From Companilactobacillus allii (GTDB lineage Bacteria; Bacillota; Bacilli; Lactobacillales; Lactobacillaceae): a stretch of 64,000 nucleotides of DNA. The stretch covers positions 1,974,053 to 2,038,052 of the forward strand of contig NZ_CP019323.1 in NCBI RefSeq assembly GCF_001971585.1, given 5' to 3'. The first letter of the stretch is position 1, and every line of letters starts with the position of its first letter. The position numbers were made by a program, and so were the translations under genes. This document shows positions 1 through 64,000 of the stretch, in pieces. The notes under the pieces were generated by a model, which did not search any database, had not been told where the DNA came from, and was given only the letters and a program-made list of their open reading frames with translations.

Positions 1-235
1 TACACACGTTTCAGCAATTTCAAAGAGACTACATTTTATTGATGAAAAAGCATCTCCATTACAGGTAGAAAACAAAATTGTTAGTGTAATGAAACCTGAT
101 GAGTTGCATAGAGCTCATCATACAATGATTGAATATGGTAGAAAGTATTCAATGAAGTTAACTCCTGATAAGGAAGTTTGCCAGTTGATCATTGATTGCG
201 ATAAATTAAATGAAGAAAATGAAGCTCTTATTTAA
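1..235 (+). CDS. nth: Endonuclease III, C-terminal end (partial)
   Basis: Only the last 77 codons are inside the window; the frame is open from base 2. The protein is a base-excision-repair DNA glycosylase/AP lyase. The visible part starts at THVSAISKRL, which corresponds to the segment just after the catalytic Asp of the family (VDTHV.RVS.RL), and continues with AHHTMIEYGRKY, the helix before the iron-sulfur loop. In the family that loop has four cysteines spaced C-x6-C-x2-C-x5-C. Here the spacing is kept exactly, but the first two positions are Ser and Lys (S-x6-K-x2-C-x5-C), so a 4Fe-4S cluster is unlikely. The location next to ponA-recU fits the usual dnaD-nth-ponA-recU order. The identity rests on a short piece. 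Confidence 0.8.
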   Translation, partial: THVSAISKRLHFIDEKASPLQVENKIVSVMKPDELHRAHHTMIEYGRKYSMKLTPDKEVCQLIIDCDKLNEENEALI

Positions 236-237
236 CT

Positions 238-283
238 AAAAAAAGATTCCAAAACCGATTAATTTCGATTTTGGAATCTTTTT
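238..283. terminator. Bidirectional terminator between nth and ponA
   Basis: A long inverted repeat (AAAAAGATTCCAAAA against TTTTGGAATCTTTTT) is flanked by A and T runs. It lies between two convergent genes and can end transcription from both sides. Confidence 0.9.
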
Positions 284-291
284 AGTTTAAA

Positions 292-2733
292 TTAATTCGA
301 TACATTAGTAGAACCACTTTGGGTAGTAGAGCCACCTTGAGTCGTTGAACCTTGGTTGCTGGTATCTCCAGTTGAACCTGTATCTGTATTAGTATTTGTA
401 TCAGTGTTACCAGAATTACTTGTGTCACCAGTATTAGTACTTCCACCGTTATTGGTATTTCCAGTGTTGTTGTTAGACGAAGTATTTCCACTGTTATTAG
501 TATTAGTGTTATCTGTGGAAGTATTATTATCAGTTGAAGTATTACCAGTACTACCGGTTCCAGTAGTCGTTGAGTCATCTGTAGTTGTGTCATTATCTGT
601 ATCAGTTGATTCAGACGAGCTACTTGATGGTCTTGTTGTAGTGGCATCATTACTACTTGATTCCGAAGTACTGTTAGAAGTTGATGAAGAGCTCTCAGTT
701 CCTTTATAAGGGTTATTAGGTGCATATCCCTTAACGAACAATTCACTAGTTGCACCACTAGATGAAGAGGCTACAGTTGGTGTAGTCGATCCATTATTTA
801 AAATGTTTAGTTTTACAACAGAACTAGGTTTCTTCCAGTTTGGATTAGTACTATTTGACTTACTTTGTAAATATTCCATTTCAGCCTTATAGACTTTACC
901 AGCTACACTTTGATAACTCATTGCGATACCACTCGAATTAGGAGAGTCATAACCGGTCCAAACACTCATTGAATAATTCTTCGTATAGCCATTGTACCAA
1001 GCATCTTTAGCAGTGCCACTAAGTGCTGAATTAGTTGCGATTGCATCGGAAGAATAATTAGTAGTACCAGTTTTACCTGCTTGATGTAATCCTGAGATGT
1101 TTGCGTATGTAGCATAACTAGTTGGAACACCTTTAAGTACATCTGTGATCATATAGGCTGTTGATGCCTTCATAACACGTTTTCCTTTGGAACTATACTT
1201 ATGAGTGATCCCGTCAGCTGTCTCAATTTTTGAGATATAAGTTGGCTTGTAGTAAGTACCACCATTTGAGAATGCGGCATAAGCAGATGCGCCTTGAACA
1301 CTAGATGCTTCAGCACCGATACCAACGCTTAAAGGATCACTTGATTTAAGATTCATACCAAGTTTATTGGCGAATCCCTTTGCTTTAGTGAGTCCAACGT
1401 CTGATAGGGTACGAATGGCAGGTATATTTCTTGAATTGACAAGGGCATCACGCATACTTATTTGTCCCTCGTATTGTTCGTCCCAATCTTTTAATTCAAT
1501 ATCTGTTCCGGCATAAGTATAAGCTGTATCTTCAACTTGATGATAAGTTGACCAATTTAAATATTCAATTGCTGGACCATAGTCTAGAATAGGTTTCATA
1601 GTTGATCCGTTACTACGTGATGTTTGAACAGCACGATTTAGACCAAATTGAATATTAGATAGGTTTCTACCGCCAATCATAGCAACCACTTTACCGTTAT
1701 TTGGATTAACTATAGTTGCACCAACTTGTTCTTTGGCATCTTGGAAGGCCACTGTACCGGAATTTACGATGCTATAAAGTTTCTTTTGTGCTCCGTAATC
1801 CATATTTACAGTGATTTTTAAATTGTCACGGTATGGATCAAATCCTTTTTTCTTAACTTCAGTAATTGCTTCTTTTATATATGGATCAGATACAATACGT
1901 TTTGTATCATTACTATTACTTACTTTTTTGTAAGGTTCCAATCCATCGTCGATCGGTGTATCAAGTGCTTCATTTTCTTGTGCTTTGGTTATTTTGTTAT
2001 TGTTGTACATAGCAGTGATAACTAAGTCTCTACGTGACTTTGCTGCATCAGGGTGAACGTAGGGGTCATAATTACTTGGGGCATTTGGAATACCAGCTAG
2101 AAGTGCTGCTTGTGCTACGGTAAGTTTATTCAATGATTTACCATAGTAATACTTTGAGGCAGTTTTAATACCACCGATACCGTTGTTGAAGTATTCCTTA
2201 TTTAAGTAAAATTCAAGAATTTGTTGCTTGGAGAATTTTTGACTTACTCGCATTGCAAGATATGCTTCTTGCATTTTACGCTTAAAGGTTTGATCTTTAG
2301 CATCAGTGGAGAAGACAGTTAATTTAATTAATTGCTGTGTTAAAGTACTTGCACCTTGTAAAGTTCCTTTGGTTACGTTGGTAATTGCTGATTTAACAAT
2401 TCTTATTGGATCAATACCTAATGGTTCGTTATAGAAGTTTTTGTCCTCAATTGATATAACAGCATCTTGAACCCTTTGAGGAACTTTATCGATTGTTACG
2501 TAATTTCTTTTGTTGGCTCCTAAAGTAGCAATGGTTTTCCCATTAGTGTCAACAATTGTTGACGAACCACCACTTTGTAAATTTTCTTGGCTTACGGTAG
2601 GAGCACTCAACGCGTAATAAACAAAAACGGCGATAAATGCTACTGCTAACACTCCAATAAGGGCTAATAGCCATTTGAATATAGATTTCAAAATAGCTTT
2701 AGATGAAGGAGTGTTATTTTTATTTTTACTCAT
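292..2733 (-). CDS. ponA: Class A penicillin-binding protein 1A (transglycosylase/transpeptidase)
   Basis: This bifunctional peptidoglycan synthase of 813 aa polymerises lipid II and cross-links the strands outside the membrane. A single membrane anchor lies at about residues 16-42. The GT51 domain follows, with the EDKNF motif (Glu96 catalytic), GASTLTQQLIK and the KEYFNNGIGGIKTAS motif. The transpeptidase domain has SxxK (S377-T-M-K380), SxN (S434-R-N436) and KTG (554-556). The last 130 or so residues (from about 681) are almost only Ser, Thr, Asn, Gly and Asp and should be an unstructured wall-spanning tail. The start ATG overlaps the recU stop (ATGA), so the two are translationally coupled, the usual pairing in Firmicutes. 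A bidirectional terminator follows. Nothing is missing from the catalytic core. Confidence 0.96.
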   Translation of the reverse strand: MSKNKNNTPSSKAILKSIFKWLLALIGVLAVAFIAVFVYYALSAPTVSQENLQSGGSSTIVDTNGKTIATLGANKRNYVTIDKVPQRVQDAVISIEDKNFYNEPLGIDPIRIVKSAITNVTKGTLQGASTLTQQLIKLTVFSTDAKDQTFKRKMQEAYLAMRVSQKFSKQQILEFYLNKEYFNNGIGGIKTASKYYYGKSLNKLTVAQAALLAGIPNAPSNYDPYVHPDAAKSRRDLVITAMYNNNKITKAQENEALDTPIDDGLEPYKKVSNSNDTKRIVSDPYIKEAITEVKKKGFDPYRDNLKITVNMDYGAQKKLYSIVNSGTVAFQDAKEQVGATIVNPNNGKVVAMIGGRNLSNIQFGLNRAVQTSRSNGSTMKPILDYGPAIEYLNWSTYHQVEDTAYTYAGTDIELKDWDEQYEGQISMRDALVNSRNIPAIRTLSDVGLTKAKGFANKLGMNLKSSDPLSVGIGAEASSVQGASAYAAFSNGGTYYKPTYISKIETADGITHKYSSKGKRVMKASTAYMITDVLKGVPTSYATYANISGLHQAGKTGTTNYSSDAIATNSALSGTAKDAWYNGYTKNYSMSVWTGYDSPNSSGIAMSYQSVAGKVYKAEMEYLQSKSNSTNPNWKKPSSVVKLNILNNGSTTPTVASSSSGATSELFVKGYAPNNPYKGTESSSSTSNSTSESSSNDATTTRPSSSSSESTDTDNDTTTDDSTTTGTGSTGNTSTDNNTSTDNTNTNNSGNTSSNNNTGNTNNGGSTNTGDTSNSGNTDTNTNTDTGSTGDTSNQGSTTQGGSTTQSGSTNVSN

Positions 2734-3359
2734 TTTTTCTCCCTCCCACTTTCTATAAGCGATTGAACTGCTTTAATATAGGGTAAAGTAGGGTTATAGT
2801 CAGGACTAACTTCAACTGAACAATCAATAATTTGTTTTAGTTGAATTGATTTTGGACCGTTGTTTCTTTGTCCATTCCAATATTCAAAGAGGTTGTCAAC
2901 TGGCATTATGAAATAACGCTTCAAGGAAACATATTTGATAATTACAAAACATATTCCTCCCTGTTTTTGACAAGCTCTCAAATGGTCAATTTGGTGTTGA
3001 TGAAAGTTCTTTAGTGGAAATGTGTTCTTGTGTGTTGTTTCTTTTGCCTCAAAATCAATATAGTAACCATTATAAATTCCATTGTAGTCAGTTGTAGAGG
3101 CTTGTGCGAAATAAGCTTCTTTGATAACTGCACGACTACGCTTAGGATAGTCTACTTTAACAATCTGGATAGGCGTTGGTTTCTTATAAATAACAGCAAT
3201 ATCGTGGCTACGGTAATATTTATTGCTTTCATTTATTTCTTCCTCCAGTGTCATACCACGGTCACCAAAAATCATTTTCTTTTTAGCTGAGGTATTAACT
3301 GGAGATTTTTTTGATGGGGGAGTATTAAACGCTCTTCCATCAGGATAATTAATTTTCAA
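2730..3359 (-). CDS. recU: Holliday junction resolvase RecU
   Basis: RecU cuts Holliday junctions in homologous recombination and chromosome segregation. The 209-aa protein has the usual length. It shows the N-terminal KINYPDGR start, the TTDYNGIYNGYYIDFEAKET core (Asp91, Asp102, Glu104 and Lys106 in the nuclease site) and NFHQHQIDHL after it. The start is TTG at 3359, supported by AGGAG eight bases upstream; no better ATG exists. An extended -10 box lies just upstream. The gene is followed without a gap by ponA, as in many Firmicutes. Confidence 0.95.
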   Translation of the reverse strand: MKINYPDGRAFNTPPSKKSPVNTSAKKKMIFGDRGMTLEEEINESNKYYRSHDIAVIYKKPTPIQIVKVDYPKRSRAVIKEAYFAQASTTDYNGIYNGYYIDFEAKETTHKNTFPLKNFHQHQIDHLRACQKQGGICFVIIKYVSLKRYFIMPVDNLFEYWNGQRNNGPKSIQLKQIIDCSVEVSPDYNPTLPYIKAVQSLIESGREKK

Positions 3360-3377
3360 AATATCAACTCCTACTTG

Positions 3378-3389
3378 TGCATTATACCA
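3378..3389 (-). promoter_or_regulatory. Extended -10 promoter element for recU-ponA
   Basis: On the minus strand TGGTATAAT (TGn-TATAAT; hexamer at 3381-3386) sits about 20 bases before the recU Shine-Dalgarno. No good -35 is visible, which is normal for extended -10 promoters. Confidence 0.6.
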
Positions 3390-3499
3390 TGGCGATGTGA
3401 ATTATAGAGAGAGTGAGTAATTCACAAATATTAAACATTGTTTATAGTATTATAGAATAAAAGCTTGTTAGTTTAAAATTTTTTAAGGAGATTTTTTCA

Positions 3500-4051
3500 A
3501 TGATCAAAAATTTATGGGTAACTGGCTATCGATCATATGAAATCGGATTATTTAAACCTGACGATCCAAAGGCCAAAGTCATACAAAAGTTCTTTACTGA
3601 ACGATTAATAAATTATGCAGAAGATGGAATGCAATGGGTATTAACAGGTGCTCAACTTGGAACGGAACAAATAATTGGAAAGTCCATACAAGATGTAAAA
3701 TCTCAAGGATATGAAATAAAACATGCTGTAATATTGCCATTTGCACAATTTGGAGACAAATGGAACGAAAATAATCGTCAATTACTAAATATTTTTTTAA
3801 GAAATGCCGACTATGTTAATAAATTGACGAATATGGGGTATCATTCAAGTGAACAATTAAGAGCTTGGCAAAGTTTCATGTTAAAACACACTGATGGAGC
3901 CATGATATTTTATGATCCGGATAGTGAAGGAAAACCAAAGTTTGACTATAAGTCTATTGAAAACTACCGAAATAACGGGAATAATTACGAATTAGAACTA
4001 GTTGATTTTGATACTATGCAGGATTTTGCTAATATAATGTTTGATAACTAG
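3500..4051 (+). CDS. ypsA: YpsA, SLOG-superfamily protein (DUF1273)
   Basis: This 183-aa protein opens with the family signature (MIKNLWVTGYRSYEIGLF) and has the Rossmann-like fold motifs LTGAQLGTEQ and AVILPFAQFGDKWN. The SLOG superfamily binds nucleotide-type ligands; B. subtilis and S. aureus YpsA have been linked to cell division and stress. It sits between recU and gpsB, the same neighbourhood as in Bacillus, which supports a link with division. A clear AAGGAG precedes the ATG. The biochemical activity is unknown. Confidence 0.9.
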   Translation: MIKNLWVTGYRSYEIGLFKPDDPKAKVIQKFFTERLINYAEDGMQWVLTGAQLGTEQIIGKSIQDVKSQGYEIKHAVILPFAQFGDKWNENNRQLLNIFLRNADYVNKLTNMGYHSSEQLRAWQSFMLKHTDGAMIFYDPDSEGKPKFDYKSIENYRNNGNNYELELVDFDTMQDFANIMFDN

Positions 4052-4105
4052 CTTAAAGGTAAGTTCTTTTGTTATAATTAACTAACATAAATTGGGGTGT
4101 TCAAA

Positions 4106-4801
4106 ATGAATAATATGAATCAGATGAATGGATTTAATCCACAACCAAATAACGATAATGAATTTGTTTTAAATTTCCAACCAAATGATATTTTGCAAAA
4201 GGAATTTAAAACAAAGATGAGAGGATACGATCCTACAGAAGTTGATCAATTCCTAGATGGAATCATCAAGGATTATGAAGCTTACTCAAATGAGTTGAAT
4301 CGTATTCAATCAGAAAATGAAAATCTCAAGAATCAATTGGGATCAAAAGGACAACGTCCCCAGCAAGCACAACCTATGAAAAACCGTGCCGTTGGACCTA
4401 GACCACAGATGAAGAATCAACAAAAATCTGCAAGTGCTATTGCTGCAGAGGCTGAATCTTCTACTAATTTTGATATTCTAAAAAGAATATCGAATTTAGA
4501 GAATCGTGTTTTCGGACACGACTTTTCGAATGGATTGCCTGAAGAAAATGGTCATGACGCAAATGTTAAACAATTTGCATCAGCTGCTGTTCCTAATAAT
4601 ATGAATGGTGTTGAAAGTGGTCATAATGAAATCAATCCTCGTATGAACCAGCAAAATGCTGATCACGGAACACAACAACCTCAGATGAATAATCAACAAG
4701 GATTCAATGATCAGAATCATTTTCAATCTAACCGTCAAGGACAGAATATGAATGGTTTTAATGGAAATATTAATAATAATGGTAATTTTAACCAATATTA
4801 G
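4106..4801 (+). CDS. gpsB: Cell-division regulator GpsB with a long Asn/Gln-rich tail
   Basis: GpsB couples penicillin-binding proteins to the division and elongation machineries at the membrane. The DivIVA-like domain lies at about residues 28-78 (NDILQKEFKTKMRGYDPTEV, then DQFLDGIIKDYEAYSNEL coiled coil). The conserved C-terminal trimerisation helix is at 121-138 (NFDILKRISNLENRVFG). Typical GpsB ends there, at about 110 aa. This one continues for 93 residues of Asn, Gln, Met and Gly-rich low-complexity sequence and also carries about 25 extra N-terminal residues. I chose ATG 4106, six bases after GGGGTG, over a GTG at 4097. A TATAAT at 4073-4078 may drive it. The frame is intact to a stop just before the rnpB -10 box. 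Confidence 0.93.
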   Translation: MNNMNQMNGFNPQPNNDNEFVLNFQPNDILQKEFKTKMRGYDPTEVDQFLDGIIKDYEAYSNELNRIQSENENLKNQLGSKGQRPQQAQPMKNRAVGPRPQMKNQQKSASAIAAEAESSTNFDILKRISNLENRVFGHDFSNGLPEENGHDANVKQFASAAVPNNMNGVESGHNEINPRMNQQNADHGTQQPQMNNQQGFNDQNHFQSNRQGQNMNGFNGNINNNGNFNQY

Positions 4802-4817
4802 TGTATAATGAACTCAT

Positions 4818-5190
4818 CGGTAAATTTTGAGTAATCGCGGCCTAGTTATCTAGGCTGAGGAAAGTCCACGCCCGCACGAGCTGAGATGCTTGTAGTGTCC
4901 GTGCTTGGCCCAATAAGCCAAGGTACCTTCGGGTAACGGCAGCGAACGCACTAAAGCTTTTGCCATGTGTTACTAGCTTGAAAGTGCCACAGAGACGTAG
5001 TATTACGGGAAACCGTAATAGTGGAACGAGGTAAACCCCGCGAGCGGGCAACCCAAACTTTGGTAGGGGCGCTTCATAACGAGAAATGAATCTACTGTGA
5101 AGGCGTAATTGTAGATAGATGATTACTAACTGTATCGGAGTGCCTAGCCGGTACATGAACAGAACGTGGCTTATAGAAATTTACTATGGT
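4818..5190 (+). ncRNA. rnpB: RNase P RNA
   Basis: This is the catalytic RNA of RNase P, which matures tRNA 5' ends. The universal blocks are present: GAGGAAAGTCC near the 5' end (4857-4867), and ACAGAACGTGGCTTAT near the 3' end (about 5158-5173). The P1 helix closes with GTAAATTT (4820-4827) against AAATTTAC (5177-5184), which sets the ends. A TATAAT at 4804-4809, directly after the gpsB stop, is the likely -10. An open frame on the opposite strand here is not a gene. The gpsB-rnpB-rlmL order matches Bacillus. Confidence 0.96.
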
Positions 5191-5193
5191 AAG

Positions 5194-5217
5194 GGACGAC
5201 TTGTTCGTCCTTTTTTT
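5194..5217 (+). terminator. rnpB terminator
   Basis: A GGACGA/TTCGTCC hairpin is followed by seven Ts immediately after the RNase P RNA. Confidence 0.92.
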
Positions 5218-5250
5218 GTATGAAAAATTAAAACTCATGAAGAGGTAGAA

Positions 5251-6369
5251 ATGAAATTAATTGCGACAATGTCAAGCGGTTTTGAAGCTATAACCGCACG
5301 TGAATTACAGGATTTAGGTTATGAGACTCAAACGGAGAATGGCAAAGTATATTTTGATGGTGAATATGAAGATATCGCCAAAGCTAATCTTTGGTTACGT
5401 AGTGCTGATCGTATTAAGATTATTGTTGGAACTTTTGAAGCAACTTCATTTGAAGAATTGTTTGATAAAGTATACGCAATAGCTTGGGATAAATGGTTGC
5501 CATTAAATGCAGCATTTCCCATCAAAGCGAGAACCGTTAAGTCAGAGCTTCATTCAGAACGCGATATTCAAGCAATTACTAAAAAGGCCATTGTTAATAA
5601 AATGGCTGATGTTTATATGCGTCGAGGTCGTTTACCAGAATCTGGAGCAACTTTCCAAATTGAAACGCGTATTCATAAAGATCAAGTAGAAGTAACCATT
5701 GATACAACGGGGGCATCATTATATAAACGTGGATACCGTGTTGAGCACGGTGTGGCTCCTCTAAAAGAGAATTTTGCTGCCGCAATGATTTTATTGACAG
5801 TTTGGCATCCTGATATGCCCTTTATCGATCCAACAACTGGTTCAGGAACAATTGCAATTGAAGCTGCACGATTGGCTAGAAACATTGCGCCGGGTATTCA
5901 GCGTAACTTCGCATTTGAAGATTTCGATTGGTTTGATTCTAAAATAATTACTAATTTAAAAGAAGAAGCTAGAGCTAACGAAAAAGATATTGATCTTGAT
6001 ATATTTGCTAGTGATATTGATGGTTCAATGATTGATCTTGCTAAGTTAAATGCTCACGATGCTGGTGTTTTACATGACATTCAATTTAAGCAAGTTGCTG
6101 TAAAGGATTTGAAAATTGAAGGTGATGATGGTGTTATCATTACCAACCCTCCATATGGTCAACGTATGAGTGATATGGAAACTGTTAGAAAATTGTATAA
6201 AGAAATGGGAACGGTATTTTCAACCGCTCCCACATGGAGTAAATATATTCTTACTAGTGATTTGGAATTTGAGAAATACTATGGACAAAGAGCTACTAAG
6301 AAACGTAAGTTATATAATGGTTCGATTAGAGCCGATTATTATCAATATTGGGCAAAACGTCGTCATTAA
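5251..6369 (+). CDS. rlmL: THUMP-domain class I RNA methyltransferase (RlmL/YpsC family)
   Basis: The 372-aa protein has an N-terminal ferredoxin-like/THUMP RNA-binding region (about 1-155) and a C-terminal SAM-dependent methyltransferase. The SAM-binding motif is DPTTGSGTIAIEAA and the catalytic motif is NPPYGQRM, the signature of enzymes that methylate exocyclic amines of guanine. E. coli RlmL makes m2G2445 in 23S rRNA; this shorter Gram-positive form corresponds to B. subtilis YpsC. It directly follows rnpB as in Bacillus. The stop codon abuts the stop of the convergent corA gene with no spacer. Confidence 0.9.
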   Translation: MKLIATMSSGFEAITARELQDLGYETQTENGKVYFDGEYEDIAKANLWLRSADRIKIIVGTFEATSFEELFDKVYAIAWDKWLPLNAAFPIKARTVKSELHSERDIQAITKKAIVNKMADVYMRRGRLPESGATFQIETRIHKDQVEVTIDTTGASLYKRGYRVEHGVAPLKENFAAAMILLTVWHPDMPFIDPTTGSGTIAIEAARLARNIAPGIQRNFAFEDFDWFDSKIITNLKEEARANEKDIDLDIFASDIDGSMIDLAKLNAHDAGVLHDIQFKQVAVKDLKIEGDDGVIITNPPYGQRMSDMETVRKLYKEMGTVFSTAPTWSKYILTSDLEFEKYYGQRATKKRKLYNGSIRADYYQYWAKRRH

Positions 6370-7314
6370 TTATAAACTGTCACGACGGTGAAGGTCCCAT
6401 AAAATCATAAGAATCAACGCACCAGTGACAAGTAGTGAAAAGAACCATGACCACCATTTGTCCGCAACGGGAAGTTTCATATTCATACCATAAAAACCTG
6501 ATACGATCGTGGGAATACTTAAGACAATTGTGTAAACTGTCAGTATTTTCATGGTCGTATTTGTTTGATTATTCAAAATATTATTGTATGTATTAGCAAC
6601 TCGGTCAATAATATCAGAAGTTAAATTGGCTTGATCTCTAATTTGCTCAATTTCAATGATCGAATCATGAAGATGCTCTTTAGATTTCTTCGTTAGATTT
6701 ATATCTTGGATTTTACCAGTAGAAATGATTTCAATCTGTTTGACAACATTAAAATTACCATTGATAGCTGTACTGATATATGTAATCAAATCTTCCAACT
6801 CAGCCAATTCTAAAATTTGGTTCTTAGAAGAACGGCTACGTTTTATGTGATTTTGAATTCGATTGCGGTCTTGGTTAATGTCACTCATACGGTCATTGTA
6901 ATCGCTTGTTATTTGATCAAAAGTGTTGAATATGATCTCCCATATACGATCCTCTATACTACTTTCGAAGTGATGATGCGCATTTATTACGTAATCCTTT
7001 ATGTAATGAGTCGAATTATTTGTGAATAAGAATAGTTGATCGCCTTTAATTGCAAAAGAAATGGGTAAGGTACTTCCAGAAAGCGTGTCATCATCAACAT
7101 TTTCATTTTGTACATTAAAGACAATTAAAAAAGTACTTGCTTGTTCATCGTATTCTAAACGAGCACGTTCATTTGTATCATCAGCGTAATCTAAAATTTC
7201 ATTAGTAATATTATATTTTTCAATTAATATATTACGATCTTTGTCACTGAGATTTTCCTTAGAGTTAATATCTACTAACGTCAAATCTTGGCCTATTGGT
7301 TGTGAATTTATCAT
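6370..7314 (-). CDS. corA: CorA-family magnesium/divalent-cation transporter
   Basis: This 314-aa protein has a large cytosolic N-terminal domain rich in acidic and helical sequence. Two C-terminal membrane helices follow, the first ending in the hallmark YGMNM motif (ion-selectivity loop) before the second helix. Family members are pentameric Mg2+ channels gated by intracellular Mg2+. GGGAG lies about seven bases before the ATG. It is a single-gene unit: the upstream lplA ends at its own strong terminator, and the convergent rlmL stops at the adjacent base. Confidence 0.92.
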   Translation of the reverse strand: MINSQPIGQDLTLVDINSKENLSDKDRNILIEKYNITNEILDYADDTNERARLEYDEQASTFLIVFNVQNENVDDDTLSGSTLPISFAIKGDQLFLFTNNSTHYIKDYVINAHHHFESSIEDRIWEIIFNTFDQITSDYNDRMSDINQDRNRIQNHIKRSRSSKNQILELAELEDLITYISTAINGNFNVVKQIEIISTGKIQDINLTKKSKEHLHDSIIEIEQIRDQANLTSDIIDRVANTYNNILNNQTNTTMKILTVYTIVLSIPTIVSGFYGMNMKLPVADKWWSWFFSLLVTGALILMILWDLHRRDSL

Positions 7315-7348
7315 TATTGTTCTCCCTCAAAAATAATAATATCATAAA

Positions 7349-7392
7349 AAAGCAGGTTGATTATTCGATAATTGAATAATCAACCTGCTTTA
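7349..7392 (-). terminator. lplA terminator
   Basis: A perfect 18-bp inverted repeat (AAAGCAGGTTGATTATTC and its complement) with a 7-base loop is followed on the minus strand by a T run, between lplA and corA. Confidence 0.93.
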
Positions 7393-7409
7393 AATTTAAG
7401 TAAATAAAA

Positions 7410-8423
7410 TTATGGAGTAAATAATGTAGTTAATTGATCTTGTGGGATACCCTTGAAATAATCATCCAAGTTGAATCCTTTTAGTACTGAAAGGATTTCA
7501 TCACGATCAAACTTAGTATTGACCAACTTTTCTTTAATCTCAGTAACATCTTTCATACCGAAGTAATCACCATATATTTCTGCGGTGTCGATTTTTCCAT
7601 CTTCAACATTGTAACGTACATCAACAGTACCCATGTCAAAGTGCTTTCTTTGTTTAGCAGTGAATTTAGGTGATTTTCCATAAACCCAATCCCAATTGTA
7701 GTAATATTGTTCCTTCAGCTTATCAATTTCTTTTTGATCTTCTGGAGTAACGATATACTCGTGATCTTTGATCTCGTCTAAGGAGTTAGCGTGGAATAGT
7801 TCCAACAGTAATTTGTCACGGAATTGTTCAGTAGTTAAATCTTGATATTCTTTAGCAAGGTAGGGACGTACATTTGTAACACGACTTCTGATCGATTTGA
7901 TGCCTTTAGAAGCAATCTTATCCTTTTGAACGTGTAGTGCCTTAGTCAAGACATCAAGGTCAACATCAAGTGAAAGTGTACCGTGTGAGAATGTTTTCCC
8001 GTTTCTTGAGTACATTGCATTACCGGAGAATTTCTTACCATCTACTAGTAGATCGTTTCTACCAGATACTTCGGCACTAGTTGCACCCATTTGATGCAAT
8101 GCATCGATAATAGGTTGAGTAAATGATTTAAAATCGCCAAAGTTACTGTCATCTGAATCAACCATGAAACTGAAACAAAGATTACCAAGATCTTGATATA
8201 CAGCACCGCCTCCAGATAAACGACGTGTAACTGTAATATTATTATCCTTTATATAATCAGGGTTAATCTCTTCCATTGTGTTTTGATTTCGCCCAACGAT
8301 GATACATGGTCCTTCGATATAAAATAAAACTAATGGTTCGTCAAATTCAACATTGTTCATTAAATATTGTTCAGTTGCCAAATTATCACGAATGTCACGA
8401 TCTTTCATTACAACATAGTACAT
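7410..8423 (-). CDS. lplA: Lipoate-protein ligase
   Basis: The enzyme activates free lipoate with ATP and transfers it to the lipoyl domains of 2-oxoacid dehydrogenases or the glycine cleavage H protein. The 337-aa sequence has the LplA signatures RRLSGGGAVYQDLGNLCFSF (lipoyl-adenylate loop) and GKKFSGNAM, in which the Lys contacts the substrate. A C-terminal accessory domain of about 90 residues follows (from KEQYYYNWDWVYGKSP). The gene is monocistronic, with AAGGGGG before the ATG and a strong terminator behind. No lipoylated enzyme genes are nearby. Confidence 0.95.
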   Translation of the reverse strand: MYYVVMKDRDIRDNLATEQYLMNNVEFDEPLVLFYIEGPCIIVGRNQNTMEEINPDYIKDNNITVTRRLSGGGAVYQDLGNLCFSFMVDSDDSNFGDFKSFTQPIIDALHQMGATSAEVSGRNDLLVDGKKFSGNAMYSRNGKTFSHGTLSLDVDLDVLTKALHVQKDKIASKGIKSIRSRVTNVRPYLAKEYQDLTTEQFRDKLLLELFHANSLDEIKDHEYIVTPEDQKEIDKLKEQYYYNWDWVYGKSPKFTAKQRKHFDMGTVDVRYNVEDGKIDTAEIYGDYFGMKDVTEIKEKLVNTKFDRDEILSVLKGFNLDDYFKGIPQDQLTTLFTP

Positions 8424-8498
8424 AAAAGTGCCCCCTTAAGTAATTTTGTAAGCGATTTAATAGTATCACAAATTTCACAAAGGGAACATTAAAAACAT

Positions 8499-8891
8499 TT
8501 ACTTTCGGAGTTTAATTAGTTCTTGATGAATTAGACTATGTGCAGTGTTATTATCTTTATCGGAAATATGTTTAACAAAGTAAGATGGAAATTTGGTTAG
8601 ACTTTCTAGAATTGGATCTAAGATAGCTTGGTAATGTTTAGAATAAAGTTTATCAATACTATCTGTTAAAATTTTACTATCAGAGTGAATGAATAAGATA
8701 TCGTCATTGATATGTTGTCTGTTCATATCGTCTAAGGCCAGTTTCAAGGCTAAGAATTCTAGATAGTGATTATCGAGTGGTTGTTGCTGTTCAACGTGCT
8801 TGATAATTTGGTCATTATATTTTATTACGTATGAAGTGGCAGCAAGATTTAAATTAGTATTTAAACCAGCGTCGGTGTACAATTTAATCAT
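8499..8891 (-). CDS. RNase H-like domain protein
   Basis: This 130-aa protein has the RNase HI fold pattern: YTDAG with Asp7, LEFLALKLAL with Glu45, and IHSDSK with Asp71. The family fourth carboxylate would fall in DNNTAHSLIHQEL, where His118 occupies the usual Asp place. That His variant also occurs in the reverse-transcriptase-like (RVT_3) branch, so the protein may be an RNA-DNA hybrid nuclease of that branch or a nucleic-acid binder. It is divergently arranged with ebsA, 27 bases away. The fold assignment is good and the activity is unproven. Confidence 0.75.
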   Translation of the reverse strand: MIKLYTDAGLNTNLNLAATSYVIKYNDQIIKHVEQQQPLDNHYLEFLALKLALDDMNRQHINDDILFIHSDSKILTDSIDKLYSKHYQAILDPILESLTKFPSYFVKHISDKDNNTAHSLIHQELIKLRK

Positions 8892-8918
8892 CTTATTAAA
8901 AACCTTTCAGGAGTAGAT

Positions 8919-9320
8919 ATGTCAAAGAAATTTTTTGTTCAACCCACGGGCTCATGGGGAATTATTGTGTGGTCACTTGCGTTTAGTATTCTGTGTTTGG
9001 GAGTGATTTTACAGCTAGAAATATTTAGTTTTAGCTTCATTCCATTTCTTGTATGGATTTTGGGAATAGTTTTCGTAATTTATATTGTAACTAATTCCTG
9101 GGTGAAGTTTGATGATGGCAAGATCATAATTAAGGAACCTAATTATTATAAAGCACGTGTGTTTAATCGAACAGATGTCAAAATAGAAACAATTAATAAA
9201 TTGACTATCGAATTTTTATTTGATAATCGTGATTATTTTCCGTTGAGGGTCACTTCAACTACGAAAATTTTAAAGGGAATTAAGAAAGAAGCGGGTGGAG
9301 ATAATGGCATTTCCAAGTGA
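8919..9320 (+). CDS. ebsA: EbsA-family membrane protein
   Basis: The 133-aa protein starts [19 protein letters not shown], the recognisable start of the EbsA family, and has two membrane helices (about 14-33 and 38-58) followed by a short cytosolic, PH-like beta domain. EbsA was named from an Enterococcus aggregation-substance locus, but its role is not known. It overlaps the start of fhs by 17 bases and should be co-transcribed with it. Confidence 0.75.
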
Positions 9321-10986
9321 TATTGAAATAGCTCAAATTAATGAACATGAAAATATGAAAAATATTGAAGAAATAGCTCAAAGTGTTGGACTTGATTCTA
9401 GTGATATAGAACCATATGGACATTATAAGGCTAAGATTTCTGCTAGTGGGATCAAAAAGGCTACTGAGCAAGATAATGGCAAACTGATTTTAGTTACATC
9501 TATTAATCCGACACCAGCTGGAGAAGGCAAATCTACGGTTGCTATAGGACTTGCGGATTCATTACGTGCAATTGGTAAGAAGTCAATTCTAGCATTACGT
9601 GAGCCATCTTTGGGCCCAGTTATGGGTATGAAGGGTGGTGCTACTGGTGGTGGATACGCTCAAGTAGTTCCAATGGAAGATATTAATTTACATTTTACGG
9701 GTGATATGCACGCTTTAACTAGTGCCACCAATACTTTGGCGGCTTTAATCGATAATCATTTGCATCAAGGCAATGAATTAAAGATTGATCCTAGAAGAAT
9801 TATTTGGAAAAGAGCATTAGATATAAATGATCGTGCCTTGCGTAATATCACAATAGGCCTTGGTGGTCCAGCTAACTCTATTCCACGTGAGGATCATTTT
9901 GATATTACTGTAGCCAGTGAATTAATGGCTGTGTTGTGCTTGTCACAAGATATTGATGATTTAAAGGAACGTATTTCAAATATTTTGATTGCCTTTACAT
10001 ATGACAAAAAGCCGATATTTGTTCGTGATTTGCATGTTGAAGGCGCCATTACGATGTTGCTAAAAGATGCTTTGAAACCAAATTTAGTGCAAACACTAGA
10101 AAATACTCCAGCAATTGTCCACGGTGGTCCTTTTGCTAATATTGCTCATGGATGTAATAGTATCCTTGCTACTAAATTAGCTATGAAATTAGGCGATTAT
10201 ACAATCACTGAAGCTGGTTTTGGTGCTGATCTTGGTGGTGAGAAGTTTATGGATATCGTTACTCCAAAGCTTGATCATGCACCTAATTTAATCGTTGTCG
10301 TTGCGACTATAAGAGCTCTCAAATACAATGGTGGTCAGAAGTTAGCAGATTTACAAGATGAAAATTTAAATGCTTTAAACCTTGGATTTAAGAATCTTAA
10401 GCGTCATGTTAAAAATATGAGATATTATCATATACCTGTTGTTGTAGCAATCAATAAATTTGAAACTGATACTGATAATGAGATAAAGCTTTTACAATCA
10501 CTTTGTGATGAGCTTGGAGTTGAAGTGTCAGTCGCTGACATTCATCACAAGGGTTCTAAGGGTGGTATTAATCTAGCTAAGATGGTAGTTAGAACTGCTG
10601 ATAAAGAATCAACTTATAATCGCTTATATGAAGATGCTCAGCCTACTGTTGAAAAAATAGATACTATTGCTTCTGAAGTATACGGAGCTAATAATGTCGA
10701 ATACAGTGCTAAGGCAACACGACAATTACAGTCATTAAAAGATAACGCTTGGGATGATTTACCAATATGTATTGCCAAAACGCAATACTCATTGAGTGAT
10801 GATCCAAAGAAATTGGGTTCTCCTCGTGACTTTACTTTACATGTTAAAGAAATTGTTCCTAAACTTGGAGCAGGATTTATAGTTGTATTAACTGGTAATG
10901 TCTTGACAATGCCAGGCTTACCAAAGAAACCGGCCGCATTAAATATGGATGTTGACAATGACGGCAGAATTAGCGGGTTATTCTAG
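9304..10986 (+). CDS. fhs: Formate-tetrahydrofolate ligase
   Basis: The enzyme makes 10-formyl-THF from formate, ATP and THF, feeding purine and formyl-methionine synthesis. The 560-aa protein has the P-loop TPAGEGKST, the folate/active-site segment [21 protein letters not shown], the [11 protein letters not shown] motif and the C-terminal [14 protein letters not shown], all family hallmarks. I chose ATG 9304 ([11 protein letters not shown]) because homologues begin close to SDIEIAQ; a GTG three codons earlier is possible. The stop overlaps the GTG start of lspA by one base. Confidence 0.96.
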
Positions 10987-11447
10987 TGCCGATCGTTTAT
11001 ATTGTTTTGTTCATTGGATTAATCGTTGGTGATCAGTCATTGAAGTATTATGTTGCTACTAACATCCCCACATTGTCGTTTCATGAATTCATTCCGGGTA
11101 TTTTGTCTCTAACTCATATTACAAACACCGGAGCAGCATGGAGCATGTTAGAGGGAAAAATGATTTTCTTCTACATAGTTACCATTGTGGCAGTAATAAT
11201 TTTACTTTATTTATTTATTAAGTCTGATAAAAAAGATTATGTATACCGTTTTTCATTGTTATTCTTATTATCTGGTACAATAGGGAATGCAATAGATAGA
11301 TTTACACATCATTATGTAATAGATATGTTCAGTTTAGATTTCATCAATTTTCCAATTTTTAATCTAGCTGATACGTATATTACAATAGGAGTTATATTGA
11401 TTATTATTTCTTTAATATTTATGACAGAAGGTGACAAAAATAACTGA
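10986..11447 (+). CDS. lspA: Lipoprotein signal peptidase (signal peptidase II)
   Basis: This membrane aspartyl protease removes the signal peptide from diacylglyceryl-modified prolipoproteins. It is 153 aa with four membrane helices. The conserved blocks are DQSLKYYV near the N terminus, TNTGAAWSML, and the two catalytic aspartates in GNAIDRF and FNLADTYI. The start is GTG, overlapping the fhs stop (TAGTG). It overlaps rluD by 17 bases, and the lspA-rluD-pyrR order is conserved in Firmicutes. Confidence 0.95.
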   Translation: MPIVYIVLFIGLIVGDQSLKYYVATNIPTLSFHEFIPGILSLTHITNTGAAWSMLEGKMIFFYIVTIVAVIILLYLFIKSDKKDYVYRFSLLFLLSGTIGNAIDRFTHHYVIDMFSLDFINFPIFNLADTYITIGVILIIISLIFMTEGDKNN

Positions 11448-12345
11448 TGAACCAATAGAATTAGTATTTAACGATACTAAAAAAGCTAGATTAGATAATT
11501 TTGCGAGTGAGAATCTAGAAGATTTCACTCGTTCACAAATTCAAAAGTTTATTAAAGACGAAAATATCTTAGTAAATGGAGAAACTGCTACCAAAGCTGG
11601 TATGAAGCTTAAACACGGTGATAAGATAACATTGGTTATTCCTGAAGAAAAACCAATGAAGGCAGTTCCACAAGATATACCACTAGATGTCATTTACGAA
11701 GATGAAGATGTTTTGGTGGTTAATAAGCCACAAGGGATGGTAGTTCACCCAGCAGCTGGACATCGTGATGGTACTTTAGTTAATGCCATTTTGTATCACA
11801 GTAAAATTAACGATGATGATATGGTTCGTCCAGGTATTGTGCATCGGATCGATAAAGATACATCAGGTTTATTGATGGTTGCAAAAAATGATTTGGCTAA
11901 GAGATCATTGATGAAACAACTAAAGGAAAAGACTAATCTCAGAGAGTATGTCGCAATCGTCCATGGTGGTTTTGAAGAGTCTAAGGGGAAGATAAATGCT
12001 CCATTAGGCCGTTCAAAGTATGATCGTAAGAAACAAGCCGTTGTTGACGATGGTCGTAATGCAGTTACTCATTTTGAGGTTTTGGAACAATTCGAAAATT
12101 ACTCACTACTTAAATTAAAATTAGAAACAGGTCGTACTCATCAAATTAGAGTACATATGCAATACATCGGACATCCAGTAGCTGGAGATCCATTGTATGG
12201 ACCTAAGAACACACTAGAGGGGAATGGACAATTTCTTCATGCGAAAACACTTGGATTTGAACATCCAAGAACACATGAGTGGATGCAATTCTCAGTTGAG
12301 CCACCTAAAATATTCCTTGATACCTTAAAGGAATTACGCGGTTGA
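11431..12345 (+). CDS. rluD: RluD-family 23S rRNA pseudouridine synthase
   Basis: The 304-aa protein has an N-terminal S4 RNA-binding domain (ARLDNFASENLEDFTRSQIQ and on) and a C-terminal synthase domain with the catalytic HRIDKDTSGLLMVAK (first Asp is the nucleophile) and the GRTHQIRVH motif. GTG 11431 is the only usable start: the frame has a stop three codons upstream. It lies inside the lspA end, so translation is coupled. The stop codon falls within the -35 box of the pyrR promoter. Confidence 0.94.
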   Translation: MTKITDEPIELVFNDTKKARLDNFASENLEDFTRSQIQKFIKDENILVNGETATKAGMKLKHGDKITLVIPEEKPMKAVPQDIPLDVIYEDEDVLVVNKPQGMVVHPAAGHRDGTLVNAILYHSKINDDDMVRPGIVHRIDKDTSGLLMVAKNDLAKRSLMKQLKEKTNLREYVAIVHGGFEESKGKINAPLGRSKYDRKKQAVVDDGRNAVTHFEVLEQFENYSLLKLKLETGRTHQIRVHMQYIGHPVAGDPLYGPKNTLEGNGQFLHAKTLGFEHPRTHEWMQFSVEPPKIFLDTLKELRG

Positions 12346-12368
12346 CACACTAGTAGTTGTGCTATAAT
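12342..12368 (+). promoter_or_regulatory. Promoter of pyrR
   Basis: TTGACA (12342-12347) and TATAAT (12363-12368) are separated by 15 bases, with a TGn extension before the -10 (TGCTATAAT). The -35 overlaps the rluD stop codon. Transcription should start near 12375. Confidence 0.85.
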
Positions 12369-12380
12369 CTGAATTTAGTT

Positions 12381-12981
<601 letters not shown>

Positions 12982-13006
12982 TTTAGTTTAGGGGAGTTGC
13001 TTTTTA

Positions 13007-14095
13007 ATGAAGCGTTATTTAATTTTAGAAGATGGAACCGTCTTCCCCGGTGTGGGATTTGGATCCTCTGTTATAACTACTGGACAATTAATAATATCTA
13101 ATAATCGTACCGGAATTGAGCAATCAGTAACTGATCCAGATGCTGAGGGCCAAATTCTGGCTTTTACGATACCCTCAATCGGTAGTTCTGGTATCAATCG
13201 TGATTTTTATGAGTCAATCAATTCACAATGCAAAGGTGTTGTTATTGGGTCTTCCAGCCATACAACAATCGATGGTTCAATCTCTTTTGGTGATTGGATC
13301 ACAGGATTAGGTATTCCTGGTATTAAAAACGTTGATGTCCGTGCTTTAGCCAAGCATATTGCTGAATATGGAGAAATGAAAGCTAGCATTATGGATACTC
13401 ACGATGAACATGCAATTGATCAAATAAAAGCACTAGTTTTGCCTCCTGACCTTGTTAAACGTGTTTCGACAAGACAGTCATATCCTAATCCCAACATGGG
13501 AATAAAGATTGTTGTGGTAGATTTAGGATTAAAATATTCAATTCTTCGTCAATTGTCGTATCGTGACTGTAATTCTGTGATCGTTAACTATAATTCCACA
13601 CCAGAAGAGATTGAAAATCTACATCCAGATGGAATTATTTTTTCAAACGGACCAGGATCACCTAGTGATATCCCACAAACCATTGAAACAATAAAGATTT
13701 TACAAAAAAAATACCCAATTTTAGGTATCGGACTGGGGAACTTATTAATTGCACTTGCTAATGACTGTAAGATAGTCAAATTGGATCAACCACATCATGA
13801 ATCGTCACTAGCAGTTAAAGAAGTTGCCAGTGGCAAGATTGATTTTGTTAATCATAATCATTCGTATACTATAGATCAAAAGTACATTGGTTCTTCTGAT
13901 TTCATCGTAACGAATATTTGTGTTGCCGACGGTAGCATTGAAGGTATTAGACATGAATATCTACCAATCATGTGTGTGTTATTTGAACCAGAAGCCGCAC
14001 CTGGACCTAATGATGGATATTATGTTTTTGATGAATTCATTGATTTGATAGATTCAATTAAATTTCAAGATGATGGGAGTAGAGATCAATGGTAG
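13007..14095 (+). CDS. CarA-like protein without glutaminase catalytic residues (pseudo-CarA)
   Basis: It aligns from end to end with the small (glutaminase) subunit of carbamoyl-phosphate synthase at normal length (362 aa): MKRYLILEDGTVFPG start, GINRDFYESI, IPGIKNVDVRALAKHI and SNGPGSPSDI are all kept. The amidotransferase site is not. Where the family has GICLGHQ the sequence is GIGLGNL, so the nucleophile Cys is Gly242 and the next His is Asn245. In the YHPEASPGP motif the catalytic His is Glu327. It cannot hydrolyse glutamine by the known mechanism. The frame is undamaged, and it overlaps the carB-like gene by seven bases. Automatic annotation would call it carA; I infer a non-catalytic or repurposed protein. 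Confidence 0.85.
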   Translation: MKRYLILEDGTVFPGVGFGSSVITTGQLIISNNRTGIEQSVTDPDAEGQILAFTIPSIGSSGINRDFYESINSQCKGVVIGSSSHTTIDGSISFGDWITGLGIPGIKNVDVRALAKHIAEYGEMKASIMDTHDEHAIDQIKALVLPPDLVKRVSTRQSYPNPNMGIKIVVVDLGLKYSILRQLSYRDCNSVIVNYNSTPEEIENLHPDGIIFSNGPGSPSDIPQTIETIKILQKKYPILGIGLGNLLIALANDCKIVKLDQPHHESSLAVKEVASGKIDFVNHNHSYTIDQKYIGSSDFIVTNICVADGSIEGIRHEYLPIMCVLFEPEAAPGPNDGYYVFDEFIDLIDSIKFQDDGSRDQW

Positions 14096-16491
14096 AAAAT
14101 GAGCCTCACAGTATACTAATTATCGGCCCAACAACTAGTGATAAGAATGTTGATCTATCAACGGCCGTTTATGATACCGTCGAAATCTTGCATCAACTCG
14201 GCTACAAAATATCTGTAATTGTTGAAGACCCAACGTCGCTTCTTTCGTCAGGTAAGTTTTTCGATAGGATAGTGGTTGAACGTGTAACTGGCGAACACGT
14301 GTTGAATTTTATCAATGAATATCACCCCGATGCTGTATTACCTACAGTTGGTGATCGTAATGCCTTAGGTATTGTTTCAAGTTTGAATGGCAAGATCGGT
14401 AATGTAAAAATTCTTGGTTCGAATTATATGGCATCCTTAGCAACCTTTAAACGAGAATTATTCATTAAGAAATTAACTGAAAATAAGTTACCGGTAATTA
14501 ATTTTATTTCATCAGATGATGAAAAAGAGATCTATAGTTTTATTCGGTCGATTGGTTTTCCAATTATTGCAAGAAGAAGATATTCAAATCGTCATTCTAG
14601 TGGTTGGACTAATATAAATAATCTATTTGAACTAGATAATTTTATGGCCATAGGTGATGTTGATGATACTAGGATTGAAATCGAACGTAGTATTAGAGGA
14701 TTTAGTGAGTATTCATTTACAGTCGTACGCGATATGTTTGATAATACTGCTTTGATCGGTACGATCGAGGATATTGAGCCTATTGGTATTCATCATTTGG
14801 ATTCGAATTTGATCTCACCTGCAATATCGTTGAATGATTCTAAATTACAACGGATGCGTTCGGCATCTTTGAAGCTTGCTAGAGCGTTTGATATCGTTGG
14901 GATATGTACAGTGCATTTTGCATATAATCATAAGACAAATGAGTACTTTATTACTGAGTTTATTCCAAGACTTAGTGAAGAGACAAAATTTCTAGAATAT
15001 GCGACAAGTTATCCAATTGCCACAAGTGTTGTAGAACTTGCACTTGGATATCATTTGGATAAACTGCAACTTGACGGAGGACGTGTTTTTAATGGTGCAT
15101 CTGAGCCATTTGTTGATCATATAACATCACGCTTTCCTCAATGGGGTACTGATAAACAAGAGTATTTAGGACCCAGTAAGACCTCTAATTCTAGTATTGT
15201 TGTCAATGGATTTAGTGTTGAAGAGGTATTCAATAAAGGTGCCTTAAATGATAAGTTGAATAATAATTCGAAGCGACATGATATATTGGAGAAATTGGAT
15301 GATGATGAACTTTTTGAAAAAATAATTCATCCAACCAATTGGATGTTAGACGTCTTGCTTGAAGCGTTGAGAAGAAAATTTGAGATGCCAGTACTTTCAG
15401 AGATAACTGGAATTACTATGCCGTATTTGAGTGTATTAAATAATATTAGAAAAACGTTTGAAGTTATCGATAACGACGAAGTTACCAAAGATAATGTAGA
15501 ACGACTAGTTGAGATGGGAATTAAAAATATTGGCCAGAGTAAGGTTTTACTTGATACAGACGATATAGTTACAAAGTCTGTAGTTAAGAGTAAACGTTCA
15601 ATATCAGTCTCAAATAGAAACTATAATAATCAGAATTTTTTTGTTACTTCGGGAATAGATTCTGATTTGGAATTGAACGATAAGAATAAGATCATTGTTA
15701 GATCTCCGATAATAACTTCGAAGACAGATATTTTAGTTAGACAGTTTGTTTTAACGCAGTTGATTAAGTCTATTGATCAAAATGGACTAGAGGCGGTAGT
15801 GATTGGACGTGAACCTTGGACAGCACCGTTATCTATGCGTGAAAAAGTCATTGAAATAGATGATCCTTATATGGAAATGAAAGAATTAGGCTTAATTCCT
15901 GAAGACAGTATTTTTAAAATAATTGATTTCTCAAGGCATTTGAGTGATGTAGATGATAATTCAAATGTTTTCCAAATTAGTTCTAAAAAGTTAAAAGATA
16001 TTGCTATTTCAACTAGTATTTCCATTAGGGCGATGGTAGTTACAGATGGCAATAATTACTTAGTACCTTCATTAATTTATCGTGAAGATCAAGATAAGCA
16101 TTCTTTTGAAGTCAGTTCATATAATAACTTTCTGTCTATAGAGGATCGTAGTGCTTTATCTGAATTAATAGAGCGAGAACTAGAAAATCAAAATGATGTT
16201 AATGTCTTTAATTTTGAGTTCTCTAAAAGTAATGGGCATTGGATTGTTACTAGGTTATATCAAGGGATGACTAACGATATTATTAGACATGAATTGGCAA
16301 GTTCAGTTCATGTGATTGATACGCTAGTCAAATTGATCCTTGGTAATAAGATAGATGATAATAAAACACTTCAAGAGGTGTTTCAAAATTGTGATGACCG
16401 CTATTTACTTACTATTGATGATAAGAAGTACAATTTACTAGCTTATGATGATATGAAGGAACAATTGAATAAACTAAAAAAAGAAGATTAG
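14089..16491 (+). CDS. Shortened CarB-like protein without ATP-grasp motifs (pseudo-CarB)
   Basis: It resembles the large subunit of carbamoyl-phosphate synthase but has 800 instead of about 1060 residues. The first half (1-390) still shows PDAVLPTVGDRNALG, IEPIGIHHLDS (family DPVGIHTGDS) and ITEFIPRLSEETKF (family IEVNPRVSRSSAL). The phosphate-binding GSGPIIIGQ is replaced by IGPTTSDKN. The GGTGGG loop is gone (ARRRYSNRHSSGW), the metal-binding Asn of EMNPR is Ile292, and the matching Gln is His276. The oligomerisation region (about 395-480) and a second pre-ATP-grasp lobe are recognisable. The second ATP-grasp is much reduced and the C-terminal allosteric domain is absent. There is no frameshift. 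It ends in a strong terminator. Confidence 0.82.
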   Translation: MVENEPHSILIIGPTTSDKNVDLSTAVYDTVEILHQLGYKISVIVEDPTSLLSSGKFFDRIVVERVTGEHVLNFINEYHPDAVLPTVGDRNALGIVSSLNGKIGNVKILGSNYMASLATFKRELFIKKLTENKLPVINFISSDDEKEIYSFIRSIGFPIIARRRYSNRHSSGWTNINNLFELDNFMAIGDVDDTRIEIERSIRGFSEYSFTVVRDMFDNTALIGTIEDIEPIGIHHLDSNLISPAISLNDSKLQRMRSASLKLARAFDIVGICTVHFAYNHKTNEYFITEFIPRLSEETKFLEYATSYPIATSVVELALGYHLDKLQLDGGRVFNGASEPFVDHITSRFPQWGTDKQEYLGPSKTSNSSIVVNGFSVEEVFNKGALNDKLNNNSKRHDILEKLDDDELFEKIIHPTNWMLDVLLEALRRKFEMPVLSEITGITMPYLSVLNNIRKTFEVIDNDEVTKDNVERLVEMGIKNIGQSKVLLDTDDIVTKSVVKSKRSISVSNRNYNNQNFFVTSGIDSDLELNDKNKIIVRSPIITSKTDILVRQFVLTQLIKSIDQNGLEAVVIGREPWTAPLSMREKVIEIDDPYMEMKELGLIPEDSIFKIIDFSRHLSDVDDNSNVFQISSKKLKDIAISTSISIRAMVVTDGNNYLVPSLIYREDQDKHSFEVSSYNNFLSIEDRSALSELIERELENQNDVNVFNFEFSKSNGHWIVTRLYQGMTNDIIRHELASSVHVIDTLVKLILGNKIDDNKTLQEVFQNCDDRYLLTIDDKKYNLLAYDDMKEQLNKLKKED

Positions 16492-16511
16492 CCATTGGCT
16501 AATCTTCTTTT
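16479..16511. terminator. Bidirectional terminator of the pyrR unit and rqcH
   Basis: A perfect 15-bp inverted repeat (core GAAGATTAGCC/GGCTAATCTTC, 3-base loop) with A and T flanks contains the stop codons of both convergent genes. Confidence 0.93.
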
Positions 16512-18151
16512 AGATTACTAACTAGTTCTCTATTGGGGTCGACTAAGATAGTCTTTTGACCTTCAAAGATAACGTAACCCGGTTTTGCACCATTTGGCTT
16601 ACGAATATTTCTGATTTGAACATAGTCAACTGGGACCTTTGATGAATCACGAGCTTTTGAATAGTATGCGGCAATAGTTGCGGCTTCTACTATTGATTGT
16701 TCATCTGGATCACTAGTTTTTAGTATAACGTGTGAACCTGGAATATCTTTAACGTGGAACCAATAATGATTTTTTTGTGATAACTTCATTGTTAACTGAT
16801 CGTTTTCCAAATTATTCTTACCAACTAAAATATCAATTCCATTTGAGGACTTAAATGATTCACCGATCTTTTTCTTACGCTTTTTACGTCCATTACGCTT
16901 ACGCTTTTTGATATATCCAGAATCGATCAGTTCTTCAATTATACCGTCCACATCTTCTATATCTACATATTCTAGGGATGCAAGAACAGATTCAAGATAA
17001 TTAACTTCACCAGTCGTGATTTCCAATTGCTCGTTAATATGAGGAATTGAGTTTTGAAGTTTACGATACTTCTTATAATACCTTTGAGCATTGTCAGATG
17101 GAGAAAGTTCTGGATTAAGTTTTATAGTAACTTCTTCATTGTTGTAGTAGTTAGTCAGAGTTATTGACTTTGTACCACGCTTGACCTGTGACATATAAGT
17201 AGTGAGTAATTCACCATATAACTTGTACTCATCCATTATATTAGTCTGCTCTAATTGTTTATTGAGCTTTTTGACCTTAGACTTATCTTTTTTCAAAATA
17301 ATATCTAATCGATTGGTAATTGACTTTGTCTGTTGCTCAATACGATCAATTCTAGCACGATCAATATAATAACTATCCAACAAGTCACTAAGGGTAGGGT
17401 AGGTATTTACGACTTCTGATGTGTTAGGGAATAAGATAGGTAGAAAATTCAACTTTTTGTTAGATATCATGTTGGCGGTATTAGGATCAACATTGTTGTA
17501 TTCGGTGATGAATTCAGGGATGTTGTCTAATTTAGCCATTTCGTTTGAAGTATCTATTCCGATTCCTTCAAATTTTTGTCGGATATCTTTAGCATCATTC
17601 ATTCCTGAGAAATCGCTTGAAGAAGCTGTAAATGGATTAATCTTATTTTGTGCAGGTGGTAATTTGTAATCGTCTCCTGGTAGTAGCCCACGGAAACTAT
17701 TATTTTCAGGTGAGACACGTTTAACAAGATCAATGATTTTTCCTGTTTCCTTGTTGATCAAGAAAATATTGCTGTGTCGAGCCATTATTTCGATAGTCAT
17801 AGTGAATTCGTGTATGTCTCCAAGTTCATTTTTTGCACTTAGATCAATCATTACAACACGATCGTTATTTAACTGACGGATATCTTGAACAATTGCACTA
17901 GTGATATATTTTCTTAACGACATTACAAAAGTCGCCGGTTTTGCTGGATTAGCAAAGGGCTGTTTTGTTATTTGAATTCTAGCGTAGCTAGGGTGAGCTG
18001 AAAGAAGTAGCTGTTGGTTTTTACGGTTGCTTCTAACGGTCAAAATCAATTCGTTAGCAAACGGTTGTTGAATTTTAGCAATCCGTCCACCTTGTAGATT
18101 ATCTTTTAATTCGTTTACCATTGCGTGAGTAAACATTCCATCAAATGACAT
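16499..18151 (-). CDS. rqcH: RqcH (Rqc2/NEMF homologue, NFACT family)
   Basis: RqcH binds obstructed 50S subunits and recruits tRNA-Ala to add C-terminal alanine tails that mark nascent chains for degradation. The protein is 550 aa, in the family range. The NFACT-N domain contains the conserved Asp97-Arg98 pair (NNDRVV) needed for tailing and the IEIMARHSNIFLI motif. A coiled coil lies at about 270-390. The C-terminal NFACT-R domain has HYWFHVKDIPGSHVIL and ends with IRNIRKPNGAKPG. Older annotations call this gene fbpA (fibronectin-binding). It is monocistronic. Confidence 0.94.
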   Translation of the reverse strand: MSFDGMFTHAMVNELKDNLQGGRIAKIQQPFANELILTVRSNRKNQQLLLSAHPSYARIQITKQPFANPAKPATFVMSLRKYITSAIVQDIRQLNNDRVVMIDLSAKNELGDIHEFTMTIEIMARHSNIFLINKETGKIIDLVKRVSPENNSFRGLLPGDDYKLPPAQNKINPFTASSSDFSGMNDAKDIRQKFEGIGIDTSNEMAKLDNIPEFITEYNNVDPNTANMISNKKLNFLPILFPNTSEVVNTYPTLSDLLDSYYIDRARIDRIEQQTKSITNRLDIILKKDKSKVKKLNKQLEQTNIMDEYKLYGELLTTYMSQVKRGTKSITLTNYYNNEEVTIKLNPELSPSDNAQRYYKKYRKLQNSIPHINEQLEITTGEVNYLESVLASLEYVDIEDVDGIIEELIDSGYIKKRKRNGRKKRKKKIGESFKSSNGIDILVGKNNLENDQLTMKLSQKNHYWFHVKDIPGSHVILKTSDPDEQSIVEAATIAAYYSKARDSSKVPVDYVQIRNIRKPNGAKPGYVIFEGQKTILVDPNRELVSNLKED

Positions 18152-18204
18152 GTAATTAGTTCCTTTCTATAATTCTTTAATATGGTTCAGAGATAAATTT
18201 GGCA

Positions 18205-18232
18205 AAATTAATATTATGAAAAATATTAATTT
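18205..18232. repeat. Inverted repeat between rqcH and degV
   Basis: AAATTAATATT and its exact complement are separated by six bases in the divergent intergenic region. There is no T run, so an operator is more likely than a terminator. No binding protein is known. Confidence 0.5.
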
Positions 18233-18283
18233 CTGAAACAGATATCGATTTTTTCAGTGTAAATAAAAATTCCTTAACGAATA

Positions 18284-18292
18284 TGATATAAT
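18284..18292 (+). promoter_or_regulatory. Extended -10 promoter element for degV
   Basis: TGATATAAT fits TGn-TATAAT and lies 52 bases before the degV start codon. This favours the ATG at 18344 over one at 18296, which would overlap the expected transcription start. Confidence 0.65.
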
Positions 18293-18343
18293 CTAATGGT
18301 TGTACAATCATTAAACGTAAGCAAACAAGGAATTGATAAATTT

Positions 18344-19210
18344 ATGAAAATAGCCATTGTAACAGACAGCACATCTTATTTACCAAAAAACATCGTCGAT
18401 AAATATCATATAACAGTAGTGCCGATAGAAGTAGTATTTGATACTAAAACTTATCGCGAAGATATTGATATTACTACATCACAATTTTATGAATTGCTGC
18501 AAAACTCGCCTGAATTACCATCAACAGCACAACCATCAGTTGGTGAAATGATGAATCTTTATAGAAGTCTGGCCAAAGAAGGCTATGATACCGTAATTTC
18601 TATACATTTGGCAAGTACTATATCTGGATTCGTCAATAATCTCAAAGCGGCAGCTGATACTATAGAGGATATTAATGTAGTTGTGTATGACTCATGGATT
18701 ACTGTACGCCTAATGGGCTACATGGTTCAAGAGGCAGCACGTATGGCACAAGAAAATATAGATTTAAAAGCAATTATGGAAAGATTGAACACTTTACGTG
18801 ATTCTATTGGAGAATCTTTCGTTGTTAATGATTTGAAGAATTTAGTCAAGGGTGGTAGATTGTCAAATACTTCAGCAGTAATTGGTACAATGTTGAATAT
18901 TAAGCCACTTTTAGAGTTTGATGATGAATCACATAAAATAGTTGCTTATGATAAGGTAAGATCTTTAAAAAAAGCTAAATCAAAAGCCGAGGATAAATTG
19001 AATCAAGCAATCGAAGATTCTGAATATCCATTACGCTTGTTGGTTATTGATGCTGATGATCCTGAGTCGGGGGATGAGTGGGCAAAACAGCTTAAAGAAG
19101 AACACCCTAGTCTAACTGTAGATCGTTCTTATTTTGGACCAGTCATTGGAGCACACCTTGGAAAAGATGCATTAGCAATTGCTTGGATACGGGATTTTGA
19201 TAAATCTTAA
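18344..19210 (+). CDS. DegV-family fatty-acid-binding protein (FakB-like)
   Basis: DegV/FakB proteins bind a fatty acid and present it to FakA for phosphorylation, so that host or exogenous fatty acids enter phospholipids. The 288-aa protein has the opening KIAIVTDSTSYLPK, the SQPSVGEM-type loop (PSTAQPSVGEM), the ISIHLASTISG motif around the fatty-acid carboxylate site, and the C-terminal FGPVIGAHLGKDALAIAW. The spacing of AAGGA to the ATG is longish (12 bases). The gene stands alone between rqcH and a terminator. Confidence 0.92.
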   Translation: MKIAIVTDSTSYLPKNIVDKYHITVVPIEVVFDTKTYREDIDITTSQFYELLQNSPELPSTAQPSVGEMMNLYRSLAKEGYDTVISIHLASTISGFVNNLKAAADTIEDINVVVYDSWITVRLMGYMVQEAARMAQENIDLKAIMERLNTLRDSIGESFVVNDLKNLVKGGRLSNTSAVIGTMLNIKPLLEFDDESHKIVAYDKVRSLKKAKSKAEDKLNQAIEDSEYPLRLLVIDADDPESGDEWAKQLKEEHPSLTVDRSYFGPVIGAHLGKDALAIAWIRDFDKS

Positions 19211-19212
19211 TA

Positions 19213-19235
19213 TAAAGCCCTTAAGGCTTTTTTAT
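19213..19235 (+). terminator. degV terminator
   Basis: A short AAAGCC/GGCTTT hairpin is followed by a T run just after the degV stop. Confidence 0.75.
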
Positions 19236-19336
19236 TTTATCTCAATAGTTTAAAATAATTGTATCGAATAAGTCTTTATTTAATTTTTATTTAATGTAGA
19301 ATTAATATAGCTATACATTAAGAAAAGGGGATTATT

Positions 19337-20539
19337 ATGTTTTCTAACACGAAAAAAGTAGCCTTACTATTGGCAGCAGGTGTGTTGATGAGTACCAGCT
19401 TTGGCGGAACAATTGCTTTGGCTGATACAGCATCAACTGATACAAGCACCGCAGTTGCCACAGCCACTAATGCACAAGATGATAGTGATAATCAGGTCGT
19501 ATCAAGTTCTGATGATTCTACTACGGCAGCACAGACAAATACAGCTACTGCTGCAACTATTCAATCTGCACAAGATATTAACGTTCAAGCTGTTAAGAAC
19601 GCTATGCTTTCTGAATTGAATAATTTACGTGCACAAAATGGATTGAGTAATCTAGCATCTGTAAGTGTGCTAGATAGCTACGCTCAAGCTAGAACTGATA
19701 GTTTCACTTCTTCTGGTGTAGATGATCATGCAGGGTGGAATTCATCAAGTATGTATCCTTATAACTTGGATGCAGAAGAAAATATTGCACAAATGCCATA
19801 TACTATGCTTGGTACAACTGATGCAACTACAATCGCCCAAAAAATAACAGCTGAATTCTATAGTGAGAATTATGACCCACAGCCTAATTACGGTCATAGA
19901 AAGAACATGCTGAATCCATACATTAATTATGTAGGTATTGGTGTTAGTGTTGGATCTAACGGTATGGTTTACTTCTCACAAGAAATGGGTAATGATCAAG
20001 CTGCTCATAGTAGATATAGTACAAGTGATTTATATAGTTATTATTTGACTAATGAAAACGATTATTCAAATGCATCCAATTATGATCTTGTAGATTCAAA
20101 GAAAAAAAGTGCAGATTATACCGATAGAGATGGATATACAACATTAGATCTACGTGGTGGGGTAACAACTAATAATGCTGATACTCCAGTTTATGATAGA
20201 TATGGAAACAAAACGAGTGTTACTTTATCACCTAATAGTTCATGGGCCGCAGATATGATTGCTGTTATGAATAATACTTTCTATTATCATGTAAGTAATA
20301 ATGGCTTTGTGGTCGCAGATGATGTCACACCTTGGGCAAGGTTTTTGTCAGGAACAGTAATCACTGCAACTAAAGATACAGTGATTTATGGTGATGATGG
20401 TAATGCAACATCTAGAACCGTAGCTAAAGGTTCGCAATGGATAACCGATAGACGCTCAACAAACGCCGTAACAGGTGTTAAAATGTATCGTATCGGAACT
20501 AATGCATGGTTAACTAAAGCAGACCTTACAGGTGCTTAA
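19337..20539 (+). CDS. Secreted CAP-domain protein with SLAP-like wall-binding repeats
   Basis: This 400-aa exported protein has a signal peptide at residues 1-29 (cleavage expected after IALA). A Ser/Thr/Ala-rich linker follows, then a CAP (SCP/PR-1) domain at about 85-225 with LNNLRAQNGL, HAGWN, AEENIAQM and YGHRKNML, which carry the conserved His and Glu residues. The C-terminal third has two copies of a ~60-residue module ending in FYYHVSNNGFVVADDVTPW and YRIGTNAWLTKADL. It resembles the SLAP wall anchor of lactobacilli and recurs in the prophage endolysin and tail hub of this window. CAP proteins in bacteria have no settled enzymatic role. A strong AAAAGGGG ribosome site precedes the ATG. 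Confidence 0.88.
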   Translation: MFSNTKKVALLLAAGVLMSTSFGGTIALADTASTDTSTAVATATNAQDDSDNQVVSSSDDSTTAAQTNTATAATIQSAQDINVQAVKNAMLSELNNLRAQNGLSNLASVSVLDSYAQARTDSFTSSGVDDHAGWNSSSMYPYNLDAEENIAQMPYTMLGTTDATTIAQKITAEFYSENYDPQPNYGHRKNMLNPYINYVGIGVSVGSNGMVYFSQEMGNDQAAHSRYSTSDLYSYYLTNENDYSNASNYDLVDSKKKSADYTDRDGYTTLDLRGGVTTNNADTPVYDRYGNKTSVTLSPNSSWAADMIAVMNNTFYYHVSNNGFVVADDVTPWARFLSGTVITATKDTVIYGDDGNATSRTVAKGSQWITDRRSTNAVTGVKMYRIGTNAWLTKADLTGA

Positions 20540-20566
20540 ATCAACTTTTAATTTAATATTATTACA

Positions 20567-20593
20567 AAAGATGCCTATTGGTGTCTTTTTTTT
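20567..20593 (+). terminator. Terminator of the CAP-protein gene
   Basis: AAAGATGCC pairs with GGTGTCTTT (two G-U pairs) over a 4-base loop and is followed by a run of Ts. Confidence 0.88.
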
Positions 20594-20675
20594 GTGGCTA
20601 TTTATAAAAATTCACTAAATTAAATCAAGAATAAAAAATAATCGATCGTAGGAAAACGTTTTTTAGTTATAATAT

Positions 20676-20692
20676 ATGTTTTACGAAAACAT
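20676..20692. repeat. 17-bp operator-like palindrome, copy 1
   Basis: ATGTTTTACGAAAACAT is a 7+3+7 palindrome. Its exact reverse complement occurs at 22151-22167, on the other side of the phosphoesterase gene. Here it follows a TATAAT by two bases. Confidence 0.7.
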
Positions 20693-20822
20693 AACAATAA
20701 AAAATCAAAAACAGAAAATAAGCATACCCCAGACCTCGAAACAACTCAAGCAGAATATCAAACTACCTAGAATCGTAAAAAATAGTATGGAATACCTGAT
20801 GCGTATACACCTGCTTATAAAG

Positions 20823-20863
20823 ACAAGGACAGATTCTAAATGGATATAAGAATCTGTCCTTGT
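20823..20863. repeat. Perfect 15-bp inverted repeat
   Basis: ACAAGGACAGATTCT and its exact complement are separated by 11 bases. Neither strand has a T run after it, so it is not a standard terminator. It would form a stable RNA hairpin if transcribed. Confidence 0.65.
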
Positions 20864-21215
20864 GAGACGAAATTATAAAAACTAATACTGTTAAACATTC
20901 GATAATACACTAATCCACATTTACTGATCAAGGATTTAACCATAAACATTAGCAACTCAACTTTATTTATTCAATAAAGTTTTACTCAGTAGCAAATCTA
21001 AACATAATTTAAGAACCAATGAATATTTATAAATAATTACTAGACTAAACAATTAAAGGGTTTAATTTGCTAATGTAAGAAGAGAAGGGCAAATCTAATG
21101 ACTCGCTATAAATTCTTATTATCTGATCGAAATTCGAGATTGTTGAAGTAAAAGCTATTTTCAAATCTAAGGTTACATAATATATATTATACGAAGCTAT
21201 TATTTTAAGATAAAT

Positions 21216-22076
21216 CTAAATAGATTTACCGTTTTTAAGTTCATCATAAAATTTCATTGCAATATCTCTATATCCATACATATCCATATACTTTTTTAAA
21301 GCTGGTTGATTGTGTGTATATGCAATTCCTTCAGTAAACAGCTTCTCATACAGTTCATAATATGGCAGTTTCATCTGTCTAGCTAAATGAAGCTCATGTC
21401 TAATATCATATGAGACCTTTTTAAATTCAATACTAGAATAACCATACTCATCAATATCAATGATTGCGTACTGAGCACGTCTATCTGTTCTAAACCTAAG
21501 ACGTTCAGTATATGGCTGCCCAATTGAACCAGGATTAATTATCAATTGATCTTTGCTACTAGTACGCATTATCTGATGGTGTGTATGGCCATAAATGGAC
21601 AAGTCATAGTCTTTATTGGCGAACAGGTCGTCAAAATGCGCCTGTTCCTGATATGGAAGTAATTCATGACCATAATTCTTATGAATTAGATTATGTGTCA
21701 GCAAAATTCTAGATCCATTAACAACGGCACTGGTTGATATGGGTGCGTCTTTAAGTCTTCTTAAATTGGTTTTGCTGGTATTTTCAAGTGTATACTTCAT
21801 CAACATAAGAATATAAGGCGTCACAGGGTCATCTAAATCACGTTTTGTTAACTTGCTGACATCATCAAATATAAAGTCGTCCCAATTACCACGCAATAAT
21901 ATAGTGGTATTTGCTGAATCTAATAGATCAAATAGTTCATTTGTTCCAGGGCCTGGCATTAATAGGTCTCCTAAATACCAAGATTCTTCGATATTTTCTT
22001 TTTTTAAATCATTAATTACCGCTTTAAGAGCGGTAATATTACCATGGATATCTGATAATAGTGCTATTTTTGTCAT
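21216..22076 (-). CDS. Calcineurin-like metallophosphoesterase
   Basis: The 286-aa protein carries the full metal-binding series of the family: DIHGN near the N terminus, GDLL, GNWDD (the usual GNHD/E with Trp in the third place), LTHN and YGHTHHQ. It is close to the YfcE/MJ0936-type phosphodiesterases, whose natural substrates are often unknown. I chose ATG 22076 (MTKIALLSDIHGN): the predicted -10 and transcription start lie between this codon and a farther upstream ATG at 22121, which can therefore be excluded. A 17-bp palindrome lies 20 bases before the -35, and an inverted copy lies beyond the 3' end. Confidence 0.88.
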   Translation of the reverse strand: MTKIALLSDIHGNITALKAVINDLKKENIEESWYLGDLLMPGPGTNELFDLLDSANTTILLRGNWDDFIFDDVSKLTKRDLDDPVTPYILMLMKYTLENTSKTNLRRLKDAPISTSAVVNGSRILLTHNLIHKNYGHELLPYQEQAHFDDLFANKDYDLSIYGHTHHQIMRTSSKDQLIINPGSIGQPYTERLRFRTDRRAQYAIIDIDEYGYSSIEFKKVSYDIRHELHLARQMKLPYYELYEKLFTEGIAYTHNQPALKKYMDMYGYRDIAMKFYDELKNGKSI

Positions 22077-22102
22077 TTTTTCATCTCTTTTCAGTTGTGA
22101 AA

Positions 22103-22131
22103 AGTATAGTGGTAGGGTCACGTTTGGTCAA
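22103..22131 (-). promoter_or_regulatory. Promoter of the phosphoesterase gene
   Basis: On the minus strand TTGACC (22126-22131) and TATACT (22103-22108) are separated by exactly 17 bases, close to the sigma-A consensus. Confidence 0.85.
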
Positions 22132-22150
22132 ATTGTTGATTTTTGTTTTT

Positions 22151-22167
22151 ATGTTTTCGTAAAACAT
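22151..22167. repeat. 17-bp operator-like palindrome, copy 2
   Basis: ATGTTTTCGTAAAACAT is the reverse complement of the copy at 20676-20692. It lies upstream of the phosphoesterase promoter, a place suited to an activator. Confidence 0.7.
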
Positions 22168-22193
22168 TTAATTTTACGTTTAATTCAAATAAA

Positions 22194-22219
22194 AAAGATT
22201 GGCTTTTTTACCAATCTTT
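22194..22219 (-). terminator. recQ terminator
   Basis: AAAGATTGG/CCAATCTTT is a hairpin with an 8-base loop, followed on the minus strand by a T run. It starts at the recQ stop codon. Confidence 0.9.
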
Positions 22220-24026
22220 AATTTTTGACTTCTTCATTTTTTTCATTTTCATATTCTTTTATTGTTTCGATAAATCTTTGACCGTATCGTTCAAGTTTTG
22301 CGTTACCAACACCATTAACAGCCAAGAATTCGTTTGAATTTTGAGGCATTTTTTGTGACATATCACGTAATGATTTATCAGAAAAAATAACAAATGGTGG
22401 TACATCTTGTGCATGTGCAATATCAATACGCAATTTACGTAATTTTTCAAACAAGTTAGTATCATAGGTTCCATCATTTGCAATTTCTTTAACCGGACCA
22501 GAGGCTACAACTACCAATCTTCTAGCTACAGTAGCCTCACCCTTTAATACCAAAACACCCTTCTTAGTCAACCTAAGTAGCGGATATTGACCACCTGTCG
22601 TCATCAAATATCCATTTGCGGTTAAATATTCAATAAATTCATTAATAGATTTTAATGTCCAATCGTGCATTAATCCAAATGTTGATAGTTTACCAAAATT
22701 ACGCCAATCATTCGCAACGTCAGCCTTTCCAGCTAAAACGCGGCCTAAGACCTTTTTACCATACTTCTGATCCATTCTTACTACACAACTCAATACCTTT
22801 TGAGAATCATGTGTAACATCAGTGGTCTCCCTATTATCTAGGCAGTTGGAACAATGACCACAATTCTTATCTGTGATTTCACCAAAGTATCTTAAAATAT
22901 AGCGCATCAAACATACTTCCGTCATCGCATATTGATTCATTTCTCGTAATTTTTCATTCAAACTTTGTTTATAATCATCATCGGCTTCAGATTGATCAAT
23001 GAAGAACCTATGAAGTCCCAGATCCGCTGGTGTATATAGCAAGATAGCTTCCGCTGGTAGTCCATCTCGCCCTGCCCTACCCACTTCTTGGTAGTAACTT
23101 TCAATTGTACCTGGAATAGTAAAATGAATCACATAACGCACGTTGGTCTTATTTATACCCATTCCAAATGCATTTGTGGCAACAATAATATTTACTTCAT
23201 CAAATAAAAAGTCTTCTTGCTGCCGATGTCTTTCTTCATCATCAAGACCAGCATGATATCTACCGGCCTTTACACCATGAGAATTAAGATATTCATAAAT
23301 TGTATCAACATCTTTGCGTCTTCCAGCATAAATAATTCCAGACTCATTAATGTGAGATTTAACATAATTTAAGACATATGATAATTTACTTACACCACGC
23401 TCTATTTTTAAAGCAATATTATCTCTAGCAAAACCAGTCTTCACAATATTTTCTTCTGGAATATTCAATATATCGACTAAATCATCTTGAACACGACTTG
23501 TTGCTGTTGCAGTCAATGCCAACCATGATGGATTACTAGGTAATTTATTCAAGGATTCAATGATATTTAAATAACTAGGGCGAAAATCATGGCCCCAGGC
23601 AGACAAAACATGAGCTTCGTCAATAGATACTAAATCAATAGGTAATTGCACTAACCAACTGTAAAATTCAGGATTCTCGATACGCTCAGGAGCAGCATAC
23701 AATAATTTTACGGCTCCTGATTCAATGTAACGCATACGTTCCTCTTGATCACGGTAATCGAGAGTACTGTTAATAAAGGTAGCTGGGATATTCATTTCGT
23801 TCAAACTATCAACTTGATCCTTCATTAACGATATTAATGGCGAAACTACTAATGTTAAACCATCAAACATAATTGCTGGAAGTTGGTAGCAAACAGATTT
23901 TCCACCACCTGTTGGCATAATACCCAAAGTACGATCACCATTTAAAACATGATTAATTATTTTCCCTTGTCCTGGTCGAAAATTGTCATAACCAAAGACA
24001 TCTTTTAAGACTGATTGCGGATCCAA
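22218..24026 (-). CDS. recQ: ATP-dependent DNA helicase RecQ
   Basis: RecQ is a 3'-5' helicase for fork repair and recombination. The 602-aa protein has helicase motif I (MPTGGGKSVCYQLPA), motif II (SIDEAHVLSAWGHDFRPSY, with the RecQ aromatic loop) and motif VI (QEVGRAGRDG). It also has the four-Cys zinc region (CLMRY, then CGHCSNC), a winged-helix RQC domain and a C-terminal HRDC domain (FVIFSDKSLRDM, VNGVGNAKLERYG). The length is normal. It is a single gene ending in its own terminator. Confidence 0.96.
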   Translation of the reverse strand: MDPQSVLKDVFGYDNFRPGQGKIINHVLNGDRTLGIMPTGGGKSVCYQLPAIMFDGLTLVVSPLISLMKDQVDSLNEMNIPATFINSTLDYRDQEERMRYIESGAVKLLYAAPERIENPEFYSWLVQLPIDLVSIDEAHVLSAWGHDFRPSYLNIIESLNKLPSNPSWLALTATATSRVQDDLVDILNIPEENIVKTGFARDNIALKIERGVSKLSYVLNYVKSHINESGIIYAGRRKDVDTIYEYLNSHGVKAGRYHAGLDDEERHRQQEDFLFDEVNIIVATNAFGMGINKTNVRYVIHFTIPGTIESYYQEVGRAGRDGLPAEAILLYTPADLGLHRFFIDQSEADDDYKQSLNEKLREMNQYAMTEVCLMRYILRYFGEITDKNCGHCSNCLDNRETTDVTHDSQKVLSCVVRMDQKYGKKVLGRVLAGKADVANDWRNFGKLSTFGLMHDWTLKSINEFIEYLTANGYLMTTGGQYPLLRLTKKGVLVLKGEATVARRLVVVASGPVKEIANDGTYDTNLFEKLRKLRIDIAHAQDVPPFVIFSDKSLRDMSQKMPQNSNEFLAVNGVGNAKLERYGQRFIETIKEYENEKNEEVKN

Positions 24027-24107
24027 TTTAATTACTCCTCATTTAAAAAGTACATTTACTAGCATATCACGAGTCATACTTTCATACATAATTTGATGCA
24101 AAAAAAG

Positions 24108-24201
24108 AGTGTGAAAATACGCGTTCAACTTTCGAGTATAATGCAAAATAAGTAGATATTCACGTAAGTGGATGTCTACTTATTTTTATTAAGCGGAAAA
24201 A
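24108..24201 (+). repeat. 95-bp dispersed element, copy 1
   Basis: This copy is about 97% identical to 30055-30149, in the same orientation. Its order is: GTGTGAAAATACGCGTTCAA, TATAAT at 24137-24142, then a 16-bp hairpin with a GTAA loop (24148-24183), then a T-rich tail. The layout is that of a tiny promoter-terminator unit or an independently copied terminator element. Here it lies between recQ and tetR, both on the minus strand. Confidence 0.85.
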
Positions 24202-24253
24202 TTTGGAGAAATGAAGCTTGTCACAGCCTTTTGTCATTTAAAATCTAATAATA

Positions 24254-24904
24254 CTATTTTTTAACTGCTCTAAAAACCATTTGTACAATATTATCTAAAT
24301 CTTTTTCTATTTGTTCTTTATCATTAAGATTTGAAAATTTTTGAGTTTGTAAAAAATAAAATGCTAGTTGTCCCATCGCTAGTCTAACAAACGCAATAAA
24401 GTCGATATCATCCCTTATTTCACCAGTGTTTTTAATTGATGTCCATGCAATATTTATAAACTTATTTATTTTAACTAATAAGCTACTAACAATCATATCC
24501 TTTACCTTAGGATTCACTAATACCTCTGAAAGTAAAATCAATATTGCATCTTTATTATTGACCATAAAACTATAGCGATCAAATATTGCAAAATGGATCA
24601 TTTCTTTTAAACTTGTACTACTTGTAGAAAATTCGTTAAAAAAGTTTTCGCCATAGGTTGGAATTATCCTTTCGATAATAGGCGTGATAATCGCCAACAA
24701 TAAATCATCTTTAGATTTAAAATACTTAAAAATGGTAGCTTGACTCATTCCTGATTCCTTAGCAATTTCAGACGTTGAAGTACCATTGAATCCCTGAATT
24801 GAAAATAGTTTAATTGCTGCTTGTAAAACTTTACGTTTACCATTTGGCATATCACTGTTCTCTATCCAATCGTTCAAATCTTTAAATACTATATCATTAG
24901 ACAT
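24254..24904 (-). CDS. TetR-family transcriptional regulator
   Basis: This 216-aa protein has an N-terminal helix-turn-helix typical of TetR (FSIQGFNGTSTSEIAKESGM, then SQATIFKYFKSKDDLL at about residues 34-69) and an all-helical ligand domain. Such proteins usually repress an efflux or metabolic gene next to them. No such gene adjoins it: recQ lies downstream and a HAD phosphatase ends upstream. An AGTGA-CCAA-TCACT palindrome 54 bases before its own start suggests autoregulation. The target and ligand are unknown. Confidence 0.9.
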   Translation of the reverse strand: MSNDIVFKDLNDWIENSDMPNGKRKVLQAAIKLFSIQGFNGTSTSEIAKESGMSQATIFKYFKSKDDLLLAIITPIIERIIPTYGENFFNEFSTSSTSLKEMIHFAIFDRYSFMVNNKDAILILLSEVLVNPKVKDMIVSSLLVKINKFINIAWTSIKNTGEIRDDIDFIAFVRLAMGQLAFYFLQTQKFSNLNDKEQIEKDLDNIVQMVFRAVKK

Positions 24905-24957
24905 TTTTATACCTTTCTAATCCAAACTATCAAAAAATTAATACAGCAGATACAGTA

Positions 24958-24971
24958 AGTGACCAATCACT
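24958..24971. promoter_or_regulatory. Candidate TetR operator
   Basis: AGTGACCAATCACT is a short palindrome in the tetR upstream region, similar in style to TGACTGATTGGTCA-type TetR/QacR operators. It is placed where binding would block tetR transcription. Confidence 0.5.
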
Positions 24972-25039
24972 CATGTTATCAAATATAATACTTCAAATTT
25001 ATCCAAAAGTAAATAATAACTAACGAACACATCAGACTA

Positions 25040-25816
25040 TTAAATTAGGCCAAGATGTTTACAGGCATTAAATATACCGTCGTCATAAACACCACTGGTA
25101 ACATAACTTGCTACTTTTTGTACCTTTGGATTGCCATCTCCCATGGCTACTGAATACCCCACTTCTTCAAACATTGCCAAATCATTGATCTCATCCCCAA
25201 AAGCTATAGCATCTTTTGATTCTATATTCATATTGGAGAGGACCTTCTTTATACCAATTGCCTTACTAGACTCATCCATCGTAATATCAAACACATTAGG
25301 TGCGACTTTTAACATCTTCACTCCATCAATGGGCACTGACTCGCCAATTTCTTTATCATTCATAACAATCAATTGAATAACCTTCTCAGGGAAAGTTCCA
25401 CGCTCAATTCTTTCTAATTGCATTGACCCGTCACCTAAAAAATTAGAGTCCTCATATACATATAATTTATTAACCGTTTCAAAACAATATTCGATTTTTT
25501 TAGAATCAAAATAGTTAACTACTTTTTCAAGGTATTCATTAGTGAACGTATCATGAAAGATCACTTCATCATCGAATACGACATATCTGCCATTATTAGC
25601 AATAAAGCTTTTTACGTCAAGCTCTGACAAAATATCTTTGACCATTCCAACGTTTCTTCCTGTAGCAATTACTGGTTCAATTTTTTCTTCACGTAATCTT
25701 TTTAAAGCCAATTTAGCTGAATCTGGTATTCTATCTAAAATTGATGTATTTTCTTTAGTTCTATGTCCAGCCAAGGTACCATCTATATCAAAAAAGGCAA
25801 CTTTATATTTTCCCAT
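25040..25816 (-). CDS. Cof-type HAD-superfamily phosphatase
   Basis: This 258-aa sugar-phosphate-type hydrolase shows HAD motif I FFDIDGTLAGH (nucleophile and acid Asp), motif II ATGRN, and motif III/IV FGDEINDLAMFEEVGYSVAMGDG, with a C2-type cap between. It is in the Cof/YidA group, which acts on sugar phosphates or flavin nucleotides with low specificity. I chose ATG 25816 because it has a usable GAGG at proper distance; an upstream GTG at 25828 is too close to that site. It overlaps the end of ogt by 14 bases, so the two are co-transcribed. Confidence 0.87.
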   Translation of the reverse strand: MGKYKVAFFDIDGTLAGHRTKENTSILDRIPDSAKLALKRLREEKIEPVIATGRNVGMVKDILSELDVKSFIANNGRYVVFDDEVIFHDTFTNEYLEKVVNYFDSKKIEYCFETVNKLYVYEDSNFLGDGSMQLERIERGTFPEKVIQLIVMNDKEIGESVPIDGVKMLKVAPNVFDITMDESSKAIGIKKVLSNMNIESKDAIAFGDEINDLAMFEEVGYSVAMGDGNPKVQKVASYVTSGVYDDGIFNACKHLGLI

Positions 25817-26315
25817 TATTAACTTCACACCTCTCTAATTCCAAAAGATCACGTTTCATATTCAATCCTCCACGATAACCACCTAGCTTACCATCTTTAG
25901 TTAGTACTCTGTGGCAAGGAATGACCATTAACACCGGGTTTCTTCCGACTGCTGTACCTATTGCACGAACTGCCTTAGGATTACCTATATTATTAGCTAT
26001 ATCGGTATATGAGCAAATATGACCATAATCAATACTTTTAACTTCTCGCCAAACTATTCTTTGAAATTTTGTTCCTACTAAATCTAATTTCAAATCAAAT
26101 TTTGTCCGTTCACCAGACAAATACTCACTTAATTGTTTAGAATATTCACTACAAATATCCTCATCTTCAATTATTTTAGTATTGGGATAAAAGGATATCA
26201 ATTCCGTTAGATTACTATCCCTTGATCCAACAAAAGATAATCCATTCTTTGTAGCACCAATCATATATGAATGATCCTTGATAATTATCTTTTGATAATA
26301 AATTGTTTTATTCAT
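25803..26315 (-). CDS. ogt: Methylated-DNA-protein cysteine methyltransferase
   Basis: This suicide protein removes the methyl group from O6-methylguanine. The 170-aa sequence has the DNA-binding helix (GHICSYTDIANNIGNPKAVRA) and the active site MVIPCHRVL, with the acceptor Cys, followed by GGYRGGLNMKRDLL. ATG 26315 has TAGGTG six bases upstream. It is divergent from the ada gene, and the two -10 boxes form one palindrome, a layout that fits an Ada-type adaptive response. Confidence 0.95.
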   Translation of the reverse strand: MNKTIYYQKIIIKDHSYMIGATKNGLSFVGSRDSNLTELISFYPNTKIIEDEDICSEYSKQLSEYLSGERTKFDLKLDLVGTKFQRIVWREVKSIDYGHICSYTDIANNIGNPKAVRAIGTAVGRNPVLMVIPCHRVLTKDGKLGGYRGGLNMKRDLLELERCEVNNGKI

Positions 26316-26341
26316 ATTCACACCTACTTTTCGATATCCCA

Positions 26342-26356
26342 ATTATAAGCTATAAT
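26342..26356. promoter_or_regulatory. Back-to-back -10 boxes of ogt and ada
   Basis: ATTATA-AGC-TATAAT is a palindrome giving a consensus -10 on each strand only three bases apart. Neither has a good -35 at 17 bases, as expected when an activator such as methylated Ada is required. Confidence 0.65.
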
Positions 26357-26392
26357 TCATTTAAAAATGTTGCCATTACATTAGGAGGTTAT

Positions 26393-26953
26393 ATGAAAAA
26401 ATATCCTTTAACCAAAAACAGATGGAATTCTATTATAAATAATAATCAGAAAGCCGACAAAACATTTTACTATGGTGTTAAAACCACAAAAATATTTTGT
26501 AAACCATCTTGTCCTTCAAAAAATCCTTCAAAAGGAAATGTCTGTATATTCAAGACATCCCTTGAAGCAATAAATCAGGGATTTAGACCTTGTAAAAGAT
26601 GTCAACCAACTGGCAGTGTTCCAAATGATGCTTGGGTACATGAGATTAAAACCTTTATAGATAATAATTACCAAAAAAAACTTACTTTAAACATTATCGC
26701 GGAGGAATGTCACGGTAGTCCCTTTCATCTCCAAAAAACATTTAAAAAGGAATGCTTACAATCACCCTCACAATATCTTACCCAAATAAGACTTGTTCAT
26801 GCAAAAAAATTACTGGTTGAATCAAACTTGACTATTAAATCCATTGCCATAAGAATTGGATTCTCCAGTGATACTTACTTCAGTACTGTCTTTAAACATA
26901 ATTTTTTCATAACTCCTGATCAATATAGACTAAATAAACTATCAAACCTTTAA
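26393..26953 (+). CDS. adaA: AdaA-type methylphosphotriester acceptor and AraC-family activator
   Basis: The protein takes a methyl group from DNA phosphotriesters onto a zinc-bound Cys and then activates alkylation-repair genes. It is 186 aa. The N-terminal zinc domain has FCKPSCPSKNP and RPCKRCQPTG (four Cys ligands; the first is the acceptor). Two AraC helix-turn-helix motifs follow. There is no methyltransferase domain, as in Bacillus AdaA, and that role is covered by the divergent ogt. ATG 26393 is preceded by a perfect AGGAGG. Control of itself and ogt is inferred. Confidence 0.92.
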   Translation: MKKYPLTKNRWNSIINNNQKADKTFYYGVKTTKIFCKPSCPSKNPSKGNVCIFKTSLEAINQGFRPCKRCQPTGSVPNDAWVHEIKTFIDNNYQKKLTLNIIAEECHGSPFHLQKTFKKECLQSPSQYLTQIRLVHAKKLLVESNLTIKSIAIRIGFSSDTYFSTVFKHNFFITPDQYRLNKLSNL

Positions 26954-26976
26954 ACTGATAATAAAAGGAATAACTT

Positions 26977-27007
26977 ATATGATATTATTTTAAACATAAT
27001 ATCATAT
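26977..27007. repeat. Inverted repeat between adaA and mupG
   Basis: ATATGATATTA and its exact complement are separated by nine bases, 31 bases before the next start codon. No T run follows. It could be an operator for the mupG-EIIA unit or a weak terminator of adaA. Confidence 0.5.
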
Positions 27008-27038
27008 AACAATTAAGTCTTTTCAAAGAGGGGTACTT

Positions 27039-28067
27039 ATGCTCGGATTCTCATTTTATTTAAATCAAAATATCAATAGTCAAACTGAAGAATACTTCAA
27101 TAACATGAAAAAAGCAGGATTCTCTGAGATCTTCACTGCTGTGCCTATGCACCTTGAAGATAGTGAATCTGAATACGAAAATAAATTACAGGATTTATTT
27201 GAATTAGCTAACAAGTATGACTTGCATTTAATGATCGATGTCAATAAATATTCTATACACAAAATTCCTGACCATTTAATACCTCATGTTTCATTAAGAT
27301 TGAGTGAAGGTTTTAATCCTGAGGAAATATTTGAGTTGACTAAAAAAACTAGCATAGCTCTAAATGCTAGTACGATAACTAGAGAAACGATCCAAAAATT
27401 AAATTCATTACATGTTAATTTCAACAAATTAGAAGCCTGGAATAATTATTATCCTCATCCCGAAACTGGACTGGACTTAACCTGGTTTGCTCAAAAGAAC
27501 CGTTGGTTGAAAAATATTGGTTTAACTACTCAAGCCTTCATACCTGGAACTAACACTTCTAATACTAACTATAAGGGATTACCAACTCTGGAACGTCACC
27601 GTACAATTGATCCATTGATTTCAGCTATTGAATTAGATAAACTCAAAACTGATAAAGTCTTTGTCGGTGATCCATATCTAGATACTAAACATCAAGAATT
27701 GTTTTACAGTTACTTTAACGACAAAGTCATCCCACTACACATGACCAATACCAAAATTGGTATCCCACCTTATTTAATAAGCACTCTTTTTCATAATCGA
27801 TTAGATCCTGCTCGAGATGTAATCCGTTTAGTTGAAAGTAGAACATTAAACAATAAAGATATAAAACCAACGAATAATACTAAACGCTCCTTTGGAACCG
27901 TTACGATCGACAATAACCAATATGGTGAATATATGGGAGAGATACAAATCACTACACGTACACTACCAGCTAATAAAAATGTTAATGTTCTGGGCCAAAT
28001 AGCTACAAGTGACTTAAAATTACTATCTTATATTGATGCTGGTACTGCATTTAAAATAATAAATTAA
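27039..28067 (+). CDS. mupG: MupG-family 6-phospho-N-acetylmuramidase (DUF871)
   Basis: The 342-aa protein has the DUF871 layout: a TIM barrel (GFSFYLNQNINSQTEEYFNNM at the start, then EAWNNYYPHPETGLDL and FIPGTN) and a C-terminal beta domain ending in a cyclophilin-like fold. S. aureus MupG cleaves phosphorylated MurNAc-GlcNAc imported by a PTS, in wall recycling. An EIIA gene follows 21 bases downstream, matching that logic. The companion MurQ and MurP genes are not here, so another disaccharide phosphate is possible. Confidence 0.82.
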   Translation: MLGFSFYLNQNINSQTEEYFNNMKKAGFSEIFTAVPMHLEDSESEYENKLQDLFELANKYDLHLMIDVNKYSIHKIPDHLIPHVSLRLSEGFNPEEIFELTKKTSIALNASTITRETIQKLNSLHVNFNKLEAWNNYYPHPETGLDLTWFAQKNRWLKNIGLTTQAFIPGTNTSNTNYKGLPTLERHRTIDPLISAIELDKLKTDKVFVGDPYLDTKHQELFYSYFNDKVIPLHMTNTKIGIPPYLISTLFHNRLDPARDVIRLVESRTLNNKDIKPTNNTKRSFGTVTIDNNQYGEYMGEIQITTRTLPANKNVNVLGQIATSDLKLLSYIDAGTAFKIIN

Positions 28068-28088
28068 ACAACAAAAGGAATATGATAT

Positions 28089-28565
28089 ATGAGATTCTTT
28101 TCAAAAGAGAAATCTGAGAAATTAGTATCACCTATCGATGGACAGTTACTTCAATTAGCTGATGTAAGCGATCCGGTATTCTCAGAGAAAATGATTGGCG
28201 ATGGATTCGCAGTTGAACCTAGTGATGGTCAGATTGTTTCACCAGTCAATGGAATAATTGGAACTATCTTCCCCACTAAACACGCCATAACTATTAAAAG
28301 TAAACATGGGTTAAATATAATGCTCCATCTTGGTATTGATACCGTTGAACTAAAAGGAGCTCCATTTAATATATTAGCTAAAGATGGTGAAAAAATAACT
28401 GCTGGTCAATCAATAGCAACTATGGATCTAAATAAATTGAAATTAGCAAACAAGTCTGCCACAGTTATGACTATAATTACCAATATGAAACTGGTTAAAG
28501 ACATATCAACTTTTGATTCAAGACAAATCAATTCTAGTGACTACGTCCTAACTGTCAACTTGTAG
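28089..28565 (+). CDS. PTS glucose-family EIIA protein
   Basis: This single-domain 158-aa phosphocarrier of the sugar phosphotransferase system has the phosphorylated His in MLHLGIDTVELKG, preceded by the second conserved His in TKHAITIKSKHG. The N-terminal part is VSPIDGQLLQLADVSDPVFS. It receives phosphate from HPr and passes it to an EIIBC permease. None is nearby, so the partner is encoded elsewhere. The pairing with mupG suggests it energises uptake of a muropeptide sugar or glucoside. Confidence 0.92.
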   Translation: MRFFSKEKSEKLVSPIDGQLLQLADVSDPVFSEKMIGDGFAVEPSDGQIVSPVNGIIGTIFPTKHAITIKSKHGLNIMLHLGIDTVELKGAPFNILAKDGEKITAGQSIATMDLNKLKLANKSATVMTIITNMKLVKDISTFDSRQINSSDYVLTVNL

Positions 28566-28633
28566 TGAGGCCTACTTATATTATTAATTTATCGTGTCTT
28601 TAGGGTATAATTTAATAATATAGGAGGTACCAT

Positions 28634-29473
28634 ATGTCTAAAATTCCTTATCTAACCGGTTTTAATGCGTATTTAAAAACACGTCATATTTCAAAACGTG
28701 CACATGTTGAATACATGAATTCTTTAAATGACTTCTTCTCATACACTATTCAACATAATGATGACTATAAAATATCAGAAGATATTAAAGATGTTCATGA
28801 AATGGATGTCCGCTTATTCAAGACTTTCATGTTGGAAAATCTAAAGTTAAGTCCAAGTACTGTAAATAAAGTAATCAGTAATTTAAATGTCTATTTCAAA
28901 TACCTATTTGGTATAAAAAAGACACCAGAAATACCCACATTATATGTTAATAGTGTCGTGGTACCTAAGCAATCTGACTTCCCAGTTGATGTCTTTCAAA
29001 ATCTGCCAAAATACTTGAATTCGGATTTGAGTATTTATACTCGACTAATGATATTAATTATATCTAAAGGCTTTAACTATAAGGAAGCTCTGGAACCAGA
29101 TTTTTATAAGGAATTTGAAGAACTTAAATTCACGACTATAGAAAAAAAGTTCCTTGAAATTTATCAAGCGTTCATTACCCCACTACGTAGTTATTGGGGT
29201 AATCAGAATCTATTTCTTAGTCGTAACAAAGGCGCAAACTCACCTCTACTTTCAGTGTCCGCACTACATCGAGACTTAAAGCGAGACAGTGAAGCTACTA
29301 ATCTTGATTTATCACCTAAGAAACTTTATACGACCTTCATTTTGTTGGCACTAAGTACCAATGATTTATCAGATAATCAAGATCGTGCTTTAGAGGCACT
29401 TGAAACTGCCTCATTATTGTATTATCGTCGTTTAAAACGAGAAGTTAATTTTATGAATGATGGACGTGAATAA
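28634..29473 (+). CDS. Tyrosine-recombinase-like protein without catalytic residues
   Basis: This 279-aa protein has the two-part build of XerC/D-type integrases: an N-terminal SAM-like core-binding domain (about 1-95) and a C-terminal domain with the family secondary pattern. The active site is absent. The Arg of TGLRxSE is Asn148 (SKGFNYKEAL), and the HxLRHT box is KKLYTT at 229-234. Two tyrosines remain near the C terminus (263-264). It overlaps the LOG gene that follows. It may be a DNA-binding or architectural protein derived from a recombinase. The strong AGGAGG start site argues that it is expressed. Confidence 0.72.
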   Translation: MSKIPYLTGFNAYLKTRHISKRAHVEYMNSLNDFFSYTIQHNDDYKISEDIKDVHEMDVRLFKTFMLENLKLSPSTVNKVISNLNVYFKYLFGIKKTPEIPTLYVNSVVVPKQSDFPVDVFQNLPKYLNSDLSIYTRLMILIISKGFNYKEALEPDFYKEFEELKFTTIEKKFLEIYQAFITPLRSYWGNQNLFLSRNKGANSPLLSVSALHRDLKRDSEATNLDLSPKKLYTTFILLALSTNDLSDNQDRALEALETASLLYYRRLKREVNFMNDGRE

Positions 29474-30041
29474 CTTGAAAAATATTGCTGTATACTGTGG
29501 TGCTGCCACTGGAAATAATCAGATATTTATTGATGGAACTAAAGAATTAGGCCACTGGATAGTAGAAAATGACTATGGCTTAACTTATGGTGGTGGTGTT
29601 TTTGGACTTATGGGAGTGATTGCTGACTCTGTAATGGAGAATAATGGTTACGTACATGGAATCATTACTGAGCAATTGAATAACCGCAACTTAGCTCATC
29701 CAAATTTATCTAAGTTAGATATTGTTGAAACAATGGATATAAGAAAAAAAGAGATGCTCAATAACTCTATCGCAAGTATCGCCTTGCCTGGAGGACCTGG
29801 AACTTTAGAAGAGATCTCTGAAGCCTTCTCATGGGCTAAACTCGGTGATAATGACAATCCTTGTATCTTCTATAATATCGGACACTACTATGATCCACTA
29901 AAGGATTTTTTTGATAATATGGTAGACAAGGGTTTCCTTGAACAAAGTGGTCGAAAAAAAGTACTTTTCTCAAATTCATTACCTGAAATAAAGAGATTTA
30001 TCGATAATTACACTCCACCAGCATTACGTACTTATAAATAA
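29457..30041 (+). CDS. LOG-family nucleoside-5'-monophosphate phosphoribohydrolase
   Basis: This protein has the LOG family motif PGGPGTLEE (active-site loop), the Rossmann start NIAVYCGAATGNN and GGGVFGLMG. Family members release the base from N6-modified AMP or related nucleotides; older databases call them lysine decarboxylases. The start is uncertain: ATG 29457 gives 194 aa, but TTG 29475 (then KNIAVYCG) aligns better with homologues and has GGA upstream. It overlaps the recombinase-like gene, so the two are coupled. Confidence 0.88.
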   Translation: MMDVNNLKNIAVYCGAATGNNQIFIDGTKELGHWIVENDYGLTYGGGVFGLMGVIADSVMENNGYVHGIITEQLNNRNLAHPNLSKLDIVETMDIRKKEMLNNSIASIALPGGPGTLEEISEAFSWAKLGDNDNPCIFYNIGHYYDPLKDFFDNMVDKGFLEQSGRKKVLFSNSLPEIKRFIDNYTPPALRTYK

Positions 30042-30054
30042 GCTGAAAGAAAAC

Positions 30055-30149
30055 AGTGTGAAAATACGAGTTCAACTTTCGAGTATAATGCAAAATAAGT
30101 AGATATTCACGTAAGTGGATGTCTACTTATTTTTTATTAAACGGAAAAA
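30055..30149 (+). repeat. 95-bp dispersed element, copy 2
   Basis: This is the second copy of the element at 24108-24201, with only three differences seen by eye (GAG for GCG, one extra T in the tail, AAACGG for AAGCGG). TATAAT is at 30084-30089 and the hairpin at 30095-30130. It sits between the LOG gene and marR, both on the plus strand. Confidence 0.85.
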
Positions 30150-30179
30150 GTCATGTCATATACTTATTTTGAAATCTAA

Positions 30180-30208
30180 TGGACAAAAGCCATCATTTAG
30201 AATATAAT
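30180..30208 (+). promoter_or_regulatory. Promoter of marR-GNAT
   Basis: TGGACA (30180-30185) and TATAAT (30203-30208) are separated by 17 bases, about 36 bases before the marR start. Confidence 0.75.
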
Positions 30209-30243
30209 AGCCATAATCCATTAAAATCAGAGGACAATCAACA

Positions 30244-30675
30244 TTGAATAATGACCAAATAAATTTAATACGTCAATTTAATAGACAGTATACTAATACA
30301 TTAGGATTGATGAATAAACAAGTTTTTAATACCAATCTAAGCTTTCCAGAAGCACGTGTTCTGATGGCCATAAGCCACGAAACGACTCCAATGAATGTAT
30401 CACATCAATTGAATCTAGATGCAAGTTACACAAGTAGAGTAATTAAGAAATTAACCAATTTGAAATATGTTCAAAAAATACAATCAACTATCGATGCCCG
30501 TTCAAAAAATATTTCCTTAACCGAGTCAGGTAAACAGCTTTTATCGATAATCGATTCTGACTCTAATGATCAAATTCAAAATTTAATTTCTAACCTTACC
30601 AAATCACAACAAAAAGATCTATATAAGGCCTTTGAGACAATTAACAATATTTTATTTAAAGATGATGGTGAATAA
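30244..30675 (+). CDS. MarR-family transcriptional regulator
   Basis: The 143-aa protein has the winged-helix of the family: SFPEARVLMAISHE, LNLDASYTSRVIKKL (recognition helix) and the wing with QSTIDARSKNISLTESG. The start codon is TTG with AGAGGA about nine bases upstream. The downstream acetyltransferase begins two bases after its stop, so the regulator probably controls its own two-gene unit. The ligand is unknown. Confidence 0.9.
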   Translation: MNNDQINLIRQFNRQYTNTLGLMNKQVFNTNLSFPEARVLMAISHETTPMNVSHQLNLDASYTSRVIKKLTNLKYVQKIQSTIDARSKNISLTESGKQLLSIIDSDSNDQIQNLISNLTKSQQKDLYKAFETINNILFKDDGE

Positions 30676-30676
30676 T

Positions 30677-31117
30677 ATGTGGGAAATAAAAGAATTTTCA
30701 GAACTAACTACTCAAGAACTATTCGATCTAATGTATATTAGAGTTAAAACATTTGTCGTCGAACAAGAAAGAATATATCAAGAAGTCGACGATAATGATC
30801 TAACATCCATTCATATATTTAAATATGAGGGCAAAAAAATCATTGCCTATGCTCGTGTATTCCGTGAAGATGGACATATTACATTTGGCCGCATTGTAGC
30901 AGCGAAGGATCATCGTGGTACTGGACTGGGGGCAAAACTCGTCGAAGAAGTTCTACGTGTTATAAATGATAAGTTTCCTGATCAAAACATTGAAATTGAA
31001 GCACAGACATACGTAGAAGGATTCTATAAGAAATTTGGATTTAAGAGTGTTGGTGACGTCTTTTTATTTAACCACACACCACATATTAAAATGATTAAGA
31101 ATCATATAATAATTTAA
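30677..31117 (+). CDS. ElaA-type GNAT N-acetyltransferase
   Basis: This 146-aa GNAT-fold enzyme shows the ElaA signature RVKTFVVEQERIYQEVDDND near the N terminus and the acetyl-CoA loop RIVAAKDHRGTGLGAKLVEE. It ends with the typical FYKKFGFKSVGDVF strand-helix. The acceptor is not known for this group. ATG 30677 directly follows the marR stop; farther upstream codons lie in the marR frame and were discounted. Confidence 0.9.
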   Translation: MWEIKEFSELTTQELFDLMYIRVKTFVVEQERIYQEVDDNDLTSIHIFKYEGKKIIAYARVFREDGHITFGRIVAAKDHRGTGLGAKLVEEVLRVINDKFPDQNIEIEAQTYVEGFYKKFGFKSVGDVFLFNHTPHIKMIKNHIII

Positions 31118-31277
31118 ATAGCTTATTCAAGGCATTTATCTTTAATTCCATCGAAAAAGATACTATATTTGTGGTGTCAGATAGGAAAGAAACTATCTGG
31201 CAATCATTTCCTTCGATTATCATTTTAATTAATTGTGGTTTCCCACTAATAGATATTAATAATGATACCTCTCCCAA
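31095..31277 (-). CDS. Possible small protein of unknown function
   Basis: A 60-codon frame fills most of the 266-base gap between the GNAT gene and the next gene, reading LLISISGKPQLIKMIIEG and on. The composition looks protein-like rather than random. It would start at TTG with no ribosome site upstream of it. It overlaps the GNAT end by 23 bases. It may be the remnant of a larger gene. No family was recognised. Confidence 0.25.
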   Translation of the reverse strand: MGEVSLLISISGKPQLIKMIIEGNDCQIVSFLSDTTNIVSFSMELKINALNKLFKLLYDS

Positions 31278-31338
31278 TTTTTAAAATTAAATCTATTTTT
31301 AATAGATTAGCCATAAATTCCATCAATTCCCTGATATA

Positions 31339-31374
31339 AAAAAAGCACGCCAGACAAAATCTGACGTGTTTTTA
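31339..31374. terminator. Bidirectional terminator
   Basis: GCACGCCAGA pairs with TCTGACGTGT over a 5-base loop, with an A run on one side and a T run on the other. It serves the sugar-transporter gene on the minus strand and can stop readthrough from the GNAT gene. Confidence 0.88.
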
Positions 31375-31383
31375 TTATTTATA

Positions 31384-32277
31384 TTACTTAATAAATGCTG
31401 TGATAACACCAGCAACAACAACCAACAGTAAACCTGCTGATACGGATACCATTTCTTTATGTGTTTTACGTTCGTGTAAGATATAAACTCCACCCAATGT
31501 AGCGATAATTACGTTCATTTGTGAAAGCGTAAATCCCGTTGCTAAACCATTAACATCTGGTCGAGCTGAGATCAAATATGTTAAAGCAGCAAATGCGAAG
31601 AAAAATCCACTAATAATATTTGTATATGAACTCTTTGTAGCAAATGGTTTTGATTCTCTATTACTTTTTGTAGCAATTGCAAATATTGTTGCAACCACAG
31701 CCATACCTAATGCTTGTGGTAGAAAAGCTTGAAATCCATCTACAGTGATAGCTTGAGGGAAAGCAGAATAACCTAGGTATCCTGCTTCAGCGAATAGAAC
31801 TAGTAAAACACCCTTAATGGCATTTGAACCACTCTCTGACTTAGTAGCACTCTTCTCACTATATGTTGTTAACCAAACACCAAAAATGATTAAAACGATT
31901 GAAAAGAATCCAATCATTTTTGCGCTTCCTGAAGACCATTCACCTAGTACTAAAACACCCCATAGTGATGCTCCAATCAACTGAAATCCAGTTGAAATTG
32001 GCATTGTCCTTGAGACACCCATTTCAGAAAAAGCGTAGAATACAAGAATTTGTCCTAATGACCAACATGCACCGGATAAGAATGTGAATAGAAATTCTTT
32101 ACCGCCAATCATAGGTGTTTGACGAGCCAATGCCACAACTATTGCGGCAATCAATGTACCATACGTAGCTCCAAGAATCTGATTAACTGGTTTTCCACCA
32201 AATTTACCTGTTAGAATTGGGAAGAATCCCCATCCTATCATTGGCATAAGACCAATTAGTATGTTTATTGCACTCAT
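31384..32277 (-). CDS. GRP-family sugar transporter (GlcU/RbsU type)
   Basis: This 297-aa membrane protein has about ten helices and the GRP (glucose/ribose porter) family pattern: NILIGLMPMIGWGFFPILTGKFGGKP, FLSGACWSLGQILVFYAF, and TGFQLIGASLWGVLVLGEW. These are secondary carriers for glucose or ribose. ATG 32277 has GGGAG eight bases upstream; the frame extends farther, but only through the leader and promoter. The promoter overlaps a CcpA site, and a terminator-like hairpin sits in the leader, so expression should respond to carbon source. Confidence 0.88.
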   Translation of the reverse strand: MSAINILIGLMPMIGWGFFPILTGKFGGKPVNQILGATYGTLIAAIVVALARQTPMIGGKEFLFTFLSGACWSLGQILVFYAFSEMGVSRTMPISTGFQLIGASLWGVLVLGEWSSGSAKMIGFFSIVLIIFGVWLTTYSEKSATKSESGSNAIKGVLLVLFAEAGYLGYSAFPQAITVDGFQAFLPQALGMAVVATIFAIATKSNRESKPFATKSSYTNIISGFFFAFAALTYLISARPDVNGLATGFTLSQMNVIIATLGGVYILHERKTHKEMVSVSAGLLLVVVAGVITAFIK

Positions 32278-32315
32278 CGAAAAAACTCCCTTTTGTAAAA
32301 TAAAAAACACCAACA

Positions 32316-32349
32316 TAAAAACTGCTAGATCAAAAATCCAGCAGTTTTG
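32316..32349 (-). terminator. Terminator-like hairpin in the transporter leader
   Basis: AAAACTGCT and AGCAGTTTT enclose a 13-base loop and are followed on the minus strand by a T run. It lies between the promoter (start near 32355) and the start codon at 32277. It may be an attenuator for the transporter or the terminator of ppaC upstream. Confidence 0.75.
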
Positions 32350-32361
32350 ATGATGTAAAGT

Positions 32362-32390
32362 ATTATACATGTTAGAGATAACGTTTTCAA
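32362..32390 (-). promoter_or_regulatory. Transporter promoter with overlapping CcpA (cre) site
   Basis: On the minus strand TTGAAA (32385-32390) and TATAAT (32362-32367) are 17 bases apart. TTGAAAACGTTATCT (32376-32390) fits every fixed position of the cre consensus WTGNAANCGNWNNCW and covers the -35, so CcpA binding should repress. Confidence 0.85.
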
Positions 32391-32459
32391 CAAAATAAAT
32401 TCGTTTTTCACAAATTATTATTTTGATTTCACAAGTCATCCGTTTTCATAAATTATTTT

Positions 32460-33395
32460 TTAAAACTTTTCATTTAGTGGTGGAACAACTTGTTTCTTAC
32501 GTGAAACAACACCAGGTAAGGAAGCTTTATTATCTTCAACCTTAGTATTTAGGGCATTTTCGAAAACAGATACAGCGTTTTCATCACCTAATACTAGTCC
32601 AGTAGTATCGCTTGTTAAAATGTTTGTGATTAGTAATACGAATAAGTTGTAACCTTCTGATTTGTTTTCTGATTTAATATCAGCAGTGAATTCTGCTTCT
32701 CTCTTTAATGTTTCATCAATATCAACAGTATTTACTTGAGCAATACGAACGTTTTTACCGTTCATTTCAAAGCTCTTAGCATCCATGTCGATTAGTTCTT
32801 TAGTTGATTTACTATCAAGGTTTGTTCCTGCTTTAAGCATGTCCAATCCATATGATTCGTAATCAATTCCAGCTGTCTTAGAAAGGCTCTTCAAGGCTGC
32901 TTTGTCTTCATCAGTAGTTGTTGGTGATTTCAATAGAAGTGTATCTGAGATAATTGCTGAAGCCATCAAAGCGGCAAGATTGCCAGGTACTTCAACATCT
33001 TCTTCATTGTACATTTCCCAAAGAATTGTACTTGTACAACCAACTGGTTGAGCACGGTAATACAAAGGACTAGTAGTTTCAAAGTTAGCGATTCTGTGGT
33101 GATCAACCACATGTGTAACCTGAAGGTCACCAATATCGTCTAAACTTTGTTGGCTTTCGTTGTGATCAACAAGCATAACTGACTTAACTTCACCATTAGC
33201 AGCTGTAACGATACGTGGGTATTTGTAATCAAACTTGTCAAAAACATATTTTGTTTCTTCGTTAGGTTCACCCAAAGCAACAGCCTCAGTATTAAAACCT
33301 AATTCATTTTGTAGATGTGAATATGAGATGGCTGCAACAACAGCATCTGTATCAGGATTCTTGTGTCCAAAAACTAATTCTTTTTCCTTAGTCAT
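32460..33395 (-). CDS. ppaC: Manganese-dependent inorganic pyrophosphatase
   Basis: This family II (DHH) pyrophosphatase hydrolyses PPi and so drives biosynthesis forward. The 311-aa protein has GHKNPDTDA (metal ligands), LVDHNE, VVDHH (the DHH motif) and the C-terminal DHHA2 domain with SRKKQVVPPL. It lies 22 bases after a LysR gene on the same strand, so the two are likely co-transcribed, an unusual pairing. Confidence 0.96.
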   Translation of the reverse strand: MTKEKELVFGHKNPDTDAVVAAISYSHLQNELGFNTEAVALGEPNEETKYVFDKFDYKYPRIVTAANGEVKSVMLVDHNESQQSLDDIGDLQVTHVVDHHRIANFETTSPLYYRAQPVGCTSTILWEMYNEEDVEVPGNLAALMASAIISDTLLLKSPTTTDEDKAALKSLSKTAGIDYESYGLDMLKAGTNLDSKSTKELIDMDAKSFEMNGKNVRIAQVNTVDIDETLKREAEFTADIKSENKSEGYNLFVLLITNILTSDTTGLVLGDENAVSVFENALNTKVEDNKASLPGVVSRKKQVVPPLNEKF

Positions 33396-33417
33396 TCTAT
33401 ATTTCCCCTTTTTTAAT

Positions 33418-34377
33418 TTATCTTGAAGACTTCAAACGGTCAATATAATTTCTTTCATCCAAGAAATTATCCCATTCGCCAAGAAATTCCTTTATCCGAG
33501 GAATCTTCTCTTTATCTTCCCGATATACAAATGATAATTCACTTGATACCGAAGGTTCAAGTGGAGTTTGATAAAGTTTAAACATTGAGGCATGTGCTAT
33601 GCAAAAACTCAATGGTAAAACCGTGTAAACATCGTCTGAACCTTGTGCAAATTTCAATAATTGATATGGCGATGAAAATCTAGCGATCACTTGTGGCTGA
33701 TCCACCAATGCATTCCTAAATCTCTCCTGTAAAAGATCAGATAGATAATAATCTTTTACATAGGCTGCCCATGGTTTCTCAATAGCATCCCTATAACTAG
33801 CAATACCTTTTTTATAAATTTTTTCGTTATTGTGTACTAGAACAATATTATCATTAATGATTTTCTTTGATTTGTAGATTTTCCAATTTTTAATATTTTT
33901 ATCGGGTAAATACATGATAGCCAAATCAATTCGATTATTTTCAATATAATCCCAAATTTCTTTTCTAGTTAAAAGATTCAGGTCAATTTCAACATTTGGA
34001 TTAATTCGGTTATATGCAACAATGAAATCCTCAATAACTACTGATTCGGCTGTCGATAATAATCCTATACTGATGGTCCCAGATTTATCAGATGATTCTT
34101 GTTGAATCTGATCAGTCACAGAATTTATTACATCAAAAATCTCATGTGTAGCCTTTAATAATGAAATTCCAGCATCAGTAAGATATATCTTCTTACCCAT
34201 ACTATAAAACAATGGAACACCAACGACTCTTTCAATTTTCTTGATTTGTTGAGTCAAAGCAGGTTGAGTTATTCCTAAAGATTGAGCTGTTTTTGTATAA
34301 CTCATATTCTTTGTTAATTCGTCAAAATAGTTCAGTGCTTTTGAACTAAATACGCGTCTTGATTTTTCGTCTAACAA
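33418..34377 (-). CDS. LysR-family transcriptional regulator
   Basis: The 319-aa protein has the LysR helix-turn-helix (NYFDELTKNMSYTKTAQSLG, then ITQPALTQQIKKIER) and a periplasmic-binding-like effector domain from about residue 95. It starts at TTG, eight bases after a perfect AGGAGG. LysR proteins usually control a neighbouring divergent operon, but the neighbours on both sides (ppaC and parC) are on the same strand. It may regulate its own unit with ppaC. The effector is unknown. Confidence 0.9.
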   Translation of the reverse strand: MLDEKSRRVFSSKALNYFDELTKNMSYTKTAQSLGITQPALTQQIKKIERVVGVPLFYSMGKKIYLTDAGISLLKATHEIFDVINSVTDQIQQESSDKSGTISIGLLSTAESVVIEDFIVAYNRINPNVEIDLNLLTRKEIWDYIENNRIDLAIMYLPDKNIKNWKIYKSKKIINDNIVLVHNNEKIYKKGIASYRDAIEKPWAAYVKDYYLSDLLQERFRNALVDQPQVIARFSSPYQLLKFAQGSDDVYTVLPLSFCIAHASMFKLYQTPLEPSVSSELSFVYREDKEKIPRIKEFLGEWDNFLDERNYIDRLKSSR

Positions 34378-34468
34378 TAAGACGTCCTCCTAATCATTGT
34401 GAAAAGATATTACTAATAGTATGCGTTAATAATACTATATAAACATGAAAATATGTTGATATTTCTAA

Positions 34469-36910
34469 TTACTTTTCAATTATATTCTTCACAAATCTGA
34501 TTGGATTGCCATCTACGGTTGGATCCATGACAAATGAGCCATTTGAATATCTATCGGCATTTTGATGTGTCTTTTCATCCAAGTCAATTACCTTATTAGT
34601 ATCCGTGACAATGGACAATTGTTCATTTCCAGTAATATTAGTTACTAGTGATATACGGTGTGGCGCACGTTTCAATTCGCGCAACGTTAATACACCACGT
34701 CTAGCTCGACTAGTTAACGGTATTTCAGACAGTTTCATTTGCTTATAAGACCCACGTTGTGTAAGTACCGCAATTTTCTCGCTCTCATCAAGCGTTAAGA
34801 AATAACCGACTAGTTTATCGTCATCTTTTAAACTAACGAATTTAACTCCAACTGCCTTACTTCCAACAATTGGAACTTCATCTAGTGGAAATGCTGAAGC
34901 ATATGAATGCTCTGTAAATACATATACTTGACCCATAATTCCATTTGGTACAAAGTAAACATCCATGACCTTGGCATCTGGAGTCTTCAATTTACTATAG
35001 CGACTGGCTCTTGACTTATATGTTCTACCTGGAAGCAGATCACTAAAATCAACTTGCTTAATATAATTCTCACTCGTACCGATCAAAAAGCTGCCTTTTT
35101 CATCTAGTGACTTGAATACAAACGCTTTTAGAATAGTCTCGTCATTCGCTAGACCAATCTCTTGTGACAAGTGAGACCCGGTATCTTTCCACTTGTTATC
35201 GTCAACTTCAAAAATTTGTCGATATATCATATTACCTTTATCAGTAAAAATGAATAAGTGGTCCAACGTATTAACTTCTTGGTCTAAGACTGGATAATCC
35301 TCATCTTTTAATCCATTTGCACCAGCATCAGATGCTTGATATGAGCGTAGACTACTACGTTTTACATAACCATCGTGGCTGACCAACAAACGAACGTCTT
35401 CACTAGCAACTAATACACTAGTATCCACTTCAATATCTGATATCTTTGCCTCAATTTTTGTACGACGCTTATCGGCATAAGTATCACGAACATGTTCTAA
35501 TTCGCTCTTGATTACATTCATCAAGGTATCATGATTGTTAATAATTCGATTTAATGATTCAATTTGCCCAGTTAATTGTTTGTCCTCAGCTTGTAATTCT
35601 GTCACATCTGTATTAGTTAAACGATAAAGTTGAAGTGAAACGATTGCTTCTGCCTGTGGCTCAGTGAATTGATATTCCTTAACCAAATTATTCTTAGCAT
35701 CCGATTTATTTTTACTTCCACGAATCGTACTAATAACCTTATCCAGAATCGACAAAGCCTTAATAAGGCCTTCTACAATATGTAGACGTGTCTTAGCCTT
35801 TGCAACATCAAATTTACTACGACGAAGTATGACGTCTTCTTGATGTTTAACATATTCGGTTAATATTTGAACCAATCCTACTTGTTGTGGACGCATATCT
35901 GCAATGGCAACCATATTGAAATTATAAGATATTTGTAAGTCTGTATTCTTGAACAAGTAATTCAAAATACCTTGGGCATCAACATCCCGCTTTAATTCAA
36001 CAACAATCGAAAGGCCCTGACGATCACTCTCATCACGAACTTCAGCAATTCCATCTACCCTTTTTAGAACACGCATGTCGTCCATTTTCTTAACTAATAC
36101 AGCCTTATTTACTTCATAAGGTATCTCAGTAATGACGATTTGTGATTTATGCCCACGAATTTCTTGAATAGAAGTCTTAGAACGTAAATAAACTTTCCCA
36201 CGTCCTGTTTTATAGGCTTCTTTAATGCCCTGAGCTCCTTGTAAAATACCACCAGTTGGAAAATCAGGTCCCTTAACGATCTTCATTAAATCTTCAAGTG
36301 TAGAATCTGGGTTATCGATCAACTTGATAGTTGCATCAATAACTTCACCTAAATTATGTGGTGGTATTTCAGTAGCATAACCAGCAGAAATACCAGTTGC
36401 ACCATTCACTAATAAATTGGGAAAACGCGCTGGTAAAACCTTAGGTTCCTTTTCGGTATCATCAAAATTCCACTCCATATCAACGGTCTCTTTAGTGATA
36501 TCCCTTAACATTTCAGTAGAAATTTTGCTTAATCTTGCTTCTGTATAACGCATAGCAGCAGGTGGATCGCCATCCATTGAACCATTGTTACCGTGCATTT
36601 CTATTAATGGGTTTCTCAATTTCCAATCTTGAGATAAACGTACCATGGCTTCATAGATCGATGAATCACCATGCGGATGGAAGTTACCCATTACATTACC
36701 GACACCTTTAGCAGACTTTCTAAAACCCTTATCAAAAGTATTTCCATCAACAAACATTGAATACAAAATTCTTCGTTGTACAGGTTTTAAACCATCTCGA
36801 ATATCAGGTAACGCTCTTTCTTGAATAATTGATTTTGAATATCTCTCAAAACGATCTCCCATTATTTTTTCTAATGGTAAGTCTTGAATTTTAGGAGAAT
36901 TGTTAGCCAA
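34469..36910 (-). CDS. parC: DNA topoisomerase IV subunit A
   Basis: ParC cuts and passes DNA to unlink daughter chromosomes. The 813-aa protein has the catalytic Tyr122 in AMRYTEARL and a quinolone-resistance region [11 protein letters not shown] with Ser83, Ser84 and Glu87 unaltered. The C-terminal beta-pinwheel starts at about 490. It follows parE after 10 bases and shares its promoter. Confidence 0.97.
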
Positions 36911-36920
36911 AATTTATCAC

Positions 36921-38921
36921 CTATTCCTTGTTCAATAAATCGTCAACGATTTTATTATCTACTGGATCTGTATCATCAACTTTTTCCAAAATATTGTCAC
37001 CCTCTTCAGTACCATTAAAGCGAACGTTTTTTTCGATCCATTCACGTCTTGGCTTAACCTTGTCACCCATAAGAGTAGTTACACGTCTTTCAGCAAGAGC
37101 TGTATCGTCAATATTTACACGAATCAATATTCTTGACTCTGGATCCATAGTTGTATTCCACAACTGATCAGCATTCATCTCACCAAGCCCCTTGAATCTT
37201 TGTAGTTCATATCCTTTACCCATCTTCTTGATAGCTTCTTGAAGTTCATCAGGAGTCCAACAATACTGCATCTTTGTCTTATCTCCTTTACCTTTTTGAA
37301 GTTTATATAAAGGTGGTAATGCAATATAAACATGTCCAGCATCAACTAAAGGTCTCATATAACGATAAAAGAACGTCAAAAGTAATATTTGAATATGTGA
37401 CCCATCATCATCAGCATCGGTCATAATAATGATTTTGTCGTAGTTTCTGTCTTCCAGTTTGAAATCAGCACCAACTCCGGCACCAATTGTATAAATCATT
37501 GTATTGATTTCTTCATTTTTATAAATCTCATCTAATTTTGCTTTTTGTGTATTAAGTACTTTACCTCGTAAGGGTAAGATAGCTTGGAATTTACGATCTC
37601 TACCTTGTTTAGCAGAACCACCGGCTGAATCACCCTCAACTAAGAAGAGTTCATTCTTTTTGGCGTTTTTAGACTGGGCTGGAGTTAACTTACCAGACAA
37701 TAATCCATCAGTCTTTTTATTTTTTTTGCCATTTCTAGTAGTTTCACGAGCTTTTCTAGCCGCCTCACGTGCCTCACGTGCCTTCAGAGCCTTTTTAACA
37801 AGAGTTTGGGCCTGTTCCCCATTTTCCATCAAATAAAAGCTCATCTGCTCATAAACTAGCTGATCAACTGCTGATCTAGCTTGAGCTGTTCCAAGTTTAC
37901 CTTTAGTTTGACCTTCAAACTGAAGGATTTCCTCCGGAATACGTACCGAGATGATTGCAGACAATCCTTCACGGACATCACTACCTTCAAGATTTTTACT
38001 GCTTTCCTTTAATAATCCCACTTTTCTAGCGTAATCATTAAAGGCCTTAGTTAATCCTGATTTCATTCCTGATTCATGAGTACCACCATCAGTGGTTCTA
38101 ACATTATTTACAAATGAAATAATGTTCTCGGAATACCCATCATTATATTGACCTGAGAATTCGATTTCGATATCCGAATTTTCACCTTCAATATAAAAGA
38201 TTCCACCGATCGTATCTTTGCCTTCATTCAAATATTTAACAAATGATTGAATCCCATCTTCATAATGGAAAACATCGCCATGTTCTTCATCACCACGTAA
38301 ATCAGTGATAGTAAACTTAACTCCTTTTAACAAAAAGGCTGATTCTCGTAGTCTTTCAGCTAACGTATCATAATTAAATTTAGTTGTTTGAAAGATCGAT
38401 GCGTCTGGCTTAAAACTAATTGTAGTTCCATTTTCTTCTTTGGTAGTTCCAGTTTTCCTTAACGTACCCACTGGATGCCCACCATTTTCAAAACGTTCTT
38501 CGTAAACTTTATGATCACGTACAACACGAACCGTCATCCATTCAGATAAAGCATTAACAACTGACGAACCTACACCGTGCAAACCACCAGACGTTTTGTA
38601 GCTATTTTCTGAGAACTTACCACCAGCGTGAAGAACCGTTAGGATAACTTCAATAGTGGGTTTCCCACTAGCATGCATCCCTGTTGGCATTCCACGTCCA
38701 TGGTCAACAACAGTAATACTGTTATCATGGTTAATTGACACATTTATTTCTTTTCCATATCCTGATAGAGCTTCGTCAACTGCATTATCAACAATTTCGT
38801 ATACCAAGTGGTGCAGTCCACGTGAATCAGTTGATCCAATGTACATACCTGGTCTCTTACGAACGGCCTCTAAGCCTTCCAAGATCTGGATTGACGAATC
38901 ATCATAAGATGATTTTGGCAT
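36921..38921 (-). CDS. parE: DNA topoisomerase IV subunit B
   Basis: ParE is the ATPase subunit. The 666-aa protein has the GHKL ATP site (VYEIVDNAVDEAL, DHGRGMPTG, GGLHGVGSSVVNALS) and the TOPRIM domain (LFLVEGDSAGGSAKQGRD, TDADDDGSHI). The last 25 or so residues are an acidic tail beyond the usual end. A LexA-type box (GAAC-GTGT-GTTC) lies about 80 bases upstream in the region shared with plsY, in line with SOS control of parEC known in Bacillus. Confidence 0.97.
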   Translation of the reverse strand: MPKSSYDDSSIQILEGLEAVRKRPGMYIGSTDSRGLHHLVYEIVDNAVDEALSGYGKEINVSINHDNSITVVDHGRGMPTGMHASGKPTIEVILTVLHAGGKFSENSYKTSGGLHGVGSSVVNALSEWMTVRVVRDHKVYEERFENGGHPVGTLRKTGTTKEENGTTISFKPDASIFQTTKFNYDTLAERLRESAFLLKGVKFTITDLRGDEEHGDVFHYEDGIQSFVKYLNEGKDTIGGIFYIEGENSDIEIEFSGQYNDGYSENIISFVNNVRTTDGGTHESGMKSGLTKAFNDYARKVGLLKESSKNLEGSDVREGLSAIISVRIPEEILQFEGQTKGKLGTAQARSAVDQLVYEQMSFYLMENGEQAQTLVKKALKAREAREAARKARETTRNGKKNKKTDGLLSGKLTPAQSKNAKKNELFLVEGDSAGGSAKQGRDRKFQAILPLRGKVLNTQKAKLDEIYKNEEINTMIYTIGAGVGADFKLEDRNYDKIIIMTDADDDGSHIQILLLTFFYRYMRPLVDAGHVYIALPPLYKLQKGKGDKTKMQYCWTPDELQEAIKKMGKGYELQRFKGLGEMNADQLWNTTMDPESRILIRVNIDDTALAERRVTTLMGDKVKPRREWIEKNVRFNGTEEGDNILEKVDDTDPVDNKIVDDLLNKE

Positions 38922-39002
38922 TTATATCATTCCTTTTTTATTAATTACGATCTCAACATTTTACTATTATATCACTATAAACATACATTTCATTATATTT
39001 TT

Positions 39003-39014
39003 GAACGTGTGTTC
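39003..39014. promoter_or_regulatory. LexA (SOS) box upstream of parE
   Basis: GAACGTGTGTTC matches the Gram-positive SOS consensus GAACN4GTTC exactly and is followed by the preferred outer G. It lies 82 bases before the parE start. Confidence 0.75.
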
Positions 39015-39064
39015 GCTTTTTATTGCTTTTACTTTTTAGTGGTTTTATTAGATAATGTCTGAGT

Positions 39065-39093
39065 TGGTATTTTTATTAGCTATAAAAATACCA
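39065..39093. repeat. Perfect 12-bp inverted repeat before plsY
   Basis: TGGTATTTTTAT and its exact complement are separated by five bases, 49 bases before the plsY start. It could be an operator or a leader hairpin. Confidence 0.55.
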
Positions 39094-39141
39094 TAGAGTT
39101 ACAATATACCAAAAAATATAACTAAGAGAGTGATTTTTATA

Positions 39142-39759
39142 ATGAAACTTCTCGTTTGTGCAATTTTAGCATATTTAATAGGCTCATTTCCGACCGCTTA
39201 TATCGTTGGTAAAGTATTTTTCCATAAAAATATCTTTCAATACGGTAGTGGTAATGTGGGGACGACAAACGCCTATCGAGTATTTGGACCTTTTGCGGGT
39301 ACCGTAGTTTTAATATTTGATATTTTAAAGGGGACTTTAGGAGCATTGATGCCAGTGTTCTTTGGGCTTGATCGTCATTGGATTTTATTCATTGGGATTT
39401 TTGCCGTAGTGGGACATGTATTCTCAATCTTTTTAAAATTTCGGGGAGGTAAAGCTGTTGCAACTAGTGCCGGAATTTTACTAGCTTACAATCCTCTACT
39501 ATTTACACTCTGCTTCATTTTTCTAGCATTGATTGTCTATCTAACCAGTATGGTCAGTGTAGCAAGCCTTACAACAGTTCTACTATTCACCATTGCCTCA
39601 TTATTCATGCATGACTGGATTTTAACTGCAGCAGCGGTGATAGTAACTATAATCGTATTTGTTCGTCACATACCCAATATCAAGCGTTTACTGAAAGGTA
39701 AGGAAAATCTTGTTCCAATTGGATTAGCCTATAAACGCCAACAAAAAAACGACCATTAA
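39142..39759 (+). CDS. plsY: Glycerol-3-phosphate acyltransferase PlsY
   Basis: PlsY transfers the acyl group from acyl-phosphate to glycerol-3-phosphate, the first step of phospholipid synthesis. The 205-aa membrane protein has about five helices and the family motifs GSFPTAYIVGK, GSGNVGTTNAYRVFG and KFRGGKAVATSAG. I chose ATG 39142; GTG 39130 is in frame but sits in the only ribosome-site-like sequence (AAGAGAG). It is divergent from parE, as in many lactobacilli. The stop codon lies inside the terminator stem. Confidence 0.94.
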   Translation: MKLLVCAILAYLIGSFPTAYIVGKVFFHKNIFQYGSGNVGTTNAYRVFGPFAGTVVLIFDILKGTLGALMPVFFGLDRHWILFIGIFAVVGHVFSIFLKFRGGKAVATSAGILLAYNPLLFTLCFIFLALIVYLTSMVSVASLTTVLLFTIASLFMHDWILTAAAVIVTIIVFVRHIPNIKRLLKGKENLVPIGLAYKRQQKNDH

Positions 39760-39773
39760 TGGTCGCTTTTTTT
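39745..39773 (+). terminator. plsY terminator
   Basis: CGACC-ATTAAT-GGTCG is a palindromic hairpin with A and T runs on either side. Confidence 0.88.
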
Positions 39774-39774
39774 G

Positions 39775-39944
39775 TCTAATTATTTAATTGAGATTGAGAA
39801 GTATGCTTCAAAAACAGTGTTGTATCAATGGCTTATATGATTTTATTTCATAAGCAACTACATATGCGACTACATAAAATGATTTATAACCAATTTCTAC
39901 CTATCGTACATTAAGTATGATAAGAATATTATTTTTTAACTTTG
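39775..39944. other. Chromosome-prophage junction, likely to contain an att site
   Basis: This 170-base AT-rich stretch lies between the last chromosomal gene (plsY) and the prophage endolysin. It has a CTTAT/ATAAG inverted pair around 39832-39854 and ACTACATA repeated directly at 39857 and 39869. An attachment site is expected here, since the phage lysis end usually abuts one att. The core cannot be fixed without the other end, which is outside the window. Confidence 0.4.
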
Positions 39945-40964
39945 TTATTTGAAATCCGATCCGGACGTATACTGCATAGGCAAATATTCATTAGTTGCTA
40001 TTTTAGCCATCGAAATACCATTGATAGTATCAATTGATGAATATTTAAATGCTTTACCACTTATTACGTCGTCGTTTGATACCCGATTACCTTTTTTATC
40101 AAATATCGGAGTTAGCTTATCATCGATATATTTAACAATTACCACATCATTAAATGTTGTCTTGCTAATTGGTACATAGATGTTCGTAGCAATTTTATAA
40201 TGTGGTTGCCCTTTGATCATAACTATCGAAGAAGACTTCCAAACGGAATTCTTCTTATATAATGTTGGACGTCCAACACCTAAGTTGTCAACACCGTGAG
40301 TATCTTCATTTAGCTTGATTACATCTTCAACTTTTGATTTAACAGGTTTCACAGGCGTGTCCTGAGGCTTCGTTTCAGCTTTCTTGTTGAAGATACCACA
40401 ATCGTAGCTCATATCTTGACTACCTCCACCCCAAGTTGAAGTATACTGCCATCCTATTACATCACCAGATACTCCGACAGCATTAACACCGTAATTTGCT
40501 ACCCAAGTTGGATGTTTTGAAGCGTTCAAATACCCGTTCCAAAACCAGGATCCCATTGAATATTGGATAATATTAGTATATCCATTTTCTGCCAAATAAT
40601 TGATAAATGTATCTACATAACCTGCAACCTGGTTCTTATTTAACGAAGAATCTTCAACGTCAACGCAAAGTGGTGTATCCTTAACGAATCCCAAATTAAC
40701 AACTGATTGTTCAAAGAATTGAGCCTCATTAATTGCATCGGCAATACTTGTTGCCAAAAAGTAATGATAGAATCCTACATTCATGCCAGCAGATAAAGCA
40801 TTTTTAGCCTGCTCTTTTGATTTAGGATTAACGTAATTTGTTCCAGTTGCACTTCCTTGCGTTGTTTTAATAAATACACTGGAAACTCCAGAATTGATGA
40901 AATCTTGAAAGAATCCCAAATCTGAACGTTGATAACTTGAAATATCCGCAAAATATTCGGTCAT
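39945..40964 (-). CDS. Phage endolysin, GH25 muramidase with wall-binding repeats
   Basis: The enzyme hydrolyses the MurNAc-GlcNAc bond for phage release. The GH25 domain fills residues 1-195, with catalytic residues in ADISSYQ (Asp7) and CVDVED (Asp102, Glu104), and the IGWQYTST motif. The C-terminal 115 residues hold two copies of a module ending HYKIATNIYVPIS and MAKIATNEYLPM, similar to the host CAP-protein repeats and the Tal repeats. It lacks a signal peptide, so export depends on the holin encoded one base upstream. Confidence 0.92.
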   Translation of the reverse strand: MTEYFADISSYQRSDLGFFQDFINSGVSSVFIKTTQGSATGTNYVNPKSKEQAKNALSAGMNVGFYHYFLATSIADAINEAQFFEQSVVNLGFVKDTPLCVDVEDSSLNKNQVAGYVDTFINYLAENGYTNIIQYSMGSWFWNGYLNASKHPTWVANYGVNAVGVSGDVIGWQYTSTWGGGSQDMSYDCGIFNKKAETKPQDTPVKPVKSKVEDVIKLNEDTHGVDNLGVGRPTLYKKNSVWKSSSIVMIKGQPHYKIATNIYVPISKTTFNDVVIVKYIDDKLTPIFDKKGNRVSNDDVISGKAFKYSSIDTINGISMAKIATNEYLPMQYTSGSDFK

Positions 40965-40965
40965 A

Positions 40966-41328
40966 TTAGTCTCTCCTTATATTGACATTAGACTCATATT
41001 TTGGAGGTGTGACCTCTGTTAATTTTGTCGACGAACTAGTGTCGTTGTCTAAGTCGTAGCCCCCGAATGTTGCCTTAATCCCAGTGAATAGTCCAGCGGT
41101 CCAACCACCGACTAGGAAACCGGCTAATCCAGCTTTAACAATATCATTATCGTGATATGCTAAAGCAACAATGATTCCAATCAAAATGCCCACAGCCATT
41201 GAAATAAACGGCATATAGGCATTTTTGATTTTTGTTTTTTTAATTCCACTTGTTAAAACATAACAACATAATGCTATCAGCGCCAATTCACTAGCATTGA
41301 TTAAATCTAAATTTTGAATTATATTCAT
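40966..41328 (-). CDS. Phage holin
   Basis: The 120-aa protein has two to three membrane helices (ELALIALCCYVLTSGI, FISMAVGILIGIIVALAY, and a GLAGFLVGGWTAGLF segment) and a short polar tail, the build of class I/II holins. It sits directly before the endolysin. ATG 41328 is preceded by GGGAGG and overlaps the stop of the next upstream gene by one base. A longer GTG start is less likely. Confidence 0.82.
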   Translation of the reverse strand: MNIIQNLDLINASELALIALCCYVLTSGIKKTKIKNAYMPFISMAVGILIGIIVALAYHDNDIVKAGLAGFLVGGWTAGLFTGIKATFGGYDLDNDTSSSTKLTEVTPPKYESNVNIRRD

Positions 41329-41642
41329 TAACTTTCCTCCCACAAATCAAATTTATTGTTAAGTTCACCCATTTGCTTGTTTAATGCATCAATTGTTTTA
41401 CCTTGATTTTCAATAATATTGCTTTGATAATCAATTTTTAATTGCAAATCGTTAACTTGGTCCTTTAGGTCATCTCGCTCTTGAGTTATCTGATCTAATC
41501 TTTCAAATAATTCTTTTGTATGATCAGCATATACGCTCTCATTTGAACCTTGATTTTTAAGTTTAGCTTGCCAAACGTTAAAGAATCCTGTCATGACACC
41601 ACCACCGATTGCCGAGACAACTGCTACCATGATATTCGTCAT
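41328..41642 (-). CDS. Phage membrane protein with coiled coil (lysis module)
   Basis: This 104-aa protein has an N-terminal membrane helix (IMVAVVSAIGGGVMTGFFNVW) and a heptad-rich coiled coil from about 42 to 98. This pattern occurs in holin-associated and XhlA-like proteins. Its place between a small membrane protein and the holin supports a part in lysis. No specific family was identified. Confidence 0.65.
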   Translation of the reverse strand: MTNIMVAVVSAIGGGVMTGFFNVWQAKLKNQGSNESVYADHTKELFERLDQITQERDDLKDQVNDLQLKIDYQSNIIENQGKTIDALNKQMGELNNKFDLWEES

Positions 41643-42022
41643 CGATGATTACTCCAAGCTGATTCGAAAGTGATTCGCGTGGCCACAAATATAATTAATA
41701 TCGTATCTAAATGTGGCATGAACATTGGCGCATAATAATCGTGAATCAAGAATATTATCGAATAAAAGACCCAAACTAATGACAGCAAAAATATGATTAT
41801 TAATCTCATCTTTCCATCAACTGGACCATTCGACATTATGCTTACAAATATTCCAATCAGAATTAGAACAATCGCAAAAAATGGTTTATTAACTATATCA
41901 ATTATTTCAGGTGCGTGTGGTGGTCTGTCAACGAAGTTATCTGACATTGCGAAACAAATGCCCAGTGCCAGAGTTTCAAGCCCGGTGAAGAACCATAAGC
42001 GATTCTGTCTTATGTATCTCAA
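41639..42022 (-). CDS. Phage membrane protein, four helices
   Basis: This protein of about 127 aa has four hydrophobic segments (LWFFTGLETLALGICFAM, FFAIVLILIGIFVSIM, LIIIFLLSLVWVFYSIIF, TILIIFVATRITF). I chose TTG 42022 because GAGGTG lies seven bases before it; GTG 42031 would be part of that ribosome site. The stop overlaps the next start by four bases. The function is unknown; it is the first gene of the lysis module. Confidence 0.6.
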   Translation of the reverse strand: MRYIRQNRLWFFTGLETLALGICFAMSDNFVDRPPHAPEIIDIVNKPFFAIVLILIGIFVSIMSNGPVDGKMRLIIIFLLSLVWVFYSIIFLIHDYYAPMFMPHLDTILIIFVATRITFESAWSNHR

Positions 42023-42042
42023 TTTAATCACCTCTTTAAATT

Positions 42043-42065
42043 AAAAAGGCTAGCTTACGCTAGTC
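42043..42065 (-). terminator. Terminator between baseplate and lysis modules
   Basis: On the minus strand GACTAGC-GTAA-GCTAGCC is followed by TTTTTAA. It contains the xkdX stop and lies about 20 bases before the first lysis gene, so lysis genes are expressed by readthrough or antitermination. Confidence 0.75.
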
Positions 42066-42191
42066 GTCAGTAAATTCGTCACCTGTAATGGCTTTAAAAT
42101 CTTCCTTTGATATGACAGAAGGAATATATCCAGTAATATCTTCCTTCTTTAAAGTTCCCCATCCAAATTCCATTTTTAGTAAGTTAATCAT
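42060..42191 (-). CDS. xkdX: XkdX-family phage protein
   Basis: This small gene encodes 43 aa: MINLLKMEFGWGTLKKEDIT, then YIPSVISKEDFKAITGDEF. This is the XkdX pattern (Trp-Gly, then a Tyr-containing helix and ITxxEF end). Its place at the end of the baseplate genes is typical. AGGAGG lies nine bases upstream of the ATG. The function is unknown. Confidence 0.82.
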   Translation of the reverse strand: MINLLKMEFGWGTLKKEDITGYIPSVISKEDFKAITGDEFTDD

Positions 42192-42203
42192 ATTCTGTTC
42201 CTC

Positions 42204-42641
42204 CTATTTAGTTGTAGTTTCTGTTGTTGATGCTGGTGTTGATAATGTAATAACTTGTTTTGTTAATTCAGTGATAGCGGACTGCATGTCTGTCTTATCT
42301 TGTTTAAGTTGAATATTATCTCGAGCCAAATCCAAATTCTGCTTGGTAACTTCTGTAACTGCTGATTGAAGTTGTCCAACTGTCAAGGTTTGATTTAAAC
42401 CTTGCTTTGTCAATTCAGTGATTGCATTCTGATTTTCTTCATCGGGTGTTTGATTACTTGAGATATGAACTAACTTGTTATCAGATTCTCGAATTGTCCA
42501 ATTTGACATATCTGAAATATTAAAGGCTGGATCACTCTCAATGAGAATCCAGCCCTTTGATGTGTCTTGATTTAATGAATATGGGTAACTGATATATTCA
42601 TATATTCCATTATCATTTAATTTAACGGCAATTTTTGACAT
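42204..42641 (-). CDS. Phage baseplate-associated protein
   Basis: This 145-aa protein has an N-terminal beta part (KIAVKLNDNGIYEYISYPYS, then WTIRESDNKLVHI) and a C-terminal coiled coil in which AITELTKQ-like units recur about every 20-30 residues (AITELTKQGL, AVTEVTKQNL, AITELTKQVI). Such proteins sit between the receptor-binding protein and XkdX in many lactobacillus phages. It overlaps the upstream gene by one base. Confidence 0.6.
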   Translation of the reverse strand: MSKIAVKLNDNGIYEYISYPYSLNQDTSKGWILIESDPAFNISDMSNWTIRESDNKLVHISSNQTPDEENQNAITELTKQGLNQTLTVGQLQSAVTEVTKQNLDLARDNIQLKQDKTDMQSAITELTKQVITLSTPASTTETTTK

Positions 42642-43858
42642 TATTCTACCTTCGAATCATAAAGATACGTTTTGACCTGTTCAATTCTTGCAAATAGACG
42701 TTCGGTATCGTTCTTAACACTTTGAACATATACGTTTGATTTAATAGCATTTTTTTGGATTAATATTGAGCTACCCGTACCTGATACAAAACTGTCATTT
42801 AAGGATGTACCTGCTACCCCATCACTGGTGCCTATCTTCCATCCACTGAATGAAGCGGGACTTATCACAACTAAATCAGAAATTGAGTTTCCGTCAATTA
42901 GTTTCTCTTTTGAAATTTTAATTGATGTGTTAAAAGTCATTTTTGCTGTATTATCTTTAATAATAAAAGTATCACTATTCAAATAGTAAAGATGGTTACT
43001 TAAGGTCACCTCAATTCCGCCACCAACATTAGAAAATCCATTGATTAAATTAGATAATTTTGCAGAATCGTTAGTTGATCCATCGAACAGAATTGTTCCA
43101 TCAGGTAAGTACTGAGTTATCGGCGTACTAAGAATTTCAAAAGAATTAATGGTATTAACCACAATGTCGTAATAAGCACCGCTATTTTCCCCACTTGCCA
43201 TATTTAGATCATATCCACTAACACTTTGAATATCTAATGTATTATCAGACTTTAATTTAATAATAATTTTTGGTTTTAAAACGGCCCCACTACTATTAAT
43301 ATTTTCTCCCATTCCATCAAGTGAAATTGAAATATCATTCCCAGTAGATAGGTCAACTTTCTTTAAAGAAATGGGAATAGGCGTTGTTGTGATAAATTTA
43401 CTTACCTTAAAAGAATTACTTCTATCATATATCAATGGTATTGATGTTGATGTGCCCTTAACTCCTTTTATAACAGCAGTTCTTTTCAATGAGATATTAA
43501 ATTGCAGCCCATCATATAAGTACTCAGAATTCGTTCCCAAAGCACTAGCAATATTCAACTTATTAATCTGACTAATATCATAATTAGAACCTGAATTTGA
43601 CCATATGATTTTGGTGGAACCAATATAATTTGTATAATCTGCATCTAATCCAGTTGAATCAGTGGGCATTGTTCCTCCTCCCCCACTAGTACCACCACTA
43701 AACTCTGAATTTTTAAAAATAGTTGCTAAATCAAGCGTATTACCATCTCCAACAGGCTTTGAAATGACAACGTTTCCTTTTTTATCTTCATATTGTGCTG
43801 ACAAAAAAGCATGTGATGCGACTCTCGCTGTCCTTGTTAGCTTATTTGATGTAGCCAT
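42641..43858 (-). CDS. Probable phage receptor-binding/tail-fibre protein
   Basis: The 405-aa protein has a short N-terminal attachment region (res. 1-50), a Gly hinge (GGTSGGGG at about 55-62) and a long beta-rich body with no recognised family. A hydrophobic, beta-repetitive middle and a coiled C-terminal end are common in receptor-binding proteins. It directly follows the baseplate genes. The assignment comes from position and architecture only. Confidence 0.6.
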   Translation of the reverse strand: MATSNKLTRTARVASHAFLSAQYEDKKGNVVISKPVGDGNTLDLATIFKNSEFSGGTSGGGGTMPTDSTGLDADYTNYIGSTKIIWSNSGSNYDISQINKLNIASALGTNSEYLYDGLQFNISLKRTAVIKGVKGTSTSIPLIYDRSNSFKVSKFITTTPIPISLKKVDLSTGNDISISLDGMGENINSSGAVLKPKIIIKLKSDNTLDIQSVSGYDLNMASGENSGAYYDIVVNTINSFEILSTPITQYLPDGTILFDGSTNDSAKLSNLINGFSNVGGGIEVTLSNHLYYLNSDTFIIKDNTAKMTFNTSIKISKEKLIDGNSISDLVVISPASFSGWKIGTSDGVAGTSLNDSFVSGTGSSILIQKNAIKSNVYVQSVKNDTERLFARIEQVKTYLYDSKVE

Positions 43859-43860
43859 GT

Positions 43861-44136
43861 TTAATTACCTGCCTTTTCCGACTCGTCAATTGCTGAATTT
43901 AAAGTATCTATTTTGGTAGAAACTGTTGCATCATCGAAATTATCATTGGTATCTAATTTATCAACAACATCAGAGATTGTTGTCTGTGATTCCTCTTTTG
44001 TTAAAAATGCAGTTGAAAGATTTAAAAAATTTTTATCGTCCTTCTTCAAATAAACTTTAGTACCATCAGCTTTTGTATAATAGGCTCCCGTAATTAATCT
44101 AGTAGCAAGCTTCCCCACTTTGGTTAACATATTCAT
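43861..44136 (-). CDS. Small phage baseplate protein
   Basis: This 91-aa protein starts MNMLTKVGKLATRLITGAYY, whose thread resembles the N-terminal attachment region of the next protein (LTRTARVASHAFLSAQYEDKKG). The two may share a docking segment. The rest is an acidic helix. It overlaps the bppU-like gene by one base. Confidence 0.5.
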   Translation of the reverse strand: MNMLTKVGKLATRLITGAYYTKADGTKVYLKKDDKNFLNLSTAFLTKEESQTTISDVVDKLDTNDNFDDATVSTKIDTLNSAIDESEKAGN

Positions 44137-45164
44137 TAGACAATTCCTCCTTCTGACTCAGTTATGTAGTCATTCAATTCATCGATTCTAGCTGATACAA
44201 CATGATCTAATATCAAATTATCAACGTTAATTGTTATCTGTCCACTGTCCAAAGCCGATTGCATTGTTCCAATAACGGTGTCGTTTGTTAAAATATTGTT
44301 ACTTTTAATTTGAGAATCAATCCCATTCATTCTCTTTTGAGCATCGTCAATACTTGCATTAACAGCAGTTAACTTATTATTTGAAATACTAATAAATTGA
44401 TCAACTTTGTCAGTTCCTGCTTTCAATTTTTCATTTGCATTGTCAATTGATTCTTGAACTTGAATTTTTAAATTGTTTAACGAATCAGAAATAACAACAG
44501 ATTCGAAATTCAATAAATAATTTAGTTGTTTATCTGCATTTGTTTCCATTTCTTTTATATGAAATAAAGCTCGTTGATATTCAGACATATAAAAAGCCAA
44601 TGCGCGTGGATAGCTCACGTCATTGGCAATAATATTAATCGTAAAATCTAATGTTGTTAAAACATTGGTTCTATCAGCATTTTCAATAACGAAATGAGCC
44701 GTCTTGTATCTTCCTGCAACCTGAGAGATCACTGCACTTGGTTTCCAAGTTAATCGTCCTAAATTTGCTTGAGTTGTGTCAAATATTTCATCATCTGAAA
44801 TTTCTGCTTCACTCGCGTCTTTACCAGCAAAACGTATAACAACATTCGTTAAATCAACTGGACCATCTTTTGTGAGAAACAAGCAATTAATATGCTGCAT
44901 GCCAGATTGACCTTGTCGAATGTTAACTTGTTCAAATATGCGCTCTTTTGTTAATGTGTTAACAACATTTTGCGGTGAATGAGTGTCCTCGTCTATTGTT
45001 GATTCGTGAGTCAAATAGAATGTCTTAGAATTATCCAAATAAAAAATTAGTGGTTGTTCTAATGGTATATCTGTATTTAACTTCTCATAATTTGGACTAG
45101 CCGGATTTTGAAGAGGCGGTATAACTGACATTCCATTTTCTGTTGTCGTTCCAAGATCTACCAT
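44136..45164 (-). CDS. BppU-family upper baseplate protein
   Basis: The 342-aa protein contains the BppU N-terminal domain (residues about 60-195): VNIRQGQSGMQHINCLFLT, DLTNVVIRFAGKDASE, and GRYKTAHFVIENADRTNVLT, followed by long coiled coil. In lactococcal phages BppU links the Dit ring to receptor-binding trimers. About 60 residues come before that domain. Confidence 0.85.
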   Translation of the reverse strand: MVDLGTTTENGMSVIPPLQNPASPNYEKLNTDIPLEQPLIFYLDNSKTFYLTHESTIDEDTHSPQNVVNTLTKERIFEQVNIRQGQSGMQHINCLFLTKDGPVDLTNVVIRFAGKDASEAEISDDEIFDTTQANLGRLTWKPSAVISQVAGRYKTAHFVIENADRTNVLTTLDFTINIIANDVSYPRALAFYMSEYQRALFHIKEMETNADKQLNYLLNFESVVISDSLNNLKIQVQESIDNANEKLKAGTDKVDQFISISNNKLTAVNASIDDAQKRMNGIDSQIKSNNILTNDTVIGTMQSALDSGQITINVDNLILDHVVSARIDELNDYITESEGGIV

Positions 45165-45167
45165 AAT

Positions 45168-45848
45168 TTAGTCCCCTTCCTTTACAATATTATTATTTAA
45201 TTCATCAATTTTGAGTGATGTTTTAGGATCTGTAATGTCATCATTAATATCAACATTTGATGTCTTATCTCCCGTATAGCTAGGTGGAAAGACACCGCCA
45301 GCATTTGGCTTATATTGAATTTTACTTTGAATGTTTTCTAATTCATGCTCTAAATTATTTATTTTAATGTCTACGTCTGACTTTTTATAATATCCGTCAA
45401 CCTGATTAGATATAATCTCTGATAAATCAATATCCTTTTTTTCAGCGAATTTATCCAAATAAGATTCAATTTCATTAATCCAGTCGATCATAGAGTTCAT
45501 TTTTCTGGTAATCAACTGAATATAATCTCTTATTTCATCCCAATTCTTATTAGTAGTATCAAAGATATTATCATCGGATAATGATCCCCAGTTGCTAATA
45601 AGTTGATTAACACTGATATGTGCATTGTCAGAGAATTTGGGCCTTAAAATACTTTTATTTGCATCAACCAAGTTATATCTAGTAGCATTTTCAGAACCTT
45701 GTTTTTGAAGATAAAATTGACCATTATCCTGGTCAACAAAAATATTTGTTTTATCCTTATCACCATTCTTACTTTGACTTTTAGCAGCATAAATTGCAGG
45801 AAACTCGCTTGCCAATACCGAATCCGGAAAATCACTAACATTTATCAA
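45168..45848 (-). CDS. Phage baseplate protein of unknown function
   Basis: This 226-aa protein lies between Tal and BppU. It has an N-terminal beta part, then mainly helical and acidic sequence with Trp-containing segments (NWDEIRDYIQLITRKMNSMI). Its C-terminal end (SLKIDELNNNI) resembles the C-terminal ends of the two following baseplate genes (ARIDELNDYI, TKIDTLNSAI), suggesting a shared oligomerisation or docking motif. No family was recognised. Confidence 0.5.
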   Translation of the reverse strand: MINVSDFPDSVLASEFPAIYAAKSQSKNGDKDKTNIFVDQDNGQFYLQKQGSENATRYNLVDANKSILRPKFSDNAHISVNQLISNWGSLSDDNIFDTTNKNWDEIRDYIQLITRKMNSMIDWINEIESYLDKFAEKKDIDLSEIISNQVDGYYKKSDVDIKINNLEHELENIQSKIQYKPNAGGVFPPSYTGDKTSNVDINDDITDPKTSLKIDELNNNIVKEGD

Positions 45849-45859
45849 AAAAGCACCTC

Positions 45860-48049
45860 CTAATTTGTAATTATTTTATATGCTGAATTTCTAGCATTAC
45901 TATTAAGCTGAGATAAAGTATCTGCAAAATCACCGATAATATTTCCGAATGTAATTTCTGGTTCTTTATTAGTAGGCGAATGAAGATACTTTGTAATTTC
46001 AATTATTCGAGCAGAAATGTCTATATCATATCTATCTTTAATGAATCCTGAATTTCCTATTCCCACGTCATTCACTGACTGGAGTAGGTTATTTTTTTTG
46101 AATTCGTGATACTCCAAAGTGATTTGGGTTAATGGATAATCTTGCAACTTGTCTTTCATATGCTGAAGTAACTCATCTTTCGAAGATGCTGAATCATCTG
46201 TAAAATATTCATCGTCAATAATTCCATATAGATTTACATGTGGTGAAGTATATTCCGCAGTTATAACTTGCTCTGAATCGTCTCCATTCATTGAATCACT
46301 AGAATTTTTATCACTTGAATCAATTTTTTGACTGAATTCACCTAAAATATGTGTCTTAATAGATGTGTCATCATTCGTTGTACTAATTTTTGAAACATTT
46401 CCACTATCGACAAATGCAAAAGAATTATCACTACCAATTTTCTTAAAAAGATTAATGTGATAATTATCTACTGTAAATTCATATCCATAATCACTAACCC
46501 CATCGTTTAGAAATAAATCAAGGGCGTTTCCATCAGGTTCTTGATCAAAATTATACATTTCGAAATCATCGTAGATATTAAAGGTAAACTTAGTACCTGA
46601 AGTTATATATGACATGAATTGACCTATGGACCACTGAACCGAATCGTCTTTTTCATCTGAACTATCATCTTTAATTTCTTCAGGCTGCACATCATATTTG
46701 TCAGAAAAGTCAAAATTTGTCTGTTCAACCCATCCATTTGTAGATACACGATACCAAGACTTGCCTCCTGCCCCATCACTAACAGATCCATTAATTCTCC
46801 ATTGAGTACCATTTTCAAGTTCCTGACCGGTCATTTTTTGAGGTGATACAGGAGAATCAAATACTTGAACTGATTTAGCAGAATCATCAATTTTTTGTGG
46901 TTTTACGTCTGAGGCACTTGAGAAATCAAATACTTCCTGCGTTACCCATTGATTAACACCGACACGATACCAAGATTTTCCTTGTGCTCCGCTGGATACC
47001 TCTGCTGTTATTTTCCATGTTGTTTTATTAGGCAGCTGTCGTCCAAGTTTGTGTTGGGGAGAAAATGGTGCATCGTACAATTCGGAAGATTTTTTATCGT
47101 CGTCATCTTTTGAAGATTTTTCAGGTAGTTTTATTGTTCCTTTTCCTAAAACCACTGTCACTTCATGCTCTTCTGGTTTTACGTCACTATCTTTATCAAA
47201 GGTAAGATATTTATCCGATACCCACTGATTAGTACCTACTGAATACCAATTAACATTATCAATAGACTTCACTAAATTAATTTTCCACATAGTTCCATTA
47301 GACAAGTGGCTAACAATATTGCTTCCACCTGGAGCACTGTATGTGGGTGCTCCACCATCTTCCATAGTGTTGATTGTCCCAATGGCATTGCCTGTAGGAG
47401 TCGCTTCACCGTTATTGATAGTATTGGAATCATCAGATGCTGTAACCTTTATGGTCCCACGGCCAAGTACTTTAGTTATGGTTGGATTCTCCGGTTTTAC
47501 GTCACCATCTTTATCGAATGAAATATATTTTTCATTAATCCACTCATTAGTAGCAACACGATACCATTTAGTAGAATTAACAACTACTTGTTTATCAATT
47601 TTCCAATCAGATCCATTAGATAATCTAGTTGACAATATTTTACCTGCAACTGGAGCACTGTATATAGGCGCTCCGCCATCTTCCATAGTGTTGATTGTTC
47701 CTATAGCATTGCCTGTAGAAGTTTCTTCAGTATTAGATACTTTCGATGTAGCTGGCTTATGAATAACACGATCATTCAAATCATGAAGTACATGATATGC
47801 AGTGATATTCTTTTCCTTAACAATTCCTAGAGAATCTTCACTACGATTTAATATTCTGTATTGTTGACCATTATCTGATAACTCAAGAATTGAACGTTCT
47901 TGAATCATTTGAAACCCAACGTCATTTTCATCAAAATCATAAACAGTGGTATCCAATTGAGCTACTGCATTAACTTTTTCATTCAATTTAATCTCACCAT
48001 AATTGATTAACGGTGCAGCCTTATTTCTTAAATCATAAATTGTAAGCAT
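45860..48049 (-). CDS. Phage Tal/tail hub protein with four inserted wall-binding repeats
   Basis: The first 100 residues match the start of the Siphovirus prophage-tail hub (TVYDFDENDVGFQMIQ, then KEKNITAYHVLHDLND). The hub fold resumes at about 471 (SIGQFMSYITSGTKFTFNIY, then YGYEFTVDNYHINLFK) and ends with a beta-helical region. Between them lie four copies of a ~65-aa module (about 118-187, 222-291, 323-384, 395-456), each with the motif YRVATNEW, YSVGTNQW, YRVGVNQW or YRVSTNGW. They resemble the repeats of the host CAP protein and the endolysin. Repeats 1 and 2 also match at DNA level. No endopeptidase domain is visible. Confidence 0.85.
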   Translation of the reverse strand: MLTIYDLRNKAAPLINYGEIKLNEKVNAVAQLDTTVYDFDENDVGFQMIQERSILELSDNGQQYRILNRSEDSLGIVKEKNITAYHVLHDLNDRVIHKPATSKVSNTEETSTGNAIGTINTMEDGGAPIYSAPVAGKILSTRLSNGSDWKIDKQVVVNSTKWYRVATNEWINEKYISFDKDGDVKPENPTITKVLGRGTIKVTASDDSNTINNGEATPTGNAIGTINTMEDGGAPTYSAPGGSNIVSHLSNGTMWKINLVKSIDNVNWYSVGTNQWVSDKYLTFDKDSDVKPEEHEVTVVLGKGTIKLPEKSSKDDDDKKSSELYDAPFSPQHKLGRQLPNKTTWKITAEVSSGAQGKSWYRVGVNQWVTQEVFDFSSASDVKPQKIDDSAKSVQVFDSPVSPQKMTGQELENGTQWRINGSVSDGAGGKSWYRVSTNGWVEQTNFDFSDKYDVQPEEIKDDSSDEKDDSVQWSIGQFMSYITSGTKFTFNIYDDFEMYNFDQEPDGNALDLFLNDGVSDYGYEFTVDNYHINLFKKIGSDNSFAFVDSGNVSKISTTNDDTSIKTHILGEFSQKIDSSDKNSSDSMNGDDSEQVITAEYTSPHVNLYGIIDDEYFTDDSASSKDELLQHMKDKLQDYPLTQITLEYHEFKKNNLLQSVNDVGIGNSGFIKDRYDIDISARIIEITKYLHSPTNKEPEITFGNIIGDFADTLSQLNSNARNSAYKIITN

Positions 48050-48057
48050 ATATCCTC

Positions 48058-48873
48058 CTAATAATAAAAGCGGGTATCAATTGCAACTTCAAAGTTGCCT
48101 TGACATCCGCCTATTTTAAAATGATTCCAACCTTTTTTTAAATCAATTAACTCATGGTTACCATCAGCATATACTGACTCCCCATCTAAAAATGGCCATG
48201 CACCGTACAGTTCAAAACTATTAGTAGATGAGAAGTTTCTATTGATTTTAAAAGTTTGATTTGTTGTTTCATTAGATATAGTTAAGAAATTGGCTGCACC
48301 TTTATAAATGATCCGATATGGCTTCTCCTCAGCCAATATATCTATATTTGAAGCGTTAAACACATCAAATTCAGCCTCGTTAAACTTGTACTTAACGGAT
48401 AGATTCAGTGGAATATTCATCCCTCCAATTGCCCATTTAGATAAATCATCAATATTTAACGTTGAATCAACAGTTTCTGAATATCCATCTGAGCAAATCA
48501 AATTGAATGAGACGTCACCACCCATATGCCAATTTTCATAGAATTTAAACGGCTGTTGCTCGGCTCTAACCTTCCATCTGATCATTGGAAGACGCATATC
48601 AATTACATAAAATTCCTCTATTGAATCAAAAATCTGAAAAAATTTATTACGTTTCATAACGATTGTTAAATCATTTGATGCAAACACATCCATAGAAATA
48701 GGTATCTGTCTTTGCCCCACCGATGTTCCAACAACCCGTTCACCATATCTACCAACTTGAACCGTAGCGTTTGTATAATTTGGTGATGGTGGTGAGAATT
48801 CAATTACTTTAATCCCTAAAGCGTCTAAATCATAAGTGGTTCCATCCAGTCTTTGAATAACTAAAGTTCTCAT
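48058..48873 (-). CDS. Distal tail protein (Dit)
   Basis: This 271-aa protein of the siphovirus tail-component family forms the ring that joins the tail tube to the baseplate. The N-terminal half has the typical beta pattern (GIKVIEFSPPSPNY, GERVVGTSVGQRQIPISMDV, YVIDMRLPMIRWKV). It lies between tape measure and Tal as expected. The start overlaps the tape-measure stop by one base. Confidence 0.85.
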   Translation of the reverse strand: MRTLVIQRLDGTTYDLDALGIKVIEFSPPSPNYTNATVQVGRYGERVVGTSVGQRQIPISMDVFASNDLTIVMKRNKFFQIFDSIEEFYVIDMRLPMIRWKVRAEQQPFKFYENWHMGGDVSFNLICSDGYSETVDSTLNIDDLSKWAIGGMNIPLNLSVKYKFNEAEFDVFNASNIDILAEEKPYRIIYKGAANFLTISNETTNQTFKINRNFSSTNSFELYGAWPFLDGESVYADGNHELIDLKKGWNHFKIGGCQGNFEVAIDTRFYY

Positions 48874-51800
48874 TAACGGCCCCTCCTAGTCATCTCGGCA
48901 TTAATATAATCATTCATCAATAACTTCATTTTTGGGAATGTTGCTGTGGCTAAAGACACTCCATCAACGTTAATATTAACGGTTGTATCACCACTCAAAG
49001 ATTCAACTAAATTATCAAATTTTTGAATTAACGATGCGATTATTCCTTCACTATTACTATTATTAGCATCTAAATTGTCTATCGCTTGATTATCTGAATT
49101 TCGACTCACCGGTAAACTCTTAAATTTACTAATAGATTCTGGTGATACTCCCTGACCTGGTAATACTATCTTTCCAAGCGCGTTAGGTTGTACATCATTA
49201 ATTCTTTGAAGCAATTCTGTAGTCAATCCTGATGCGGTTGACTCCCATGGATTTATAACGAATTCGTCTTTGCCTTTTTCTGCTATATCTATTGTTTCAG
49301 GACTATAGACATGTCCACCTTGATTCATTCTTCTATGTCCTTGCGGTCCTGAGTGTAACCAATCAATCTTAGGTGTTCCCCAAATAACTGTTGGACCGAT
49401 AGAATTAGCCCAGTCTGAATTATTAAAGAACGCTAATAGTTCATCGAAAGGATTCATCCTATTTGTATGTCCTGGCATTGCAAATGTTGCGAATGTTCCT
49501 GGTGTATATTGAAGAATTCCAGCAGCTTCCTGACCACCTGAGTTGGTATCGTGGATTTGTTGAGTAACACTACGTCCACCTGACTCACTTTGAATGGTTG
49601 CTTGAAGCATTTTAATAAAACTATCTGTGGGATGAACCCCCATTATTGCTGCAGCTTTAATAATCATTGCAGGATCATACGAACCACCTGTGGACATTAT
49701 GCTTTTGACTAATTTATCTAACCAATTGGTCTGCTTCTTTTCGGTAGATTTAGTACCAGTACCTATGGATGCTGCATTTCCAGAAAATGCTGAAGAATCA
49801 AATTGACCTTCAATCAGTTTAGACCAAGTTTCTTTAGGCTTAGAAATCCAATCAATCAAATCGCCAGATACATTCTTGATCCAATCCCAGGATGTCTTAG
49901 CAGTATTCGAAATCCACTCACCAACATTACCACCTGTACCATTAGCGAACATAGAAATTCCCATACCATTTAAAGCGTTTGAAATAATCTTTGTATCACT
50001 ACCACTGAATACTTGTGCCCCAGGATTAAGCATCCTAAATGTAGGAACAGCCGGTGATAATTCTAGACTTCCGTTACCGTAATCGATTAGCTCAGGTTCA
50101 TACCCATCTCCCACAATTGATGGTGTTAGGGATGCAATTTTTCCGTTTGTTCCTGTCTTCCACGGTGTAGCAGATGGAAGACTCGTTTTTGTCTTACTTG
50201 TATGTTTCTTATAACTTGATTTACTTCCTAGTTGATTCGAAACATTATTAGCACTGTCAATACCATCATTAAAATTTCCGTTAACTCCATTAGCAATACT
50301 TGCGGATACTGATAATGGAAGTCCACTATTCGTCAAAATACCATTACCAAACGCTGTACTTTTATCAGCACCATATTTTTTAGCCAAATCACTGGATTGA
50401 AGTTGTGCGATAGACCCATCATGAACTAATAGTGCATTGCCTAAGGGATTGCTTATCATATCATAAATTCCACTGCCGTATGATGTAGTTATATCAGCAC
50501 CATGCTGATATGGTAACCCCGTTGGAGTTAGACCAGACTCAGATTGTGTTCTTACATTGCTAATTGCTTTGGTCGCTGATCCAATGTTTCCATTTGCACC
50601 ATCTGCATATGTTTGAATTGCATTACTACCTTTATCAGTTAAATCGATTTCAGCAGACTTCTTAACTAATTTATTTAACCCGCTCATAAATTGTGATACG
50701 GATAATTTCCCCGACTCTAGCCCTTCTGCAAGACTTTCAATGTTAAACTTACCTTTTCCTTTGAGGTCGACGGTAGCATTTTTGTTGATCTGGCCTTGGA
50801 TCTTCTTCATTTCGGCTTGAACTGAAGGCAATCCTAGTTTTAAGCCATCAGCTAGTGTCTCAATTTGTCCTTTTCCCAGGTCTGTCAAATCTTTATTATA
50901 AATTTGATTTAACTGGAATTTATACTTATCCTCTATATCCTGAGTGTTTGTAATTCCTAGTGACATTGCTTGTTGTAGGGTTGATATATTTGCTTTACTT
51001 ATTTTATTCAATTTGGGCGTTTGATTGTAAATTCTATCAATAGTACTACCGAATTTTTGCTGTAAATCGGATTTATTAGTAATCCCTAAATCTAAGGCTG
51101 TTTGTAACGTATCAATATCATCTTGACCAACATCACTCAAATCTTTTTTGTAAATAGCTTCTAGCTGAGGACCAAATTTTGCCTTCAACTCACTAGATTT
51201 GATTTGGCCATTTTGAAGTCCTTCATTTAAGGTATCAACTTCCTTTTTACCTAAATCCGACAGATCATTTGGAAATATTTGATATATTTTATCACCAAAT
51301 TTATTCTTTAAATCATTAAGTGATACAACATTATTTTCATACGCAGACTTAAGAGACTTAATTTCTTGGTCCGGTATCTTAGACATATCGCTAGGAAACA
51401 AATCAAATATTGCTTTACCATATTTATTCTTAAGATTCTTTATACTAAGAACTCCAGATTCAAGACCTTCATGTAAGGCTGTCTTATTATCATCAGTTAA
51501 ATCTTTAATAGATTTTTTACCATTTGATTTCCAGTCTTGAAACATCTGAAGATAATAAAGTTTTGCTTCTTCTTGTCCATCTTTACTTCCGGAAGTAAAA
51601 TCAGTCCATAATTGCTTTGCCGACTTTTTACCATACTTCCCTAAATCAATATTTTTAACTTTACTAGTAATATCTAGTCCCCACTTACTTGCAACTTCAG
51701 CAGGGGTACCATTTTTATTAGACTGTAATCCTTTAATATACGATTTTTGGATTTTTTCAGCTTCCGCAGCAATGTTAGAGGCCGTCTTGTCAGTTTCCGA

Positions 51801-52895
51801 CTCTATATTATCTCTGTCAGCCGTTGCTTGGACTATTGCCTCTTTTCTACTTAAACCCATCTTTTCGTAGAAACTAACTTGTTTTTTATAATACGAATCT
51901 AAATTGCTTTCAGCTGTGCCGTGTAATTCTTTCTGTTGCTTAATATATTTAGCATTTTGAGTTTTAGCCTCTTCGATCCATTGAGCTCGTGATACATATG
52001 AACCTGTCATAACTGATTTATAAGTCTTTTGACCCTTTGAATCTATTTGTGTTGAGGCTTCATAAATTGATTGTTTCGTAGCTAAAAATTGTGTGCCTGT
52101 ATCCTTATAATGCTTATATGTAGTATCTTGATCCTTATAATAAACAATATTAGATTTGGTTATTTTGGCCTGATACTTGTTCAAAGAAACAGTACTTTCA
52201 TCTTGATATTGCTTGTCAGTAATCAAATGAGCCTTATGGTCTTTTTTCAACTGAGCAAGTTCCTTATCTTGCTCTTTTTTTGCTGTCTCATATGTTTCGT
52301 GATGGGCATTCTCTTGCTTTTTAATATCTTCACGATACATTTTGGTTGTAATATTACCATGCTGATTCTTATAAGCATTTAACAATGCTTGCTGATCACG
52401 TAGCGAAATCGCAAATGCCGATGTCTGTTCAGTAATCAAGCTCTGTGCATCCTCAAATGAATGTTTTTGAGTAGAATTCATTTGTGATAAATCTCCACCC
52501 ACTTGCTTATATATCCTGTGAATGGTTGCTTGGGCTTCTTTTACTTCTTTAGTTGAATCACCAGTAACATCATCAATGTGGCCATTAACGTTCTTAGTCA
52601 TCTGATCACCAACAGCACCAAGATCACTGTTAAGCTGTTTTATAGACTTCTCACTGTCTGTCTTCATTTTGTCAAATCTGCCAGTAACAATTGTAGCCAT
52701 TTTATCGTATTTGCTAACCACGTCTGAAGACAGCTGCTTAGATTGATCGTTGGTTGTCGAATCGAGAAGTGCCATATCATTAGTTGCTGATTTACTTAAA
52801 TCATTAAATGACTTCATTGCTTTTTGTGTATTTTGGCTTACATTAACACCGTATTCATCTAATGTTTTTTTTATATTCTTTGATTTTCTTTTCAT
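48873..52895 (-). CDS. Tape measure protein, C-terminal part (out of frame with the N-terminal part)
   Basis: This is the larger piece of the tail tape measure. It has long coiled coil (to about 380), then some eight to ten ~40-aa helical repeats with a DLSDLGKKEVDTLNEGLQNG-type unit. A lytic transglycosylase-like domain near the C terminus has TIQSESGGR and EAAGILQYTPGTF; Glu in the first is the likely catalytic residue. No ribosome site precedes any start, so it can be made only by frameshift from the N-terminal part. Without one A in the A8 run the two parts form one protein of about 2050 residues. The start given is a nominal ATG. Confidence 0.8.
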   Translation of the reverse strand: MKRKSKNIKKTLDEYGVNVSQNTQKAMKSFNDLSKSATNDMALLDSTTNDQSKQLSSDVVSKYDKMATIVTGRFDKMKTDSEKSIKQLNSDLGAVGDQMTKNVNGHIDDVTGDSTKEVKEAQATIHRIYKQVGGDLSQMNSTQKHSFEDAQSLITEQTSAFAISLRDQQALLNAYKNQHGNITTKMYREDIKKQENAHHETYETAKKEQDKELAQLKKDHKAHLITDKQYQDESTVSLNKYQAKITKSNIVYYKDQDTTYKHYKDTGTQFLATKQSIYEASTQIDSKGQKTYKSVMTGSYVSRAQWIEEAKTQNAKYIKQQKELHGTAESNLDSYYKKQVSFYEKMGLSRKEAIVQATADRDNIESETDKTASNIAAEAEKIQKSYIKGLQSNKNGTPAEVASKWGLDITSKVKNIDLGKYGKKSAKQLWTDFTSGSKDGQEEAKLYYLQMFQDWKSNGKKSIKDLTDDNKTALHEGLESGVLSIKNLKNKYGKAIFDLFPSDMSKIPDQEIKSLKSAYENNVVSLNDLKNKFGDKIYQIFPNDLSDLGKKEVDTLNEGLQNGQIKSSELKAKFGPQLEAIYKKDLSDVGQDDIDTLQTALDLGITNKSDLQQKFGSTIDRIYNQTPKLNKISKANISTLQQAMSLGITNTQDIEDKYKFQLNQIYNKDLTDLGKGQIETLADGLKLGLPSVQAEMKKIQGQINKNATVDLKGKGKFNIESLAEGLESGKLSVSQFMSGLNKLVKKSAEIDLTDKGSNAIQTYADGANGNIGSATKAISNVRTQSESGLTPTGLPYQHGADITTSYGSGIYDMISNPLGNALLVHDGSIAQLQSSDLAKKYGADKSTAFGNGILTNSGLPLSVSASIANGVNGNFNDGIDSANNVSNQLGSKSSYKKHTSKTKTSLPSATPWKTGTNGKIASLTPSIVGDGYEPELIDYGNGSLELSPAVPTFRMLNPGAQVFSGSDTKIISNALNGMGISMFANGTGGNVGEWISNTAKTSWDWIKNVSGDLIDWISKPKETWSKLIEGQFDSSAFSGNAASIGTGTKSTEKKQTNWLDKLVKSIMSTGGSYDPAMIIKAAAIMGVHPTDSFIKMLQATIQSESGGRSVTQQIHDTNSGGQEAAGILQYTPGTFATFAMPGHTNRMNPFDELLAFFNNSDWANSIGPTVIWGTPKIDWLHSGPQGHRRMNQGGHVYSPETIDIAEKGKDEFVINPWESTASGLTTELLQRINDVQPNALGKIVLPGQGVSPESISKFKSLPVSRNSDNQAIDNLDANNSNSEGIIASLIQKFDNLVESLSGDTTVNINVDGVSLATATFPKMKLLMNDYINAEMTRRGR

Positions 52896-55014
52896 GCTCG
52901 TTATGAGCTTTAATTGCAAAATAGGACACAGCAGCCACTCCAACAAATGCCGCAGTCACACCAGCAATCGGTAATAACAGTGATCCTAAAGAAACACCAG
53001 TCGCACCAAGCTCAGGTATTAAGGCTGTTAAGGTTCTACCAAATAAACCGGTTTTGGTACCCGCTTCTGCTGTTTTGGTGGCTAATTTAGTAGCACCTTT
53101 AGCCCCGATTTCGGTACCGGCACCTAATTCCTCAGCACTTTTTGATGCTACTTTAAGTACAGTACTAGTTTCAGAAGTTCCATTTTTCACTTTAGCAAAG
53201 AAATTCAACATTTTAGGACCTGTTAATATAATATTACCAAGTCCTTTACTAATATTTCCTATCAAGCTTAAGGCGGGACCACCTGCAGCTACAACTAGCG
53301 CAGTATTAACAATCATTTTTTTAGTTCCGTCATCTAAGTCATTGAACTGTTTTAATAAAGAAGTAATATTTTTGATAATATCATTAACTTCTGGTACCAA
53401 TTCTTGTCCTGCTGTAATAGCTAAAACATGTAGTGATTCTTTTAACTTTTGAGCGTTAGCTTGAGAGGTCTGATTCATCGTATCAGCAAGTTTCTTAGTA
53501 TATCCAGTGGCATTCTTAGTCTCACCAGTAAGATTCCTAAGCGCATCCCCACCTTCATTAACTAAAATGTTCATTCCAGACTGAGCTTCAGTACCAAACG
53601 CTAATGCTAAATTAGATTGAAGTTGTTGTTTTGTCATACCTGAGGATTTCGTTTTAATACTATCTATAATATCTGGAAGTGTAATAGTCCCTTTCTTAAA
53701 TGCTTCCACTGATATACCAAGCTTATCGAATCCTTCACGGTTTTGCCTAGATGGTGTCAGTAATGCTGACAATGCACCACGCAAAGCGGTTCCGGCCTTT
53801 TGACCTTCGATTCCTTGATTAGACATTAATCCAATTGCGGAAGCTGTCTGTTCTAGGCTTATATTTAACCCATGAGCTACTGGACCAACGTATTCCATTG
53901 CATATCCCATATCACTAAATCCAGCTGAAGTTTTGTTAGCTACATAAGTAAGTCCGTCAGTAACACGCTGCGTATTTTTTAACATCTTTGCAGTATCGTT
54001 TGATTTAAGACCGAATTGTTCAAGAGTAGACGTAGATACACTCATTACTTCATTAAAGTCATCACCAGATGCTCTCGATGCATTCAGCAAACTTGGCATT
54101 GCTCCCAATACCTGGTTGTATGAGTAACCTTTTTTAATCAATTCTTCCATTCCGGAATTAATTTTAGTAGTTGATACACCATACTGCGTTGACCACTTTT
54201 TAGAAGCACTTCCCAGATTCTCAAGCTCTTTTTTTAATGCAGAAGCTGAAACAGAACCATCATCTAAAAGTGATCCCATCGATTGAATTTGCGATTCAAA
54301 ATCAATTGCTGATTTTGTAGCATATCCCAAAGCAGTAACTATGGGAACGGTGAATCTTTTACTCATACCATCGCCGATTTTATCTATACGGTCGCCGACT
54401 GCTTTAAACTTGTTACCAATCCCTACGGCTTTATCAGCAGCTTCAGCCATTTTAGGGGTTATATTTCCATATGCCTTATAAAGTTTTTGCGATGAAAGCA
54501 CTAATTGTTGTTGATTAGCCTCAAGTACTTTATATGAGGCAGTAGCCTTCTTTACTTCATTAGATTCTTCACCATGTTCAGCCTTAAGTTTGTCAATACT
54601 GTCACTCTGTCTCTTCATGGTATTAGAGACTTCCTCAAGTGATTTATTGTAACTTTTTAATTTATAGACATTAGCCTGGTATTTGTTACCGACCTTATCA
54701 TTAGCTTCAGATAATATTTTATAGGCTGATGCGGATAGTTTGATCTGCCCTTGGAGTTCTTTAAAAGATTTTTTATTCTTATCCAAAGACTGACTATCTT
54801 CATCAGTCTTTCTTCTAGACCCTGCTGCACTATTACCAAAATCATCTATTTCTTTTCCAGCTGATTTAGCAGACTTGCTAACATCATCTAATTCAACCTT
54901 GATTCCATCACCTAAGTCGGTGGCCATCAGGGATTTTTTGATACCGTCAATTTTTTTATTGGCATCATCAGTTTCAACCTTAACTTTAATTATAACTTGA
55001 CCATCATCTGCCAT
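52855..55014 (-). CDS. Tape measure protein, N-terminal part (TP901 family)
   Basis: The tape measure sets tail length and helps pass DNA. The 719 aa contain the TP901 core (VGDRIDKIGDGMSKRFTVP, then NLGSASKKWSTQYGVS and SNQGIEGQKAGTALRGALSA) and a hydrophobic segment near the C terminus (SLLLPIAGVTAAFVGVAAVSYF). The frame ends 14 residues later, at a stop just after a run of eight As. ATG 55014 has AGGAGG upstream. The real gene almost certainly continued into the next frame. Confidence 0.85.
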   Translation of the reverse strand: MADDGQVIIKVKVETDDANKKIDGIKKSLMATDLGDGIKVELDDVSKSAKSAGKEIDDFGNSAAGSRRKTDEDSQSLDKNKKSFKELQGQIKLSASAYKILSEANDKVGNKYQANVYKLKSYNKSLEEVSNTMKRQSDSIDKLKAEHGEESNEVKKATASYKVLEANQQQLVLSSQKLYKAYGNITPKMAEAADKAVGIGNKFKAVGDRIDKIGDGMSKRFTVPIVTALGYATKSAIDFESQIQSMGSLLDDGSVSASALKKELENLGSASKKWSTQYGVSTTKINSGMEELIKKGYSYNQVLGAMPSLLNASRASGDDFNEVMSVSTSTLEQFGLKSNDTAKMLKNTQRVTDGLTYVANKTSAGFSDMGYAMEYVGPVAHGLNISLEQTASAIGLMSNQGIEGQKAGTALRGALSALLTPSRQNREGFDKLGISVEAFKKGTITLPDIIDSIKTKSSGMTKQQLQSNLALAFGTEAQSGMNILVNEGGDALRNLTGETKNATGYTKKLADTMNQTSQANAQKLKESLHVLAITAGQELVPEVNDIIKNITSLLKQFNDLDDGTKKMIVNTALVVAAGGPALSLIGNISKGLGNIILTGPKMLNFFAKVKNGTSETSTVLKVASKSAEELGAGTEIGAKGATKLATKTAEAGTKTGLFGRTLTALIPELGATGVSLGSLLLPIAGVTAAFVGVAAVSYFAIKAHNEHEKKIKEYKKNIR
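52865..52872 (-). other. A8 homopolymer where the tape-measure frame breaks
   Basis: On the minus strand TAT-A8-CATTAGATGA leads to a stop in the first frame. With seven As the reading continues into the large second frame (KKTLDEYGVN). The change needed is +1 (or loss of one A). It may be a mutation, a sequencing error, or a transcriptional slippage site. Confidence 0.85.
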
Positions 55015-55047
55015 ATATTTTCCTCCTTTCTTCAAAATTTATAAATA

Positions 55048-55704
55048 TCATTTAATTCGACCTTGATCACGCAGCTCTTTAATTTTTTTGACTTTATGTA
55101 CCATATCTAATGGGGCTAAAATCATATCTAAATCAACTTTAGTTAGCTTTCCATCCCCATCATTATCTTTACGATCTAGTGAATAAATTAACTTCATCTG
55201 CTTTAAATAATTCTGAGTTTCAGATGACATGTCATCCGTTATCTTAACTGTTCGGTACGAAGTAACTTTTCTAAAAGATGTGTCATCTGTTAATCCTTGA
55301 AGCAAAGAATTGAATTTTGACCAAGTGAGATTAGTGAATATCCTTTTATCGGATAAATCAATTCCATATTGTTGTAAAAAGGATGAATAAATCAAATCCA
55401 TATCTTGTTCGTAATCGAAAGACTTCTTTTTGGAATTGATTAATTCAGCATCCTCTTTATCCTTTTTGGTAAAAATAAAAGAGCTATAGATTTTCTCTAA
55501 AAGCTCCATTTTATCTTCAGCTGATAACTCACTAGTTGATTCTTTTACAAATGAAAATAGTGCCATATTAAGGCGTTCAGGAATAGTTAAATGTTCATCG
55601 TCACCAATATACTTGAAGTATTCCAAAACCAATGGAAACGCAGCATTAATTTGATACTTCTTGTTTTTGAATATCAGCTGATTCTTCTGTAGTAGATTCA
55701 TCAT
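55048..55704 (-). CDS. Phage Gp15-family tail assembly protein
   Basis: The 218-aa protein has the Gp15 pattern (NAAFPLVLEYFKYIGDDEHL, FEYEQDMDLIYSSFLQQYGI-like segment, TWSKFNSLLQGLTDDTSFRKVTSYRT). It lies in the slot of the longer tail assembly chaperone. It starts within the previous gene, 59 bases before its stop, with AAGGA nine bases upstream, so it can start on its own. Confidence 0.82.
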   Translation of the reverse strand: MMNLLQKNQLIFKNKKYQINAAFPLVLEYFKYIGDDEHLTIPERLNMALFSFVKESTSELSAEDKMELLEKIYSSFIFTKKDKEDAELINSKKKSFDYEQDMDLIYSSFLQQYGIDLSDKRIFTNLTWSKFNSLLQGLTDDTSFRKVTSYRTVKITDDMSSETQNYLKQMKLIYSLDRKDNDGDGKLTKVDLDMILAPLDMVHKVKKIKELRDQGRIK

Positions 55705-56209
55705 CTTTCATATCCTTCAACTTGCTCATATAATTGTCGTAATAGTCTTTAGTTCCGATACTTTTTTCAAGTTCAGCATTAATTTGAATAACAACTTTTC
55801 GAAGTACTGCTGATGATTGACCACAAATTTTATAAATTTCATCCCCAGAGCCTTCTCCGAAGCAGTCATTCAGAAAGCCTTTTATCAGCTGCAATTGCCT
55901 ATCTTGTATAGTATGGCTTTGCCGTTGAATCTTTTTGTAATAGGTGTCTTCAATACCAGCACGTTGTTTTCTATATTGAGCTTCTGTCATATCCTCACTA
56001 GTTGCATATTTTGCTTCTAGATCAGCGAACTTTTGATTCAATTCTGTTAGTTCAATATCTTGCTTGTGAACATCTTTTGACTCCTGAAGTGCAATTTTAT
56101 TGAACGATTCAGCATATTTACCTCTACTTTTATCCGCAAGTGATAAATTAAACTTTTTAATGCCAATTTCGAATTTAAGTTCTGAACTGGGTACTTCAAT
56201 TTTGACCAC
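55646..56209 (-). CDS. Phage tail assembly chaperone-like protein
   Basis: This 187-aa, mostly helical protein has a central coiled coil (DIELTELNQKFADLEAKYATSEDMTE) and an acidic C-terminal end. Its place between the major tail protein and Gp15 is that of a tail assembly chaperone (DUF6673-type), which coats the tape measure before tube assembly. Family assignment is by position and composition. Confidence 0.65.
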   Translation of the reverse strand: MVKIEVPSSELKFEIGIKKFNLSLADKSRGKYAESFNKIALQESKDVHKQDIELTELNQKFADLEAKYATSEDMTEAQYRKQRAGIEDTYYKKIQRQSHTIQDRQLQLIKGFLNDCFGEGSGDEIYKICGQSSAVLRKVVIQINAELEKSIGTKDYYDNYMSKLKDMKDDESTTEESADIQKQEVSN

Positions 56210-56277
56210 TTAACTATTCCTCCATTCATAAATTCCGACCACCTCCGCTCAAATAGTGAGTATGCTATATAAATTAA

Positions 56278-56556
56278 TTATTCAAATGTAATATTGGCAC
56301 CATCAGCTGTTGCATCTGTCTTAACGTTAGTTGGTACCTCTGGTGTTAAAAAAACTGTAAATCCTTCAACATCAACTTTTGAAGATTCGAGATCAGTAAT
56401 TGTATCCTTACATGAAATCTGATAATCACCAGTAGCGACTACTGTTCCTTCGGTTAAACCAGTAATTGATACTAGATTTTTACCTTCAACTCCTTCTGCT
56501 ACTTTAGTTCCATCTTTTTTATATAAAATTCCGATTTGATTAGTTCTATCTGCCAT
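56278..56556 (-). CDS. Ig/Fn3-like phage tail protein
   Basis: This 92-aa protein reads like a single beta-sandwich domain: a VSITGLTEGTVVATGDYQIS segment and VDVEGFTVFLTP. It then ends with PTNVKTDATADGANITFE. The same end motif (PTNVTSSPTMDGATINYK) closes the major tail protein directly upstream. It has its own ribosome site (GGAGA). It may decorate the tail tube. Confidence 0.65.
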   Translation of the reverse strand: MADRTNQIGILYKKDGTKVAEGVEGKNLVSITGLTEGTVVATGDYQISCKDTITDLESSKVDVEGFTVFLTPEVPTNVKTDATADGANITFE

Positions 56557-56570
56557 GATTTATTCTCCTA

Positions 56571-57380
56571 TTATTTATAATTTATTGTAGCACCGTCCAT
56601 AGTAGGACTAGATGTTACATTAGTTGGGGTTGCTGGAACTGTTGTTTCTGAATCGTCCACTTTTGGAGCAACATAGGAACCAGCTTGGGTACGTGCTTCA
56701 TCAAGTGTTGCAGGACGCGACTTAGAAACGCTGATTGTATCCTCATCATCATCAACGTTTGGGGTATAGATTGTTACAGAACCATCAGCCTGAGGTTGTT
56801 CAATATTGACCCCTAGAATAGATGCATTTTGGGATGGTGTCTGATGAAGAATATTATCAAGTTGTTGAGGGTTGTTTGATGTAACAATAGTTGGAGTAGA
56901 CAGATACTGAGCTGTCACTTTAAACCCTCCGTTATCATCAGCTGTACCGCCACCGTCATCTATATCTGAAAAGTTTGATTTTCCATACTCTGATTTAGTT
57001 AGCGTAAGTGTTCCGTCTTCATTTTGAACAAAAATATTTTTTCTGAACCAAAGCTGGCGACGAGCACCTGTCATAAATTTGCGATTGGCAATTAAATCTT
57101 GTGTTGGATTACCGTTAGATCTATCACCTGAAATATCGTAGGATGCTGTAACACCCGTAGTAGTTTTAGTTTCTGCACCACCACCATTATAATAAGCTGC
57201 TGTTTTAGTCTTATCGGTATATTTAGGAGTAATTGTTGTAATTCCATCCCCAAGATATAACCATCCAATTCCTGTCTTAGTTCCTAATCCAATCCAGTGT
57301 TCATTGAGATAGCCTTCTTGAATATCACCTTTAAAATCAACATTTGATGTAGGTGAGAGTGTATCTTGTGTATCTGCCAT
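56571..57380 (-). CDS. Major tail protein
   Basis: The 269-aa tail-tube protein begins MADTQDTLSPTSNVDF and has beta segments typical of tube proteins (WLYLGDGITTITPKYTD, TASYDISGDRSNGN). ATG 57380 has AAGGAGG eight bases upstream; a longer frame to 57476 lies within the previous gene. The C-terminal 22 residues are shared with the following 92-aa protein. It is preceded by the neck proteins, as in other siphoviruses. Confidence 0.82.
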   Translation of the reverse strand: MADTQDTLSPTSNVDFKGDIQEGYLNEHWIGLGTKTGIGWLYLGDGITTITPKYTDKTKTAAYYNGGGAETKTTTGVTASYDISGDRSNGNPTQDLIANRKFMTGARRQLWFRKNIFVQNEDGTLTLTKSEYGKSNFSDIDDGGGTADDNGGFKVTAQYLSTPTIVTSNNPQQLDNILHQTPSQNASILGVNIEQPQADGSVTIYTPNVDDDEDTISVSKSRPATLDEARTQAGSYVAPKVDDSETTVPATPTNVTSSPTMDGATINYK

Positions 57381-57393
57381 TGATTTGGCCTCC

Positions 57394-57843
57394 TTATTTA
57401 GTAATAATAGCTGTAACCTCAAATGAGGCAATATATATAGCAAAAACATTGTCCCCAGCTGAATTGCCAGTAACAACGTCTAAATTATCTGTTACATTTG
57501 CTGCAAAACTTGGTGAGTGTGTCATTTCAGCACGGGTAAATTGAAAGCTTCCATTATTCGACTTCAACTGAAAAGACTTTGCATTCTCCATTAATTCATT
57601 TATAGCATTTAAAATATTGATAGCATCCAACCAAAAAGGACACTTAGCCTGAATATCAAAGCTAAATGTCCTCTTTTTTCTGCCATCAAAATATACTTTA
57701 TATTTTTGAAGTGGACGCATAACGTAGGCGACTGAACTACCATGCATACTTGGCTCACCCATTACGAGCTCTGCAGGTAAATCTAGATGATCATTAATGA
57801 AGTTGGCTACCCTTTCGTCCAAATCAAGGCTTCTTGATGCCAT
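57394..57843 (-). CDS. Tail terminator / minor capsid protein 3
   Basis: This 149-aa protein of the minor-capsid-3 type (VANFINDHLDLPAELVMGEP, then FSFDIQAKCPF) corresponds to tail terminators that cap the tube at the neck. It overlaps the previous gene by 20 bases. Confidence 0.75.
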   Translation of the reverse strand: MASRSLDLDERVANFINDHLDLPAELVMGEPSMHGSSVAYVMRPLQKYKVYFDGRKKRTFSFDIQAKCPFWLDAINILNAINELMENAKSFQLKSNNGSFQFTRAEMTHSPSFAANVTDNLDVVTGNSAGDNVFAIYIASFEVTAIITK

Positions 57844-58186
57844 GTATCAACGCCTCCTCAGTAAATTCTTTAATTTCATCTATCGATTCATCTTTAACTC
57901 TATTTATCCAGTGTGAACCGGCGTCCGGGTGATGAGTAATCGTGTAATTAAATGGCTTGCCACTAGGACTAACACCAACAAATTGTTTATGCGAATATTT
58001 CTCACTGTATACAATATGTGCACCGACATCATCACCTATTATTTTTGTATGTCCAGCCATAGCACCACTTCTAAATGGTACATATGGATCGGACATTTCA
58101 GTAATTTTATAAGCTAATGCCAATTCAATGTTTTTAGGATTGCTAAGTCGTTGTGACCATTCTCCCAGATTAACTTGATTATTCAT
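57824..58186 (-). CDS. Minor capsid protein 2 (neck protein, HK97 gp10-like)
   Basis: This 120-aa protein matches the minor-capsid-2 pattern: DPYVPFRSGAMAGHTKI, VYSEKYSHKQFVG, and HPDAGSHWINRVKDE. It serves in head-tail joining. The start overlaps the upstream stop by four bases. Confidence 0.78.
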   Translation of the reverse strand: MNNQVNLGEWSQRLSNPKNIELALAYKITEMSDPYVPFRSGAMAGHTKIIGDDVGAHIVYSEKYSHKQFVGVSPSGKPFNYTITHHPDAGSHWINRVKDESIDEIKEFTEEALIHGIKKP

Positions 58187-58548
58187 TCCAATTCAACTTC
58201 CCAATGATGTGGTTTATTAGTGTCCGTACTATACACAGGATAATTACTGACAGCGACTCGACTGATGCCATTCCAAATAACTTTATCTCCGATTTTGAGT
58301 AAATAATCATCTTTATTAATGGAATTAACCGAATCAATAAATAATGTGAATTCACCTTTATTCTGAGGGATATTATTAACTCCAGTGGGAGTAATTGATG
58401 CTTTATCTTTGGGCTCTATTCTGACACGATCAAATTCATGCTCAATTAATTTTCCTGGTCTTTTAAGTGAACTAGATGAAGTCTCGGATGATTCTTGTAT
58501 AACAATATTATGAATCAATAGATACAGTGGTATCGCAGGGATATTCAA
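58183..58548 (-). CDS. Minor capsid protein 1 (head closure)
   Basis: This 121-aa protein of the minor-capsid-1 type has a beta barrel with FDRVRIEPK near the middle and a C-terminal GDKVIWNGISRVAVSNYPVY, then HHWEVELE. It lies in the head-closure position. It overlaps its neighbours by four bases on each side. Confidence 0.75.
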   Translation of the reverse strand: MNIPAIPLYLLIHNIVIQESSETSSSSLKRPGKLIEHEFDRVRIEPKDKASITPTGVNNIPQNKGEFTLFIDSVNSINKDDYLLKIGDKVIWNGISRVAVSNYPVYSTDTNKPHHWEVELE

Positions 58549-58946
58549 TATTGACCAACTCCTCTATATAAGAGACCTGTAGGCTTTAGATATCTTATAG
58601 CCTTACGTGATATAAGAGATTTCATTCCAGTCGATGCCTGTTTAATACCAGACATGCTGAAATTACCAATAGTAACACCAGTCGGCTTACTTAATGAGGC
58701 TAGTTCAGTTGTTCCATTCAATTCATAAAAATGTTCAATTTGGGCACACATGGACTTTTTAATATTAATTTTATCTTGTTCAATAGGTAATTCATCAAAG
58801 GAATGATTATCAAAATAATAATTACAAAGTTCATTGATTACATCCGCAGCTTGTTTACAATTATTCTTAATATAATTTGCAGGAATATCGATACCGCCGT
58901 AATCATTGACATAAAATTCACTATTGATGGTTTCAAATAACTCCAC
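58545..58946 (-). CDS. Head-tail connector protein
   Basis: The 133-aa, mainly helical protein directly after the capsid gene matches the adaptor (head-completion) slot. Features are CKQAADVINELCNYYF and a conserved-looking FSMSGIKQASTGMKSLISRKA. The exact family was not recognised. Confidence 0.68.
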   Translation of the reverse strand: MELFETINSEFYVNDYGGIDIPANYIKNNCKQAADVINELCNYYFDNHSFDELPIEQDKINIKKSMCAQIEHFYELNGTTELASLSKPTGVTIGNFSMSGIKQASTGMKSLISRKAIRYLKPTGLLYRGVGQY

Positions 58947-58962
58947 AATTAATCATCCCTTT

Positions 58963-59913
58963 CTATTTTGATGGTGTTGAAGCGCTTGTTGTACCTGATG
59001 CAGTATCAGCTGTTTTTTTGCCACGTTTAGTATTAGCTTCAATAACAGTGCCTGTACCAGTGAACTTATCTGGATTAATAGCAAGCAATTTAGTGTCATC
59101 ATAAATTGCCACACCATAATGAACATCCGCATTGAACTTAGTAAGTTTATGATCCATATCACGACCAGATTCCGTTAAGACATTTCGTTTCATATATGTG
59201 CGCATTGCTCCAGGCTTGATTGCTAAGGCAGCTCCTTCACTCATTTTCATAGTACGAATAATTTGCCAACCTAGTAACTCCCCAAATGTTCCGTTCACAA
59301 GAATGCTATCACCAAGAGCTGTCGCACGTGTCCAATCTAAGCCAGCAGCTTTACGTAATTTGTTAACGTCTTTAGGATTCATGAATAGTACACCGGTTGC
59401 AGGTGCAGAATCCTCAACTGAACGTTCATCTGTGTTATCGTTGAACGCTGCTTCAATAGCATCAACCATATCTACAACATCCACATTAGTAGACAGTGCT
59501 AATGGTGCTTTCATCGCAGTGGCAATAGTATCATTATCAATTTTAGAAGCAACTGACAGTACAACTTGGTGTTCACCCTCTTGCACTGGATTACCATATC
59601 CGGATAGCATCGCTTCATCAGTGATTTTTACACCTTTACCTGCCTTTTTAATTGTGAATTGATCAGTGTCAGTAGTTAACTGTGCATAGTCAATCATTTG
59701 TCCTTCGGTGAAATCTGTAGCATCCCCAATATATTTAAAACGAGGAACCGTAATTGCATCCCCAGGTTGTCCCTGAAGTGTCGCGTCAATTGGCGCAATT
59801 GATGTAAAACGAATAACCTTAGGTAATTCGGCAGAAATCATGTCACCCATAACCTCTGGATTAACCATGGTAGCCAATTGAGTAGTATCTGTTGAATCAA
59901 TATTTCCAGCCAT
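58963..59913 (-). CDS. Major capsid protein (N4-gp56 family)
   Basis: The 316-aa shell protein opens with TQLATMVNPEVMGDMISAEL and has GDAITVPRFKYIGDA, EGQMIDYAQLT and SGRDMDHKLTKFNADVHYGV, the known signatures of the N4-gp56-type HK97-fold capsid in Firmicute phages. A Thr/Ser-rich C-terminal end follows. No separate protease gene is next to it; a scaffold gene comes upstream. Confidence 0.9.
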   Translation of the reverse strand: MAGNIDSTDTTQLATMVNPEVMGDMISAELPKVIRFTSIAPIDATLQGQPGDAITVPRFKYIGDATDFTEGQMIDYAQLTTDTDQFTIKKAGKGVKITDEAMLSGYGNPVQEGEHQVVLSVASKIDNDTIATAMKAPLALSTNVDVVDMVDAIEAAFNDNTDERSVEDSAPATGVLFMNPKDVNKLRKAAGLDWTRATALGDSILVNGTFGELLGWQIIRTMKMSEGAALAIKPGAMRTYMKRNVLTESGRDMDHKLTKFNADVHYGVAIYDDTKLLAINPDKFTGTGTVIEANTKRGKKTADTASGTTSASTPSK

Positions 59914-59924
59914 ATTATATCTCC

Positions 59925-60509
59925 TTATCTATTTGTAAATTCTTTATATTTTTCAGGTTGTTCAGTAAAAACTTTCAGCCTTTGACCATAATTCATCTTT
60001 TCAAACTCTTCTCGAGTCAACTCAGTTTGATTATTAGATTTGTTAGATCCATCTAACGCTGCACCGTCACTTCCAGTTTGAATCTGTGTACCTTTAAATT
60101 GTGGATTCGACTTAATAACATCAGCAATAGCCTTATCAAAATCTTTAGCACTACCATTATTTACCTTTGCCTGAGCAAGAATAGTAGCATCCTCCATATG
60201 TTCTGACGTTATACCAGCTTTCAATACTGCATTGGATGCTAAGAGGGATGTTACCTGGCTAGACAAGTTCAAGTTATTGTCATTAGCTTTCTTCAAATCA
60301 GATTGAGAGTTTTCGAGGTCCGTTTGATTAGCTTTGCTAGTCTCATTTTGAGCTTCTACGATTCCCTTTAACGAATCGGTGCTATCCACCCCCATCTCTT
60401 TTAACAATCCATTTACTGCTTCAGTTTTAGCGGCTTCAATATCTACTGTTGCTTCAGTACTTTGATTAGATTCAGTTGTTTTTGAATCTTCTTCTGCGTT
60501 TTCAACCAT
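59925..60509 (-). CDS. Capsid scaffold protein
   Basis: The 194-aa acidic, helical, low-hydrophobicity protein sits just before the capsid gene, typical of DUF4355-like scaffolds. It ends with TREEFEKMNYGQRLKVFTEQ, a usual C-terminal capsid-binding pattern. ATG 60509 has AAAGGGG upstream; a longer frame to 60527 is less likely. Confidence 0.8.
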   Translation of the reverse strand: MVENAEEDSKTTESNQSTEATVDIEAAKTEAVNGLLKEMGVDSTDSLKGIVEAQNETSKANQTDLENSQSDLKKANDNNLNLSSQVTSLLASNAVLKAGITSEHMEDATILAQAKVNNGSAKDFDKAIADVIKSNPQFKGTQIQTGSDGAALDGSNKSNNQTELTREEFEKMNYGQRLKVFTEQPEKYKEFTNR

Positions 60510-60594
60510 AAACTTGGCCCCTTTCATTTTTCTGTAAAAAAATAAGCATTTTTATGACATACTTAGGTCAAACAATTAAATAGCGAGGATTAAT

Positions 60595-61089
60595 ATGACA
60601 AATAAAGAAAAAGAACAACTTGGATATCTATTACAAAAAGATGACTTACTTATCCGAAAGAACATAGTTGAAAAAGATGCTGATATACTTATAAATTTCA
60701 TCAATCGTATCAACTTTATTTTATTATTATCAAATGTCTTCTTCCTAAACTCTAAACCTGACATACTTCTTCTAGCCAATGTGGCACTATCACTTTATTC
60801 ATTTTACGTTTCAAATCTGAAATCAGAAATGATGAATAATGAAAATAAAAATTCTAAAATATCATTACATGCATCTGACTTAACACCAATTGCATTAATT
60901 CTTTTTATAGAATTATATATTCGAAAATTAACAAATATTCATATTGAATATCAAATGTTGAATTCAATATATCAAATAGCGTTGATCATCATAATTTTTA
61001 TGGCATTAGTTATCATCGAACTTATAACTAAAATAATTCTTGAAAATAAAGTTTCTCGTGATTTGTTAAATCACTGCTTATATAAATAG
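60595..61089 (+). CDS. Reverse-strand membrane protein inside the head module (candidate moron)
   Basis: The 164-aa protein has about four hydrophobic segments (RINFILLLSNVFFL, ILLLANVALSLYSFYV, LTPIALILFIELYI, IALIIIIFMALVIIELITKI), with a polar N-terminal 30 residues. It lies on the opposite strand between scaffold and minor-head genes and is very AT-rich. No family was recognised. GCGAGG is six bases before the ATG; no clear promoter was found. Genes so placed in prophages are often expressed in the lysogen (superinfection exclusion, host modification), which I infer here only from position. Confidence 0.72.
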   Translation: MTNKEKEQLGYLLQKDDLLIRKNIVEKDADILINFINRINFILLLSNVFFLNSKPDILLLANVALSLYSFYVSNLKSEMMNNENKNSKISLHASDLTPIALILFIELYIRKLTNIHIEYQMLNSIYQIALIIIIFMALVIIELITKIILENKVSRDLLNHCLYK

Positions 61090-61093
61090 CTGA

Positions 61094-62191
61094 TTATTTG
61101 GTCAGTCCATTATTATTTTTAAAGTCAGTAAGTCTCTTACTACGTCCTTTAACTAGCCACTTATAATGTTCTACGTCCTTAGCATTGCCCATTTTTTCAG
61201 CAATCGCCTTATCTCTCTTAGCCTGTCTTAAAACACGTTCATACCTGTGTTGTTGTTGAACAAGCTTGTAGTTATGATCACTGTCCTTCTTGCTAGTGAC
61301 TTGGTTATAATAATCTCCACTAGTAGGGATGTATGGCATTGGATGATGTCTACAATTTAACCCACATAATCCACCACCATTACCGTAATTAGTCGCTTTA
61401 TATAGATTAGGATAATCAGTGCTTTCACCAGTAAGACTGTATATTTTATCCTGATATTGATAATGAGTAGGGCGGCAATCAGCATGACTTGATATTTTAA
61501 CTAAGTTGCCACCATAGTCCTTAAATCTTTGAATGGCCATCCGATTATAATTATTATTGATTGTATTGGTTACAACTAGCTTCGTATAAACATCGAGTGA
61601 CCATCTTTTACCACCTTTATCAATTAATGCTGGAATATTATGCTTATTTAATTCATACAGTGATTGCGCCACAGCTTTTTGAGTTGTAATTTTATTAATA
61701 CGTTGATTTCTAATTGCGTCTCTAAAAGTTGTTTCAAACATCTTTACCAAATGTGTGGGAAGATTGCTAGCAGCAAGTCCTAAATACTTAATTCCTTCAT
61801 TTTCACTATTTGATATTATCTTTTTAATCTTCTTAGATTCAGATATTTTAGGAGCAAAGTTAAGCAGCTTACTCTCAACCATTCCCATAAGCCAAATTTC
61901 TTCTTCACTCATATCATGAGTAGTTTCATCATTCAATTGGTCTTGTAACTTTTTGATAACTTCATCAAATGCAGCCTGAATTGGTTTTGAGGACTTCACT
62001 TTCAATTGCTTACGATATTCAAGCACTTCATTTAACCATTCTTGAGTAGTACTGGCGTCATTTAAATCATTACCATCGATTGCATTAGACGATACTTCGA
62101 TAAGAATATTCCATAATTCATCCTCAAGAACCTGCATTCGTTTTGCTTGAGATGCTGCTAATAGTTCAAGTTCCCATGGGCTAAGTTTCAT
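61094..62191 (-). CDS. Phage minor head protein
   Basis: This 365-aa protein is of the phage minor capsid 2 type (SPP1 gp7-like). Landmarks are RNQRINKITTQKAVAQSLYE, SSHADCRPTHYQYQDKIYSL and LCGLNCRHHPMPYIP (metal-site-like Cys/His cluster). Such proteins enter the capsid with the portal and act in DNA ejection. It overlaps the portal gene by 11 bases. The moron gene ends four bases beyond its stop. Confidence 0.88.
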   Translation of the reverse strand: MKLSPWELELLAASQAKRMQVLEDELWNILIEVSSNAIDGNDLNDASTTQEWLNEVLEYRKQLKVKSSKPIQAAFDEVIKKLQDQLNDETTHDMSEEEIWLMGMVESKLLNFAPKISESKKIKKIISNSENEGIKYLGLAASNLPTHLVKMFETTFRDAIRNQRINKITTQKAVAQSLYELNKHNIPALIDKGGKRWSLDVYTKLVVTNTINNNYNRMAIQRFKDYGGNLVKISSHADCRPTHYQYQDKIYSLTGESTDYPNLYKATNYGNGGGLCGLNCRHHPMPYIPTSGDYYNQVTSKKDSDHNYKLVQQQHRYERVLRQAKRDKAIAEKMGNAKDVEHYKWLVKGRSKRLTDFKNNNGLTK

Positions 62192-63746
62192 CTTCTTTGT
62201 CCTTATGATTATCTAATATATCTTCTATATCGCCGTCAGCTTCGTCTTCTCTAATTTGTTTTAACCACCTAATTGCTTCATCATCAGTTAAGCCATTAGA
62301 CTTTTTAATAGCTTCAAAATGTGGCATTAGTGGCTTATTCCCAGATACTAATTCATAATAATTAGCATTTTCAGTACGATCCTTGGCGATGGAGTCATCA
62401 AAATTAACAGAAACTTCTACATCTGTGCTTCCTTGGTATAATCCGGCAGCCTTTCCCAATTCAAGTATAGATATACACATATTTTTAAATGCATCTTCTA
62501 AAATCGTCTCATGACTATTCTTAGATTGATATGTATCAGAATTCCTACTAATAACACCAGTAGCAGTCTCCATCCCTTGAGTGTTGTTATAGCTAAACGT
62601 TCCTGCACTGAAGCCACATTGAGCGGCCAAAATATCTAAAAGTGAATTTATAGTTCCGATAATTTCCTGATTTCTTAATCCAAGAGTTATGTCTTTTGGT
62701 GCAGGGGCAGAGTCTGTTCCTGAAGTGTCATTAAAAGAGAATCCAACGTAAACACGTTCATCAAAGTTAACGTTGGATTCTCTTTGACCAGTTACTGGAT
62801 TAATTTTCCCTTCAAGCATACTGTCTGGAACAGTAATTCGACGTCTTCCCATTTCCATTTCTTGATTCAGCATGTCGTAAGCCTGATCAAGCTGCTTTAA
62901 AGTATCAATTGCATTAGCGTATATAGAAATTCCTAACGGACTACTATAATTAAAATTATTAGCTAAATTTGGTTTGATATAAACGAACGTAGGTCTACTA
63001 TATAATCCCTTAGGATAACTAGATCTTGGCTTAACCGTTTTGCCATAAATAGTTGATAACTCAACTTTTGTACCTAAATCATCGGTTGAATCATTTACTG
63101 ACTGATATAAATCATTTTTAATAATATAACTGCTGTCATCTTCAAGATGCCACTCAAGTAACGTATATGACTTACCTGACTTGATGAACTTAGATGCAAT
63201 AACACATTCAGTAACACCGTTCTCATCTTGAGATATAGGATAGAATGCATCTGCTGTGGCAAATCTTATCTTAACTTTCCCATTTGCTACGTAGAATCTC
63301 ATGACCATTCCACCAGTACCAAACATATATTCTAAGTATCGCTCACAATTGTTATAAAAATAATTATCTTGAAGTACCTCTTGAACGAATTCATTAGCAT
63401 CGTTGTTCCATTGCTCGGGGGATGTTTCATCATTCTCCGAATCTTTTTTGTCATTTACGTTTATGGTGGCTTTTTGATTGAATACTAGGCTAGCCATCTT
63501 CTTAGACAATATTTTAGGCATATTCAGCGACTTCTGAGTATGATCGTGCTGTATATTCAATGCAGAAGTCCAATGTTTATGAATCCAAAAAGGATCACCT
63601 TTATAAGCTGAATTCCATAAATTTATATTTTTCAGAAATCCATCATCAATCAATAAATTACTGACATCTGACACACTTTCAATGGACTTAATTAATCCCA
63701 TTTTAGATAACACCACCTTCATTTTCGACCATAGATTGTTAAACAT
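62181..63746 (-). CDS. Portal protein (SPP1 Gp6 family)
   Basis: This 521-aa protein forms the dodecameric ring through which DNA enters the capsid. Signatures: FWIHKHWTSALNI, FVQEVLQDNYFYNNCERYLE, YMFGTGGMVMRFY, and TQGMETATGVISRNSDTYQ. I chose ATG 63746 with AGGTGA upstream; ATG 63761 has no ribosome site and lies inside the terminase end. An acidic C-terminal tail follows. Confidence 0.9.
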   Translation of the reverse strand: MFNNLWSKMKVVLSKMGLIKSIESVSDVSNLLIDDGFLKNINLWNSAYKGDPFWIHKHWTSALNIQHDHTQKSLNMPKILSKKMASLVFNQKATINVNDKKDSENDETSPEQWNNDANEFVQEVLQDNYFYNNCERYLEYMFGTGGMVMRFYVANGKVKIRFATADAFYPISQDENGVTECVIASKFIKSGKSYTLLEWHLEDDSSYIIKNDLYQSVNDSTDDLGTKVELSTIYGKTVKPRSSYPKGLYSRPTFVYIKPNLANNFNYSSPLGISIYANAIDTLKQLDQAYDMLNQEMEMGRRRITVPDSMLEGKINPVTGQRESNVNFDERVYVGFSFNDTSGTDSAPAPKDITLGLRNQEIIGTINSLLDILAAQCGFSAGTFSYNNTQGMETATGVISRNSDTYQSKNSHETILEDAFKNMCISILELGKAAGLYQGSTDVEVSVNFDDSIAKDRTENANYYELVSGNKPLMPHFEAIKKSNGLTDDEAIRWLKQIREDEADGDIEDILDNHKDKEDET

Positions 63747-63750
63747 TGCA

Positions 63751-64000
63751 TCACCTACCATATTTTTGATAGAAATAATTAACCGAATATCTAAATTCGT
63801 CCATTGCGTGATTATTAGCATCTACAGGATATCCGCTGGTATCATCCCTAACGTAGGTTCCAATTTCACGGTTAAAATTATAATGATCATATTTCATAGA
63901 AATACCGCTATCTGGAGTTTCTACTATCTTAAATTGCCCATTGGACATCAGGTTTTGTCCACGCTGAATGCCTACTTCAATTCCTTTTCGACCTCCGGCT
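63751..64000 (-). CDS. Terminase large subunit, C-terminal end (partial)
   Basis: The frame is open to the window edge, giving 82 codons and a stop. GRKGIEVGIQRGQNLMSNGQ, then PVDANNHAMDEFRYSVNYFY, is the normal end of the terminase nuclease domain (the PVDxxNHAxDxxRY motif contains the last catalytic Asp). The terminase packages phage DNA into heads. The rest is beyond base 64000. Confidence 0.88.
   Translation of the reverse strand, partial: AGGRKGIEVGIQRGQNLMSNGQFKIVETPDSGISMKYDHYNFNREIGTYVRDDTSGYPVDANNHAMDEFRYSVNYFYQKYGR

What the first reader, a model, noticed from the sequence alone, without database searches (positions are those of the whole stretch)
12342..16511. pyrR followed by an intact but catalytically dead CarA/CarB pair
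The usual pyr genes after pyrR are gone. Two full frames remain that look like carbamoyl-phosphate synthase. The CarA-like protein has Gly242 for the nucleophile Cys, Asn245 for the following His and Glu327 for the catalytic His. The CarB-like protein (800 aa) has lost the GSGP..IG and GGTGGG loops, metal ligands, most of ATP-grasp 2 and the allosteric domain. There are no frameshifts or stops in about 3.5 kb, the genes overlap by seven bases, and promoter, attenuator and terminator look sound. This suggests selection for a non-catalytic role, such as a pyrimidine or bicarbonate sensor, a decoy partner of a true synthase, or a new ligase. It is the best candidate here for an undescribed system.
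Basis: partly seen in the sequence, partly recalled or inferred. Interest (0 to 1): 0.85.

Follow-up and report, generated by a model that had tools for sequence, protein, structure and literature searches.

The report
Dead carbamoyl-phosphate synthase beside PyrR
A carbamoyl-phosphate synthase whose active sites are broken in the same way across many lactic acid bacteria is kept nearly unchanged beside the pyrimidine regulator gene pyrR, which suggests that it now works as a regulatory or sensing complex instead of an enzyme.

Summary
The window lies in Companilactobacillus. pyrR is followed by intact frames for a CarA-like protein (A') and an 800-aa CarB-like protein (B') without the nucleophile Cys, the catalytic His and two of three first-site metal ligands. 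The pair is intact in 36 of 36 genomes of the genus, under purifying selection (median dN/dS: A' 0.013, 5 pairs; B' 0.025, 2 pairs).

At least 124 of 201 family genomes, in 24 of 40 genera, carry a short B'; none was listed for another family. In 50 of 50 A' proteins compared, Gly replaces the Cys that 8 of 8 true CarA keep.

pyrR is beside the pair in 30 of 38 genomes tested. In the L. plantarum group it is the second of two PyrRs, so by inference PyrR2, reported to respond to inorganic carbon.

Decay is excluded. A decoy for a true synthase is unlikely: 27 of 120 carriers show no second CarB, and 17 of 28 tested also lack pyrB. Best reading: a non-catalytic regulatory complex tied to PyrR, ligand unknown.

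The parts
12342..12368 (+). promoter of the pyrR-A'-B' unit: TTGACA, 15 bp, TATAAT with an extended -10 (TGC)
   Evidence: read in the sequence; TGnTATAAT in 20 of 30 named records, with TTGAC[AG] in 14 of 30; not tested experimentally
12398..12434 (+). leader hairpin followed by a T run (attenuator-like terminator before pyrR)
   Evidence: no Rfam PyrR hit here; a PyrR-box core is in 8 of 37 triad leaders scanned, the window's not among them
12457..12981 (+). pyrR: PyrR attenuation regulator / uracil phosphoribosyltransferase; the only PyrR found in this genome
   Evidence: NCBIfam PRK05205 278.9 bits, cut-off 218; one match at E 1e-30 in each of 36 of 36 genus genomes
13007..14095 (+). A': dead CarA-like protein, 362 aa; Cys269 to Gly242, His353 to Glu327, Gln273 to Leu246, Ser47 to Asp45 (E. 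coli numbering recalled)
   Evidence: median omega 0.013 from 5 pairs
14089..16491 (+). B': dead CarB-like protein, 800 aa; first ATP-grasp without glycine loop and with 2 of 3 metal ligands lost, oligomerisation domain, reduced second half, no allosteric domain
   Evidence: median omega 0.025 from 2 pairs
16480..16511 (.). symmetrical terminator-like hairpin between B' and the convergent gene (rqcH-like)
   Evidence: read in the sequence

Best explanation
The unit pyrR-A'-B' is the remnant of a pyrimidine operon at the rluD locus whose carbamoyl-phosphate synthase was turned into a non-catalytic regulatory complex. SHOWN: the pair is intact and conserved, broken at the same CarA positions in all proteins compared from this family, under purifying selection, next to pyrR in most genomes tested, and in the L. 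plantarum group next to the second PyrR. INFERRED: A' and B' still form a CPS-like heterodimer that binds a small ligand without turning it over, and the complex changes how the adjacent PyrR sets transcription attenuation, or otherwise reports on pyrimidine and one-carbon supply. A plausible pocket is the part of ATP-grasp 1 that keeps R/K169, E215, G241 and H243. For L. plantarum the reported output of PyrR2 is inorganic-carbon control of the pyr genes. Which ligand is bound, and whether PyrR and A'B' touch, is not shown. The role cannot depend only on the pyr operon, since the pair is kept in species without pyrB.
For: Intact in 36/36 genus genomes; at least 124/201 family genomes, 24/40 genera (120 counted, recounted, plus 4 g25 genomes read). 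Cys to Gly in 50/50 A' rows against 0/8 true CarA, and in 36/36 of the genus. Omega: A' 0.013 (5 pairs), B' 0.025 (2 pairs), six neighbouring genes 0.030-0.087. In genus g32, where 6 of 7 genomes compared lack pyrB and a second CarB, A' omega is 0.017 (7 pairs, dS 0.05-1.5). pyrR adjacent in 30/38 genomes tested. L. plantarum group: 21/21 genomes have two PyrRs; in G305 one heads the true pyr operon and the other heads the dead pair; G305 pyruvate oxidase is 574/575 identical to PDB 1pow. PyrR-box cores in 8/37 triad leaders against 12/1850 random stretches. A passage of PMC3582564 says PyrR2 of L. [quoted passage not shown]
Against: No binding, enzymatic or genetic test of A' or B' exists here. 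In 8 of 38 genomes tested (g20 6/6, g22 2/2) the only PyrR lies elsewhere, so linkage is not needed. Linkage may be inherited from the ancestral pyr operon. PyrR is in 44/44 genomes tested, five controls without the pair included, so its presence alone says nothing. 17 of 28 genomes without a second CarB also lack pyrB over the cut-off, so the pyr operon cannot be the universal target. PyrR-box cores are absent from 29/37 leaders, the window's included. The glutamine pocket is altered: S47 lost in 50/51 rows, Q273 in 49/51 (one record counted twice). B' evolves fastest of the eight genes compared (median dN 0.211).
Confidence: 0.55

Rival explanations
1. A'B' is a decoy or dominant-negative partner that pairs with subunits of a true CPS and tunes it.
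For: A' keeps the CPS small-subunit fold by sequence and B' the large-subunit fold by model; a full-length CarB is present in 32/36 genus genomes.
Against: 27 of 120 carriers show no second CarB-like protein at E 1e-20, with only the best few candidates per genome scored; 4/36 in the genus have no full-length one; A' stays constrained in g32, where 6 of 7 lack it.
Confidence: 0.1
2. A'B' gained a new enzymatic activity, such as another ATP-grasp ligase.
For: R/K169, G241 and H243 kept in 50/50 and E215 in 49/50 short rows; conserved new loop around SNR..SGWTN in Companilactobacillus.
Against: Every row lost at least one first-site metal ligand: E299 is K/R in 43/43 rows outside the Companilactobacillus/g52/g25 clade, Q285 is His and N301 Ile or Ser in 7/7 inside it, E299 is Ala in L124. 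One shared new catalysis would not be expected to lose different ligands.
Confidence: 0.12
3. A'B' has a conserved structural or regulatory role unrelated to PyrR; its place beside pyrR is only inherited from the ancestral operon.
For: Unlinked in g20 and g22 genomes tested; kept where pyrB and a second CarB are not found; full-length dead CPS still with a uracil-permease-like gene in G067.
Against: Linkage kept in 30/38 genomes; a PyrR-box core before the triad in some lineages, including L169 (G100), which has no pyrB match.
Confidence: 0.2
4. A'B' is a pseudogene pair in decay.
For: Catalytic residues, loops and domains are lost.
Against: Intact in 36/36 genus genomes; omega 0.013 and 0.025.
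Confidence: 0.02

Closest known systems
Glutamine-dependent carbamoyl-phosphate synthase (CarA/CarB, PyrAA/PyrAB)
   Same: two-gene order, A' full-length by sequence, B' first half and a weak oligomerisation-domain match, CPS-like model
   Different: nucleophile, catalytic His, glutamine-binding residues, glycine loop, metal ligands and allosteric domain lost
L. plantarum PyrR2 (lp_1782) inorganic-carbon regulator
   Same: in the L. plantarum group the second PyrR heads the same dead pair; PyrR2 known from passages of PMC3582564 and PMC7911632
   Different: the passages I read do not mention the dead pair; in Companilactobacillus the triad's PyrR is the only one found. The two primary papers I looked for were not held
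Canonical PyrR-led pyr operon at the rluD locus (pyrR-uraA-pyrB-pyrC-carA-carB)
   Same: same place and PyrR/CarA/CarB order: rluD is in view in G259 (L114); G069 and G082 show the same operon but their stretches do not reach rluD (permease named for L114)
   Different: permease, pyrB and pyrC are gone and the CPS is dead; G067 (L124) is an intermediate with a permease-like gene and a full-length dead CarB
E. coli CarA Cys269 mutant (1c30)
   Same: same position changed; the 1c30 title says small subunit mutation C269S
   Different: natural Cys to Gly in 50/50 A' rows, with other changes besides

Membership tests
Carbamoyl-phosphate synthase, glutamine-hydrolysing | Cys-His glutaminase pair in CarA | tested here: not met
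   Cys to Gly 50/50 and 36/36 of the genus; His lost in 51/51 rows, one record counted twice
Carbamoyl-phosphate synthase, glutamine-hydrolysing | two competent ATP-grasp sites (glycine loops and metal ligands) | tested here: not met
   GGxGGG in 0 of 50 short rows and 0 of 36 genus rows against 8 of 8 true CarB; L124 keeps it but has E299 to Ala. At least one site-1 metal ligand lost in all rows; site 2: N843 kept in 0 of 35 and E841 in 1 of 35 rows, where the alignment is weak
Carbamoyl-phosphate synthase, glutamine-hydrolysing | allosteric C-terminal domain | tested here: not met
   B' is 791-805 aa in 30 named records, against about 1058 for the true CarB; L124 keeps full length
Carbamoyl-phosphate synthase, glutamine-hydrolysing | measured synthase activity | not testable with these tools
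   needs enzyme assay
CPS fold | large-subunit architecture | tested here: met
   the first 17 Foldseek PDB hits of the B' model are CPS entries, E 2.1e-40 for 1c30_A, TMq 0.73; the A' model was too poor to test
PyrR regulator | PyrR family sequence | tested here: met
   NCBIfam PRK05205 278.9 bits, cut-off 218
PyrR regulator | PyrR-binding leaders in the genome | tested here: met
   RF00515 before pyrB in five of five genus genomes tested; above the gathering score in four, below it in the window's own genome, where two box motifs are also seen
L. plantarum PyrR2 system | second PyrR followed by the dead pair in the L. plantarum group | tested here: met
   21/21 genus genomes have two PyrRs; four of them read, all with the dead pair after one PyrR; that this PyrR is lp_1782 is deduced
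L. plantarum PyrR2 system | inorganic-carbon response through A'B' | not testable with these tools
   needs deletions of A'B' apart from pyrR2

The most novel reading that the evidence does not exclude
A dead carbamoyl-phosphate synthase is the missing sensor behind inorganic-carbon control by PyrR2. A'B' binds bicarbonate, an adenine nucleotide or carbamoyl phosphate in its crippled first active site and passes the state to PyrR2. Effects attributed to pyrR2 deletion in L. plantarum may come partly from the pair downstream. The same module would act in 24 or more genera, with PyrR targets other than the pyr operon where that operon is lost.
Probability: 0.22. Interest if true: 0.9.

Novelty: new variant of a known kind. 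Interest (0 to 1): 0.78.

Why it matters
If right, one of the best-studied multi-subunit enzymes has been converted, deep in the lactic acid bacteria, into a conserved regulatory complex that still matches the family model for a synthase subunit. It gives a concrete candidate for how PyrR2 senses CO2 or bicarbonate in L. plantarum, a question that two gene deletions could test, and it warns that gene-count models of carbamoyl phosphate supply in these bacteria may be wrong.

Tried and rejected
Decay: rejected by intact frames and low omega. In one search five genus rows are flagged '1 TAA' inside; the frames extracted for those loci run 796-799 aa, so I take the stop to be the true end overrun by the alignment. 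General decoy of a true CPS: disfavoured. Glutamine sensor: disfavoured by loss of S47 and Q273. Structure of A': AlphaFold2 model too poor (pLDDT 52.9), not used. Naming G305: the first two pyruvate oxidase copies tried hit the PDB enzyme only as distant paralogues; the third gave 574/575. In the table the columns for G175 and E208 were misplaced or vary in true CarB too; I do not rely on them. Rfam hits near the window pair were below gathering scores and unrelated. Single origin of the dead clade is only suggested: 79/86 support, 78% of bootstrap trees, with a long-branch warning; seven near-duplicate rows were dropped before that tree. The 120 is a hand count of a capped list; four g25 genomes not in it turned out to carry the pair when read, so it is a lower bound. 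Other single-match genomes (g26, g31) were not read. Literature: none of the titles and abstract openings listed describes the pair, and searches listed nothing; the library lacks most subscription papers, and I read passages of four papers only.
Full report
WHAT IS THERE. PyrR is ordinary. The CarA-like protein A' is a full-length small subunit by family models. The CarB-like protein B' matches large-subunit models over their first half only. Aligned to E. coli CPS (residue roles and numbering recalled), A' has Gly for the nucleophile Cys and Glu for the catalytic His. B' has lost the glycine loop and two of three first-site metal ligands; the window's B' keeps R129, R169, E215, G241, I242, H243 and E299. 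The AlphaFold2 model of B' (pLDDT 75.5, pTM 0.72) has CPS entries as its first 17 PDB hits (1c30_A: E 2.1e-40, TMq 0.73, 18% identity, rmsd 6.9). So the fold appears kept while the chemistry is not. The model of A' was too poor to use.

THE REST OF THE GENOME. The same genome has an intact carAB at C1:986-990 kb beside proBA and a pyrB-C-F-E-D operon at 2.17 Mb with PyrR-binding sites before pyrB. It has one PyrR, the one beside the dead pair, as do 36 of 36 genus genomes. So the pyr operon has no pyrR of its own, and this PyrR is its only candidate PyrR regulator.

WITHIN THE GENUS. All 36 genomes held carry B' (60-87% identity in the 35 others) and intact A' and B' frames. The order fhs-lspA-rluD-pyrR-A'-B'-rqcH-degV was read in six relatives, fhs being cut by the end of the stretch in each. 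Gene names: fhs, an RluA-family synthase and a DegV-family protein by NCBIfam; the rqcH-like protein matches only a fibronectin-binding-protein model below its cut-off; lspA has no NCBIfam match at 1e-40 and is named by eye. Of the 28 closest named records 27 are Companilactobacillus and one an uncultured Lactobacillus; two more distant ones are Companilactobacillus sp. RD055328 and Lactobacillus sp. YT155; the other seven hits are Streptococcus CarB. Among 29 sequences (28 for rluD and rqcH, 27 for degV) the median dN/dS over pairs with dS 0.15-1.0 was: A' 0.013 (5 pairs), B' 0.025 (2), pyrR 0.037 (21), fhs 0.030 (11), rluD 0.037 (7), rqcH 0.032 (4), lspA 0.060 (44), degV 0.087 (65). Few pairs are usable for A' and B' because silent sites are saturated. 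A' also has a low median dN over all pairs (0.092; only pyrR is lower, 0.070), while B' is the fastest of the eight (0.211).

OUTSIDE THE GENUS. A search of 397 family genomes with an A' profile and reading of chosen loci showed the same arrangement in many genera. A profile of B' on 201 family genomes separates two groups in the listed rows: short frames matched to near the end of the model, and full-length frames (1059-1079 aa) matched over about 630 of 836 positions; the full-length dead one of G067 falls in the second group. I counted the first group by hand: 120 genomes, 24 of 40 genera; one of them (G217) is partial. So at least 124 of 201. In 118 genomes of the order, 15 from this family and at least 93 from others (10 without a match at E 1e-100 are not listed), no short full-coverage B' was listed outside the family.

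THE SAME BREAKS EVERYWHERE I LOOKED. In 50 A' rows (49 from short pairs plus L124; three are from the genus) the Cys is Gly in 50 of 50, against Cys in 8 of 8 true CarA; the same test found only two other positions that set A' apart at 90% or more (window N161 and H264). Within the genus Gly is there in 36 of 36. The catalytic His is lost in 36 of 36 and 15 of 15 rows of the two tables (the first holds one record twice, L090 = L112). Outside the clade of Companilactobacillus, g52 and g25, the metal ligand E299 is K or R in 43 of 43 rows. Inside that clade (7 rows) E299 stays, but Q285 is His and N301 is Ile or Ser in 7 of 7. In short rows E215 is kept in 49 of 50, G241 and H243 in 50 of 50, and 169 is R or K in 50 of 50. 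R129 is kept in the Companilactobacillus-like clade (6 of 7) but mostly lost elsewhere (1 of 28). So one side of the nucleotide site is conserved while the metal site is destroyed in different ways. G067 has an intermediate: rluD-pyrR-permease-A'-CarB, with a full-length 1059-aa CarB that has lost E299, E841 and the second glycine loop, beside a dead A'. The tree puts all dead A' on one side of a branch (79/86), compatible with one origin but not proving it.

LINK TO PyrR AND TO INORGANIC CARBON. Comparing PyrR places with B' places (and the loci read), pyrR is beside the pair in 30 of 38 short-pair genomes; in g20 (6 of 6) and g22 (2 of 2) the only PyrR is elsewhere. G305 is L. plantarum or its nearest kin: its pyruvate oxidase is 574/575 identical to PDB 1pow (that 1pow is the L. 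plantarum enzyme is recalled). G305 has two PyrRs, like 21 of 21 genomes of its genus. One heads pyrR-B-C-carA-carB-D-F with a true CarA; the other heads the dead pair; they are 63.6% identical. [quoted passage not shown] So PyrR2 should be the PyrR of the dead-pair cluster; this is a deduction. The primary papers were not held; from recall, a pyrR2 mutant needed high CO2 or both arginine and pyrimidine. The leader of the dead-pair cluster in the L. plantarum group carries a PyrR box (4 of 4 read). PyrR-box cores were found in 8 of 37 triad leaders, some of them near-copies, against 12 of 1850 random stretches; the window's own leader has none.

RESULTS AGAINST A SIMPLE STORY. 27 of the 120 carriers show no second CarB-like protein at E 1e-20, where at most four candidates per genome were scored. 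Of these 27 plus G015, 10 of 28 have pyrB over the cut-off, G015 has it in two pieces, and 17 lack it; 8 of the 28 have no match at all. Drafts may miss a gene. In genus g32, where 6 of 7 genomes compared lack pyrB and a second CarB, A' is still under strong constraint (dN 0.010-0.037; omega 0.017 over 7 pairs with dS 0.05-1.5). A role only as a bicarbonate gauge for the pyr operon, or as a partner of a true CPS, therefore cannot be the whole answer.

JUDGEMENT. That this is a conserved, non-catalytic CPS derivative is well supported by sequence. That it is a regulatory complex working with PyrR is the best reading (0.55). That it senses inorganic carbon is the boldest reading not excluded (0.22). 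It should not be filed as a carbamoyl-phosphate synthase, since the defining catalytic features were tested and not met.

Noticed in passing
L124 (G067), 4472-8754: Full-length (1059 aa) CarB that has lost catalytic Glu residues, paired with a dead CarA after pyrR and a permease-like gene; looks like an evolutionary intermediate of the dead pair.
   Followed up: partly
L126 (G181) and five other g20 genomes: Dead pair with no pyrR beside it; the only PyrR is on another contig or far away (in G181 and G204 on the contig of a full-length carB).
   Followed up: partly
L051 (G015), 5396-6351: pyrB is in two pieces in this Companilactobacillus genome, which also shows no full-length CarB, while its dead pair is intact.
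   Followed up: no
L149 (G014), about 3069-8996: Arginine deiminase, ornithine carbamoyltransferase and carbamate kinase genes in a genome without a full-length CarB; possible other source of carbamoyl phosphate.
   Followed up: partly
G039, G047, G054 (family f4, genus g5): CarB-like matches in open frames of only 583-591 aa, unlike both the true CarB and B'.
   Followed up: no
L048, L049, L050, L053, L055: Two PyrR-box motifs before pyrB in each of five Companilactobacillus genomes; T-box leaders nearby in four.
   Followed up: partly
window CarA' positions 161 and 264: Besides the Cys to Gly change, Asn161 (48/50) and His264 (47/50) set dead CarA' apart from the 8 true CarA compared; their role is unknown.
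   Followed up: no
L080, L081, L083, upstream of pyrR: Leader hairpin of a different sequence from that of the other Companilactobacillus; L086 has no leader at all.
   Followed up: no
L173-L176 (G103, G184, G229, G065; genus g25): More divergent copies of the dead pair (B' 789-798 aa) that the B' profile scored too low to list among the best rows.
   Followed up: partly
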